DNA of 45,164 bases, from NCBI GenBank assembly GCA_021776915.1, contig JAIQZU010000070.1, positions 1 through 45,164 on the forward strand, in the 5' to 3' direction. A program made the translations under genes and the position numbers. Each line of letters starts with the position of its first letter. Positions within the stretch are counted from its first letter, which is position 1. Origin of the DNA: Candidatus Scalindua sp. GTDB taxonomy: Bacteria; Planctomycetota; Brocadiia; Brocadiales; Scalinduaceae. Of the stretch, positions 1-45,164 are shown in pieces. A model generated the notes under the pieces. The model was given only the letters and a program-made list of their open reading frames with translations. It ran no database searches and was not told where the DNA came from.

Positions 1-2
1 TC

Positions 3-323
3 TATAAAAATCCGAGGGAACTCCATTGGGTATCAGGCGCATCACTGCTGGTGCTGACGTTGATTATATGTTACACTGGAACCTTTCTTCCTGCTAACAA
101 CCTGTCATATTGGGGTGTAAGTTCAGTTGGTGGTGAAGTTGCAATGCCGACTATGGTGACCGATCATATTGTGGGGAATTATAATGATGGTGGAGAGATT
201 TCCAGTTATGGTTTTAATGTTGTCTACGCATTGCATATTGTTTGTATACCGCTAATGATGTGCATTATCATGGGATTTCACTTTATGATGATACGCAGAA
301 CGGGTGTTTCTGAACCATTGTAA
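3..323 (+). CDS. Cytochrome b, N-terminal domain (5'-truncated by window)
   Basis: The reading frame is open from the window edge, so the 5' end is missing. The visible 106 residues match the second half of a b6-type cytochrome b N-terminal domain: a YKNPRELHWVSG stretch before a membrane helix, then TGTFLPANNLSYWG (the TG-LP-YW motif near the Qo site), and a late helix with two histidines (ALHIVCIPLMM, GFHFMMIRR) where the heme b ligands lie. It should oxidise quinol and pass electrons across the membrane in a bc1/b6f-type complex. The C-terminal half is a separate gene 158 bases downstream, as in cytochrome b6/subunit IV. The GTG at 51 is internal and not the start. The family is secure; which of the several anammox bc complexes this is cannot be told from the fragment. 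Confidence 0.85.
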   Translation, partial: YKNPRELHWVSGASLLVLTLIICYTGTFLPANNLSYWGVSSVGGEVAMPTMVTDHIVGNYNDGGEISSYGFNVVYALHIVCIPLMMCIIMGFHFMMIRRTGVSEPL

Positions 324-327
324 AAAA

Positions 328-449
328 TGTAGCGGAGGTTTTTAAGCCTCCATAAACGTAGCATGCACATTTGTGTATCTTAGAACGTAATATAGAGCGT
401 TATCACGATTGGTATTGATAGTCGTGGAAACCTAAAGGTATCCGCTACA
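328..449. repeat. 122-bp palindromic element between the cytochrome b halves
   Basis: The ends are perfect 9-base inverted repeats (TGTAGCGGA at 328-336, TCCGCTACA at 441-449). A nested hairpin, GGAGG/CCTCC, lies at about 335-351, and a further CACGAT/GTCGTG pairing at about 400-425. The element fills most of the gap between the two cytochrome b genes. It could be a miniature mobile repeat or an intercistronic RNA structure; the sequence alone does not decide. Confidence 0.55.
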
Positions 450-480
450 GTGGATAACTGTATATTGTATAGAAAACTAC

Positions 481-879
481 ATGGTGGACTTAAGTAAAGG
501 AAGAAGTGAAGATGAACTAGAGGCTTTTTATCCTAACGAGATACTCAGACACACACTAATAACATTTTTTTTTATAAGTGCTGTTTTGCTTGGGGTAATG
601 TTCTTCCCGGAATCCTTCCAGAAATCAACTGATGAATTTGCCTCGTTTCAAACCAGACCCCCGTGGTTTTTACTCCCATTTTATCATGTTTCAAGTATTA
701 TTAATAATAAGGTTTGTTGGGTCAGTATTTTAGTAATCTATGCAATAGCCTTTATCAGCGTCCCGTTTCTGGATAGAAATTCTGAAAGAAGTTTATGGAA
801 GAAACCAATCTTTTTAACCATCGTCATTATTAATCTACTAATGATATTTGTTCTGGGTTTAACCAGATATCTTCAATAA
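481..879 (+). CDS. Cytochrome b C-terminal domain / subunit IV-like protein
   Basis: This 132-residue membrane protein has a short N-terminal soluble part (FYPNEILRHT, matching the F-P-D-x motif that opens cytochrome b C-terminal domains). It has three predicted membrane helices, at about 25-42, 77-94 and 108-128. A TRPPWFLLPFYH motif lies between helices 1 and 2 and corresponds to the PEW(Y/F)xLPxY region by the Qo site. In canonical proteins this motif is PEWY; here it is PPWF, so the conserved Glu is replaced by Pro. Length and helix number fit b6f subunit IV. It should assemble with the upstream cytochrome b fragment. Its stop codon is one base before the start of the next cytochrome, indicating co-transcription. 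Confidence 0.75.
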   Translation: MVDLSKGRSEDELEAFYPNEILRHTLITFFFISAVLLGVMFFPESFQKSTDEFASFQTRPPWFLLPFYHVSSIINNKVCWVSILVIYAIAFISVPFLDRNSERSLWKKPIFLTIVIINLLMIFVLGLTRYLQ

Positions 880-880
880 G

Positions 881-1963
881 ATGATTCATATACATCCGGG
901 TACAAAGTCCTTTTCATGCGTGTTTAGTTTAGTGATGGTAATTATCGTCATGGCCTTACCTTCAGGCTGCAAATTAATTGAAAACCAGCATCCTGAACTA
1001 GCCATGAGGGGGGCGGAATTTCCGGGATCACACAAATGCGCCGATTGCCATGTAGATATTTATAATGAATGGGTGGGATCATCGCATTCGAAGAGTTACA
1101 CCAGTGAAGAGTTCAGAGAGTCTACCAATAATTATGAATTTAAGTTCTGCATCAGATGTCATGCGCCGGAAACTATATTTACATCACTGGAAGTAGATTC
1201 TGATAAAACGGCAATCTCCTTGCCTAAGTCAAAGAATGGTGAAATAGTATCAAGGGAATATAATCTTGAGGATGGTGTTGATTGCCATGGCTGTCATCTT
1301 ACTATGGATTGCACACTCGCAGGCCCTCATTCAGGAATATCCCCACATCCTATAGAGAAGAAAGAAGAGTTATATAAAAGGAGTGAACTTTGCGGTAAAT
1401 GCCATATTGATACATTCGAAGAGTATTTAACGTATATAACGGATGGCAATGATAAAACATGTCAGGATTGCCATATGCCTGCGGTCAGGCGTAAACTGAT
1501 CCAGAATGAACCATGGCAGAAATTACATGTACGTAAGGAAGGAAAGGCGCATACATTTTCCATCTTAAGCGCCTTGGAAAATAATAAAGATTTCATAGAA
1601 ATAACATTTACTGAATTAAATGATAACAATAAACAAATAAAAGGTAACGTGGAAATCCTGAATTCTAAGGTTAACCACTTCATCCCTACCGGAAAATACG
1701 GATATAGAGAGGTTCTTTTGTTAATCAATCTGAAGGATAATTTAGGGATAATAATTAAGTCTAGACAGGAGAGTATGTTTGTAGAATTGAATACCCAGCT
1801 TAGACCGAGAGAGAAGAAGATTTATAGTTTTGAGTTTGATATAGATAGTGAGAATGGTGTGAAAGCTCTAGAGGCTATTCTTTTCAGGACGAATTTTGAT
1901 AGAACAAAGCAGACATTACTTGCAAAGGTGGAGTTGGAACTGGATCAATCAAAGATGGATTGA
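881..1963 (+). CDS. Pentaheme c-type cytochrome lipoprotein (cytochrome c554-like)
   Basis: A 360-residue exported protein. The N-terminus has a hydrophobic stretch (about 12-26) ending in LPSGC, a lipobox, so Cys30 is probably lipidated. Five CxxCH heme sites follow: CADCH 53, CIRCH 90, CHGCH 135, CGKCH 171 and CQDCH 194. The arrangement (first heme followed by a W-x-x-S-x-H-x motif, and the paired DCHGCH) resembles the cytochrome c554 / NrfB-like domain. Residues 215-360 have no heme motif and look beta-rich, so they may be a docking domain. The start codon lies one base after the subunit IV stop. The likely role is the electron acceptor or exit subunit of the bc-type complex. Heme count is seen directly; partner assignment is inferred from position. 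Confidence 0.8.
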   Translation: MIHIHPGTKSFSCVFSLVMVIIVMALPSGCKLIENQHPELAMRGAEFPGSHKCADCHVDIYNEWVGSSHSKSYTSEEFRESTNNYEFKFCIRCHAPETIFTSLEVDSDKTAISLPKSKNGEIVSREYNLEDGVDCHGCHLTMDCTLAGPHSGISPHPIEKKEELYKRSELCGKCHIDTFEEYLTYITDGNDKTCQDCHMPAVRRKLIQNEPWQKLHVRKEGKAHTFSILSALENNKDFIEITFTELNDNNKQIKGNVEILNSKVNHFIPTGKYGYREVLLLINLKDNLGIIIKSRQESMFVELNTQLRPREKKIYSFEFDIDSENGVKALEAILFRTNFDRTKQTLLAKVELELDQSKMD

Positions 1964-2020
1964 GGGGTTTCCAAACGAGATCATTCCCAGGTTGTTGCAG
2001 CGATTGCATCTTGTTTTTTT

Positions 2021-2174
2021 GGAGTGCAGTGTGTCACTGCTTTAATACGCATCATCATGGATGATGCACTCCATATTTTCGTCCAATATATAAATACTAA
2101 ATTCAGAATACACAATGAATATCTTGCTAAATACAATTTTGCGAAGCCCGTCCGAACGGTTTAGCCGAGCGGGC
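2021..2174. repeat. Two inverted repeats in the cytochrome intergenic gap
   Basis: The 249-base gap between the pentaheme and the next cytochrome gene holds two structures. The first is an 8-base inverted repeat, GGAGTGCA (2021-2028) and TGCACTCC (2065-2072). The second is a GC-rich hairpin with arms GCCCG (2146-2150) and CGGGC (2170-2174). The second resembles other GC-rich hairpins at 8567 and 10246 in this window. No promoter or gene was recognised here. Confidence 0.4.
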
Positions 2175-2212
2175 AAAACCAAGAATTTAGCAACTAAAAA
2201 GGGCTGAATTCT

Positions 2213-3556
2213 ATGCTGGAGAATATTAGAAAAAGAGATAAAAAGAGAGTAATAGTACTATCGGTAGTAGCTATCCTCTCTTTAATATGTTGCATTACGT
2301 TGTTTGAGATTGCTGCGCATAAGCCGGGTTCTCCGGAATTCTGTGTAAGATGTCACAGTATGCAGCCCTCTTATAATTCATGGAAGGAAACTGTATTCTG
2401 TAACGCTGAATGTCTGGATTGTCACACACATGATGGTAGCGGCAGGACATTGTCTGTTGAAATTCAGGATAGTAACTGTACAAACACAGGCTGTCATCCT
2501 GTTGAAGAGCTTGCGTCCCAGTTATCAGTATACAAAGAGGTATTTGTCTTTAACCACAAAACACACCTGAAAGAATTCCCTGCTAATCTCAAATTACGTT
2601 GTATCGGGTGCCATTCGTATATGGGCAGAGAGGTACGGGAAGAAGTAAAAACAAGACATTTTGGTATAGATGAAAATGCGTGTTTTGTCTGTCATTTCAT
2701 AAAAGGTGAAACCACTTTACTTACAACCAATGATAAAAAAGAAGTTGATGATTGTTCGCTGTGTCATAAGGACGTACAGAAAAAGATTATGATTTATGAG
2801 AAGGAATTTGATCATTTAAAATATGAAAAGAAACTGAAGATAGAGTGCACAAATTGCCATTTCGAGACTATACACAGGGGCAATGAAGTAGGAACGAAGA
2901 ATTGTTACTATTGCCATACAAAGATTTCTGAGGAATATGAGGGTGCAGACAGAATGCACAATGACCACGTGGAAGAACATAAGGTCCCATGCTCTCCATG
3001 TCATGATGAAATTTCCCATAAGTGGGGGGATGAATACATTTATAATATATTGCCGGAGAGGGATATTGAGGACAAAGACAAAAATCTTCTGAGTGTTTCA
3101 GATATTAACAGGGTTGCAGGATCAAGTGGTGTTATTATTGATGTGAAAGATGAAGCACATATTCCTGGGAAAGAGCCTTATTCATTGCAAAGAAAAGTAT
3201 ATGCAGGTAGTGGTGGCAGGGGGGTGGAAAGAAGTCCAGATCCGATGTATCTAGCTACAGTTAATTGTACAGCATGTCACAAAGACAAAGATCTGGCCGT
3301 CGATCCGATGATATGTAATACCTGCCATGAGAAGGGATTTGACAAAACAATGGCAGAGCAGAAAGAATATATTACAAGTATGTTAGACTCTTTATCAGAA
3401 GTGCTGACAGAATCACAAAAACAGGGAGTGCCGGAAGCACTGATTTATGAATCCAGGCATAATTATGACTTGATTGTACGCGATGGAAGCTTTGGGGTAC
3501 ACAATATCAAGTATATTAAGGATTTAATTAATCACAGTATACAACGTTTGGAATAA
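2213..3556 (+). CDS. Membrane-anchored multiheme cytochrome c, NapC/NirT-type N-terminus, about 11 hemes
   Basis: A 447-residue protein with one N-terminal membrane anchor (13-33) followed at once by CVRCHSMQP, the first-heme signature of NapC/NrfH-type quinol-oxidising cytochromes. Ten CxxCH sites are at residues 44, 67, 130, 157, 181, 212, 231, 260, 352 and 368. In addition C89-TNTG-C94-H95 is a CX4CH motif, a non-canonical heme site. Residues 265-351 have no heme site and separate the C-terminal heme pair from the rest. The family suggests electron transfer from the membrane to periplasm-like (anammoxosome) partners. It is much longer than NapC or NrfH (4 hemes), so it is a fused or extended form. 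It lies in the same direction as the neighbouring cytochromes and probably serves the same complex. Confidence 0.75.
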   Translation: MLENIRKRDKKRVIVLSVVAILSLICCITLFEIAAHKPGSPEFCVRCHSMQPSYNSWKETVFCNAECLDCHTHDGSGRTLSVEIQDSNCTNTGCHPVEELASQLSVYKEVFVFNHKTHLKEFPANLKLRCIGCHSYMGREVREEVKTRHFGIDENACFVCHFIKGETTLLTTNDKKEVDDCSLCHKDVQKKIMIYEKEFDHLKYEKKLKIECTNCHFETIHRGNEVGTKNCYYCHTKISEEYEGADRMHNDHVEEHKVPCSPCHDEISHKWGDEYIYNILPERDIEDKDKNLLSVSDINRVAGSSGVIIDVKDEAHIPGKEPYSLQRKVYAGSGGRGVERSPDPMYLATVNCTACHKDKDLAVDPMICNTCHEKGFDKTMAEQKEYITSMLDSLSEVLTESQKQGVPEALIYESRHNYDLIVRDGSFGVHNIKYIKDLINHSIQRLE

Positions 3557-3589
3557 TACATTTCGTTTCGGATGGGGCTGACGTCAGAT

Positions 3590-3635
3590 CTCTCTTTCGA
3601 GAGGATTTCAGAATAGGAATCCTCTCGAAAGAGAG
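3590..3635. other. Perfect 18-bp inverted repeat with 10-base loop
   Basis: Arms at 3590-3607 and 3618-3635 are perfectly complementary over 18 bases (starting CTCTCTTTCGAG), with the loop at 3608-3617. It lies between two multiheme cytochrome genes. There is no run of T after either arm, so a simple intrinsic terminator is unlikely. An RNA stabiliser or processing site that sets different protein amounts, or a repeat element, are the main options. Confidence 0.6.
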
Positions 3636-3688
3636 GAAAATGGAAGCAAGCTTTAGAAAGTTTTTTGAGTCACAAAAAAGTTATTCAT

Positions 3689-4948
3689 ATGAACAAATTT
3701 GTTTTAATTGTTAGTTGTTTTTGGTTAATAACTATATTATTCTTCAACTCTGAAGGCAGGGGCGAACAGCCGTTCGACCATACTTTGCATCCACCACACC
3801 TGGCGGGAGTAGGTGAGACTCATACTCCGTCAAAGATTTCCACAAAGAAAACAGATTCCTGTACGGCAAGGTGCCATGTTAATTATATGGCATATGAAAA
3901 CAAATTTAAATCTCTCAAAAAGGATGAAATATTTAAACATAAGTCACATTCATCCGAGCAGGACATGGACTGCGAATCCTGCCACGACGATAGCGAGGTC
4001 AATACCAAGGGGCATGGTAAACTGATAATTAAAGAAGAAAACTGTCTTAAGTGTCATCATGTCGAATTAAAAGTATCTGAATGTAAAAGATGCCATAATA
4101 ATATTGATGATAATTCCATGAAATATAAGAAGGAGAAATTCATACACGGGTTTACGGTGGAAAGTGATGTTGACTGTGGGTTATGTCACGTTAAAGACCC
4201 GAATGCTTCGATAAAAAATGAAGAAATAAATTGTGTTAAATGCCACCATACAACACCGGGTTTAGATTGCGTAAAGTGTCATAAAGATGATTTAGACAAG
4301 TATTTAAATACAGACCCACAGAGGAAGGACAGTCTTTCATGGACTGTATCTTTCAGTCACGCTCAGCATCCCGAACAGGATTTGTCATGCAAGGAATGCC
4401 ACCCGATCAGTCATGAGAATGATGCCGGTATTGTAGAATACAACCTCAATTGCAGTAAATGCCATCATGCCTCTGAGGAAAAGGCAGGGTGTATTGAATG
4501 CCATAATGAACCTTCTGAATATTTAAGAGGCGAAACAGGAGTTGAAGGAATTAAATCCATGCCTGATATGATGTCCAGAGCAGTAAAATGTGAAGACTGC
4601 CATAAGTATGATGGAGAGGGTCTGCAATTTAAAGGAGTAAAGGAACAGTGTATAGAATGTCATAATGGTGATTATGGAAAACTATACAATGCCTGGACTA
4701 AGACTATTAAGGATAGATTGAGAGAATTCAATTATCATATACAATCATTAGATGAAGAATCCGGCTTCCTTTACAAAAATGAGACAGATATGGAAGGGGA
4801 GAAGAAGGAGGAAGCAGTGGGGCAGTCGAATCTGGACAATTTTATGGATCGAACAGGTAAGACAGTTGATTTAATTACAAAATACGGGACTCACAATTTT
4901 AACCTGACAAGGAAACTCCTGGATTATCTGGAAGAAAAGATAAAATAA
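3689..4948 (+). CDS. Secreted multiheme cytochrome c, about 12 hemes
   Basis: ATG at 3689 is preferred over an in-frame TTG at 3665, because it puts a normal signal peptide at the N-terminus (lysine at 3, hydrophobic 4-20). The 419-residue product has eleven CxxCH sites (95, 119, 132, 163, 182, 194, 234, 255, 268, 301, 321) and one CX3CH (C58-TAR-C62-H63). Many sites are followed or preceded by extra His (CHH, SHAQHP), typical of bis-His class III-like multiheme proteins. The C-terminal 90 residues are charged, heme-free and probably helical. No enzyme active-site motif was recognised, so an electron carrier or hub role is most likely. It is the last gene of the respiratory cluster. There is no clear Shine-Dalgarno at either start. 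Confidence 0.75.
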   Translation: MNKFVLIVSCFWLITILFFNSEGRGEQPFDHTLHPPHLAGVGETHTPSKISTKKTDSCTARCHVNYMAYENKFKSLKKDEIFKHKSHSSEQDMDCESCHDDSEVNTKGHGKLIIKEENCLKCHHVELKVSECKRCHNNIDDNSMKYKKEKFIHGFTVESDVDCGLCHVKDPNASIKNEEINCVKCHHTTPGLDCVKCHKDDLDKYLNTDPQRKDSLSWTVSFSHAQHPEQDLSCKECHPISHENDAGIVEYNLNCSKCHHASEEKAGCIECHNEPSEYLRGETGVEGIKSMPDMMSRAVKCEDCHKYDGEGLQFKGVKEQCIECHNGDYGKLYNAWTKTIKDRLREFNYHIQSLDEESGFLYKNETDMEGEKKEEAVGQSNLDNFMDRTGKTVDLITKYGTHNFNLTRKLLDYLEEKIK

Positions 4949-5052
4949 TATTCTGGTTTTATGTTGTTAAAGAAACTGTAGGGTCACTTGACAATTTCAG
5001 AAAAGGAATCGAGTCTGTCAAGAATTTTGTGTAAACCTCAAATCCTGTGTTA

Positions 5053-5268
5053 CAAACAAGGCTCTATTCTTTCACCAAAATGAATTGAAAGTTGCCCAAT
5101 AATCATATTCCAATTACGTGCTCTCATAGTCCATTTCTTTAACCTACCCTGCAAAGCCAGAAATACTATTTTTAAGGCAGAATCATTCGTAGGGAAGATT
5201 CGTTTCGGCCTGGCAACTTTTCTGATACAACGAATCAAAATTGTGTAAATGTCGTGATATGACACCTT
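5053..5268 (-). pseudogene. IS256-family (mutator-type) transposase, C-terminal remnant
   Basis: About 70 residues on the minus strand match the extreme C-terminus of IS256-type transposases. The order is IRKVARPKRIFPTNDSALK, then L-A-L, then KKWTMRARNW, then a final Q-L-S-I-H-F-G-E-R-I. Family members have FPTDEAALKLLYLAL, KKWTMP-x-x-NW and NQFAIxFEDR there. Everything upstream, including the catalytic DDE residues, is absent because the frame runs into the phosphofructokinase gene. It is a dead fragment marking an old insertion. The 4949-5052 stretch beside it holds nothing recognisable. Confidence 0.75.
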
Positions 5269-5274
5269 ATTCCG

Positions 5275-6459
5275 TTAAAGCCCAAACCCTACAAGTTTTG
5301 CATTTAGTCTTGGTATGTCATACATTGTATTCACATTAACTCTTCTAGTTCCTTTGCTTACCTCATCTAATGAAGCATGTGTAATCTTGCCATCACTATA
5401 ACTAATCATTCTGCCTGAAATCCCTTTTTCAATCAATTCAACAGCAGCAACACCAAAATGCCTGGCTTTTCTTACATCATAACTGTTTGGAGCTGCTCCC
5501 CTTTGTAAATAGCCCAGGCTAGTTGATCTAATCTTTTGATCAGTTCTCTTTTTCAGATCAGTTTTTAATCTTTCAGCAATTCCACCAAGTTGTATATGTC
5601 CAAACTCATCCTTTCCACCGCTAGAAATTAAATCTTCATACTCTCTAATCTTAGTCCCTTCTGAAACAATTATAATATCATAAGAGACCCCTTCTTTTTT
5701 CCTTCTCATTAAAATATCAGAAATCTCATCTAAAGATGGAGACCATTCCGGAATCAGAACAATACCCACACTTGTAGAATTTCCACCCTCATATGCAAGC
5801 AGCCCTGAATGTCTTCCCATCGTTTCAAGTATTGTTGTTTGATCATGTGATTTTGCAGTACCATGAAGATTCTCTACAGCTTCTTTTATCACATCAACAG
5901 CAGTTTCAAAACCTAGAGTATAATCAGTTCCAAGCAAATCTCCATCAATTGTTTTTGGAATACCTATAACATTTATTCCCAATTTAGATGCTTTATTTCC
6001 TGCACCAAGAGTATCCTCTCCACCAATTGCAATAATGTAATCTAAACCCAGTCTTTCAATATTCTCAAATAAGATTTTTGACCTGTCATTTTCCTTACCA
6101 AACGGATTTGTTCTTGAACTTCCTAAATTTGTGCCCGGATATTCACCCCATTTACTAACATCTGTTTTAGATAAAGGGGAAATTAACAAACCGGCATTCT
6201 TTACAACATCTTTCCAAAAAAACTCATGTACTTCTCTCCTGATCATTTCCTTTGCAGACGCCTCCAGTCTTTTCTGTAAATCAGAATGTAAGTCATTAGT
6301 TTTTTCAACAACTCCCGGTTCAATTAATCCCTTCCATCCATCAACAATACCGTAAACCTCGTAGCCTAAAGTTAATGCTTTTTTTGTAGCGTACTTAATA
6401 GCTGGATTTAACCCGGGCGCATCTCCACCACCTGTTAAAATTCCTATTCTTTTTGCCAT
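5275..6459 (-). CDS. 6-phosphofructokinase, PPi-type signature residues
   Basis: A 394-residue PFK-A superfamily enzyme phosphorylating fructose 6-phosphate at C1. The N-terminal GILTGGGDAPGLN is the nucleotide/PPi loop. IGGEDT at 145-150 has Asp149 where ATP enzymes have Gly (GGDGS). PKTIDGD at 168-174 has Lys169 where ATP enzymes have Gly, followed by the catalytic Asp172. METMGRHSG-like sequence lies at 212-219. Asp plus Lys at these two positions is the recognised mark of pyrophosphate-dependent PFK, so a reversible PPi enzyme is likely. Oddly, the usual GGDD is GGED. An extra segment at about 55-120 makes the protein longer than E. coli PfkA (320). The start ATG follows a GAGG-type ribosome site, 24 bases after the phosphoglycerate kinase stop, so the two form an operon. 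Confidence 0.85.
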   Translation of the reverse strand: MAKRIGILTGGGDAPGLNPAIKYATKKALTLGYEVYGIVDGWKGLIEPGVVEKTNDLHSDLQKRLEASAKEMIRREVHEFFWKDVVKNAGLLISPLSKTDVSKWGEYPGTNLGSSRTNPFGKENDRSKILFENIERLGLDYIIAIGGEDTLGAGNKASKLGINVIGIPKTIDGDLLGTDYTLGFETAVDVIKEAVENLHGTAKSHDQTTILETMGRHSGLLAYEGGNSTSVGIVLIPEWSPSLDEISDILMRRKKEGVSYDIIIVSEGTKIREYEDLISSGGKDEFGHIQLGGIAERLKTDLKKRTDQKIRSTSLGYLQRGAAPNSYDVRKARHFGVAAVELIEKGISGRMISYSDGKITHASLDEVSKGTRRVNVNTMYDIPRLNAKLVGFGL

Positions 6460-6483
6460 ATTTATTCTCGCCTCATCTTAAAT

Positions 6484-8040
6484 TTATTTTGCAAGCAAGT
6501 AATTTATTGATACTGAATCTCTTAAATATCTAAACTTAGGGTCATAACCCCCTATAATTAACTTTTGAAAGCTCATCCTTAAACAAACAGTTACCGGTGA
6601 ATCCAGAACAGTTTCAAGCAAAGTAGCGCCCCCGCCGGTAGACTTAAACCCCAAATCAAATTGTTCGCCCTTTTCTCTCTCATACTCAGAAACCATATAA
6701 TTTGTAGTGCCTCCACCTCTTTCCTTTACTGCAGTCTTATTTTTATGTATAGAATTTATTATACTCCTTGTCCCTTCTTTACATTCATTCTCATCTGTCC
6801 CCATTGAACCATTCCAGACTATTGTTTTGGATCTGCTTATAATGGCATCGTAAATCCTTTTAGTTTGTGTCCCTATATCATGAATTTGATCTCCATTATT
6901 CAACTCAAAGAGCTTGAGATTGACTTTCTTCCCATTTCTTAATACAGAATAATCAACTGGAATAATTAATCTTCTGTCATCTGCAATATCAAAATCATCA
7001 AAAGAATTACCTTTTACATTAAACTGAGTTACTATTTGATAATTGTTATAAAGTCTTAACAAGCCCTTTGCCAATCTAACTTCTTCTTCAACTTGCCTGC
7101 TTTCTAAATTGTACTCTTCTAAAAAGCTTTGATTCCTCAATCCTCTTATGTTTCTTGCGACTTCCGGATTAAGTTTAACTAAAGTACTCGCATTAGCTAT
7201 ATCTACTTGAGCATAAATAAATGCATTCATCAAATGCCCCCCAACTAAAACAGAATCAACAAGATTTTCTCCGATACTTGTCATAAGATCCGGATTTATT
7301 GAATTAATTTGATGAGATGTTTTCTCTGCCCAGAGAATCCTTCTTACAAGGTTCAGGCTATCTTTAACTTTGTCTCCGCCAACAATCACAGTGTAGGGTG
7401 AATTAGGTTTTTTACTTTCTTTATGTCCTTCTATTTCAGCATGCAATAAATCCCCTGCTAATCCAGGCACCAGAGTATGTATATAATTAGATGTATCTTC
7501 GGTTCTATGTGCTGTCCCGAAAGCATTCTGTATGCTTAAATCTATAACCCCGGCTAATGCCTTTGCCAATCCTCCTTTATTCCTCTGCTCATCAGGGTGG
7601 AATCTGATATTATCCAGCATAGGAACCTTCCCGCCCGCAATCAATCTTTGGATGTATCCTTTGCTAAGCTGGTCATTATGATAACTGTTGTTTTTTTCAT
7701 CAAATCTAATTATTTCTACCTGTTGCCCCAGGCTGCTTGAAACAGAATCAACTATAACATCTAATGAGTATTTCGGGTCATAACCCCTGGGCCTGCCAAG
7801 ATGTGTAGCTAACAAAGGGATTGCACCAGAATCAACTAGTTTATTAATAAAAGGCGCAGATTGAGCGATCCTATAATCATCTACCACAGCGCCATCATGA
7901 ATAGGAACATTAAACTCCGATTTAACTAAGAGTATCTTTCCCCTTAACTCATTCAAAAAATCGCTGGCAATTAAATACCTGGAATTTAGATCTGTACCCA
8001 TAATAGAAGATAATGCAAATTCAACTTGTTCAAATACCAT
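6484..8040 (-). CDS. Divergent phosphoglycerate kinase-like protein
   Basis: The fold-defining motifs of phosphoglycerate kinase run in order: SEFNVP, DDYRI, THLGRPRG, DNIRFHPDE, NAFGTAHR, VGGDKVKD, KTIVWNGSMG, GGGTT and STGGGATLLE. It should interconvert 1,3-bisphosphoglycerate and 3-phosphoglycerate. Several residues are unusual: the Asp of R-x-DFNVP is Glu, WNGPMG is WNGSMG, and the Mg-nucleotide Asp of GGGD(S/T) is Thr. It is also about 100 residues longer than normal (about 400). The start is uncertain: ATG 8040 is used; TTG 8061 lies upstream and ATG 8001 gives the most PGK-like N-terminus. None has a clear Shine-Dalgarno. It is upstream of and co-directional with the phosphofructokinase. 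It may be a specialised paralogue with altered catalysis. Confidence 0.75.
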   Translation of the reverse strand: MVFEQVEFALSSIMGTDLNSRYLIASDFLNELRGKILLVKSEFNVPIHDGAVVDDYRIAQSAPFINKLVDSGAIPLLATHLGRPRGYDPKYSLDVIVDSVSSSLGQQVEIIRFDEKNNSYHNDQLSKGYIQRLIAGGKVPMLDNIRFHPDEQRNKGGLAKALAGVIDLSIQNAFGTAHRTEDTSNYIHTLVPGLAGDLLHAEIEGHKESKKPNSPYTVIVGGDKVKDSLNLVRRILWAEKTSHQINSINPDLMTSIGENLVDSVLVGGHLMNAFIYAQVDIANASTLVKLNPEVARNIRGLRNQSFLEEYNLESRQVEEEVRLAKGLLRLYNNYQIVTQFNVKGNSFDDFDIADDRRLIIPVDYSVLRNGKKVNLKLFELNNGDQIHDIGTQTKRIYDAIISRSKTIVWNGSMGTDENECKEGTRSIINSIHKNKTAVKERGGGTTNYMVSEYEREKGEQFDLGFKSTGGGATLLETVLDSPVTVCLRMSFQKLIIGGYDPKFRYLRDSVSINYLLAK

Positions 8041-8061
8041 TTGGTGTATGTGAACCTGCAA

Positions 8062-8699
8062 GGTTGGAATGGTATTTTAGAAAAAATCCAAATCAAGAAA
8101 CAGTGATGGAGATAAATGAGAGTAGTAAAATAGTTAATAAAACTCAAGTATTTTCTGGAAAAGAGCGTTAATAACATCTCAATTTTACCACCTGTTTACG
8201 CTTGATATATGAATGGTGTTTAAGAGGAATGATAACAAAGCTTAACATTTGTCATATTGCAACAAAGACAGGATGTTTTGACGGAAAACCAACTACGGGC
8301 TAGGGGTCAAGTCGGCTTATGACTTACCTTGGCCCGTCTCCACCAGAATGAAGGAGTCTCCGGGTCAAACCTTGATCAGTGATTAGCAGATAGTAATAAA
8401 CCTCTCTTAGTACCTCAAGTTTCACATTTCAAGCATAATCAATTGGCAAATCTGATATAAAAAACAGTTGCCTGATTTCCTCCTATGTTTATAATCCTAT
8501 CTTTATAATTTTTAACACGAAAATAGCTAGGTAATAGTCGAGGCATCTTGCCTCGGAATTACAAACGGTCAGGCAGCCCGCCTGTCGGACGGACAGGGAT
8601 GCCTGACCTATATTATTATAATCGAATAGCTTGTATACAAATTGCCTCTACCTCCTTTACTCTGTGCGTATCCGTGTAAATCTGTGGTAAAAGAGAATT
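8062..8699. other. Gene-poor gap upstream of hydrolase
   Basis: Divergent region between the glycolytic operon (-) and the hydrolase (+), so it should contain promoters for both, though no confident -35/-10 pair was picked. A 52-codon plus-strand frame (8013-8171) overlaps the kinase 5' end. A GC-rich hairpin element lies at 8567-8608. The remainder, including a GC-richer patch at 8280-8370, shows nothing recognisable. Confidence 0.4.
8567..8608. repeat. Nested GC-rich palindrome (REP/MITE-like)
   Basis: The outer arms GGTCAGGCA (8567-8575) and TGCCTGACC (8600-8608) are perfect. An inner hairpin CCTGTC (8581-8586) / GACAGG (8592-8597) lies within. The motif vocabulary (CCTGTCGG, GCCCG) recurs at 2146 and 10246, suggesting a dispersed family. 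Confidence 0.55.
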
Positions 8700-9383
8700 A
8701 TGATTGAAGAACATGTACATTTCAATTCTGACGGTTTGAAGCTTGAAGGGGTTTTGTCTTATGATGAGAATACCGTAAACCCTCCCTCTATGCTTTTGTG
8801 CTCACCTCATCCTCATCTCGGCGGTGATATGGAAAATAATGTTATTACTGCGCTCGGTAATGTACTGGCAGAAAAAGGATTTGCTACACTAAGGTTTAAC
8901 TATCGTGGTGTTGGTAGCAGCGAAAGCAGGCTTTACAACATCGCAGAGGTATACGAGTATTGGGAAGAGATTTTAAACAATGATGATTGTTCCGATGCTA
9001 TTGTGGATGCCGCTTCAGCAATTGACTATCTCGAATCAACTGTCGGTACTAACAGATTATTTATCACCGGATATTCATTTGGTGCAATTGTAGCTATGAT
9101 GTTGAGTGTTAAGAATGAAAACATAAAGGCGTTTGCAGCGATCTCAACGCCTTTTGGCAGATTTGATCCTGCTTTATTGTCTGGCTGTAAAAAACCAAAG
9201 ATGTTTATTTGTGCGGATAATGATTTTGCCTCATCAATTGATGATGTAGAGAAGGGAATGTTAAATGTTTCGGAACCAAAGATACTTGACGTAATCGAAA
9301 GTTGTGACCACTTCTATATTGACAGAGAGATAGAGATTGCAGACAAGGTACTCGATTTCTTTGATTCTAACAATACAAAATAA
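8700..9383 (+). CDS. Alpha/beta hydrolase, small COG2945-like type
   Basis: A 227-residue cytosolic alpha/beta hydrolase. The oxyanion region CSPHPHLGGDM (34-44) is typical of the small COG2945/dienelactone-hydrolase-like group. The nucleophile elbow is GYSFG with Ser126, the acid is Asp173 or Asp175 (CADNDF) and the histidine is His204 (SCDHFY). Residues 64-72 (LRFNYRGVG) form the conserved loop after strand 4. The substrate cannot be predicted; ester or thioester hydrolysis is the family norm. No signal peptide is present. It stands alone, with over 200 bases to the next gene. The ATG directly follows an AAAGAGAATT sequence that could serve as a weak ribosome site. Confidence 0.8.
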   Translation: MIEEHVHFNSDGLKLEGVLSYDENTVNPPSMLLCSPHPHLGGDMENNVITALGNVLAEKGFATLRFNYRGVGSSESRLYNIAEVYEYWEEILNNDDCSDAIVDAASAIDYLESTVGTNRLFITGYSFGAIVAMMLSVKNENIKAFAAISTPFGRFDPALLSGCKKPKMFICADNDFASSIDDVEKGMLNVSEPKILDVIESCDHFYIDREIEIADKVLDFFDSNNTK

Positions 9384-9609
9384 CTGCAAAACAGCCAAAA
9401 CGTCATTTAAACCATTCGCCCCTTGTTTCCCTGAATCTAACCCTCTTGCACCAATTGAAATGGTTTTTAACGAACAAATTGCTATTATGAGCCAATTTAT
9501 TCTACCCTGAAAAATATACTGAATTGCTTATGTTACCAATTTTCAATACCTTAGGAATATTTATTTCTGAATTAATCATTTGGTATTGTAATTGCGATTC
9601 ACATAATTT

Positions 9610-9984
9610 ATGCAAAAATCCAAAAATATTGGTTTAATTAGATACGAATTCGTAGCATATGTTCCAGTATCGAACACTCAAAATGTGAATGAAATATTGC
9701 TGACAAAGGACGATTTCGCAGACAAGAAGTCACAAAGTAATCAAATTAAGTGGACTCCGGTAGAAAATGTGGATATTGATATTATTGATACTGCTGGAGA
9801 AGGTGGTGTCACTTCTACTTCAGAGACGAGAAATAGAATCTGCGGTCTTTTTGATGCGGAACCTCTGGATTGGAGATATGCGCGGATCACAGTCAGTGAT
9901 TATTCAAATACAAAACACAGCTACGCAATAGCCAGGGTACCAAGAAGTCCGATTGTACCGGTGGTATTTGATGTTAATGAATGA
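9610..9984 (+). CDS. Hypothetical protein, 124 aa
   Basis: Not recognised. The frame encodes 124 residues, moderately acidic, with no signal peptide, membrane segment or cysteine cluster (one Cys). The pattern of short hydrophobic strands (IGLIRYEFVAYVPV, VDIDIIDTAG, YARITVSDY, PIVPVVFDVNE) suggests a beta-rich fold. The ATG has no obvious Shine-Dalgarno, and the gene stands alone between a hydrolase and a CstA transporter. Its codon use looks like its neighbours. Whether it is expressed is uncertain. Confidence 0.45.
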   Translation: MQKSKNIGLIRYEFVAYVPVSNTQNVNEILLTKDDFADKKSQSNQIKWTPVENVDIDIIDTAGEGGVTSTSETRNRICGLFDAEPLDWRYARITVSDYSNTKHSYAIARVPRSPIVPVVFDVNE

Positions 9985-10339
9985 TTTGTATTTATTGAAC
10001 AGCTTAATATCTGGTTTATAAGCTTCCATAAGAAACAGACAGATTATCCTGCCAGATTCTACAATTTGTAAACATTTTAATAGTAGAACAACTCCAAAAC
10101 TCTCCAAAACATCTCAAAATTATCATTGTATCAAGTGCGCACATTATATAATATGGCACTTTTATTTTGCTTATCCGGCTGTGTAGTTCGGGTGGATACT
10201 AAGCAGTCGAATGACTATTAATGAATTATAGTTGAAGAATTCCTGCCTGTCCGCCAGTTTGTCAGGCGGGAATCCCTCAATTCTTGCCTGCCCGACAGCA
10301 GGCGGGAATTCCTAAATTAATTAAAAACAAATCACAACA
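9985..10339. other. Gap with GC-rich inverted repeats upstream of cstA
   Basis: Two related hairpins lie in tandem at about 10241-10310. In the second, GCCTGC (10286-10291) pairs with GCAGGC (10298-10303), flanked by near-complementary AATTC/GAATT. The first shares the CCTG(C/T)C...GGCGGGAAT pattern. This pair belongs to the same family style as 8567-8608. No gene or sure promoter was seen. Confidence 0.45.
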
Positions 10340-12019
10340 ATGAATGCAGCCTTATTAGCCGTTTTCTCTTTATCCTGCTTTTTTCTCAGTTATCTGTTTT
10401 ATTCAAGGTATCTTGCTAAGAAGATATATAAGCTGGATTCAAGCATTGTAACTCCTGCCCACGAATTTGAGGATGGCATAGATTATGTACCTACAAACAA
10501 ACATGTGCTGTTTGGTCATCATTTTACATCAGTAGCCGGTGCCGCACCAATTGTTGGCCCTGCCATAGCCGTTATATGGGGGTGGTTACCTGCAGTGCTA
10601 TGGGTGGTTTTTGGTACTATATTTATAGGCGCCGTACATGACTTTGGATGCCTTGTCCTCTCGGCAAAGAACAAGGGGCATTCCATTGGTGATTTAACAG
10701 GAAACATTATAGGTAAAAGGGCGCGGGCATTATTCCTTACCATTATCTTCTTCCTTACGTGGATCGTAATCGCTGTTTTTGCATATATTATTGCCACATT
10801 GTTTTCACAATTTCCAACAACTGTACTGCCGGTTAACATTCAGATTATAATTGCGGTTACTATAGGACTTGTCATTTACAGAACAAAGTTTGGAATACTA
10901 GTCCCATCTATAATAGCATTGCTTGTCTTGTACGCTTTTATATATTTCGGTACATATCTGCCTTTAAGCTTACCAGCTTTTGTTGGTGGGCAGGTAGAGT
11001 CCTGGGTTGTCCTGCTATTTGTTTATGCTTTCATTGCTTCTGTACTTCCTGTCTGGCTGCTGCTACAGCCAAGAGATTTTATCAATTCACATCAGCTTTT
11101 TGTGGGGTTAGGCATTATGTATCTGGGTCTTTTCATAGTGCATCCTCCAATGGTTGCTCCTGCAATTAACCTTGAAGTTGAAGACGGCTTGCCTTGGTTT
11201 CCGTTCTTATTTATTACGATTGCCTGTGGTGCAATATCAGGATTCCATGGCCTTGTGGGTTCAGGCACTACATCAAAACAGCTGAATAATATTAAAGACG
11301 CCAGGATGATTGGTTTCGGGTCAATGTTGGGTGAGGGCTCGCTGGGGTTGATGTCCGTAATTGCGTCAACGGCCGGTTTTGCAACGCTTGCTGCATGGAA
11401 GAGCCACTATTCAAGCTGGAGCGCCGCCGGAAGTATGGATGCAAAGATGGGGGCGTTTGTTAAAGGAGGCGCCTATTTTCTGAAAGAGGGGCTTATGCTG
11501 CCTGATGGATTCGGCACAACACTGATTGCCGTAATCGTTATAAGCTTTGCGGCAACCACCCTTGATACCTCAACAAGGATTCAGAGGTACATTACTTCTG
11601 AGCTTGGAGAGATATATAATATTAAGATTCTTACAAACAGGTTTGTGGCTGCAGCGATTGCTGCGTTTACGCCGCTTATCCTTATCTTTGGAGGTGAGGG
11701 ACTTAGCTGGAGACGTCTATGGCCTATCTTTGGAGCGACAAACCAGATGCTTGCCGGGCTGTCACTACTGGTGTTGACTGTTTACCTTTATAGAAAAGGC
11801 AGAAATATTTTATTTACATTAATACCTCTTATATTCCTGATTTTTATGACATCAACGGCAATGGTTCTTAGCTTGAAGGAATTTATTAAGTCCCGGAACT
11901 GGATACTGACTATTTTATCAGTGCTCCTGCTTTCATTCTCTGCCTGGATTATCCTTGAAGCCATCAATGTCGTAAGAAATTTAAGGAAAGAAGATAACCG
12001 TATGGACGATCTGGTTTAA
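10340..12019 (+). CDS. cstA: CstA-family carbon starvation / pyruvate-peptide transporter
   Basis: A 559-residue, highly hydrophobic protein with a dozen or more predicted membrane helices. It matches the CstA family: the N-terminal FEDGxDYVPTNKHVLFGHHFTSVAGAAPIVGPA region, then WVVFGTIFIGAVHDF, then SGFHGLVGSGTTSKQ, and a late FAATTLDTSTRIQRY helix. CstA proteins import peptides or pyruvate, usually under carbon limitation. It is shorter than E. coli CstA (about 700), as in many non-enteric members, and lacks the long C-terminal extension. The start ATG comes after a long palindrome-containing gap. There is no two-component regulator beside it, so its induction is unknown. Confidence 0.9.
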   Translation: MNAALLAVFSLSCFFLSYLFYSRYLAKKIYKLDSSIVTPAHEFEDGIDYVPTNKHVLFGHHFTSVAGAAPIVGPAIAVIWGWLPAVLWVVFGTIFIGAVHDFGCLVLSAKNKGHSIGDLTGNIIGKRARALFLTIIFFLTWIVIAVFAYIIATLFSQFPTTVLPVNIQIIIAVTIGLVIYRTKFGILVPSIIALLVLYAFIYFGTYLPLSLPAFVGGQVESWVVLLFVYAFIASVLPVWLLLQPRDFINSHQLFVGLGIMYLGLFIVHPPMVAPAINLEVEDGLPWFPFLFITIACGAISGFHGLVGSGTTSKQLNNIKDARMIGFGSMLGEGSLGLMSVIASTAGFATLAAWKSHYSSWSAAGSMDAKMGAFVKGGAYFLKEGLMLPDGFGTTLIAVIVISFAATTLDTSTRIQRYITSELGEIYNIKILTNRFVAAAIAAFTPLILIFGGEGLSWRRLWPIFGATNQMLAGLSLLVLTVYLYRKGRNILFTLIPLIFLIFMTSTAMVLSLKEFIKSRNWILTILSVLLLSFSAWIILEAINVVRNLRKEDNRMDDLV

Positions 12020-12344
12020 GGCAATTCAATAACCAATGACACCATGATATTTTATTTTGCCGCCAATGGCATCCCTCTTTAAAGCTCCCAAGTTCGTCGT
12101 GGGTAGGTTATCCATTCTAATTGATCATCCCAGAGTATATGAGAGACATAACAAGCGTGACACTGCACAAATTTGTGCCAGTACGATCTTGTGTCATGGC
12201 ACACTTCTCTTACATTAATGCTGTTTATCCATCTTAGATTATAAGAGGCAAAATATAATCAAAACTTACATAAGTACTTACACATTAAGATTATGCGGGT
12301 CTATGATTCATAAAGCAAACAGGAATATTTGCTTCATGTATTCT

Positions 12345-12361
12345 TGGCACACTTTTTGTTA
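12345..12361 (+). promoter_or_regulatory. Sigma54-like -24/-12 promoter candidate
   Basis: TTGGCACACTTTTTGTT matches the sigma54 pattern TTGGCAC-N5-TTGC with GG and G(C/T) ten bases apart; the -12 GC is GT here. A perfect inverted repeat (AAGCAAA/TTTGCTT) sits just upstream. The downstream lipoprotein gene is about 580 bases away, so the link is weak. Confidence 0.25.
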
Positions 12362-12434
12362 AAGAGTATATCAATAACTGAGAAGGAAGCCGCAAATATT
12401 ACTTATGTGTTAACTGAGTAAATCTGAAAATCAG

Positions 12435-12463
12435 TTGACAAGTGGGAAATATTTTCCTATATA
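12435..12463 (+). promoter_or_regulatory. Sigma70-like promoter candidate
   Basis: TTGACA (12435-12440), a 17-base spacer and TATATA (12458-12463) make a near-consensus sigma70 promoter. It lies at the left edge of the dispersed repeat and could drive the lipoprotein operon with a leader of about 470 bases. It may equally be just part of the repeat. Confidence 0.35.
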
Positions 12464-12600
12464 CGGTGCACTCTCACTTAAATATATAAAGTATTTACAT
12501 TATATTATTTAGAAAATCATTCCTGATTCACAACGAAGCCGGACACGGCTTCGCTCACATACAAGCATTAAGTTATTTGAATACTTTTTAAATTTTGTCA
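12435..12600 (+). repeat. Dispersed repeat, copy A (partner at 38155-38320)
   Basis: It shares an ordered set of blocks with 38155-38320: TTGACA(A/G)GTGGGAAA, then ATTCA(C/T)AACGAAGC, GCT(C/T)ACATA and GCATTAA(G/A)TTAT. Spacing is similar and the surrounding sequence has diverged. Here it contains a perfect hairpin, GAAGCC-N6-GGCTTC. Both copies lie in long gene-free gaps and are co-oriented. Confidence 0.5.
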
Positions 12601-12937
12601 TAACTGTCCAAAAAGTTGCAAAGACAAAGTTTCTTGCTGGTTCAATATTTTAGATTGAACTGAAATGTTTTAATAAACGGCTGCAACAAAACAAGTATTA
12701 AAATGAAATTGTAATTGTTCGGTGACTTAAAGTTTGTTTCATTTTGCATCTAGCCCATACTGACTTAAAAATCGTTTTGGAAATCTTCAATTAGAAATAT
12801 TCCTTACATAAATTAAGGGCTGTCAAGAAGACGTCCTATTTGCATATACACAAACTAATATTGATAACCAAGAAGATGAGAAGGTTAATTCTAAGTAGAA
12901 AATTTATTATTCAATATTTTTATGAAAGGGGGAGGTA

Positions 12938-13438
12938 ATGAAATATTATGTAATCTTAATTTTAGCTGTTATTGTTGGTGCACTTTATGGATGTGCATCA
13001 ACAATAGATTCACTGAGTAATAATACCAGTGGAGATATGATCAGGGGTGTTAAATTACAGGCAGGAGTGGATGCGTCGTCGGGGAATCCAGTGCCGTCTG
13101 TAAGCTTTAAAATGGGTTCAATAGCCAGGAAGGGCAAGGATGATAGAACTATCATGTTAATTGATAACAATACCACAGACATAGTAAGTGAAAGCTATGA
13201 TATAATTACTGAATACGAGAATAAAGTACTTGATAATAATAAGGTTCGACAACTTTTGCACAAAGAAGAAAGAACATCTAAACCAGAACAATTTGAAGAG
13301 GGAATCTTCGTATATCAAAAGGGTAATTTTAATATGCCAATTACTTCAGGTACCCTTTTTAATATGGGAGGGTCCACAATCCTTTCAATAGGCAAGGTGG
13401 GCACAAATACTGCAAGTGCCGTTAAAAATGCAAAATAA
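12938..13438 (+). CDS. Lipoprotein of unknown function (paralogue of next gene)
   Basis: A 166-residue protein with an N-terminal hydrophobic segment ending LYGC (lipobox), so Cys19 should be lipidated and the mature protein held in a membrane facing outward. It is preceded by a very strong ribosome site (AAAGGGGGAGGT). The mature part shares a pattern with the next gene: N-N-x-S, then AGVxA, P, K/RMGxxARxGKxDR, then N-x-T-x-I and a Y-x-x-EY segment. The family is not recognised. Tandem duplication and the strong translation signal suggest an abundant envelope component. Confidence 0.65.
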   Translation: MKYYVILILAVIVGALYGCASTIDSLSNNTSGDMIRGVKLQAGVDASSGNPVPSVSFKMGSIARKGKDDRTIMLIDNNTTDIVSESYDIITEYENKVLDNNKVRQLLHKEERTSKPEQFEEGIFVYQKGNFNMPITSGTLFNMGGSTILSIGKVGTNTASAVKNAK

Positions 13439-13541
13439 TAACTTGCATTAATATCAATTCTGAAAGTTATTCGAGACTTGAATTATGAATAATTAAGATA
13501 GGTGCTTATATTCCATAAGTTCAAAACTTTAGATTAAAACT

Positions 13542-13997
13542 ATGAAGAATAAATTTCTCTTGTTTACGATTTTATTAACGATAGTGTTGTTTAGCGGTTG
13601 TGCAAATCATTTAAGCGCCTTAAACAATAACAGTAGTATTACGGTTGATCGTGGGCTTGGAGCTGGAGTGGAAGCAGATCCTTTTACTCTGCTCCCAAAA
13701 GCGTATCTCAGAATGGGAACTAATGCAAGGATTGGAAAACACGATAGGATTGTAATCACCGTGAACAAGAACTCTACCATCATCACTGCAGAAAATCTCA
13801 ATTATGAGGCTGAGTATGACCAGGGTAAACTCATTCACGAGATTCGAGGAAAGGACATTGAAATAGAAAAACCATCCGGCAACAGTGGTGGATTAAAGAC
13901 AACTCATTTAAGTGGAGAACTTGAAGGGCCTATAATATTCCAACAAAAGAACAAAGGTCTTTTCCCAGATGAAACAGAGGTGAGTATCGGTGAATGA
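13542..13997 (+). CDS. Lipoprotein of unknown function (paralogue of previous gene)
   Basis: A 151-residue lipoprotein with signal MKNKFLLFTILLTIVLFSGC, Cys20 being the predicted lipidation site. It aligns with the preceding protein across the first 90 mature residues: LNNNSS, AGVEADP, YLRMGTNARIGKHDRI, N-x-STIITAE and EYDQGKL. The C-terminal 50 residues differ. The last bases overlap the next gene (ATGA), a sign of translational coupling. The function is unknown. Confidence 0.65.
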   Translation: MKNKFLLFTILLTIVLFSGCANHLSALNNNSSITVDRGLGAGVEADPFTLLPKAYLRMGTNARIGKHDRIVITVNKNSTIITAENLNYEAEYDQGKLIHEIRGKDIEIEKPSGNSGGLKTTHLSGELEGPIIFQQKNKGLFPDETEVSIGE

Positions 13998-14683
13998 ATA
14001 AGCATGTTTTAGCACTATTATGTATTTGGATTGTTATTGGATGTTCAAGTACCAGAGTGTTTCTGGGGAGCTATGACTCGGTAAGTATTACAGTTTCTCG
14101 TGAACAGGCCAAAATGGTTGCTGAAAACTTACCTTCTGAAACGCATCTGACCAATGGAAATATATCAAGAAAGATAAATGAAGCCTCAAATTCTAAATTA
14201 TGTAACAATATTGGGCCTGAGAACGAAGGCAGTGAATTAAAAGCAAGCATCATCAGTTCTGATAAAGATCTGAGAAAAGCACTTTCAGACAATTTCAATA
14301 ATGAAAGAGTTGTCATTGAGAAAAGATTTTACAAACCAAGAGACTCAACAATTATTTCAGAAGTTACGATTCATCCAAAGAGAAAATATCATAATGAATC
14401 AGCAGACGAATACTACTTAATAACCTTTGAGGCGAAAAATGGATTAGTGGGTGGTTCACATATGGTTCTGATCAATGACCCGCTTGCTTTTACTTTCCCA
14501 CAGACAGAAGCAAATGTAAAAACCCTATACATAAGCCATTGTGGAAATATTAAAGATAGTAAATTTATTGTAAAGGATGATAAGACAATATTACCCATCA
14601 ATGTCACTTTGCAGATTCTTTCAAAATCTATTTCCGCCATGAAAAAACCAATCAGAATTATATTTACCGTATCTGAATCTTAG
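13994..14683 (+). CDS. Lipoprotein of unknown function, 229 aa
   Basis: The start ATG overlaps the previous stop by four bases. The N-terminus MNKHVLALLCIWIVIGCSS is a lipoprotein signal with predicted lipidated Cys17. The mature part is long and polar. It includes a segment with SEVTIHPKRKYHN, then YYLITFEAKNGLVGGSHMVLIND, which looks like beta strands. It is not clearly homologous to its two upstream neighbours, although V-x-I-T-V-(S/N) strands recur. No enzyme motif was seen. Coupled translation suggests the three lipoproteins act together. Confidence 0.6.
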   Translation: MNKHVLALLCIWIVIGCSSTRVFLGSYDSVSITVSREQAKMVAENLPSETHLTNGNISRKINEASNSKLCNNIGPENEGSELKASIISSDKDLRKALSDNFNNERVVIEKRFYKPRDSTIISEVTIHPKRKYHNESADEYYLITFEAKNGLVGGSHMVLINDPLAFTFPQTEANVKTLYISHCGNIKDSKFIVKDDKTILPINVTLQILSKSISAMKKPIRIIFTVSES

Positions 14684-14823
14684 AATATATCACATAGGTG
14701 TCATAGTGCGGTAGACCGTAAATAATAATTCAAGAGATTTACTTAAATGCATATTCTCGAACAGCCGGTTGATGATTTAAATATCCCTTACTTCATTGGA
14801 AATTACAAGGAAAGGAGAATGAT

Positions 14824-15882
14824 ATGAGTAATTTTTTTTCTGATACTGCGCTGGTGAAAGCTCCTCCAATTAAGCGGGCGGCATATTCTGACCGAACAGC
14901 ATGGATAATGGCTGAAATTTCAAGGTTGGTTTATGAGCCTTTGCCAAGTGAGGTAACGATCAAGGCTTTAGTAAAGGAGATCAAATCTGCAGTTAAAAGC
15001 GGAAAGTCTAACGACATCGTTGAAGCGCTCGTAAACAAAATGATTCAGCATGAATCCCCTGTCAACGTTACCATGATTGATATTCTTCGCAAAGCCAGCT
15101 TCGACTTTATTGAATCATTTGCTGTTGATGGGACTGAAGCCTTGCTGGCAAAGCTTAATCTGGATGAAGAGTCAGAGGAGGGCATGCTTGTTCTGGCATT
15201 TCGAGGCACTCAACCATCAATTAAGGATGTGCTTACTGACATTAAAGCAGATTTAGTATCCGCTCCTGATGGTGGCCGGATTCATCGTGGGTTCCTGGAA
15301 GCATACCAGAAGGTTGGAGATCAAATAGCGACAGTGCTAATCAAGTATAAAAAATTGCCGCTCTACATTACAGGACATTCTTTAGGTGGTGCGCTTGCTA
15401 TAGTTGCGACCAGGTATTTGGGTTCTGACAGTACAGGGGCAACCTATACGTATGGATGCCCAAGAGTAGCGGACGACGAATTTTTCCTGTCTATAAAGAC
15501 TCCTGTTTACAGGGTTGTTAATGCTGCCGATGCTGTAACACGAGTACCTTTTGGTTATGGGCTTTTCATTATACTATCAGGACTCAGACTGATTCCGATC
15601 AATGGTACGCTGTGGTTGTCGGAATGGATACGCCGTAAGATTGCCGGGTACACTCATTACGGAAATCTTGTTTTTTTATCTGCGCCTAAGAATACAATCG
15701 ATATTAAAGGTGTGCCTTTTAAAGGCATAGTTGTCAAAAAGAGTCCCAATATATTCTGGCGAATGAGAGTTGTATTCTTTCGTTTAATCAAAACATTTGG
15801 AAAAGCTGGAGTGAATGATCATAGAATGAACGAATATTCTCAAAAGTTGTTGGCCTACGCTAAACAGAGGAGGTCTCAATAA
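14824..15882 (+). CDS. Class 3 lipase / triacylglycerol lipase-like hydrolase
   Basis: A 352-residue alpha/beta hydrolase of the class 3 lipase family. The nucleophile elbow is TGHSLGG with Ser186, the acid is Asp236 (VNAADAVTRVP) and the base is His278 (YTHYGN). The LAFRGTQ motif at 124-130 and IHRGF at 153-157 are class hallmarks. Family members cleave acyl esters of glycerolipids. There is no signal peptide, so it probably acts in the cytoplasm or at the inner face of a membrane. A central AAGGAGA ribosome site precedes ATG 14824. It lies between lipoproteins and a metallophosphoesterase in the same direction, which makes a lipid or envelope remodelling role plausible. Confidence 0.85.
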   Translation: MSNFFSDTALVKAPPIKRAAYSDRTAWIMAEISRLVYEPLPSEVTIKALVKEIKSAVKSGKSNDIVEALVNKMIQHESPVNVTMIDILRKASFDFIESFAVDGTEALLAKLNLDEESEEGMLVLAFRGTQPSIKDVLTDIKADLVSAPDGGRIHRGFLEAYQKVGDQIATVLIKYKKLPLYITGHSLGGALAIVATRYLGSDSTGATYTYGCPRVADDEFFLSIKTPVYRVVNAADAVTRVPFGYGLFIILSGLRLIPINGTLWLSEWIRRKIAGYTHYGNLVFLSAPKNTIDIKGVPFKGIVVKKSPNIFWRMRVVFFRLIKTFGKAGVNDHRMNEYSQKLLAYAKQRRSQ

Positions 15883-15934
15883 AACATTTCTGTGAAAGAC
15901 TACGTTACAACAAAGATGAAAGGAGGCAAACACA

Positions 15935-17146
15935 ATGGATAAAGTAAAAATATTCATGTCTGACTTGCACCTTGGTGACGGTGGAAAAGCTGATGATTTT
16001 ACAGAGGATAAGGAGGATAATTTTGTCGCTCTGTTGGAACAATTGGCTGATAAGTTTGGTACTAAAGCAGAACTTGTTCTGCTGGGGGATATCTTTGATT
16101 TAATTGAACAGGAAGAAACTGATCCACAAAAGGCGATTGCAATCGCTATGGATAAACATAGTAATGCTATAGAGGCTTTAAATGGGTGGCTTAAAAGAGG
16201 TAACAAGCTATTCTACATTACAGGTAATCATGATCATTCACTGAGAAGGGCTAATGTTTCAAGGCTGTTAGCGGAAAAGGTCTTGGAACCTGATAGTAGT
16301 ACTAATGAGATTTCCTGGGGGAGTTTTGTGTTAGATGATTGGTATGCTTCACCATCATTTGGGATTTATGCAGAACATGGCAACCGATTCGATGCGGACA
16401 ACAATCATGGGGGGATGAGTGGTTGCTTTGGAGACAAAATTGTCAGGGAGGTATTGCGTCCTCTTGAAGTTGGGAAGAAAAGTTATTTAACGGATAAAGC
16501 CTGGATACCCCCGGAAGGAGTTAGAGGGGAAAATCCTTTTATCATGCTTGATAATGTGAGGCCGAGAGGCAACATTATCTTTCTTATCGAAAAGCTTATT
16601 GATGAAGAATATTTAAAGCCGGAGACAAAAGATGCTCTAAAAGAATTTATTATCAATGTTTACAAAAAACATCCTGAACTGGGCAAAGCAGGTTCTATGA
16701 TCCTGAATAATAAATTTCTGAGATGGGCCCTGATTACAGATGCTGCTCTCAGGGAAAAGCTGAATACCACATACAGCGCTTATCGTGAGCATGCAAAGAC
16801 AATGATAACGAAACAGGGGCTGACTCTCAGAGATCTCAGCTTCAAGCCTCGTTATATTGTTATGGGACATACACATTATTTTGATAGCTTTGATCTTAGT
16901 AAGTCGACAAAATATTTAAATCTCTCTTCCTGGCTGGATACTGTTTTTCTAAACGAAAATGGGGAAATTGATAAAGTCCGTTTTAATTGTCCTTTTCTGG
17001 TATTCTATAAAACAGGAAACGATATTAGTCATAAATTTTATGATACTAATTTAGATAATGAGATTGAATGGGAATCGATTGACAACGATATCAAGAAATA
17101 TTCGGATGAGGAAGAAGGAGAAGAAGATGAATTTATCTGGGAATGA
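15935..17146 (+). CDS. Calcineurin-like metallophosphoesterase
   Basis: A 403-residue binuclear metal phosphoesterase. The motifs are in order: DLHLGD (Asp10, His12), LLGDIFD (Asp52), TGNHDHS (Asn98, His99), AEHGN at about 148, and GHTHYFD near 311. The arrangement, especially SDLHLGD and the C-terminal GHTH, resembles the UDP-diacylglucosamine hydrolase (LpxH)-like branch, but it is about 160 residues longer because of a central helical insert (about 170-290). An acidic C-terminus (DEEEGEEDEF) ends the protein. Ribosome site AAAGGAGG is excellent. The substrate is unknown; placement after a lipase favours a phospholipid or lipid-linked substrate only weakly. Confidence 0.8.
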   Translation: MDKVKIFMSDLHLGDGGKADDFTEDKEDNFVALLEQLADKFGTKAELVLLGDIFDLIEQEETDPQKAIAIAMDKHSNAIEALNGWLKRGNKLFYITGNHDHSLRRANVSRLLAEKVLEPDSSTNEISWGSFVLDDWYASPSFGIYAEHGNRFDADNNHGGMSGCFGDKIVREVLRPLEVGKKSYLTDKAWIPPEGVRGENPFIMLDNVRPRGNIIFLIEKLIDEEYLKPETKDALKEFIINVYKKHPELGKAGSMILNNKFLRWALITDAALREKLNTTYSAYREHAKTMITKQGLTLRDLSFKPRYIVMGHTHYFDSFDLSKSTKYLNLSSWLDTVFLNENGEIDKVRFNCPFLVFYKTGNDISHKFYDTNLDNEIEWESIDNDIKKYSDEEEGEEDEFIWE

Positions 17147-17371
17147 TTTGGCTTCTATTTCTAACAAATGTGATTTTGAGGGTAGCGTATCGTCATAGCC
17201 CGGCTCGGTTAATCTGCGATCATCCTTCAAAAGACGAAAAGTTAAATGCTAAAATTAGTAAAGGGTATGTTAAGTGGAGAGATAATCACAGATCATTCAG
17301 ACGGTAGGGTATATTTGATTCAAGATTAAGATATATACAATGATTAACTTTTGGAAATAGGGAGGTGTAAA

Positions 17372-18895
17372 ATGCCGGTAATATGGGAATGGATAATTGG
17401 TGGGTTTCTTGTTTTCTTTTATGCATATGGGCGGTTCAACAATCCAGAAAGTGACAGGCTGTCAACCACAGTTATGAGATACTATTTTGCCGCATTTTCA
17501 TATTTTTTAGTTCTTGGCTTTATTTTTTTATTATTGGGTGGTGGAATTACAAATTCTCCTATTATATACTATAAATTGTTTACACATGGAGTAAGTACTC
17601 CTGATAATATTGAGAATCTCCCAGGGCCACTATTGTCTGCCCTTCTTTTGACAACTCTACTACCAAATTTCCCTATACTAAACAAAATTGATAAATGGTT
17701 AATGAAAGTGTTTAAAGATATGGGTAATATACCATTGGCTGCAAGGCGTTTTTCTGCCAAAATTCGGGATTATCAGTTTGAAGTTCCCTCACAGATTAGA
17801 AATGGTGTTACACAAAAATTAACTGATTTCTCTGATAATGATATACGATATGAGCGAGATAGTTCTTTACAATATAAATGGACAAAAATCACTTCTCTCT
17901 ATCTCCAGATCAAAAAATGGAAAGATACAGAAAAATATGAATGTGTTTTCAGGTCTAAATCAATGGAAAATGCGTTTAATAAAATAGAAAGAGAATACGA
18001 AACAACAAAAAAGGGAGCGTTGAGTTGTTTCGAGATTACAGATAGATTCCAAAATGATGAAACTGTTTCAAAAACTATAGCATACTGTAAAAGAAATTTT
18101 GAAGAGCAAGCGGTTGGTATACTCAATGAAATCTATGATTTTATAGCTCGCGGAATCCTGCGTTGTGAGATTACGCAAAAAGATAGAAGGTGTCAGTTAG
18201 AGAAAATGGGATTTTCTGTCAAGCCAGACGGGATGGAACCTTTAACTGCAGATCAAGTAGTCACTTTGGGCGTAGTTATCTTTTTAATCTTTATATCTGG
18301 GGTGCTTTTCATCAACTTTCTGACTGGAAAAGAGGAACGTATAGGCCGCGTTATTTTTATAGCATTCATGGTGTCAACCATTTATGGTCTATCAATTGTT
18401 GCAGGCATTTACCCTAAAACTGCATGGAGATTTGCTGATATTAAGCAAACTGGGAGTAGGCCAATGATTTCTTATTTACTATCAGGAGTTATTGCAGTAT
18501 GTTTTGCTTTCCTTGTATCTCTAACTTTCAAATATGTATATTTTTCAAGTTTTGTAAGAGCTTTAGGAGATATGAAGTGGAGCTATCCTTGGTTTTTAAT
18601 GTCGGCTGTCCTTGCTGTTAATATTGCATTTATTTCTGATAATTATGCTAAAGAAAATGTGTCGGAGCCTCCTTGGTTACGCTGGGTTGAAGGTGTACTA
18701 TCTGGCATAATAATGGCAGGAACTGCCTGGGTTGTTCGTACAATGTTATTCCAAATTAAAAACATGCCAGAATACAAAATCGAACAAATACCTCCAGAGG
18801 TTTTCTTGTTTCCTATCAGCATTTCTATAGGATTTTTTATTGGCGTTACTGTGCCACATTGGTACAGATCTGCTCCGAGGCAAGTGGATGATTAA
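17372..18895 (+). CDS. Polytopic membrane protein of unknown family
   Basis: ATG 17372 is chosen because GGAGG (17361-17365) is correctly spaced before it; a TTG at 17351 is upstream of that site. The 507 residues start with two membrane helices (about 4-20, 36-59). A long soluble, charged, probably helical region follows (about 100-285, with many aromatic and Lys/Glu residues). The protein ends with about six helices (290-311, 318-342, 358-385, 397-415, 431-450, 475-497). No transporter or enzyme motif was recognised. It is the last gene of the co-oriented envelope cassette. It might be a membrane sensor or assembly factor; function is not assigned. Confidence 0.65.
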   Translation: MPVIWEWIIGGFLVFFYAYGRFNNPESDRLSTTVMRYYFAAFSYFLVLGFIFLLLGGGITNSPIIYYKLFTHGVSTPDNIENLPGPLLSALLLTTLLPNFPILNKIDKWLMKVFKDMGNIPLAARRFSAKIRDYQFEVPSQIRNGVTQKLTDFSDNDIRYERDSSLQYKWTKITSLYLQIKKWKDTEKYECVFRSKSMENAFNKIEREYETTKKGALSCFEITDRFQNDETVSKTIAYCKRNFEEQAVGILNEIYDFIARGILRCEITQKDRRCQLEKMGFSVKPDGMEPLTADQVVTLGVVIFLIFISGVLFINFLTGKEERIGRVIFIAFMVSTIYGLSIVAGIYPKTAWRFADIKQTGSRPMISYLLSGVIAVCFAFLVSLTFKYVYFSSFVRALGDMKWSYPWFLMSAVLAVNIAFISDNYAKENVSEPPWLRWVEGVLSGIIMAGTAWVVRTMLFQIKNMPEYKIEQIPPEVFLFPISISIGFFIGVTVPHWYRSAPRQVDD

Positions 18896-19007
18896 AGCTA
18901 TGTAATATAGAAGAATTGTGGAGGTGTATTACCACCTACCGCTAATAGAGAATGAATTTCACTTCTAGCTTCATTGGGAATTATAAAAAAAGGACATCAT
19001 CTTGTAG

Positions 19008-19556
19008 TCAGTTCGATCCTGCATTCAGCACCTCTACTTTTCCGCTGAATGTTCCACCTCTGTTCACGATTAGTTTCCGGCAGGTTATTTTCCCATAGAT
19101 TTCTCCATGTTTCAGGATTTCAACAGTATCCATTGCGCTGACATCGCCCTTGATTCTACCCTGTACGACAGCATTTCCTACACGGATATTTGAGATTTCT
19201 ATTTTGCCTTTTCTTTTTAGATGAAGTGTGCCATAGGTCTCAAGATTTTTGCCTAAAAGGGTGGTGACCTTGTGATCGCTCAAGTCATTGCGGTTGTAAC
19301 AATGCTGACACGTTACTGCCTGCGCTTTTTCATCTGTGAAAATCTCTCTCTTGCACTTAAAGCAAATAACTCTCCTTTTTCCGATAGAAGATACCTGCTT
19401 TTTTTCAGATGGGGAGATAATCTCTTTAACGTTGATGTGTTTATTACAATGGCGGCATGGCATCGACATGCAGTGGGTCGATACGGTAAGCTTGCCTTTG
19501 CAATAGGGGCATAATATATCCCTTGTATCAAACGAGTCGTTTGATTTAACATTCAT
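19008..19556 (-). CDS. Bactofilin-domain protein with two N-terminal zinc ribbons
   Basis: A 182-residue protein in two parts. Residues 14-88 hold two CxxC pairs of pairs: C16/C19 with C34/C37, and C65/C68 with C83/C86, each a zinc-ribbon pattern. Residues about 95-182 are bactofilin-like: short repeated strands with alternating Gly-x-hydrophobic (ISNIRVGNAVVQGRIKGD, then HGEIYGKITCRKLIVNRG). Bactofilins polymerise into non-polar filaments that scaffold cell-shape and envelope functions. It follows a second bactofilin gene by about 50 bases, so they are probably one operon. The zinc ribbons are an unusual addition that could bind nucleic acid or a partner protein. Confidence 0.75.
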   Translation of the reverse strand: MNVKSNDSFDTRDILCPYCKGKLTVSTHCMSMPCRHCNKHINVKEIISPSEKKQVSSIGKRRVICFKCKREIFTDEKAQAVTCQHCYNRNDLSDHKVTTLLGKNLETYGTLHLKRKGKIEISNIRVGNAVVQGRIKGDVSAMDTVEILKHGEIYGKITCRKLIVNRGGTFSGKVEVLNAGSN

Positions 19557-19606
19557 AGACCATGTTTATAATGTATAAATTGGTGTTATCCGGTTAGCGG
19601 CTGATT

Positions 19607-19993
19607 CTATATTTTTTTCTCCTCTTTTTTTACTTCACTGAAGGGTTGTTTTTCCGGCTTCGTCCCATCCGGATTTACGTTGCACTGCCCGACAAAGACG
19701 ACGCCTTCTTCAATAACTAATGTTCTCGCCTGTAAGTCGCCAATGAGGTGGGCCTTTTGCTTAAGCTCAACTTTTTCAGACGCTATTATGTTTCCATCTA
19801 CACGGCCTTCAATAACGGCGTTCTTGACCTTGACATTTGCCTTGATCGCACCTGTCTTACCAACGACGAGTTCACCTTCATTTGATACCAGTTCGCCTTC
19901 GAACTTTCCATCGATCTTCATAACCTTGTCAAACTTTATTGTACCTTTAATATCTACGTCGGTTGTCAGATTAGTTATGTTTACATCGGCCAT
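19607..19993 (-). CDS. Bactofilin
   Basis: A 128-residue bactofilin (DUF583-type). An N-terminal polar tail is followed by the repeated beta-helix core: IKGTIKFDKVMKIDGKFEG, then GELVVGKTGAIKANVKVKNAVIEGRVDGN, then VELKQKAHLIGDLQARTLVIEEG. It ends in a Lys/Glu-rich tail. Bactofilins form cytoplasmic or membrane-associated filaments. Ribosome site AAGGAGGG lies just before the ATG. It is the first gene of a two-gene operon with a zinc-ribbon bactofilin. In planctomycetes it could act in cell-plan or compartment organisation, which is inference. Confidence 0.9.
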   Translation of the reverse strand: MADVNITNLTTDVDIKGTIKFDKVMKIDGKFEGELVSNEGELVVGKTGAIKANVKVKNAVIEGRVDGNIIASEKVELKQKAHLIGDLQARTLVIEEGVVFVGQCNVNPDGTKPEKQPFSEVKKEEKKI

Positions 19994-20587
19994 CTTACCC
20001 TCCTTTCAGGAATTATATAACTTCCAGAATAAAATTATCATAAATATGTAATGTTCTATCTATACTTCTGTATAAGCTGATATGTATTATTTTTCATCAA
20101 GGATAATTGAATTTTTTAAAATATCAATAGTTTTATCCTGATTGTCAAAGTAATGGGATAGCGAACTCTATTTTGAGATTCAGATAATATGCCTGAAGCC
20201 AAAATAAGACGAGGCTTAACGAGATAAGTTGATTGTCTGGTGCAAGATTTGTATCTGAAATGATAGTTCTGTTGTAGGCTAAAAAAAATAGTCGTGAGTT
20301 GGTAGCCTGCCCGTTATAGAATTACTTTAATATTACAAGCCAAACTATTCGTTATGTCAAATTGACATAAGCCTCAAAATTCGGAAATAGACAACTGCCA
20401 TATTGGCACCTTATGTAACGGCATTATCATCTTCTTAAGATAGTAATAGATCGCAAGACATGTAAGCTATTGCATGATGGTGTGTTGGAATCACGCAAGG
20501 ATTATTGGTATATCTTTTGCTATCTTCATATATCTACTAATCTAAACATAAAGAAGTGGCGCTTGGAATTTTGAAAGGAGGAAAGTA
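19994..20587. other. Divergent control region bactofilin / groEL1
   Basis: 594 bases between minus-strand bactofilins and the plus-strand chaperonin cluster. No CIRCE element (TTAGCACTC-N9-GAGTGCTAA) was found by reading it. A 19-base perfect palindrome is at 20352-20370. A weak sigma70-like pair, TTGGAA (20485) and TATATC (20509), with an 18-base spacer, lies about 75 bases before groEL1. Confidence 0.4.
20352..20370. promoter_or_regulatory. Perfect 19-base palindrome, operator candidate
   Basis: TTATGTCAA-A-TTGACATAA is an exact 9+1+9 palindrome about 220 bases upstream of groEL1. The size and symmetry suit a dimeric repressor site. The regulator is unknown, and it is not a CIRCE box. Confidence 0.4.
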
Positions 20588-22276
20588 ATGGCTGCAAAGC
20601 AGTTGGTATTCAGAGAAGACGCAAGGATGGCAATAAAAAGGGGGGTCACAAAGCTCGCTAATGCCGTTAAAAGTACACTTGGTCCGAGAGGTAGAAATGC
20701 TGTTCTTGATAAAGGGTGGGGAAGCCCCACAATAACTAAGGACGGTGTCTCTGTTGCAGAGGAAATTGAACTGAAGGATCCTTATGAGAATATGGGTGCA
20801 AAACTGGTGAAGGAAGTTGCATCTAAAACGAGTGACGTTGCAGGAGACGGAACCACTACTGCAACCGTATTGGCTGAGGCTATTTTCAATAACGGGTTGA
20901 AGTGTGTTTCTGCAGGCATAGACCCTGTAGCGCTTAACCGCGGAATGAAGATAGCAGTAGACAGGGTAGTGGAAAAGCTTCTGAGCATGAGTAAAGGAAT
21001 AAAAGATCAGGCAGAAATTGCCAATATAGGAACCATTGCATCTAATAATGACAGTGAAGTAGGTAAGATGATAGCAAATGCTATGGAGAAAGTAGGCAAG
21101 GATGGTGTTATCACTGTTGAAGAGGGGAAGAGTATTGATTCTGATGTTGAAGTAGTCGAAGGAATGCAGTTTGACCGTGGATACTTATCTCCTCATTTTG
21201 CAACAGATAAAGATAATATGAAGGTAGAGTTGAAGGATGCATATGTGCTGATACACGAAGAAAAAATATCAAACATAAAAGGTATTGTTCCTTTACTGGA
21301 AAAAGTTGCAAAGACTAAAAGACCTCTTTTGATAATTGCAGAAGACATAGAAGGAGAGGCGTTAGCAACTCTGGTTATAAATAACATCCGTGGCACTATC
21401 ACATGCGCTGCAGTTAAGGCGCCGGGATATGGAGACCGAAGGAAGGCCATGATGGATGATATTGCAATACTTACAGGCGGCAAGGCTGTAGTTAAGGATT
21501 TGGGGGCTCAGTTGGAAAACGTTGAGTTGAACGAGCTGGGAACAGCAAAGAAGATTAATATAGATTCTGAGAATACGACTATTGTGAATGGCGGGGGTAG
21601 TTCAAAAGATATTAGTGGGCGTATAAATCAGATAAGAAAGGAAATAGAAGATACAACATCTGACTATGACCGTGAGAAACTGCAGGAAAGGCTGGCAAAA
21701 TTAGCAGGTGGTGTAGCGCAGATAAATGTAGGCGCATCAACAGAAACAGAGATGAAAGAGAAGAAAGCGCGTGTAGAGGATGCGTTACATGCTACTCGTG
21801 CCGCAATCGAAGAAGGTGTCTTGCCAGGCGGTGGTGTTGCCTTATTGAGGGCTTCTAAGGTATTGGATGATCTCAAATTAAAAGGTGATGAACACTATGG
21901 TGTTGACATTATAAGAAATTCACTAAGCGGGCCAATTAGACAGATAGTCAAGAACGCAGGTTTAGAAGGTGCGGTAGTGGTAAGGAAGATTCTGGCATCA
22001 AAGGACAATGCCTTTGGTTATGATGCCGAAAAAGAAAAATATGGAAATCTACTTGAATTTGGAGTGATTGATCCTACAAAAGTGACTAGGAGTGCGTTGC
22101 AAAACGCCTTAAGCATTGCCAGTATACTCCTTACAAGTGATTGTCTCATTACGGATATTCCAAGTAAAGATGAGGCGATGATGCCTCCCGGTGGCGGTAT
22201 GCCTCCTGGTGGTATGGGTGGAATGGGCGGTATGGGTGGTATGCCAGGAATGGGCGGTATGCCTGGAATGATGTAA
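20588..22276 (+). CDS. groEL: Chaperonin GroEL, copy 1 (GGM-tailed)
   Basis: A 562-residue 60-kDa chaperonin. The N-terminus [12 protein letters not shown] and LGPRGRN, then [13 protein letters not shown] (ATP-binding Asp), [12 protein letters not shown] in the apical/intermediate region and [22 protein letters not shown] are standard. The tail is a long Gly-Gly-Met repeat ([14 protein letters not shown] and onward), the flexible segment inside the cavity, longer than in E. coli. It forms a double-ring folding machine with GroES. Ribosome site AAAGGAGG is strong. It comes before groES, the reverse of the common groES-groEL order, and is followed by a second groEL. Confidence 0.97.
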
Positions 22277-22375
22277 CGGCTTACCAGCAAACCTATCGCC
22301 AGTTAGGGAATTTTTTTCTGGCAATGTGAATTAATTCGGTTTTATGTGATTATATAATAAAAGGAGGAATTTGTT

Positions 22376-22663
22376 ATGGCAATAAGGCCTTTAGATGACA
22401 GAGTTGTAGTTGAACCGCTTGAGGCAGAAGTAAAGACAAAAGGCGGAATTGTTTTACCGGACTCTGCAAAAGAAAAACCAACAAAAGGGAAGGTTATATC
22501 TGTTGGAGATGGAAAACTTCTTGACAGTGGTGAAAGAGCCAAACTTTTAGTGAAAAAGGGTGATCAGGTTCTATACGGAAAGTATTCGGGAACAGAAATA
22601 ACAGTAGATGGTAAGGAATATCTTATTTTAAAAGAAAACGATATCTTGGCTAAAATTGAATAA
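22376..22663 (+). CDS. groES: Co-chaperonin GroES
   Basis: A 95-residue co-chaperonin: [38 protein letters not shown] is the classic N-terminus with the mobile loop at about 20-35. It ends with [12 protein letters not shown]. Its heptamer caps the GroEL ring. It sits between the two groEL genes, 20 bases before groEL2, with its own strong ribosome site (AAAGGAGGA). A weak hairpin (GCCAG/CTGGC at about 22301-22324) lies in the gap after groEL1. Confidence 0.97.
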
Positions 22664-22683
22664 TCAAGTTCAGGAGGTATATT

Positions 22684-24306
22684 ATGGCTGCAAAACAGCT
22701 TTTGTTTGATGAAGAGGCAAGACGCAATATAAAAAATGGTATAAAGAAACTGGCAGATGCGGTAAGGGTAACTATGGGTCCAACCGGCAGGAACGTGATT
22801 CTGGAAAAGAGTTTTGGATCACCTACTGTTACAAAGGATGGTGTTACTGTAGCAAAAGAGGTTGATCTGAATGAACCCTTTGAAAATATGGGAGCGAAAA
22901 TGGTCTGCGAAGTAGCTTCTAAGACGAGTGATGTCGCAGGTGACGGCACTACAACTGCAACTATTCTGGCTGAAGCAATTTTTAATGAAGGTATGAAGCA
23001 CGTTACGGCAGGTGCGAATACAATGGCGCTGAAAAGGGGCATTGATAAGGCCGTAAGCGTGGTAGTCGAGGAATTGAATAATATATGCAGGAAAGTCAAA
23101 GACAGATCACAGATTGCACAGGTTGGTACGATTTCAGCAAATAATGATTCATCAATTGGGAATCTGTTGGCGGACGCTATGGATAAGGTGGGCAAGGACG
23201 GTGTTATTACGGTTGAAGAAGCTAAAAGTATGGGAACCACATTAGAAATCGTCGAGGGAATGCAGTTCGATAAGGGATTTATTTCCCCTTATTTTGTAAC
23301 AAAAGCTCAAACAATGGAAGTTATATTTGAAGATCCATACATATTAATTCATGAGAAAAAGATTTCAAATATGAAAGAGCTGTTACCCCTTCTGGAGAAG
23401 TTAGCTAGTGTTGGCAAGCCGCTATTAATCATTGCCGAGGAGGTTGAAGGCGAGGCCCTGGCTATGTTAGTTGTTAACAAATTGCGGGGCGTCTTGAACT
23501 GTGCTGCAGTAAAAGCCCCTGGTTTTGGCGATAGAAGGAAGGCCATGCTGGAGGATATTGCAATTCTTACGAACGGGCGTTTGATATCAGAAGACCTTGG
23601 GATAAAGCTGGAAACTCTGGAACTTACTGATCTTGGAACTGCAAAGCGGGTTACGATTGATAAGGACAATACGACAATAATAGAAGGCGCCGGGAAGAAA
23701 TCAGATATACAGGGCAGAATTTCTCAGATTAGAAATCAAATTGAGCAGACTACCTCTGATTATGACAAGGAAAAACTACAGGAAAGACTTGCAAAGCTTA
23801 CTGGCGGTATTGCCGTAATAAATGTAGGCGGCGCTACCGAGGCTGAAGTGAATGAGAGGAAGTCGCGTGTAGAGGATGCGCTTAATGCAACAAGGGCGGC
23901 GGTGGAAGAAGGTGTTATTCCTGGAGGCGGAGTTGCTTTTATCAGAACAATTCCAAAGGTTGAGGAATTGCGCAAGAAATTAAAGGGTGATGAAAAGGTA
24001 GGCTCTGATATAATTGCAAAAGCAATTGAAGCTCCTTTAAGACAGATTGTCTCCAATACAGGTGGTGAAGGTTCTGTAGTAGTTGAGGAAGTAAAAGAAA
24101 AAAGTACCAATATAGGATTTGATGCCAATACATCTGAATTTGTAGATATGTTTGAGAGAGGAATAATTGATCCAACAAAGGTTGCACGCACAGCATTACA
24201 AAATGCAGCCAGCATAGCCGGACTGATGTTGACAACTGAGGTAATGGTGACAGAGTTAAATGAAAACGAAGATGACGAATCTCGAGTTGAGGGCAGCGTA
24301 TCTTAG
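22684..24306 (+). CDS. groEL2: Chaperonin GroEL, copy 2 (no GGM tail)
   Basis: A 540-residue second GroEL, clearly diverged from copy 1 but with intact core motifs: [33 protein letters not shown] and [22 protein letters not shown]. Instead of a GGM tail it ends in an acidic stretch ([15 protein letters not shown]), so its cavity lining differs. It shares groES with copy 1. A strong intrinsic terminator follows. The second copy may be adapted to particular substrates, such as the heme proteins or compartment proteins of the cell; this is inference. Confidence 0.96.
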
Positions 24307-24342
24307 TTTAATGACTGAAAAAATTTATAAAACTGTTTTGAG

Positions 24343-24374
24343 AAAAGGCCACATAAATGTGGCCTTTTTGTTTT
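24343..24374 (+). terminator. Intrinsic terminator after groEL2
   Basis: An 11-base perfect stem AAAAGGCCACA / TGTGGCCTTTT around loop TAAA (24354-24357), followed directly by TTTTTGTTTT. It should end the groEL1-groES-groEL2 transcript and separate it from dnaJ. Confidence 0.85.
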
Positions 24375-24558
24375 GTATTCGAAGGATTATGACGGCTCTA
24401 AAACCTGCTTGACATTTTGTTTGTCACCGATATCATATTATTTGAAAAATTGATTGCAAGTATTAAGTTGTTATCTGTTTTAGGCTTATACGCCTGAAAA
24501 TAAAGTTGGATAGTATTCAGGATTTGTCTGCAAATTATGAAATATGCCTGGCTTGAAT

Positions 24559-25677
24559 ATGAAAAAAGAAGATTATTATAAGGTTCTGGATGTTGAAAAG
24601 AATGCAAGTCAGGATGAGATAAAACGGGTTTACAGGAAAATGGCATTGAAGTATCATCCTGATAAGAATCCTGGTAATAAGCAGGCTGAGGAGAAATTTA
24701 AAGAAGCGGCGGAGGCATACGAAGTTCTCAGTGACCCTGAGAAGAGAAGAAGGTATGATCAATTTGGACATGAAGGACTAAGGGGAGGCGACACAAGAGG
24801 TTTTGGTAACTTTGAAGACATTTTCGATGCGTTTGGTGATATCTTTGGCGGTGGAGGCAGTATATTTGAGGAGTTTTTCGGCGGCAGGACAAGGCAGACG
24901 GCAAAACGAGGAGCTAGTTTAAGATGTGACATTACCATAGAATTCAAAGATATTGCCACGGGAGTTGAAAAAACAATAGAGGTTAACAAGAGAGATTTCT
25001 GTGAGGAGTGCCGGGGAACAGGCGCTCGTAAAGGCACATCTCCTGTTTCCTGTCCTTATTGTAAGGGTCATGGCGAAATCCATCAGAGACAGGGGTTTTT
25101 TACTCTAAGAACTGCATGTCCTAAATGCCAGGGCAGTGGAAAACTTATTGAAACTCCTTGTAATAAATGTAGTGGTCACGGTGTATATCCTAAAAAATCA
25201 AGTATTAAGGTGCAGGTACCTGCCGGTATTGAAGATGGTGCAAGATTACGTGTTACAGGCCAGGGTGAATCAGGGGCAAACGGAGCGCAACCTGGCGATT
25301 TGTATTGTGATATACACGTAAAACCACACCCGATCTTTAAAAGGCAGGATTATGATATAATTTGTGAGTTCCCAATTACGTTTACTCAGGCGGCATTAGG
25401 ATGTGAAATTGAGGTGCCAACTATTCTGGGGAAACTAAGGAAAGTAAGGATACCTGCCGGGATGCAAAGTGACGAAGTCATACCGGTTAGAGGTGAAGGC
25501 ATTCCACATGTTCGTGGTTATGGTGTAGGGAATCTGTTGGTACATGTTATAGTTGAAACTCCTAATAAATTGACTCCAAGACAGGAAGAATTATTAAGAG
25601 AGTTTGCAGAATCAGAACATAAGAATGTAACACCCAAACGAAAGAGCTTTTTCCAGAAGGTTAAGAAGCTTTTCTAG
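24559..25677 (+). CDS. dnaJ: Chaperone DnaJ (Hsp40)
   Basis: ATG 24559 ([12 protein letters not shown]) matches the usual DnaJ N-terminus; an in-frame ATG at 24544 adds five residues. No clear Shine-Dalgarno supports either. The J domain has the HPD motif (YHPDKNPG), then a Gly/Phe-rich linker with FGDIFGGGG. Four CxxCxGxG zinc motifs follow ([32 protein letters not shown]), then the beta-sandwich substrate domains. It is a full-length type I Hsp40, 372 residues, stimulating DnaK ATPase. grpE follows, but no dnaK is in the window. Confidence 0.95.
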
Positions 25678-25717
25678 ATAGTTCATTCTTGTGAAATGAT
25701 AGGAGGAATTTGTTGTT

Positions 25718-26374
25718 ATGTCTGAAGTGAGAAACAATCAGGATGAAGAAAAAGCAAAAGAGGAACACGATGAAGCTGTAAATAACGCTGAAGATAAGGA
25801 AGGCCTCGAAAGTTCAATAGAAAATTCCAATAGTGATGAGGAAACAGGAAAGGAAGAGATTGCTGCTTTAATGAAAAAGGCAGAAGAGCGTGATTCTTTC
25901 CTGGATCAATTGCTGAGGACCAGGGCAGAGTTTGAGAATTACCAAAAGAGGGTGCGTAAAGAAAACGAATCAACCTCCCAATATGCAATTCAAAATCTTA
26001 TTCTTGATCTTTTTCCGGAGCTCGATAATTTTGGCAGGGCTTTGAAACTGGCAGATAGTTCAAAAGATTTTGATAAGTTTGTGGAAGGTATAAAGTTGAT
26101 AGAAGGTCAATTATTTAAGGTTTTAGCTAAGTACGGTGTAAAGCCTATTGATACAGTGGGAAAAGCGTTTGATCCAAATCTTCATGAAGCAGTGATGGAG
26201 GAGGAGAATAATGAACTGCCGCATCATACTATTATAGACGAATTACAGGGAGGTTTTCTCTTGAAAGAACGTGTAATCAGGCCATCGAAAGTCAAAGTTT
26301 CAAAGAGAACCATTGAAGAAAATGATGTAGAAGGAACAGAGGATACAGAGGATTTACAGAATGATAATGACTAA
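25718..26374 (+). CDS. grpE: Nucleotide exchange factor GrpE
   Basis: A 218-residue GrpE. An acidic, disordered N-terminus (about 1-50) precedes a long helix, with LRTRAEFENYQKRVRKE at about 65-82. The C-terminal beta domain has the signature GKAFDPNLHEAVM and GGFLLKERVIRPSKVKV. It releases ADP from DnaK. An AGGAGG ribosome site lies about 12 bases before the ATG, a slightly long spacing. The acidic C-terminal extension (VEGTEDTEDLQNDND) is longer than usual. It is 40 bases after dnaJ in an operon. Confidence 0.95.
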   Translation: MSEVRNNQDEEKAKEEHDEAVNNAEDKEGLESSIENSNSDEETGKEEIAALMKKAEERDSFLDQLLRTRAEFENYQKRVRKENESTSQYAIQNLILDLFPELDNFGRALKLADSSKDFDKFVEGIKLIEGQLFKVLAKYGVKPIDTVGKAFDPNLHEAVMEEENNELPHHTIIDELQGGFLLKERVIRPSKVKVSKRTIEENDVEGTEDTEDLQNDND

Positions 26375-26412
26375 AGCTTTACGTCTTAAATTTGTTAGAA
26401 GGAAGGAGAAAC

Positions 26413-26700
26413 ATGCCTACTTACGATTATAAATGTAATGCCTGTAATCATACATTTGAATTGTTTCAGTCTATAACTGAAAATCATATCAGAAAATGTC
26501 CTGAATGTGGAAAACTGAAGATAAAACGGCTTATTGGCACTGGTAGTACGATTATTTTTAAAGGGTCCGGCTTCTATCAGACTGATTATAGAAGCGAAGA
26601 ATATAAATCACGCCAGAAAGCTGAAAAATCATCTTCCTCCTCAGATACCAAAGATAAGAAAAAAGAGAAAAAAGCGATAAAGAAAGATGTCAAAGATTAA
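26413..26700 (+). CDS. FmdB-family zinc ribbon protein
   Basis: ATG 26413 with AAGGAG just upstream is the start; an in-frame TTG at 26392 lies before the ribosome site. The 95 residues open with MPTYDYKCNACNHTFELFQSI, then RKCPECGKLKIKRLIG. This gives the CxxC...CxxC zinc ribbon of the FmdB/CxxC_CxxC_SSSS family, and the Ser-rich C-terminal stretch (KSSSSSDTK) and Lys-rich tail also fit. The function of the family is unsettled (regulatory protein by early naming). It overlaps yacG by 14 bases. Confidence 0.9.
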   Translation: MPTYDYKCNACNHTFELFQSITENHIRKCPECGKLKIKRLIGTGSTIIFKGSGFYQTDYRSEEYKSRQKAEKSSSSSDTKDKKKEKKAIKKDVKD

Positions 26701-26869
26701 ATGCCGTAATTGCGGCAAAGAGCTTATCTATAATGTTATAAGTGACATACCGACATTTCCTTTTTGCAGTGAACGCTGTAAGTTAATAGACTTGGGATCA
26801 TGGTTTGATGAAGAAAGGCGTATAGAAGACCCTGTTCCGGATGATCAGATTGAGAGTAACGATACGTAA
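26687..26869 (+). CDS. yacG: YacG-type zinc-binding protein (DNA gyrase inhibitor family)
   Basis: A 60-residue protein with C6-x2-C9 and C27-x3-C31, PFCSERCKLIDLGSWFDEE and an acidic tail: the full YacG pattern. In E. coli YacG binds GyrB and inhibits gyrase. It starts inside the previous gene, so translation is coupled. It is the last gene of the chaperone operon. Confidence 0.9.
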   Translation: MSKIKCRNCGKELIYNVISDIPTFPFCSERCKLIDLGSWFDEERRIEDPVPDDQIESNDT

Positions 26870-26883
26870 AGCAGGATACCTCA

Positions 26884-26909
26884 AGAGTAAAATATTTATT
26901 TTACGCTCT
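26884..26909 (+). terminator. AT-rich hairpin after yacG
   Basis: GTAAAAT-ATTT-ATTTTAC (26887-26904) is a perfect 7-base stem, extended by AGA/TCT-type flanking pairs. It lies 15 bases after the yacG stop. The stem is weak and lacks a following T tract, so termination is only possible. Confidence 0.4.
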
Positions 26910-27125
26910 CAATGTCTTCAAATCAGGAACGTTTTTCCGAACAACTCCGTAAGTTTCAGTTTATTGTAGCTTATGATAGGTGCTCTATTTATAAAATATA
27001 TTACTTGTACATTTTTAGTAAAATGAGTAAAATTACCGCTTGATCATACTCAATGTATTTTCTATTTGGTATTTTAGATCAATAATCTTAGCAACTTACT
27101 TTAGATTTTAAGAAAGGGGTGACAA

Positions 27126-28370
27126 ATGCCGCCAATTTTACAGGATTTACAGGATGTTCTGCGTGGTTTTAAGATGACGCTTGATTTTAACAAACTGTTT
27201 TCTGCGTTTGTTGGTATTATTCTCAGTGTAATCTGGGTACTAGTGATTCTCGCCTTTGCTTCTGCTTTTAAGTTAGTTGATTTCAGTCCGTTTGAATTGA
27301 TCACCGGCTTTCTGCTTTCACCAAGATTTGGCTTATGTAGTTTAATTCGTACCCTTTTTTCAGCAATACAAACTGTTGACTGGGGAGAGTATGCGGCCCT
27401 GCTTGTTTTGATTTTGGGATTATTAGCGATTTGGTCAGTTTTTGCCGGATCTATTACTCGCCTGGCGGCTGTAGAATTTGCTAAAGGTGAGAAATCAGGA
27501 ATAAAAGATTCTCTTGCTTTTTCTGTAAAAAAGTTTTGGTCATATTTTTGGTGTCCTATTACACCTGTTCTGGGGGCGTTATTCTTTATTGCCTGTAATG
27601 TTATAGGCGGTCTCTTGGGCCAAATCAAGTTTGCAGGCGAGATTGCTGTTGCAATTGGTTTTCCGTTGGCTATTCTTTCGGGGTTTCTGATTGTCTTTAT
27701 AGTTGTTATTGGCATTATAGGATTCCTCCTGATGTATCCTACCATAAGTGCTGAGGGTTCTGATACTTTTGATGCAATGAGCCGTGCTTATAGTTACGTG
27801 CTTTCAAGACCGGCACATTTCCTTTCATTATTGATCAGTATTTTAGTATGCGGCGTTATCCTGACTTTCTTTGCAAGCCTTGGCGCTTGTCTTGTTATGA
27901 AGACTACATACTGTACTGTTGGAATAGGAATGGGAGACAAATTCGACACTATAAGGGCCTTTATATCCGGATTGGGTAGTGGTGGGACATCAATTGAACC
28001 ACTTGGCCCTACATCAATGAAGTTTGCTGCCTTAATGATGATGTTATATATAGTTTTGGTTAAGGTGGCGGTTGGAAGCATAATAGTTGCGTTTGCTGGT
28101 TCTGCAAGTACTATTGCTTATTTAATCTTGAGAAAGGATGTTGATGGCACAGAATTGTTTGATGTCTATATAGAAGAAGAGGAAGTAGTGCCAGAGACAA
28201 AGGAAAATGATAAAGACGCCGAGACCTCAGGTGCGAAGGAAGAGAAAACCGCAGAAGTAAAGGCGCCTGAAAAGCCTGAACCGAAGCCGGAGAAGCCAAA
28301 GGTTGATGAAAAAAAACCGTCAGATGAATCATCTGGTGGTAATGGGTCATCGTCTGAAAAGCCTGAATAA
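27126..28370 (+). CDS. Multi-pass membrane protein with Pro/Lys/Glu-rich tail
   Basis: A 414-residue membrane protein preceded by an AAGAAAGGGG ribosome site. It has about six hydrophobic segments (about 26-48, 88-108, 140-165, 180-207, 235-258, 290-320). It includes a conserved-looking amphipathic segment (EGSDTFDAMSRAYSYVLSRP, about 214-233). The last 60 residues are disordered and rich in Glu, Lys and Pro (EKPEPKPEKPKVDEKK). Proteins with this plan and the AYSYVLSRP-like motif are common in planctomycetes, but no function is known to me. It stands alone between the chaperone operon and der. Confidence 0.7.
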   Translation: MPPILQDLQDVLRGFKMTLDFNKLFSAFVGIILSVIWVLVILAFASAFKLVDFSPFELITGFLLSPRFGLCSLIRTLFSAIQTVDWGEYAALLVLILGLLAIWSVFAGSITRLAAVEFAKGEKSGIKDSLAFSVKKFWSYFWCPITPVLGALFFIACNVIGGLLGQIKFAGEIAVAIGFPLAILSGFLIVFIVVIGIIGFLLMYPTISAEGSDTFDAMSRAYSYVLSRPAHFLSLLISILVCGVILTFFASLGACLVMKTTYCTVGIGMGDKFDTIRAFISGLGSGGTSIEPLGPTSMKFAALMMMLYIVLVKVAVGSIIVAFAGSASTIAYLILRKDVDGTELFDVYIEEEEVVPETKENDKDAETSGAKEEKTAEVKAPEKPEPKPEKPKVDEKKPSDESSGGNGSSSEKPE

Positions 28371-28784
28371 AAAATTTGTCTTGTTAAATGATTTGTAATT
28401 TAGCGCCCTTTATGTATCTTGGATAAACGCTTAGAGCGCCAAAGTTGCCAACATGTTGTCGTTGTTTTGTAAGTTCTTGAAGCTTCATAAGTTAAAATCC
28501 GAAATAAGAATATCGAAACACGAAACAAATTCAAATAACAGAAATTCTAATATCTCAAACCAGGCATCGCAAGGTATTGAATTTGAAGAATTGGGATTTT
28601 GATATTGTTTGTAATTTCGTGCTTCGGATTTAGGATTTCCAGTTTATCTGGGTTAGGGTGAAGAGGATTAATAATCTAAATACATAGATTGCTTTGAAAC
28701 TTTTTCAGAAATTTTCCAGTATTCCAAAAGATGTTCATCAAATCTATTGGATTTATCATAAATAATAATGTTTAGGCCCTGGTA
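28371..28784. repeat. Gap containing AT-rich palindromic repeat (28495-28631)
   Basis: Outer ends AAATCCGAA (28495-28503) and TTCGGATTT (28623-28631) are perfect inverted repeats. Between them are long imperfectly matching arms (AATATCGAAACACGAAACAAATTC against the complement of the right side). A second member of this ATCCGAA/ATATCGAA family is at 34572-34725. The rest of the gap shows nothing else. Confidence 0.55.
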
Positions 28785-30152
28785 ATGTTTCTTCCCATAG
28801 TAACCATCGTAGGAAGGCCTAATGTTGGTAAGTCTTCTCTCCTGAATTGCTTAGCCAAAAAGCGCATTTCAATTGTTGATTCAATGAGCGGCGTAACCAG
28901 GGACAGAGTGTCCATAGAGATTGAACACGAAGGGCATCTGTTTGAGCTTATTGATACCGGCGGCATTGGTATAACAGATATTGAAGATATTGCTCACGAG
29001 GTCGAGGTTCAGATCGAAATAGCACTTCAGAAGGCAAACCTGATTCTCTTCGTTGTTGATGTCCGCGACGGGATCACACCATTAGACGTTGAGGTTGCAG
29101 TAAGACTGCGAAAAGTCAAAAAACCACTCCTTCTCGTTGTTAATAAATGTGACGATCCAAAGTTTGATATTCAGGCGGGGGAGTTTTTCAAGTTAGGTCT
29201 TGGCGAACCTTTACCGGTATCCGCATTGCAAAGATACGGAAGGGTGGATCTTCTGGACAGGATTGTTTCTACTTTCCCTGAGATAGATACAAAACCTGTG
29301 AAAACAGATTCGTTAATGAAGATTGCTATTGTAGGGAAGAGGAATGCGGGAAAATCTACATTAATAAATACGCTTGCTCAAGAGGAAAGGGTTATCGTCA
29401 GTGAGATTCCCGGTACTACAAGAGATTCTGTTGATGTGAAGTTTGAAATAGATGGGAAGAAATTTATTGCAATTGATACGGCAGGAATAAGAAAAAAGAA
29501 GCAAATTCAGGGTTCTATAGAATTTTATGGTATGGTCAGGGTGGAGAGATCAATCCGCCGTGCCGATGTTGTAATCTTGTTAATTGACGCACCCAGGGAG
29601 ATATCTCAGGTAGACAAGAAAATCGGTGATTACATCAAAACACAATTTAAGCCATGTTTGCTGGTTGTAAGCAAATGGGATCTCGCAGAAGACATCGAAA
29701 TCGAGAAATTTATTAAATATGTTCATGCCAGCTTACCCGGTCTGCATTTTGCCCCTTTGTCATTTATAAGCTCATTCAGCGGTGAAAATATAATCGAGAC
29801 TATTGAGTTGGCACAGGAATTATATAAGCAGGCGAATACGCGAGTCTCTACAGCAGAACTTAATAATGTTCTCGAACACGCATTTACACGCCATCGCCCG
29901 ACAAAGAGGAAATCTAAAATATCAAAGGTTTATTATGCTACACAGGTATCGGTTTGTCCTCCGACTTTTGTATTGTTCGTTAACGACAAAAGACTTTTTA
30001 ATTCAGATTATGAACGGTACCTGTCAAACCAGTTGCGGGATAATCTTCCTTTTAGCGAAATACCTCTTAAGTTTTACTTCAGGCCTAAAAAACGAGATGC
30101 AAAGATTGGCGCTGCAGAACAAAAAGATCTGGGTGGCAGAAGGAGGCGATGA
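28785..30152 (+). CDS. der: Ribosome assembly GTPase Der (EngA)
   Basis: A 455-residue protein with two tandem GTPase domains and a KH-like C-terminus, the Der layout. Domain 1 has GRPNVGKS, the T of GVTRDR, DTGG and NKCD. Domain 2 has GKRNAGKST (usual GRPNVGKS altered to KRNAGKS), PGTTRD, DTAG and SKWD. The C-terminal part includes KISKVYYATQVSVCPPTFVLFVN and PLKFYFRPK. Der acts in 50S ribosome maturation. It ends in a basic RRRR tail. The next gene is convergent, 38 bases away. Confidence 0.95.
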   Translation: MFLPIVTIVGRPNVGKSSLLNCLAKKRISIVDSMSGVTRDRVSIEIEHEGHLFELIDTGGIGITDIEDIAHEVEVQIEIALQKANLILFVVDVRDGITPLDVEVAVRLRKVKKPLLLVVNKCDDPKFDIQAGEFFKLGLGEPLPVSALQRYGRVDLLDRIVSTFPEIDTKPVKTDSLMKIAIVGKRNAGKSTLINTLAQEERVIVSEIPGTTRDSVDVKFEIDGKKFIAIDTAGIRKKKQIQGSIEFYGMVRVERSIRRADVVILLIDAPREISQVDKKIGDYIKTQFKPCLLVVSKWDLAEDIEIEKFIKYVHASLPGLHFAPLSFISSFSGENIIETIELAQELYKQANTRVSTAELNNVLEHAFTRHRPTKRKSKISKVYYATQVSVCPPTFVLFVNDKRLFNSDYERYLSNQLRDNLPFSEIPLKFYFRPKKRDAKIGAAEQKDLGGRRRR

Positions 30153-30190
30153 TTGCTTTTCTTCTGTAGAGGTTGAGCAACTAAATTACT

Positions 30191-31357
30191 TTACGTCAGT
30201 TTATAGTCTCCTCCTTTTCTTCCCCTTAATCTTGACAGAAGTTCCCTCCTCAATCCCCAGGCGGTTACATCCGGTCCGGCTCCGGGTGATTCTATAATAT
30301 ATTTATTGTCACCATTAAAAATATCTGTCTCCACAATGATTTTGTTTGAGGAACCTTTCAGGTTTCCCAGTGGAGAGCCGGGCAGAACTTCTCTCAGGCC
30401 AACTTTAAAAATAGTGTCGCCATTCTCGTTTAGATTAAAGTTGGCAACATATCTTAATGTTTTTCCTTTACCCTTAGCGGAAGCAAATTTATCTTTTATT
30501 TCCTGATCGGCGTCTTTTACCGATTCCATAAACTCGTTTACGTCTTCAATATTTAAGAAAGACTCATCAATGAATCCTTCCAAATCTATGTCTGACATTG
30601 TAACCTCATGTCCGAATGTTCTGGCGCAGATTATCAGCTTTCTGGCAACGTCCAGACCGTTCAGGTCATCTCTCGGATGCGGTTCGGTGTAACCCATTTT
30701 TTTTGCATCATTCAGTATTTGGGAGAAACTCCTTTCACCTTTTTCCAGTTCAGCACATAAATACCCCAGGGTTCCGGAAAAACACGCTTCTATCTTCTTT
30801 ATAATTTCCGAAGTATCATAGTAGTCGAGTAAATTAGATACAGCATTTGCCCCGGCCATGACAGTACAACGAAATCCATACCTTTCCCTGAACCTGGTAA
30901 GTTCTCTGAATACTTTGGTTGAGTAAATGGAGAGCGGGTTTTTGTTGGCAGTTATTATACTTTCCTCCGAGTCATTGATTACCTTAAGATGGAAATCTCT
31001 TAAATCATCCTTGCCGGCGGTAAGGTCAACAAAAACAACGTCACCGGACATTCCCATATCTTCAATTAATTCTAATAGTTCTGCCAGATTATCGTATTCA
31101 CGGTATTGGTCTAGACCTTGCATATAGTCATTAAATGCCTCTTTTGAATGTTTCCATTTGTCAACATTTTCAGGATTCTTCTGTATCTCCAACCCCTGTT
31201 TGTTAAACCAGTAACCCTTACTGTTTGTCAGCGCTATTATGTTAGTAGGATTTAGATGCTTATTGGACGAAGCGGTATCATGTTGGATAACCTGGGAAAG
31301 AAATTCTCTGCCAACATTGCCGCTTCCACCCAATATAATCACATTTTGATCAGCCAT
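30191..31357 (-). CDS. Homoserine dehydrogenase-like protein (ThrA-type catalytic domain)
   Basis: A 388-residue NAD(P)-dependent enzyme. N-terminal ILGGSGNVGRE (8-18) is the Rossmann loop, TANKNPLS is the catalytic-site lysine segment, and FSGTLGYLCAELEKGERSF with the following DAKKMGYTEPHPRDDLNGLDVARKL is diagnostic for homoserine dehydrogenase. It reduces aspartate semialdehyde to homoserine. It lacks both the aspartokinase domain of ThrA and the C-terminal ACT domain of many monofunctional enzymes, so feedback control by threonine through ACT is not expected. The usual GTxN at the first loop is GGSGN. It is followed at 38 bases by convergent der. Confidence 0.85.
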   Translation of the reverse strand: MADQNVIILGGSGNVGREFLSQVIQHDTASSNKHLNPTNIIALTNSKGYWFNKQGLEIQKNPENVDKWKHSKEAFNDYMQGLDQYREYDNLAELLELIEDMGMSGDVVFVDLTAGKDDLRDFHLKVINDSEESIITANKNPLSIYSTKVFRELTRFRERYGFRCTVMAGANAVSNLLDYYDTSEIIKKIEACFSGTLGYLCAELEKGERSFSQILNDAKKMGYTEPHPRDDLNGLDVARKLIICARTFGHEVTMSDIDLEGFIDESFLNIEDVNEFMESVKDADQEIKDKFASAKGKGKTLRYVANFNLNENGDTIFKVGLREVLPGSPLGNLKGSSNKIIVETDIFNGDNKYIIESPGAGPDVTAWGLRRELLSRLRGRKGGDYKLT

Positions 31358-31413
31358 GTTTTATTTACTCCGGGTTGTTAAAAATATTTATGCTAAGCTC
31401 CTAACGGTTTCGG

Positions 31414-32430
31414 CTACTCCTCGTTGTCGAAAACAGGATTGTCCAGAAAACCACTCAAGGCCAATGCACCCCCGGAATGGATCAGGAGTATATTTCCCTC
31501 TAATGACTGGTCTTGAATAGTATGTTTTGCTGTAATAAAAAGTTTGGCAGAATAAACAGGGTCCGTGAGAATCCCATCCTCTCTGGCAATACTCTTAATC
31601 TCGCTGAAGATTGTGCTATTGGTACTTCCAAATGACCTGGCAACCACAGGGTAGTAAAGTTTATATTCAGGAACCGATTTGATTGAAACCTGAAGGAAAT
31701 CCTCGGTATATTGAATTACCTGTCTTAGCCCTTTTTCAAAATCATCAAAAGAATCTGCCAGAATTACGTTATGAAATATTGTCTTTTTCCCTATAGCGGC
31801 AGCTCCTGCCAACAGAGATTGTGCAACCATCCCTGTACCGGAGTCTATAAAGATATGATCGAAAGTGACTCCGGATTCTTTTTCATTACGAAGAATATCA
31901 AAGAGAATGCTTAATGAACCAGGTAATGCCAGTCTATGATGGCCTCCCTCAGGAAGAACAAATATCTTGATTCCCTGATCCTTTCTTTTGTCTACATAAC
32001 TATTGATCTGGCTTTCACGCTCAATCCAATGTTGTCGAGTAATCCAGTGTATATCCTCATCGTCAACAAACAGTGAAAGCAGTTTTGAGTTACCCTGTTT
32101 GTGAGATGGGGGGCCTAGTAAGAAAGGTGTTATCTTAATACCATTTTCAGTCAGGGTCTGAGCGGCGGAAAGAACGTTGTTAGAATTTGCTCCGCCAATT
32201 ACGACGACCTCGTCAACCCCTTCTTGTTTTAATACAGGAATTATTGATGCGTGCTTACGCAACTTGGTTCCAGACACGCCAAAGCTGAGTTCATCATCCC
32301 GCTTAACCCATATATCAGAACGGCCAAACCACCGTAATCTATGGATGCGGCTCTGAAGATTAAAGGATTCGGCAGCGTCAAATCGGCACGCTTTTACGAT
32401 TTTATTATAAAATTCGTTATCCTGGATCAT
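31414..32430 (-). CDS. PLP-dependent D-cysteine desulfhydrase / ACC deaminase family protein
   Basis: A 338-residue fold-type II PLP enzyme. VKRDDELSFGVSGTKLRK places the PLP lysine at Lys56, and IGGANSNN replaces the usual GGxQSNH. LPEGGHHRLALPG is near mid-protein, SGTGMVAQSLLAG gives the phosphate loop, and DPVYSAK and HSGGALA close the active site. The family includes D-cysteine desulfhydrase and 1-aminocyclopropane-1-carboxylate deaminase. The Asn for Gln and the Asn for His in the SN(H) motif could change specificity. It is upstream of the homoserine dehydrogenase on the same strand (56-base gap), suggesting an amino-acid metabolism operon. Confidence 0.8.
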   Translation of the reverse strand: MIQDNEFYNKIVKACRFDAAESFNLQSRIHRLRWFGRSDIWVKRDDELSFGVSGTKLRKHASIIPVLKQEGVDEVVVIGGANSNNVLSAAQTLTENGIKITPFLLGPPSHKQGNSKLLSLFVDDEDIHWITRQHWIERESQINSYVDKRKDQGIKIFVLPEGGHHRLALPGSLSILFDILRNEKESGVTFDHIFIDSGTGMVAQSLLAGAAAIGKKTIFHNVILADSFDDFEKGLRQVIQYTEDFLQVSIKSVPEYKLYYPVVARSFGSTNSTIFSEIKSIAREDGILTDPVYSAKLFITAKHTIQDQSLEGNILLIHSGGALALSGFLDNPVFDNEE

Positions 32431-32437
32431 TATTATT

Positions 32438-32454
32438 CCCCCTTAAAAAGGGGG
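32438..32454 (-). promoter_or_regulatory. Hairpin occluding the ribosome site of the PLP enzyme
   Basis: CCCCCTT-AAA-AAGGGGG is a perfect 7-base stem. Read on the minus strand, the 3' arm (AAGGGGG) is the only Shine-Dalgarno for ATG 32430, 7 bases away. Folding would hide the site. It could also be an incidental short repeat of a type common in such genomes. Confidence 0.35.
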
Positions 32455-32546
32455 ATTTAAGTCCTCTGCGCTTTTTGTCCGGGGAAGGGGGTTGTGATTC
32501 CTTTTCCCATAACCGCAACTTACAACACGTAACTCGTAACCCATTT

Positions 32547-33236
32547 CTATACATTAAACCTGATCTCGATTATTTCATTTGGTTGGACAATATAATCACG
32601 GTCAACCAGTCTGGCCACCCCCTTTGACTTGCAGTCATTAAAGTTATGGCAATTCATGTAATCCTCAAAGCTGACAACGTCGCCCTTAATGAATCCACGC
32701 GCAAGGTCAGAATGTATCTTCTCCGCACATGCAATAATTTCCGACCCCTTTTCTACGAGCCAGGCATGCGACTCCTTGGGGCCGGATGTATAAAAGAACA
32801 TATAATTTGCTTTTTCTAGCGCTAATGCAATGATGGTGTTGATGTCCTCACTGCCTTCAATCTGGACTACAGGCTTGAAGCTGATAGGTGCTGTGGCGAT
32901 CATTATTTCTATTTCCTCATCATTGAATTCAACGTCGCAAAGGGGTATTTCCTGTTCCAACTGTTCGAGACACTTTGTCATTAATATTTTTTCTATGCCA
33001 TCTTCCAGTTTCGATAATCTGGTCTCAATCTTCTCAATGTCAAGAATCAAGATATCCAGAATTTTGCTTTTGGGAACTACAATAGCATCAGACTGCACAA
33101 ACTCGTCTTTTATAAATTCAGCAAAAAAAGGTGCAACCTTTTTGGCTTTGTCTTTCTCTTCCAGAGCAATAAGTGTTTCGTCTCTGTATTTTGTCTTTCC
33201 TTCCGGTAGGTCAATTCCCGTAAATCCTATTTTCAA
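32547..33236 (-). CDS. YchF/OLA1-like TGS-domain protein lacking the GTPase core
   Basis: The start is TTG 33236, supported by GGAGGA (33242-33247). The 229 residues match the last two-thirds of YchF/OLA1: LILDIEKIETRLSKLED is the post-GTPase helix, FFYTSGPKESHAWLVEKG opens the TGS (DUF933) domain, and EKIHSDLARGFIKGDVVSFEDY to DYIVQPNEIIEIRFNV closes it. Canonical YchF is about 363 residues with a G domain first. Here the N-terminus is only GFTGIDLPEGKTKYRD, a degenerate echo of GLPNVGKST, and the G2-G5 segments are gone. It cannot be a normal GTPase, but the frame is intact. It is an orphan gene near a palindromic element. Confidence 0.8.
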   Translation of the reverse strand: MKIGFTGIDLPEGKTKYRDETLIALEEKDKAKKVAPFFAEFIKDEFVQSDAIVVPKSKILDILILDIEKIETRLSKLEDGIEKILMTKCLEQLEQEIPLCDVEFNDEEIEIMIATAPISFKPVVQIEGSEDINTIIALALEKANYMFFYTSGPKESHAWLVEKGSEIIACAEKIHSDLARGFIKGDVVSFEDYMNCHNFNDCKSKGVARLVDRDYIVQPNEIIEIRFNV

Positions 33237-33368
33237 TTGTTTCCTCCTTCTATGGTGAATGCCGTGATTATGCTAAAAATATCAGTGTATTATCAAATAT
33301 TTGCGGAAATTGTCAAATTGTTATTGCTCTTTTTGCAGATTATATTTGTGTACTATTGATATTATCTA

Positions 33369-33509
33369 AATTGAGCGATTTCGTAGCCGCAACCTCAAAG
33401 CTGAGCTTAGCTCTGTGAGGTTGCGTAACTTACACAAATCCATCAGGTGATGTAAAACGTCCGCCTAGGCGGACGGCTACAACGGCATGTAGAATAAAAT
33501 CGCTCAATT
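33369..33509. repeat. 141-bp MITE-like nested palindrome
   Basis: Terminal inverted repeats of 12 bases are perfect (AATTGAGCGATT at 33369-33380, AATCGCTCAATT at 33498-33509). Inside are GTAGCCG / CGGCTAC (33383, 33474), a 9-base hairpin GCAACCTCA / TGAGGTTGC (33389-33397, 33416-33424) and a perfect 16-base palindrome GTCCGCCTAGGCGGAC (33459-33474). No target duplication is evident. It occupies the 328-base gap before the glycosylase gene; the rest of the gap shows nothing. Confidence 0.7.
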
Positions 33510-33564
33510 CAGGTATTATAAAAATTTTGCTTTTACTTTATGAGGTTTGTTAGAATAATAAACT

Positions 33565-34260
33565 ATGAATAAATCAAAAGTACTTGCTGAAATTTATGAT
33601 AGTCTGTTTAAATCATTTGGAAAGCAATATTGGTGGCCGGGAGATACCGGTTTCGAGGTAGTAATTGGGGCCATACTTACTCAAAATACAAATTGGACTA
33701 ATGTTGAAAAGGCTATTGAGAATCTAAAGGCGGCAAAGGTGTTTACGCCTAAAAAATTATATGAAATTGATATAGGGAAGCTTGCTGAACTTATAAAGCC
33801 CTCAGGATATTTTAATGTCAAAGCGAAAAGGCTCAAACACTTTATAGATTGGCTTTTTTCTAATTATAATGGCAACCTGTCAAGGTTGTTTAAACTGGAA
33901 TATGCGGTATTGCGTGAGGAGTTACTTTCCGTAAACGGTATAGGGAGAGAAACTGCAGATTCTATAATCTTGTATGCTGCTGAAAAGCCCACGTTTGTTG
34001 TTGACGCATACACGAAACGGGTCTTAGTCCGACATGGCTTAATTACTGAGGATTACGACTACGAGGCAATAAAGGCCGTTTTCGAAGACAACCTTCCCAA
34101 AAACTTGTCTTACTACAATGAATATCACGCCCTCATCGTAATGGTGGGGAAGCATTATTGTAAACCCAGAATGCAGTGTGAAGAGTGTCCGCTAGATAAT
34201 GTTCACCGCGGACTCAATAAGCGCAGGGAAAACAAGAGTGTCAAGGCAAACAGAAAATGA
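33565..34260 (+). CDS. Endonuclease III-like DNA glycosylase (COG2231 type)
   Basis: A 231-residue HhH-GPD base-excision repair protein. WWPGDTGFEVVIGAILTQNTNWTNVEKAI (23-51) is the hallmark of the COG2231 endonuclease III-related group. The helix-hairpin-helix is LLSVNGIGRETADSIIL (120-136) and the catalytic Asp is Asp147 (FVVDAYTKR). The lyase lysine of Nth (VGRKTA) is Glu here, so it should be a monofunctional glycosylase. C199, C205 and C208 match three of the four [4Fe-4S] ligands; the fourth is missing (DNVHRG follows). The base specificity is unknown; alkylated purine is possible by analogy with MagIII. Confidence 0.8.
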   Translation: MNKSKVLAEIYDSLFKSFGKQYWWPGDTGFEVVIGAILTQNTNWTNVEKAIENLKAAKVFTPKKLYEIDIGKLAELIKPSGYFNVKAKRLKHFIDWLFSNYNGNLSRLFKLEYAVLREELLSVNGIGRETADSIILYAAEKPTFVVDAYTKRVLVRHGLITEDYDYEAIKAVFEDNLPKNLSYYNEYHALIVMVGKHYCKPRMQCEECPLDNVHRGLNKRRENKSVKANRK

Positions 34261-34295
34261 AAGAGCAAAATAGGCAGTCAATGACCACTGGCATA

Positions 34296-34426
34296 CAGAC
34301 TGTGTCACAATGTCATTCTGAGGTTTTGGCCGAAGAACCTTGATTTTGTAACCTATTGTAAACATTAGATTCTTCACTTTGTTCAGAATGACATTAAGTG
34401 CGTTTTTATAATTGTGACACAGTCTG
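34296..34426. repeat. 131-bp MITE-like palindrome with 15-bp inverted ends
   Basis: Perfect 15-base terminal repeats (CAGACTGTGTCACAA at 34296-34310 and its complement at 34412-34426) enclose a second perfect pair, TGTCATTCTGA / TCAGAATGACA (34311-34321, 34383-34393). Imperfect CCGAAGAA / TTCTTC pairing lies further in. The TGTCATTCTGA...GAAGAA core is a style of repeat seen in many bacterial genomes. Together with the next repeat it fills most of the 538-base gene-free gap. Confidence 0.7.
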
Positions 34427-34571
34427 ATAGCTGGTGGTTTACTGTACGGATTAATTAAACGCAGAGCACGCAGAGATCCCGTAGAAATATTTAATGTGCG
34501 GCTAAGATGTTTATTGCCAGGAATAACCGTGGATGTTAATATTATTGATATGGGTAAGGAGTGGAAAGTAT

Positions 34572-34725
34572 GAAATATCCGAATATCGAATATCTAAATC
34601 CGAAACAATACCGAAATCCGAATTCTGAAAATTTAAAACAGAATGTTTCTTTTAAGTAGTTTTGATCATTTGAATTTAAATTATTCAAATTTGTTTCTCA
34701 TTTCGAGCTTTGTATTTTGAATTTG
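34572..34725. repeat. AT-rich palindromic repeat, second member
   Basis: The left part is a run of ATCCGAA / ATATCGAA / AAATCCGAAAC motifs. The right part (about 34660-34725) carries loosely complementary TTTGAATTT, ATTCAAATTTG and TTTCGAGC blocks. It resembles 28495-28631 in vocabulary and layout. The ends are imperfect, so the boundaries are approximate. Confidence 0.5.
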
Positions 34726-34798
34726 TCTTCATTAAAACAAAAACCATGCTGAAATAATAAATTTTACAGAGCATTATCGTGAAGGACAAAACATAGCG

Positions 34799-35338
34799 AT
34801 GGACATAATAGTAGATGGTTATAACGTTATATTCAAAGTCCCCGAACTGGGGTATAGTACCGAGAAATGTGATATAGAGATTTTGCGTAATAGATTTCTT
34901 GCCCTACTTGAGCAGTATAAAGAAAAGAGAAAGCACAAGTTAATAGTAGTGTTTGATGGCAAAGGTCATGGTAATTCATCCGAGGCAAGAGCGGCGGGCA
35001 TAGATGTAGTTTTTTCCAGACACGACCTTGATGCAGATGAGGAAATCAAGAGGATGGTTTGTAATAGTGAAAACCCCAGACACGTTACTGTAATTACTGC
35101 CGACAGAGATATCGAGCAGTATGTAAAGAAATACGGTTGCAAGGTTGTAGAACCAATGGCTTTTTATAGAGATATGAAAAAGAAAGTTGCGCGTTTACAG
35201 GCCTCTGAGAGCGACGGCAGGTTATTTAACAAGGAGGAAGGTGACGAGCCGGCAAGCAAGTACCTGGGCCCCTCGAAGAAAGAGGCGGAATACTGGTTAA
35301 AGGTGTTTTCCGGTAAACAGGAAAATGATAAAAGCTGA
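34799..35338 (+). CDS. YacP-like NYN-domain ribonuclease
   Basis: A 179-residue NYN/PIN-like protein. MDIIVDGYNVIF gives the first catalytic Asp and the G-Y-N signature. VVFDGKGHGNSS, FSRHDLDADEEIKRM and VITADRDIEQYVKKYG carry the other acidic metal ligands. This is the YacP family, whose Bacillus member (Rae1) cleaves mRNA at the ribosome. The Lys/Glu-rich C-terminal third is likely a flexible extension. The ATG directly follows an A-rich leader (AAGGACAAAAC) that may serve as a weak ribosome site. Confidence 0.85.
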   Translation: MDIIVDGYNVIFKVPELGYSTEKCDIEILRNRFLALLEQYKEKRKHKLIVVFDGKGHGNSSEARAAGIDVVFSRHDLDADEEIKRMVCNSENPRHVTVITADRDIEQYVKKYGCKVVEPMAFYRDMKKKVARLQASESDGRLFNKEEGDEPASKYLGPSKKEAEYWLKVFSGKQENDKS

Positions 35339-35370
35339 GTCCATGCATAGGAATTTCAATGTTGGTAGCA

Positions 35371-35414
35371 CTTCGACTTCGCTCAGTGTGACGTCATCCT
35401 GAGCGGAGTCGAAG
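35371..35414. repeat. Short inverted repeat before xer
   Basis: CTTCGACTTCGCTCAG (35371-35386) pairs with CTGAGCGGAGTCGAAG (35399-35414) with one mismatch and a 12-base loop. The CTTCGACT...CTGAGCG wording is typical of dispersed repeats in related genomes. Confidence 0.5.
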
Positions 35415-35465
35415 GATAGTCTTTTGCGTGCGGATTTGTATTTTATCTTAAGGAAGAGATGTCTG

Positions 35466-36386
35466 ATGATTGAGAAATTGACTATAGAATTTATAGCAAA
35501 ACTGGAGCACGAAAAGGGTTACTCCGAACACACCTTGAGGGCGTATCATAAAGACCTGTCCCAGTTTAATACTTTCTTAAGAGACGAGAAATGCAGTAGT
35601 TTAAAAAGCGTTAATCATCTTCTGTTGAGAAAATTTCTTGCCGTCTTGAGAACTAATAATTACTCAAAAACCACAATAGCCCGGAAACTGGCATCAATAC
35701 GATCTTTCTTTAAATATTTAATTCAAGCAGGCGAGCTTGTATCAAATCCTTTTGAAGCCTTGCGTACTCCTAAACAGGAGAAGAAATTGCCTCATTTTTT
35801 AAGCATAAGCGATGTGGATGTCCTGCTAAAGGCACCTGACTGCTCAAATTCAATGGGACTGAGAGATTTGGCCATGCTGGAAACGCTCTACAGTACGGGA
35901 ATAAGGGTAAGTGAACTGGTCAATTTAGACGACGGAGATATTGATTTCTTTGGCGGGATGATAAAGGTAACGGGAAAAGGTAAGAAAGAGAGAATCGTTC
36001 CAATCGGGATTCATGCGACTAAGGCCATAAATGAATATATTAATTCCAAATCGCAACGTAAGAAAGACGAGAAAAAGAAGGCAAGTCAGATAAGTAAGAC
36101 GAGTAAGAATGAACCTCTTTTTCTTAATAAATACGGTAACCGCCTTACGGCGAGGAGTGTTGCTCGAACGCTTGATAAGTATTTAAAGATGTCTGGGATA
36201 AATCTGCTTACATCTCCACACACATTCAGGCACAGCTTTGCAACTCATTTGCTGGATAAGGGAGCCGACCTGCGATCCGTCCAGGAACTGCTAGGCCACT
36301 CCAATCTCTCCACAACGCAGGTATACACACACGTAACGACAGAACGTTTAAAAAGCGTATATGAGAAATCTCATCCGCGTAAATAG
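35466..36386 (+). CDS. Tyrosine recombinase XerC/XerD-like
   Basis: ATG 35466 with GGAAGAG upstream is preferred to a TTG at 35424. The 306-residue protein has a SAM-like core-binding domain (1-100) and a catalytic domain with the full set of residues: Arg147 (STGIRVSEL), Lys171 (TGKGKKER), His252 and Arg255 (SPHTFRHSFATHLL), His278 (LLGHSN) and Tyr287 (TQVYTHV). XerC/D resolve chromosome dimers at dif. A Lys-rich insert lies at about 195-215. A near-identical copy of residues 61 to the end lies at the end of the window. Either the housekeeping enzyme or a mobile-element copy is possible. Confidence 0.88.
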   Translation: MIEKLTIEFIAKLEHEKGYSEHTLRAYHKDLSQFNTFLRDEKCSSLKSVNHLLLRKFLAVLRTNNYSKTTIARKLASIRSFFKYLIQAGELVSNPFEALRTPKQEKKLPHFLSISDVDVLLKAPDCSNSMGLRDLAMLETLYSTGIRVSELVNLDDGDIDFFGGMIKVTGKGKKERIVPIGIHATKAINEYINSKSQRKKDEKKKASQISKTSKNEPLFLNKYGNRLTARSVARTLDKYLKMSGINLLTSPHTFRHSFATHLLDKGADLRSVQELLGHSNLSTTQVYTHVTTERLKSVYEKSHPRK

Positions 36387-37110
36387 CCGTTGAGCATATA
36401 CAATCATCCTTATCCCTAACCTGGCCAAGCCAGAACCAAAACATGTCCTCATGAAAATGGGTAAGGAGATGGAGATGGATATCTTAAGTAAAGCTGAGTT
36501 TATCTCGCGTATGTTCCGGTTCTGGCCAGGTTGTAAAATGAAAACCTACGGTTTTTGAACTTTCCCTTATTTAGTATAAAAAATAGTTTAAGTATAAAGT
36601 TGTTTGATTTTGAATCAACCGGGTTGTTACTTAAAAAAAACTTTTATAATGAATATTATCCTACGAAGCTGGGGTGTAGTGTAATTGCTACTGGTTTAAA
36701 ACTCAAAGAACTATTTATTATTCCACAGCTTTGTTATTAATTTCCTTTAACGCACCGAAGATGTGGTAAAACAGTTTAGTCTATAAGCCGACAATTTCTT
36801 GCTTTTTTTGAACGGAAATTTTCATCTTATAGACTAAATTCTTGAATTTTTTGACAAAATTGGTCAGAATATTTTTGTTTAGAGACTAACTGTTTTTTCA
36901 CTATGATTCATTTTGTATTCTACGTCTTATGTATCAAGTCAAGACCTGAGACTATTCTTCTAGCATAAAAGAAATTGACGGGATTAAAAACTCATTATTT
37001 TTTCTCAAATTTAATTTTAAAGCATTTTTCAAAGTAGCTCTAAAATGTCTCTGCAAAAAGATATTTTTAGCTGTCATGCGAGTGAAGACAAATCTGGTGA
37101 TGTTCGTGTA
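36387..37110. other. Gap after xer with inverted repeats
   Basis: No supported gene. AACCTGGCCA-type ends at 36418 and 36534 form an imperfect inverted repeat around a short frame (about 36450-36558, 35 codons). A perfect 13-base inverted repeat TTTAGTCTATAAG (36775-36787) / CTTATAGACTAAA (36826-36838) is followed by a related AGAGACTAACTGTTTT arm. Two small frames (one at 36555) are unlikely to be genes. Confidence 0.4.
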
Positions 37111-37114
37111 CTTC

Positions 37115-38110
37115 TCCTAATTGGGGTCGGGTAGAAATACGGCGCGCGCAACTGTAGGTAGAGAGTTACCGTCCCGCACCCTTTCGGTTGTGCGGCGGGT
37201 TCCTAATTCCATCATGGCCCACGATTCCGCAAGCCCCCTTCTCATCCCGTACGGTCGGATTTCCCGAGTACGGTTGGCGGCAGCAGCTACTTTCCAAGGA
37301 ACCTTCCCATATCCATCCGAGGCTTAAGCACTCGCCGGCATACACCCATTACGTCATGGTTATAACCTTAGCTCTACATCCCGTACAAGTGACACTAACT
37401 TCCGGCTCTGAGTCCGACAGTGTACCTTACCGATGCCCACTACTCACCGAGAGCCACTTTGCCAATATGATGGTGTTACCATCTTACTGGATCATGTCAT
37501 TCATGGTCTCCGTCGGAGTTACCCGACCTTTATCGCTCTTACCGGCTCATGCGCCAGACCACAATCCTCATGCCGACTTCGGTTTCCCTATTTCGACAGG
37601 TCTTCGCAGGTTGCTACGAGCCCCTGCTGGAAGATGGCCATTCCCGACGTTATCCCTGCGACTTTGTATGGGCGCTTGAATCCCTACCCCGTCACGACCC
37701 AACGGTGCTTTTCGTCCGTTTCTTCCCGTTGGACATTGGCCTCCCCTTAGGGTCAAGAGGGTCGGCTCGTGGAAAGTTCCCACAACGCAGCTTTATGTGG
37801 GGGAATATTTCGAGGCTGCAACCATTCGTTTACCTTCAGGCTCCCATACTTGTTTGGCCCACAGACTGCTCTGACCTTCAAGGCCCATGCCCATTCGGCC
37901 ACCGGGCCGTATACACCGGGCAGTACTCGTACCGTTACCGGTCACGAACTCCGGTATCACTACGTGTCCGAACCGGACAATTGACACGACAGGACTTGTG
38001 AGGACATTCGCCTTCACTCACCTGCTAGACCGCAACCTTGTCGGCTGCTTCTGACCCCTTGCTTTGACCCATACCTTCCCTTCCCAATATTAATATCTTA
38101 ACCGGGGGGA
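37115..38110 (-). ncRNA. GC-rich structured block; candidate group II intron-like RNA
   Basis: About 1 kb is clearly richer in G+C than its AT-rich flanks. Overlapping frames in several phases have no family match, the usual mark of structural RNA. Read on the minus strand, 37247-37273 folds like intron domain V: CCGTAC stem, UCGG stem, GAAA loop, CCGA, a two-base CC bulge, then GTACGG. GATGAGAAGGGGGC follows, much as after domain V. CTCTCTACCTAC (37154-37165) could be the 3' end. Other exact hairpins include GATGGTAACACCATC (37469-37483). The lower domain V pairs and a 5' GUGYG end were not found, and there is no reverse transcriptase, so this may be a remnant or another large RNA. Confidence 0.4.
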
Positions 38111-38839
38111 GGGTACGATGTATGTTCCGCTTCCCAGACAAATTGAGTTTTCTTGTTGACAGGTGGGAAAAATTATACTAACCTTGCCACTCTATCCGCA
38201 TATTTATAAGGTAAAGTCTAGTATTTGGATAAATTCACGCCCAATTCATAACGAAGCTGGATTTTGGCTGCGCTTACATATTTGCATTAAATTATGTGCT
38301 TACTCTTTTTAGTTTTAGAAGTTGGCTACATAATGACTACAAATTGAAGAAAATGTTAAATGTTATTATTTCAGGACTTTAATGATTTGTAGCTTTATTA
38401 CTCAATTCCATTCAATTCTACCAGCATAAGAACTATACCACAACTTTTGGTGTGGATAAGTTATCTTAAATAAAGCTTATTGCGGCAGTGATGTAAATAA
38501 ATGAACTAACGTGTCACGCACGGGAGATATCAAATTATAATATCCATGATTCACTGGATATTAGGCGATAAATCAACTTGTGATATTTGTAATATATGCA
38601 GGTTTTATATAAAGACAAGAAACTGCCTAGTTCAGTATCAACAAGGTGGAGTTGGACATAAGTTAGTAATTCTTGGCAAATAAGATAGTTAGTGATAGAG
38701 CCTTTTTTCGATCATGGAAACTAGCAATACCGTAAAAGGATTTTGTGTAGGGAACGATTGCATAGAGTACATATAAATACAGGCACAGATTTGATGTTTT
38801 CTGAGATAAAGTCACTTTCTCAAGGGGAGGGCATACAAG
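38111..38839. other. AT-rich gap upstream of GMC operon
   Basis: 729 bases with no credible gene. It contains copy B of the dispersed repeat (38155-38320) and AT-rich sequence otherwise. It presumably holds the promoter of the GMC oxidoreductase operon, but no convincing -35/-10 pair was selected. Confidence 0.4.
38155..38320 (+). repeat. Dispersed repeat, copy B (partner at 12435-12600)
   Basis: It shares blocks TTGACAGGTGGGAAA, ATTCATAACGAAGC, GCTTACATA and GCATTAAATTAT with copy A in the same order and spacing. The hairpin that is perfect in copy A (GAAGCC/GGCTTC) is degraded here. It sits directly beside the GC-rich structured block. Confidence 0.5.
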
Positions 38840-40486
38840 ATTAGTAATCAGAGTTTTGATTTTGATGCTATTGTGATAGGGTCAGGTTTTGGCGGTTCTG
38901 TAATGACCTGCCGTCTGGCTGAAAAGGGTTACCATGTCTGTTTGCTTGAAAGGGGGAGGGAATATGGGTTTAATGAGTTCCCTCGTAGGATAAAGGAATT
39001 TAAGTCCGGACTCTGGGACCCTAAGGACAATCTCTACGGACTCCATGAGTTTCTGGCGCATCCAGAAAGTGATGTTTTCACTGTTACAGCCAGTGGCCTG
39101 GGTGGAGGTTCCCTTATCTATGCCAATGTACTGCTGCCCATGGATGCTGATTTTTTCCAAGGTTGGCCAGGGGGCATCAACCGTGAGGAGATGGACTCCT
39201 ATTACAATAAGGTTCTTGATACCCTGGGTGCCACCACTTATCCTTTTGATGACCCATACTACCAAGATACTCCAAAGAGTCATATGTTTAAGGATGCAGT
39301 GAGTCGCATCAAAATGGACAACGAGGCGACGAAGGCACCGGAAGGAATGTTTCCTCCCCTGGCTATCTGTTTTAAGGGAAATTTTCCAGGAGAGCAGTCT
39401 CTTAATACCCATGGCAGAATTCAATCCAGATGCAACAAATGCGGGGAGTGTTTCCTCGGGTGTAATATTCATTCAAAGAGTACCATGGACCTGACCTATA
39501 TTGCCAGGGCTAGAAATAAGGAACTTTTAGGAGAAAATGGTGTACCGGCAGATGTAAGAACTCACGCCAAGGTGGTGGACATTATCCCTTTGGATACAGG
39601 TGGCTACCAAGTGAGATATAAAGATCCGAGGAATGGCACTGAAGCTACACTTTACGAACTTCGATCTGAAAAGGTTATTATATCATGTGGCTCTGTTGGT
39701 TCTTCAGGTCTTTTATTGAAACTCAAAAGAGATGGATCACTTCCAAATCTGAGCGATGCTCTAGGGAAGCACTGGTGTGGTAATGGAGACCTTGAGGCAA
39801 CTGTTTTTGATACGAGCAAGGAAGTTATACCAACGAAAGGGCCTACAATAACCTATGCTATTAAGTACAATTATTCTCCTTATCCGGATGGATTCCCACA
39901 CGGGATATACATTAGTGATGCAGGAATTCCCAACCATCTTGCCTGGTATATGGTTGGGAAGACTCCATCACCTGGCACACTGATTAACTTCTTTAAATTA
40001 GTCTGGAAATTTTTTATCAGGGTATTTAGAAAGAACCCGGAGATTAATATCGGAGATGAAGTTGTATCGATGGTGGATAACGATGAGCATGTCAGGAGGA
40101 TGATGATTCTTTTAGGGATGGGTCGTGATCGCTCAGATGGCCGGGTAGAGGTTCGTGATGATGATATAATAGTAAAATGGTGCATAGACCATAGCAAGCT
40201 ACATCTTGAGAGACAGAAACGGGAAATGGCAAGGCTGGCAAAGGCAATGGGGGGTAAACTCCTCCTCAATCCACTGACACTTATGGACAAGTTCATTGCC
40301 GTGCATCCATTGGGGGGATGTGTTATGGCAGATGACCCAAAACATGGGGTAGTTAACACTAGGGGAGAAGTTTTTAATTATCCCGGGCTATTTGTGGTAG
40401 ATGGAAGTATAATACCTACCTCCACCGGGCCAAATCCTTCCCTGACAATTGCTGCCATTGCTGAGAGGATTGCAGACCGTTTTTGA
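38840..40486 (+). CDS. GMC-type FAD oxidoreductase (cholesterol oxidase-like) with CxxCxxCxxxC motif
   Basis: A flavoenzyme of about 548 residues. The FAD loop is DFDAIVIGSGFGGSV, SGLGGGSLIYANVL follows, and the C-terminus has VHPLGGC (catalytic His region) and GPNPSLTIAAIAERIA. This layout fits cholesterol-oxidase-like GMC enzymes that oxidise alcohols. CNKCGECFLGC (Cys187, 190, 193 and 197 from the GTG) has ferredoxin spacing and may bind Fe-S; a Cys-rich segment here is common in the ChoD-like branch. The start is odd: GTG 38873 cuts off the first FAD strand. The frame opens at 38810 with no ATG/GTG/TTG, and a strong AAGGGGAGGG (38822-38831) is 8 bases before ATT 38840, used here. Two membrane proteins follow in an operon. 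Confidence 0.8.
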   Translation: MSNQSFDFDAIVIGSGFGGSVMTCRLAEKGYHVCLLERGREYGFNEFPRRIKEFKSGLWDPKDNLYGLHEFLAHPESDVFTVTASGLGGGSLIYANVLLPMDADFFQGWPGGINREEMDSYYNKVLDTLGATTYPFDDPYYQDTPKSHMFKDAVSRIKMDNEATKAPEGMFPPLAICFKGNFPGEQSLNTHGRIQSRCNKCGECFLGCNIHSKSTMDLTYIARARNKELLGENGVPADVRTHAKVVDIIPLDTGGYQVRYKDPRNGTEATLYELRSEKVIISCGSVGSSGLLLKLKRDGSLPNLSDALGKHWCGNGDLEATVFDTSKEVIPTKGPTITYAIKYNYSPYPDGFPHGIYISDAGIPNHLAWYMVGKTPSPGTLINFFKLVWKFFIRVFRKNPEINIGDEVVSMVDNDEHVRRMMILLGMGRDRSDGRVEVRDDDIIVKWCIDHSKLHLERQKREMARLAKAMGGKLLLNPLTLMDKFIAVHPLGGCVMADDPKHGVVNTRGEVFNYPGLFVVDGSIIPTSTGPNPSLTIAAIAERIADRF

Positions 40487-40545
40487 AATGTATAAGGAAA
40501 AAAATACTTGATATATGTTCTCTTTAGAAAAAGGATGATATACTA

Positions 40546-41601
40546 ATGATAAAAGGAAAATATTTGCGTTATGCATGTCTGGTCACAGCTTTTGTTAATG
40601 CATTTGGCAACCTTGGGCTAATGCTCATTTATAGGCCACTCTTTGATTTACTTGGGATCTCAGTGCCTATTGACCTGCACTATTTTTATTGGATGGCAGG
40701 CCTTTCCTTTACCAACGGAGTACTAGCCTATTACATCTTTGATAACCCTGAAGAAAACCGAACTCTTCTCAAAGTTGGGATTGTGGGAAAAGGTATCTTT
40801 TCGTTAATGACGTTTTACTTTTGTATCTTTCACGGTATTCATTGGTTCTTTTTAATCCTTGGACTTTGGGATGTTATTTTTGTACTTATATTCTGGATAT
40901 ATCTGATTCAACTTCAAGCGCCAGATCTTACACGAATGAACAGTGGAGAGTTATTGCCTGGTAGAGGTCACATTTCCCGCAAGGCTATGATTCTTTATTA
41001 TTCTCTTACTGGCACAGGAGCAGCTAGTGTGGAACGGATACAAAAAGGGCTTGAGACAACCGGATACAATGTGGATACTATCCAAGTACGTCCTGTTGAT
41101 AAAAAACTCTTTCACTTTCCATTTGATTCTGTCCTCAGCTTTATCAGTCTCACATTACTTGCTATCCTTCGGCGTAAAGCAAGAGTAGAACCTCTCAATC
41201 TCCCTTCAGATCATGACTATGACCTTATTATTATTGAAAGTCAGACATGGTTTGTGGGAATGTCTGCTATAGTTGAAGCAATATTCCAGAACGAGAACAA
41301 CCGGCCATTCTTTCAAGGCAGAGATGCTGTAGCTATTATAGTTTGTCGCGGACTTTGGCGCCGCAGCCAGGCTATGCTTATGCGGCATCTTGAGGAGTTT
41401 GGTTCCAATGTTATTGGAACACAGGCTTATACTCACGTTGGTTGGGAGCCTTCCCGCTTGTTTAGCCTTGCGGCCTATTTTATTTACGGGAAAACAGAAC
41501 AGCCTGTGTGGTTAAAATGGTTTTTGCAGCCCCGTTGTAGCTTGAGTGATAGCAGTCTTGATGCTCTCGAAGTGTATAGTAAGAAACTTGCCAACCGGTA
41601 G
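40546..41601 (+). CDS. Membrane protein with C-terminal flavodoxin-like domain
   Basis: A 351-residue two-part protein. The first 125 residues form four membrane helices (about 6-30, 45-66, 75-98, 100-122). From about 146, KAMILYYSLTGTGAASVERI matches a flavodoxin FMN loop (YYSxTGxT), followed by YDLIIIESQTWFVGMSA, the second flavin loop region, and an alternating strand-helix pattern. A membrane-tethered flavodoxin could pass electrons to or from the GMC oxidoreductase encoded 59 bases upstream. The next gene starts 18 bases downstream. The specific acceptor is unknown. Confidence 0.75.
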   Translation: MIKGKYLRYACLVTAFVNAFGNLGLMLIYRPLFDLLGISVPIDLHYFYWMAGLSFTNGVLAYYIFDNPEENRTLLKVGIVGKGIFSLMTFYFCIFHGIHWFFLILGLWDVIFVLIFWIYLIQLQAPDLTRMNSGELLPGRGHISRKAMILYYSLTGTGAASVERIQKGLETTGYNVDTIQVRPVDKKLFHFPFDSVLSFISLTLLAILRRKARVEPLNLPSDHDYDLIIIESQTWFVGMSAIVEAIFQNENNRPFFQGRDAVAIIVCRGLWRRSQAMLMRHLEEFGSNVIGTQAYTHVGWEPSRLFSLAAYFIYGKTEQPVWLKWFLQPRCSLSDSSLDALEVYSKKLANR

Positions 41602-41619
41602 CTGTGAAGGAGATTTGTA

Positions 41620-42060
41620 ATGATAGAAATTATTCAAAAACTTTTTGAAGGACTCACATTAGGACCTTTTGTACATCTTATGGAAATATTTACACTTGGG
41701 GCAGGAAACTTATTGATTGCTTTTGGAGTAATCACAGTTCTCTTTTTTATTAACGAATTACTAAAGGCCTATTTAATGATTGAACATACCCATTGTATTA
41801 TTACTCATGTTGGTATAAATATCATGACCATCTTACCAGCTATTATACTAATGGCCATCCTCATATATTCAGGATTCAAACATCCTGAACGTACTGGCAT
41901 TAACTTCACCTTTGCAGTTTTGTCTTTTATTCCATGGTATCTTGCCGGTAAATTTACACATCTGGCAAGACGTGATACAGAAGGAGCAGACATTGGGTTT
42001 ATGACTGTTGGTCTCCTCCTCGTTGTCTTTGCCGGCATTATCACGACCCTGGTGTTTTGA
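41620..42060 (+). CDS. Small four-helix membrane protein
   Basis: A 146-residue protein with a good AAGGAG ribosome site. Its hydrophobic segments are about 14-42, 58-82, 96-112 and 124-145. The middle has ELLKAYLMIEHTHCIITHVG, which puts two His and an acidic residue near a membrane edge, possibly metal or heme ligands. There is no recognised family. It is 18 bases after the flavodoxin fusion and clearly in the same operon, so it may form a membrane complex with it. Confidence 0.65.
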   Translation: MIEIIQKLFEGLTLGPFVHLMEIFTLGAGNLLIAFGVITVLFFINELLKAYLMIEHTHCIITHVGINIMTILPAIILMAILIYSGFKHPERTGINFTFAVLSFIPWYLAGKFTHLARRDTEGADIGFMTVGLLLVVFAGIITTLVF

Positions 42061-42156
42061 AGATACCATTAACGTCAAGCTGTGTCGTTACTCAATTTGA
42101 GTGTTGTTGAAATATAATATATCAGGCTTGTTCTCTTCCTTTGATATACAAAAAGT

Positions 42157-44343
42157 ATGAATACTGCAGAATTTCCTTTTATCATAAGCCCAAACCTCGG
42201 ATGTCCGATTATAGTGTCTCTCAAGGAACTTGAACAAGGAGATAAGACGATCCAATTGATAGTTGCCGGGAGGCGCGGTGATTCTACTGTACCACTAAAG
42301 AGAGACTTTGAGGGTTCTTTATTTCTAAGGCTTTCTTACCATGAAGATGGAACCACAAAAAACATCCCACTATCAATTAAAAATGAACCCGTGGAAATTC
42401 CAGATTGGAATATACTTTCTGATTTTAATAAATTAGAAGATACTCGAAATATTATAAACAGTGAATTCCATTACAATGTATTGGGCAAAACTACTCACTA
42501 CTGGAAAATTAGGGTTGGTGTGAGTCGTGAAAATGTCGAAGGTTATAAAACTCTTTTGCGAGAAAAAGAAGGAAAAAACCTGCCCTGCCTTTATGACCTG
42601 TTCTATGTGAACAAGTCCGAAAAATGGGAAAGAGTTAACTACCATTCCATACAGTTTGTTGAAAGTGTCGAAGCCAAATGTAACTTCATACATGTTGCCG
42701 ACTCGCATATTGCAAAGCGTAATGACGAGATTCTGGATGAGGTATTGAAAGAAGGGAACAAAAGAGACAGGACAGAGATTAAAAATGGCTACATTAATTT
42801 TAACGATAATCTTAGGGAGTTTATTCGTAAAGCAAATGACTTGGCGGATGTGGGAGAACTCGACTTCGTTATTATTAATGGAGACCTGGTAGATTTTGCC
42901 TTTCACGGTTGGGAGGACGAGACAAACACTGATGAGAATAATTGGAAGACGTTTATTAACATAATCACAGGTGCAGGAAAGGAAAAGGAAAGGAACAATA
43001 TCGGCTTAAAAGTGGCAGCCTACACATCTACCGGGAATCACGACTGGCGGCTACATCCTTATAATCCAAATCTTGGGAAATACAACAAAACCTTCGGTTT
43101 GGAGAAAGAAGAACTTGAACACTATAAATACAAGTCCTTTGATTCTTCAGAATATCCAGAGGATGAAAGAGCAACATTATCAAAGAAGTTAACCAGCCAG
43201 GCCTTTCGCAAACTCAATCTGAATGTATTTACATTTACAGATAAATGGTTGGCAAAAGCAGCGAAACCCCTTTCCGGCATGACAACAAAGTGGATATTGC
43301 GTGCTTTGCCCTTTATAGGGCTGGGAGGCGTAAAACTTGGAGAGATAAAAATAGCAGGATATGAAGTAAACGTCCTTATTGGTTTAGTGTTCATTGGAAT
43401 TGTGTGGTTGGCAATATGGGGAATAAAAAGATTTGTAAAGTATAAGACGCGAAATCTGATTGACCTGCTAATCGACAACCCAATCCATGCCGAGGCCAGC
43501 GCACTCCATTATTACCTCAAACACGTTAACCCATACCTTGACTATGCCTTTCAGTACGGGGAGCATAACTTCATAGTTATGGATACGGGTTCCGATGTTT
43601 TCAACGGTCAGATTCTGGATAAAAAGCAGCTTAAATATGTCAAGAGGTTGAGTCTCGTGGATAACGTTCTCGGAGGATCACCTGATTCAAGATCCTTTGA
43701 TTCAGGACATGAATATTACAATTGGAGTCAGATAGTATGGCTTGAGAAAGTCTTGGCTGCTCTTCCTAAAAATACAAGCAATAAAAGTAAAGTATTCACC
43801 TTTCTACATGCACCACCAATCAATCCGCCTGATAATGAAGAATTTGATGGGAAGAAGAGCAAATTGATTGAAAGCAACAGAAGTGGAGATCACAAATGGA
43901 TTTCTGAAGAAGAATGTAACCTGACATATGGAACGATAAATTATTACCTCAGCCAATTTCTTTACCTATGTATGGGGCATAGGGAGAGTGAGTTGGTAAA
44001 TCAAAACATTGAGCGTAAACTCAGGCCAGTGGACATCGTTTTCTCAGGACATGCCCACAGGAATATTGAATTCAGAATAGAGAAGGATAATAACCATGAG
44101 ATTTGGATTTATATGGATGAATACAGCAAAAATTATAATCCTACACCACCATATAAATGGTGGGAGAAATACAGCCCCTTAATTGTCCAGACAGCTTCAT
44201 GTGCAGTGCCTGGAAGGGTGGATAAGAAACCACCTTACTACAGGAAAGTTACTATTGATAAAATCGGGCAGATTGTTGACTTTCAAGTAAGAAGCCTCAA
44301 TGGAATAATTCCCATGAATGGTTTGGAACATTCCAAAGGCTGA
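42157..44343 (+). CDS. Large metallophosphoesterase with internal membrane segment
   Basis: A 728-residue protein. An N-terminal domain of about 170 residues is beta-rich and resembles nothing I know. It precedes a calcineurin-like phosphoesterase core: VADSHIA (Asp182, His184), INGDLVDF (Asp243), STGNHDWR (Asn294, His295), FLHAPP near 562 and SGHAHRN near 640. The core is split between GNHD and FLHAPP by an insert with one clear membrane helix (404-423, VNVLIGLVFIGIVWLAIWGI) and a weaker hydrophobic segment (378-392). All metal ligands are present, so it should be active. It has no Shine-Dalgarno and sits 96 bases after the previous operon. The substrate is unknown. Confidence 0.8.
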   Translation: MNTAEFPFIISPNLGCPIIVSLKELEQGDKTIQLIVAGRRGDSTVPLKRDFEGSLFLRLSYHEDGTTKNIPLSIKNEPVEIPDWNILSDFNKLEDTRNIINSEFHYNVLGKTTHYWKIRVGVSRENVEGYKTLLREKEGKNLPCLYDLFYVNKSEKWERVNYHSIQFVESVEAKCNFIHVADSHIAKRNDEILDEVLKEGNKRDRTEIKNGYINFNDNLREFIRKANDLADVGELDFVIINGDLVDFAFHGWEDETNTDENNWKTFINIITGAGKEKERNNIGLKVAAYTSTGNHDWRLHPYNPNLGKYNKTFGLEKEELEHYKYKSFDSSEYPEDERATLSKKLTSQAFRKLNLNVFTFTDKWLAKAAKPLSGMTTKWILRALPFIGLGGVKLGEIKIAGYEVNVLIGLVFIGIVWLAIWGIKRFVKYKTRNLIDLLIDNPIHAEASALHYYLKHVNPYLDYAFQYGEHNFIVMDTGSDVFNGQILDKKQLKYVKRLSLVDNVLGGSPDSRSFDSGHEYYNWSQIVWLEKVLAALPKNTSNKSKVFTFLHAPPINPPDNEEFDGKKSKLIESNRSGDHKWISEEECNLTYGTINYYLSQFLYLCMGHRESELVNQNIERKLRPVDIVFSGHAHRNIEFRIEKDNNHEIWIYMDEYSKNYNPTPPYKWWEKYSPLIVQTASCAVPGRVDKKPPYYRKVTIDKIGQIVDFQVRSLNGIIPMNGLEHSKG

Positions 44344-44426
44344 TCTTTTGCTTTGTATGATGCAGTATGGCAACCTTCATATTTCTATTAATATGCACAT
44401 AAACATCCCATAGATAAACTACAAAT

Positions 44427-45164
44427 TTGAGAACTAATAATTACTCTAAAACCACTATAGCCCGGAAACTGGCATCAATACGGTCCTTCTTCAAATTTCT
44501 AATTCAGGCAGGCGAGCTTGTATCAAATCCATTTGAGGCCTTGCGTACTCCTAAACAGGATAAGAAACTGCCTCATTTCTTAAGCATAAGCGATGTGGAT
44601 GTTCTGCTGAAGACACCTGACTGCTCAAATTCAATGGGGCTGAGAGATTTGGCCATGCTGGAAACGCTCTACAGTACGGGAATAAGGGTAAGTGAACTGG
44701 TCAATTTAGACGACGGAGATATTGATTTCTTTGGCGGGATGATAAAGGTAACGGGAAAAGGTAAGAAAGAGAGAATAGTTCCTATCGGGATTCATGCGAC
44801 TAAGGCCATAAATGAATATATTAATTCCAAATCGAAGTATAAGAAAGAGGAGAAAGACGAGAAAAAGAAGGCAAGCAAGATAAGTAATACGAGTAAGAAT
44901 GAACCTCTTTTTCTTAATAAATACGGCAACCGCCTTACAGCGAGGAGTGTTGCGAGAGTGCTGGATAAGTATTTAAAGATGTCCGGCATAAATCTGCTTA
45001 CATCTCCACACACATTCAGGCATAGCTTTGCAACTCATTTGCTGGATAAGGGAGCCGACCTGCGATCCGTCCAGGAACTGCTAGGCCACTCCAATCTCTC
45101 CACCACGCAGGTATACACACACGTAACGACAGAACGTTTAAAAGCCGTATACGAGAAATCTCAT
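44427..45164 (+). pseudogene. 5'-truncated second copy of the xer recombinase (runs off window)
   Basis: From 44427 the sequence is nearly identical to 35646-36374 (residue 61 onward of the first recombinase). Substitutions are scattered, more of them in the first 200 bases, and a 9-base insertion lies in the Lys-rich linker. All catalytic residues (Arg, Lys, His-Arg, His, Tyr) are kept, but the first 60 residues of the core-binding domain are missing. In frame, a stop lies at 44415-44417. The only early start is TTG 44427 without a ribosome site. It is called a truncated copy; it could still make a catalytic-domain-only protein. Confidence 0.75.

Follow-up and report, generated by a model that had tools for sequence, protein, structure and literature searches.

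A probable ORF-less group II intron of Candidatus Scalindua and relatives with an atypical domain V that recur inside other group II introns

We analysed a 45,164-nucleotide stretch of Candidatus Scalindua sp. DNA (hereafter the window; assembly GCA_021776915.1, contig JAIQZU010000070.1), which carries two xer-type tyrosine recombinase genes (35424–36383 and 44427–45164; their proteins share 93% identity over 246 aa). The second of these is truncated where the contig stops, and the contig may therefore have broken at the xer repeat. Elsewhere in the same genome (95% complete), a hydrazine synthase alpha match (PF18582, 83 bits, at G000:C19:2092-2403) identifies the host as an anammox-type planctomycete. 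Between the two xer genes lies a GC-rich block (0.48–0.56 across 37001–38000 vs 0.30–0.43 in the immediate surroundings), which had already stood out in an earlier sequence-only reading. That reading was right about the block and wrong about its extent: the limits are those of Table 1 rather than 37115–38110, and the true 3' end is CUACCCGAC at 37134–37126, the CTACCTAC motif taken for the end lying about 30 nt inside. It had also linked the block to rearrangement between the xer copies; the second xer is real, yet nothing connects the intron with it.

Table 1 Features of the element and its exon junctions in the window.
Feature	Position	Strand	Basis and remarks
Very probable complete ORF-less group II intron	37126..38051	minus	926 nt; 5' GAAGCAGCCGAC ... 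CUACCCGAC 3'
Domain I (exon recognition, scaffold)	37644..38044	minus	Compensated consensus helices and weak RF02003/RF02005 matches
Domain II	37556..37640	minus	Consensus helices
Domain III	37451..37548	minus	Consensus helices
Domain IV, ~170 nt, without ORF	37278..37448	minus	Helices; ORF list; no Pfam match
Domain V, C-A-A-CCGUAC..GUACGG-GA-U-G	37243..37276	minus	A-A-C at 37275–37273, facing 1x2 internal loop
Domain VI, apical part extended	37129..37239	minus	Consensus helices
Candidate branch-point A	37132	minus	7 nt before 3' end, counted from sequence
EBS1 UUGACCC	37750..37756	minus	Pairs with 5' exon GGGGTCA; 6/6 in window copy
EBS2 position	37802..37807	minus	Family-wide pairing with exon −9 to −14; weak in window copy
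EBS3 G	37684	minus	Pairs with first 3'-exon base C
5' exon IBS1 GGGGTCA	38052..38058	minus	Same heptamer before L003, L013 and L026 copies
IBS3, first 3'-exon base C	37125	minus	EBS3 pairing

A nucleotide search of 98 genomes (the window's own genome and relatives) revealed a copy in another genome of the genus (G003), 91% identical and with identical ends, two more copies that are truncated by contig edges and break at the element's two ends, and copies at 69–73% identity elsewhere; in its own genome, the window element is single copy. A further match was located on a Mycobacterium riyadhense plasmid, beside a gene annotated 'group II intron maturase-specific domain'. The phage and E. coli collections and the viral contigs searched contained no match. 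Two lines of evidence set the element's ends: the G003 copies break at the same points, and EBS1 and EBS3 pair with the exons across 24 distinct sites. Because these ends are discrete, the block is a unit and not a patch of composition.

Eight frames were compared with Pfam, seven from the block and that of xer; the xer frame alone gave a credible match, indicating that the shadow frames of the block are not genes; they had been described as lacking a family, and the protein match in one frame that was to count against a ribozyme did not appear. Rfam at gathering scores returned no match anywhere in the window. A relaxed search, however, gave RF02003 (38007–37830, minus strand, 24.7 bits, E 0.004) and RF02005 (37817–37686, minus strand, 19.8 bits, E 0.004), both domain I–IV models, in the right order on the same strand.

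We then compared exon pairing across copies. EBS1 paired with IBS1 at one alignment column with a mean of 5.5 out of 6 pairs (24 copies, different 5' exons), whereas exons permuted among copies gave at most 3.92 as the best over all columns (60 trials). EBS3 and IBS3 were Watson-Crick partners in 24/24 copies (permutation maximum 0.76, 500 permutations), and EBS2 paired with exon positions −9 to −14 at a mean of 4.33/6, vs a permutation maximum of 3.75. Judged from these pairings, the set of EBS1, EBS2 and EBS3 is IIB-type exon recognition.

The flanks of the window copy contain further sequences of interest. Just past the intron 3' end, 37026–37103 (plus strand) is 86% like the start of an 83-aa ORF (L003:3064-3142) that has, by eye, the look of a TIR-domain gene; the window frame is apparently broken near the intron end. 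On the 5' side, ~45–75 bp within 38069–38143 recurs at 85–87% in four same-genus genomes (L006–L009), and this sequence is a dispersed repeat. A second clear copy of it was not found in the window's own genome, and GGGGTCA occurs within the window at chance level, so no home repeat can be named. An empty site of the window copy was not found.

The consensus fold of 33 full copies contains 219 pairs, of which 152 show compensatory change, and has an energy of −403 kcal mol−1; column-shuffled alignments reached −111 to −145 kcal mol−1 with 23 to 40 compensatory pairs, making the real fold energy about three times that of the controls. Covariation against these controls rules out a chance origin of the hairpins. 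All six domains, D1 to D6, are present in order, with 27 pairs (11 compensatory) in D5-D6. The search for copies and covariation proposed at the outset was thus borne out, as was the proposal of a group II intron ribozyme without its protein, now backed by EBS1, EBS2 and EBS3 exon covariation together with a covarying six-domain fold. We consider the block very probably, as far as sequence comparison can tell, a complete ORF-less group II intron with IIB-like exon recognition, whose protein gene was lost or never present.

The ribozyme is unusual at its 5' end and in its active site. The 5' end reads GGAGCAGCCG, with GGAGC in nearly all copies and GAAGC in the window, in place of GUGYG. Complete copies end in AC, in agreement with the AY of group II introns, and nearly all have CUACCCGAC- or CUAUCCCGAC-type ends with an A in D6, 7 or 8 nt before the 3' end. 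This A occupies the position of the bulged branch point, and we regard it as a candidate for that role. The family domain V follows N-A-A-CCGKAC ... GKMCGG-GA-U-N', a hairpin with the two-base 3' bulge and a GNRA-type loop, in which AAC opposite G-GA-U stands where AGC or CGC would be expected. At the position of the G of the AGC triad, which in canonical D5 wobbles with U, an A faces GA. The loop, GAAAU, can be read as five bases or as a triloop closed by G-U. The minus-strand fold at 37247–37273 (CCGUAC, two-base bulge, GUACGG, GAAA-type loop) on which the sequence-only reading had built its case is conserved across homologues, and both the strand and the domain V assignment were right.

Compensatory changes in D5 affect the outer pair (G-C/C-G) and the inner pair (G-C/U-A), with the internal loop constant. 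The scan pattern fixes ACTSGGGAAATCCSACYGTMCGGGAT (CGGGAT and the upper hairpin) by construction, so invariance there proves nothing; the A-A and the outer pair are outside the fixed pattern. The pattern played no part in the discovery of two related ORF-less introns, L005 in G014 and L115 in G026, from the family and order to which the window genome belongs. Both retain AGC, have GGAAU as the 3' strand and so form the 1x2 internal loop of the element from different bases; D6 and the 3' end are similar to those of the element, and neither locus gave a reverse transcriptase (RT) match. In Gracilibacter (L041), the interrupted domain V of an RT-associated host intron reads GAACC/GGGUC, and this outer domain V, with an AAC-type triad and no extra base, is a possible intermediate form. 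By exon pairing, fold and 3' end, the element would be classed as a group II intron, and it departs from the definition at the 5' motif and the triad. With a 5' end other than GUGYG and a triad other than AGC, catalysis is not to be assumed from homology. The Rfam domain V model RF00029 gave no match at threshold to the D5s of the lineage, so that surveys based on it would miss these introns, as would those based on RT genes.

A single D5 pattern scan (one genome per species) located 93 more loci, spread over Bacillota, Planctomycetota, Pseudomonadota, Thermodesulfobacteriota, Myxococcota, Actinomycetota and others, at least six phyla in all; because the pattern is exact, locus counts are lower bounds, D5 diversity is understated and divergent members are missed. 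A D5-D6 model detected the element in 4/294 genomes of the phylum, also a lower bound, since strict filters scored few candidates, and the E-values of this short-calibrated model are rough. Domain IV is the usual site of the maturase gene in group II introns. In 56 copies with both ends set by motif (744–988 nt), no room for a reverse transcriptase was found, and no RT or maturase ORF was present in D4. From these sequences, the lineage is apparently a widespread and overlooked group of bacterial ORF-less group II introns. Its spread, its atypical D5 and 5' end, and its invasion of domain V described below were all unforeseen in the sequence-only reading. Two loci showed unusual arrangements: in Neobacillus pocheonensis (L051), two element copies lie head to tail, the second beginning exactly at the end of the first, and on a Cupriavidus KK10 plasmid (L016, ~4055–5000), most of the intron interior is apparently replaced by transposase-gene-like sequence.

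We investigated the insertion sites of 35 non-redundant complete copies, which are not fully independent of each other. At least 21 of the 35 lie inside other group II introns, and 12, in several clades, are inserted into the domain V terminal loop of their host intron. When the flanks were rejoined, the domain V hairpin refolded with its loop at the junction and a two-base 3' bulge in 11/35 copies under a strict rule, compared with 63/20000 random sites (0.3%) and 82/5835 mismatched flanks (1.4%); the twelfth case (L053) was recognised by eye. In the domain V cases, RT-matching sequence stops 29–49 nt upstream of the element, and the first half of domain V fills the space between. In several of them, EBS2 complements the triad strand (GGCTC for GAGCC; GGTTC for host GAACC). 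Other copies occupy host domain I (L019, L025, L030, L044, L063, L093 and L066, the last having the RT of its host downstream); L024 immediately follows a domain V, and L105 splits an RT gene. In Neobacillus, an uninterrupted intron (L101) matches the flanks of L073, once these are joined, at 88% across 241 nt, and the alignment runs gap-free through the junction, demonstrating precise insertion without target duplication. Lodged as its members often are in the catalytic core of other group II introns, the lineage has the look of a parasite of parasites, one whose own active site is unusual.

Not every site is an intron. The window copy occupies its GGGGTCA site, common to the three other loci listed in Table 1, outside any recognisable intron. 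Several Gracilibacillus loci (L018, L032 and others) hold elements in a dispersed repeat, inserted between CGCTCCGGCTTGCCCA and CTTCGCTTTCCGG..., which suggests a multi-copy landing site other than introns in that genus.

We examined the RT context of the host genomes. GIIM or RVT_1 matches were present in 19/19 other host genomes searched (two handles appear to denote one genome); this presence is no more than consistent with dependence in trans. Neither a GIIM nor an RT match was found in the window's own genome. Gracilibacillus massiliensis (L110, L111) carries 13 ORF-less elements together with 11 near-identical RT-encoding group II introns (468-aa frame), and is a good system for the study of trans-mobilisation.

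We propose that the minus-strand transcript of the element would fold into a group II ribozyme, in which the candidate branch-point A at 37132 would attack the 5' splice site chosen by EBS1 (and EBS2), and exon joining would proceed with EBS3. Since no complete copy encodes an RT or maturase, splicing and retrohoming would most likely be assisted in trans by the maturases of RT-encoding group II introns, often the very RT intron that hosts the nested element. Splicing out of the inner intron would then restore the catalytic domain or the RT gene of the host intron. Lariat splicing and trans-mobilisation are both inferred from sequence; mobilisation of ORF-less introns by the RT of another intron has a tested precedent in Thermosynechococcus elongatus (PMC2882425). 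In its full form, we give roughly an even chance to the following reading: a phylum-crossing, protein-less lineage with a rebuilt D5 (AAC facing a 1x2 loop) is a specialised invader of group II introns, whose EBS2 reads GAGCC and which inserts into the domain V loop, so that the host acts only after the guest splices and the guest borrows the host's maturase. If the lineage splices, a ribozyme can work with an arrangement other than the AGC triad that is also found in spliceosomal U6; if the domain V preference is real, a selfish element parasitises the active site of another selfish element, and guest splicing becomes the host's on-switch.

If splicing needs a maturase, the window copy, with no RT match in its genome, would be expected to splice inefficiently. 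Lying outside introns in such a genome, it is probably stranded and mobile no longer, and is possibly still splicing. That it is a dead relic, a once-mobile intergenic group II intron no longer transcribed or spliced, is in our judgement evenly balanced: its single-copy state, the RT or maturase not found in its genome, the 5' GAAGC where nearly all others have GGAGC, and the weak EBS2 pairing all favour it, but EBS1 and EBS3 pair perfectly with the exons, and the copy retains an intact structure and 91% identity to that in G003. This alternative bears on the activity of one copy and is compatible with the group II identification. A lineage that splices without any maturase through its altered active site, with RT introns as a landing place only, would account for the ORF absent from every complete copy, the RT not found in the window genome and the constant manner in which D5 deviates at the triad; we consider this unlikely, given that all 19 other searched host genomes contain a GIIM or RVT_1 match and that group II intron mobility requires reverse transcription.

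Assistance in trans remains our preferred reading, and the identity of the element as an intron leaves two further alternatives scarcely any probability. An undescribed large structured RNA, the fallback of the earlier reading, would agree with a window free of Rfam gathering-score matches and with the silence of the domain V model, but exon covariation with element positions and gapless insertion are intron-specific and make the element an intron; the EBS/IBS covariation refutes this alternative. A circularly permuted group II RNA producing RNA circles would likewise be ORF-less with altered boundary sequences (GGGCG and NU; PMC8637638), but D5-D6 do not lie upstream of D1 here: the order is D1-D2-D3-D4-D5-D6, with the exon-pairing ends outside the domains, and this order refutes the permuted form. 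Rather improbable, though far less remote than these two, is that domain V nesting reflects one ancient twintron inherited as a unit instead of repeated targeting. The nearly identical insertion point in the loop and the clustering of the domain V label on the element tree are in its favour; against it, the habit needs six label changes on that tree, at least four of them forced by well supported branches. The tree argues that the domain V habit is not one inherited twintron, and losses may explain some of the changes.

Nesting of this kind has a reported organellar counterpart. Copertino and Hallick are said to have described a Euglena chloroplast psbF twintron, with one group II intron within the domain V of another; that is a single organellar case, whereas the present lineage is bacterial and recurrent. 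Among Rfam families, RF02003 (group-II-D1D4-4) matches L010, L021 and L080 at 50–54 bits and is sub-threshold in the window, as is the domain I–IV model RF02005 (D1D4-6). Circularly permuted group II RNAs (Roth et al. 2021, PMC8637638), in which D1 comes after D5-D6 and the linker contains both boundaries, share with the element an ORF-less state, a relationship to bacterial group II introns and altered boundary motifs; the element differs in its normal domain order and in a D5 triad of AAC, not AGC. A 2015 review predicted that any ORF-less introns so far overlooked would have to possess unusual structures in domain V (PMC4424553). We did not find a description of such a lineage in the open-licence literature, and an earlier description elsewhere is possible. 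The closest parallel is T. elongatus, where the ORF-less TeI3 introns and the TeI4 twintrons are mobilised in trans by the RT of related introns (Mohr, Ghanem and Lambowitz 2010, PMC2882425). Like the present elements, TeI3/TeI4 are ORF-less, nested within RT introns and well matched in EBS/IBS; they go back to a single ORF deletion within one genome, still contain remnants of the RT, and have their insertion points close to the beginning of the RT ORF (PMC2882425). In contrast, the lineage described here crosses phyla, has no recognised remnants, carries an atypical D5 and 5' end, and nests most commonly in the domain V loop.
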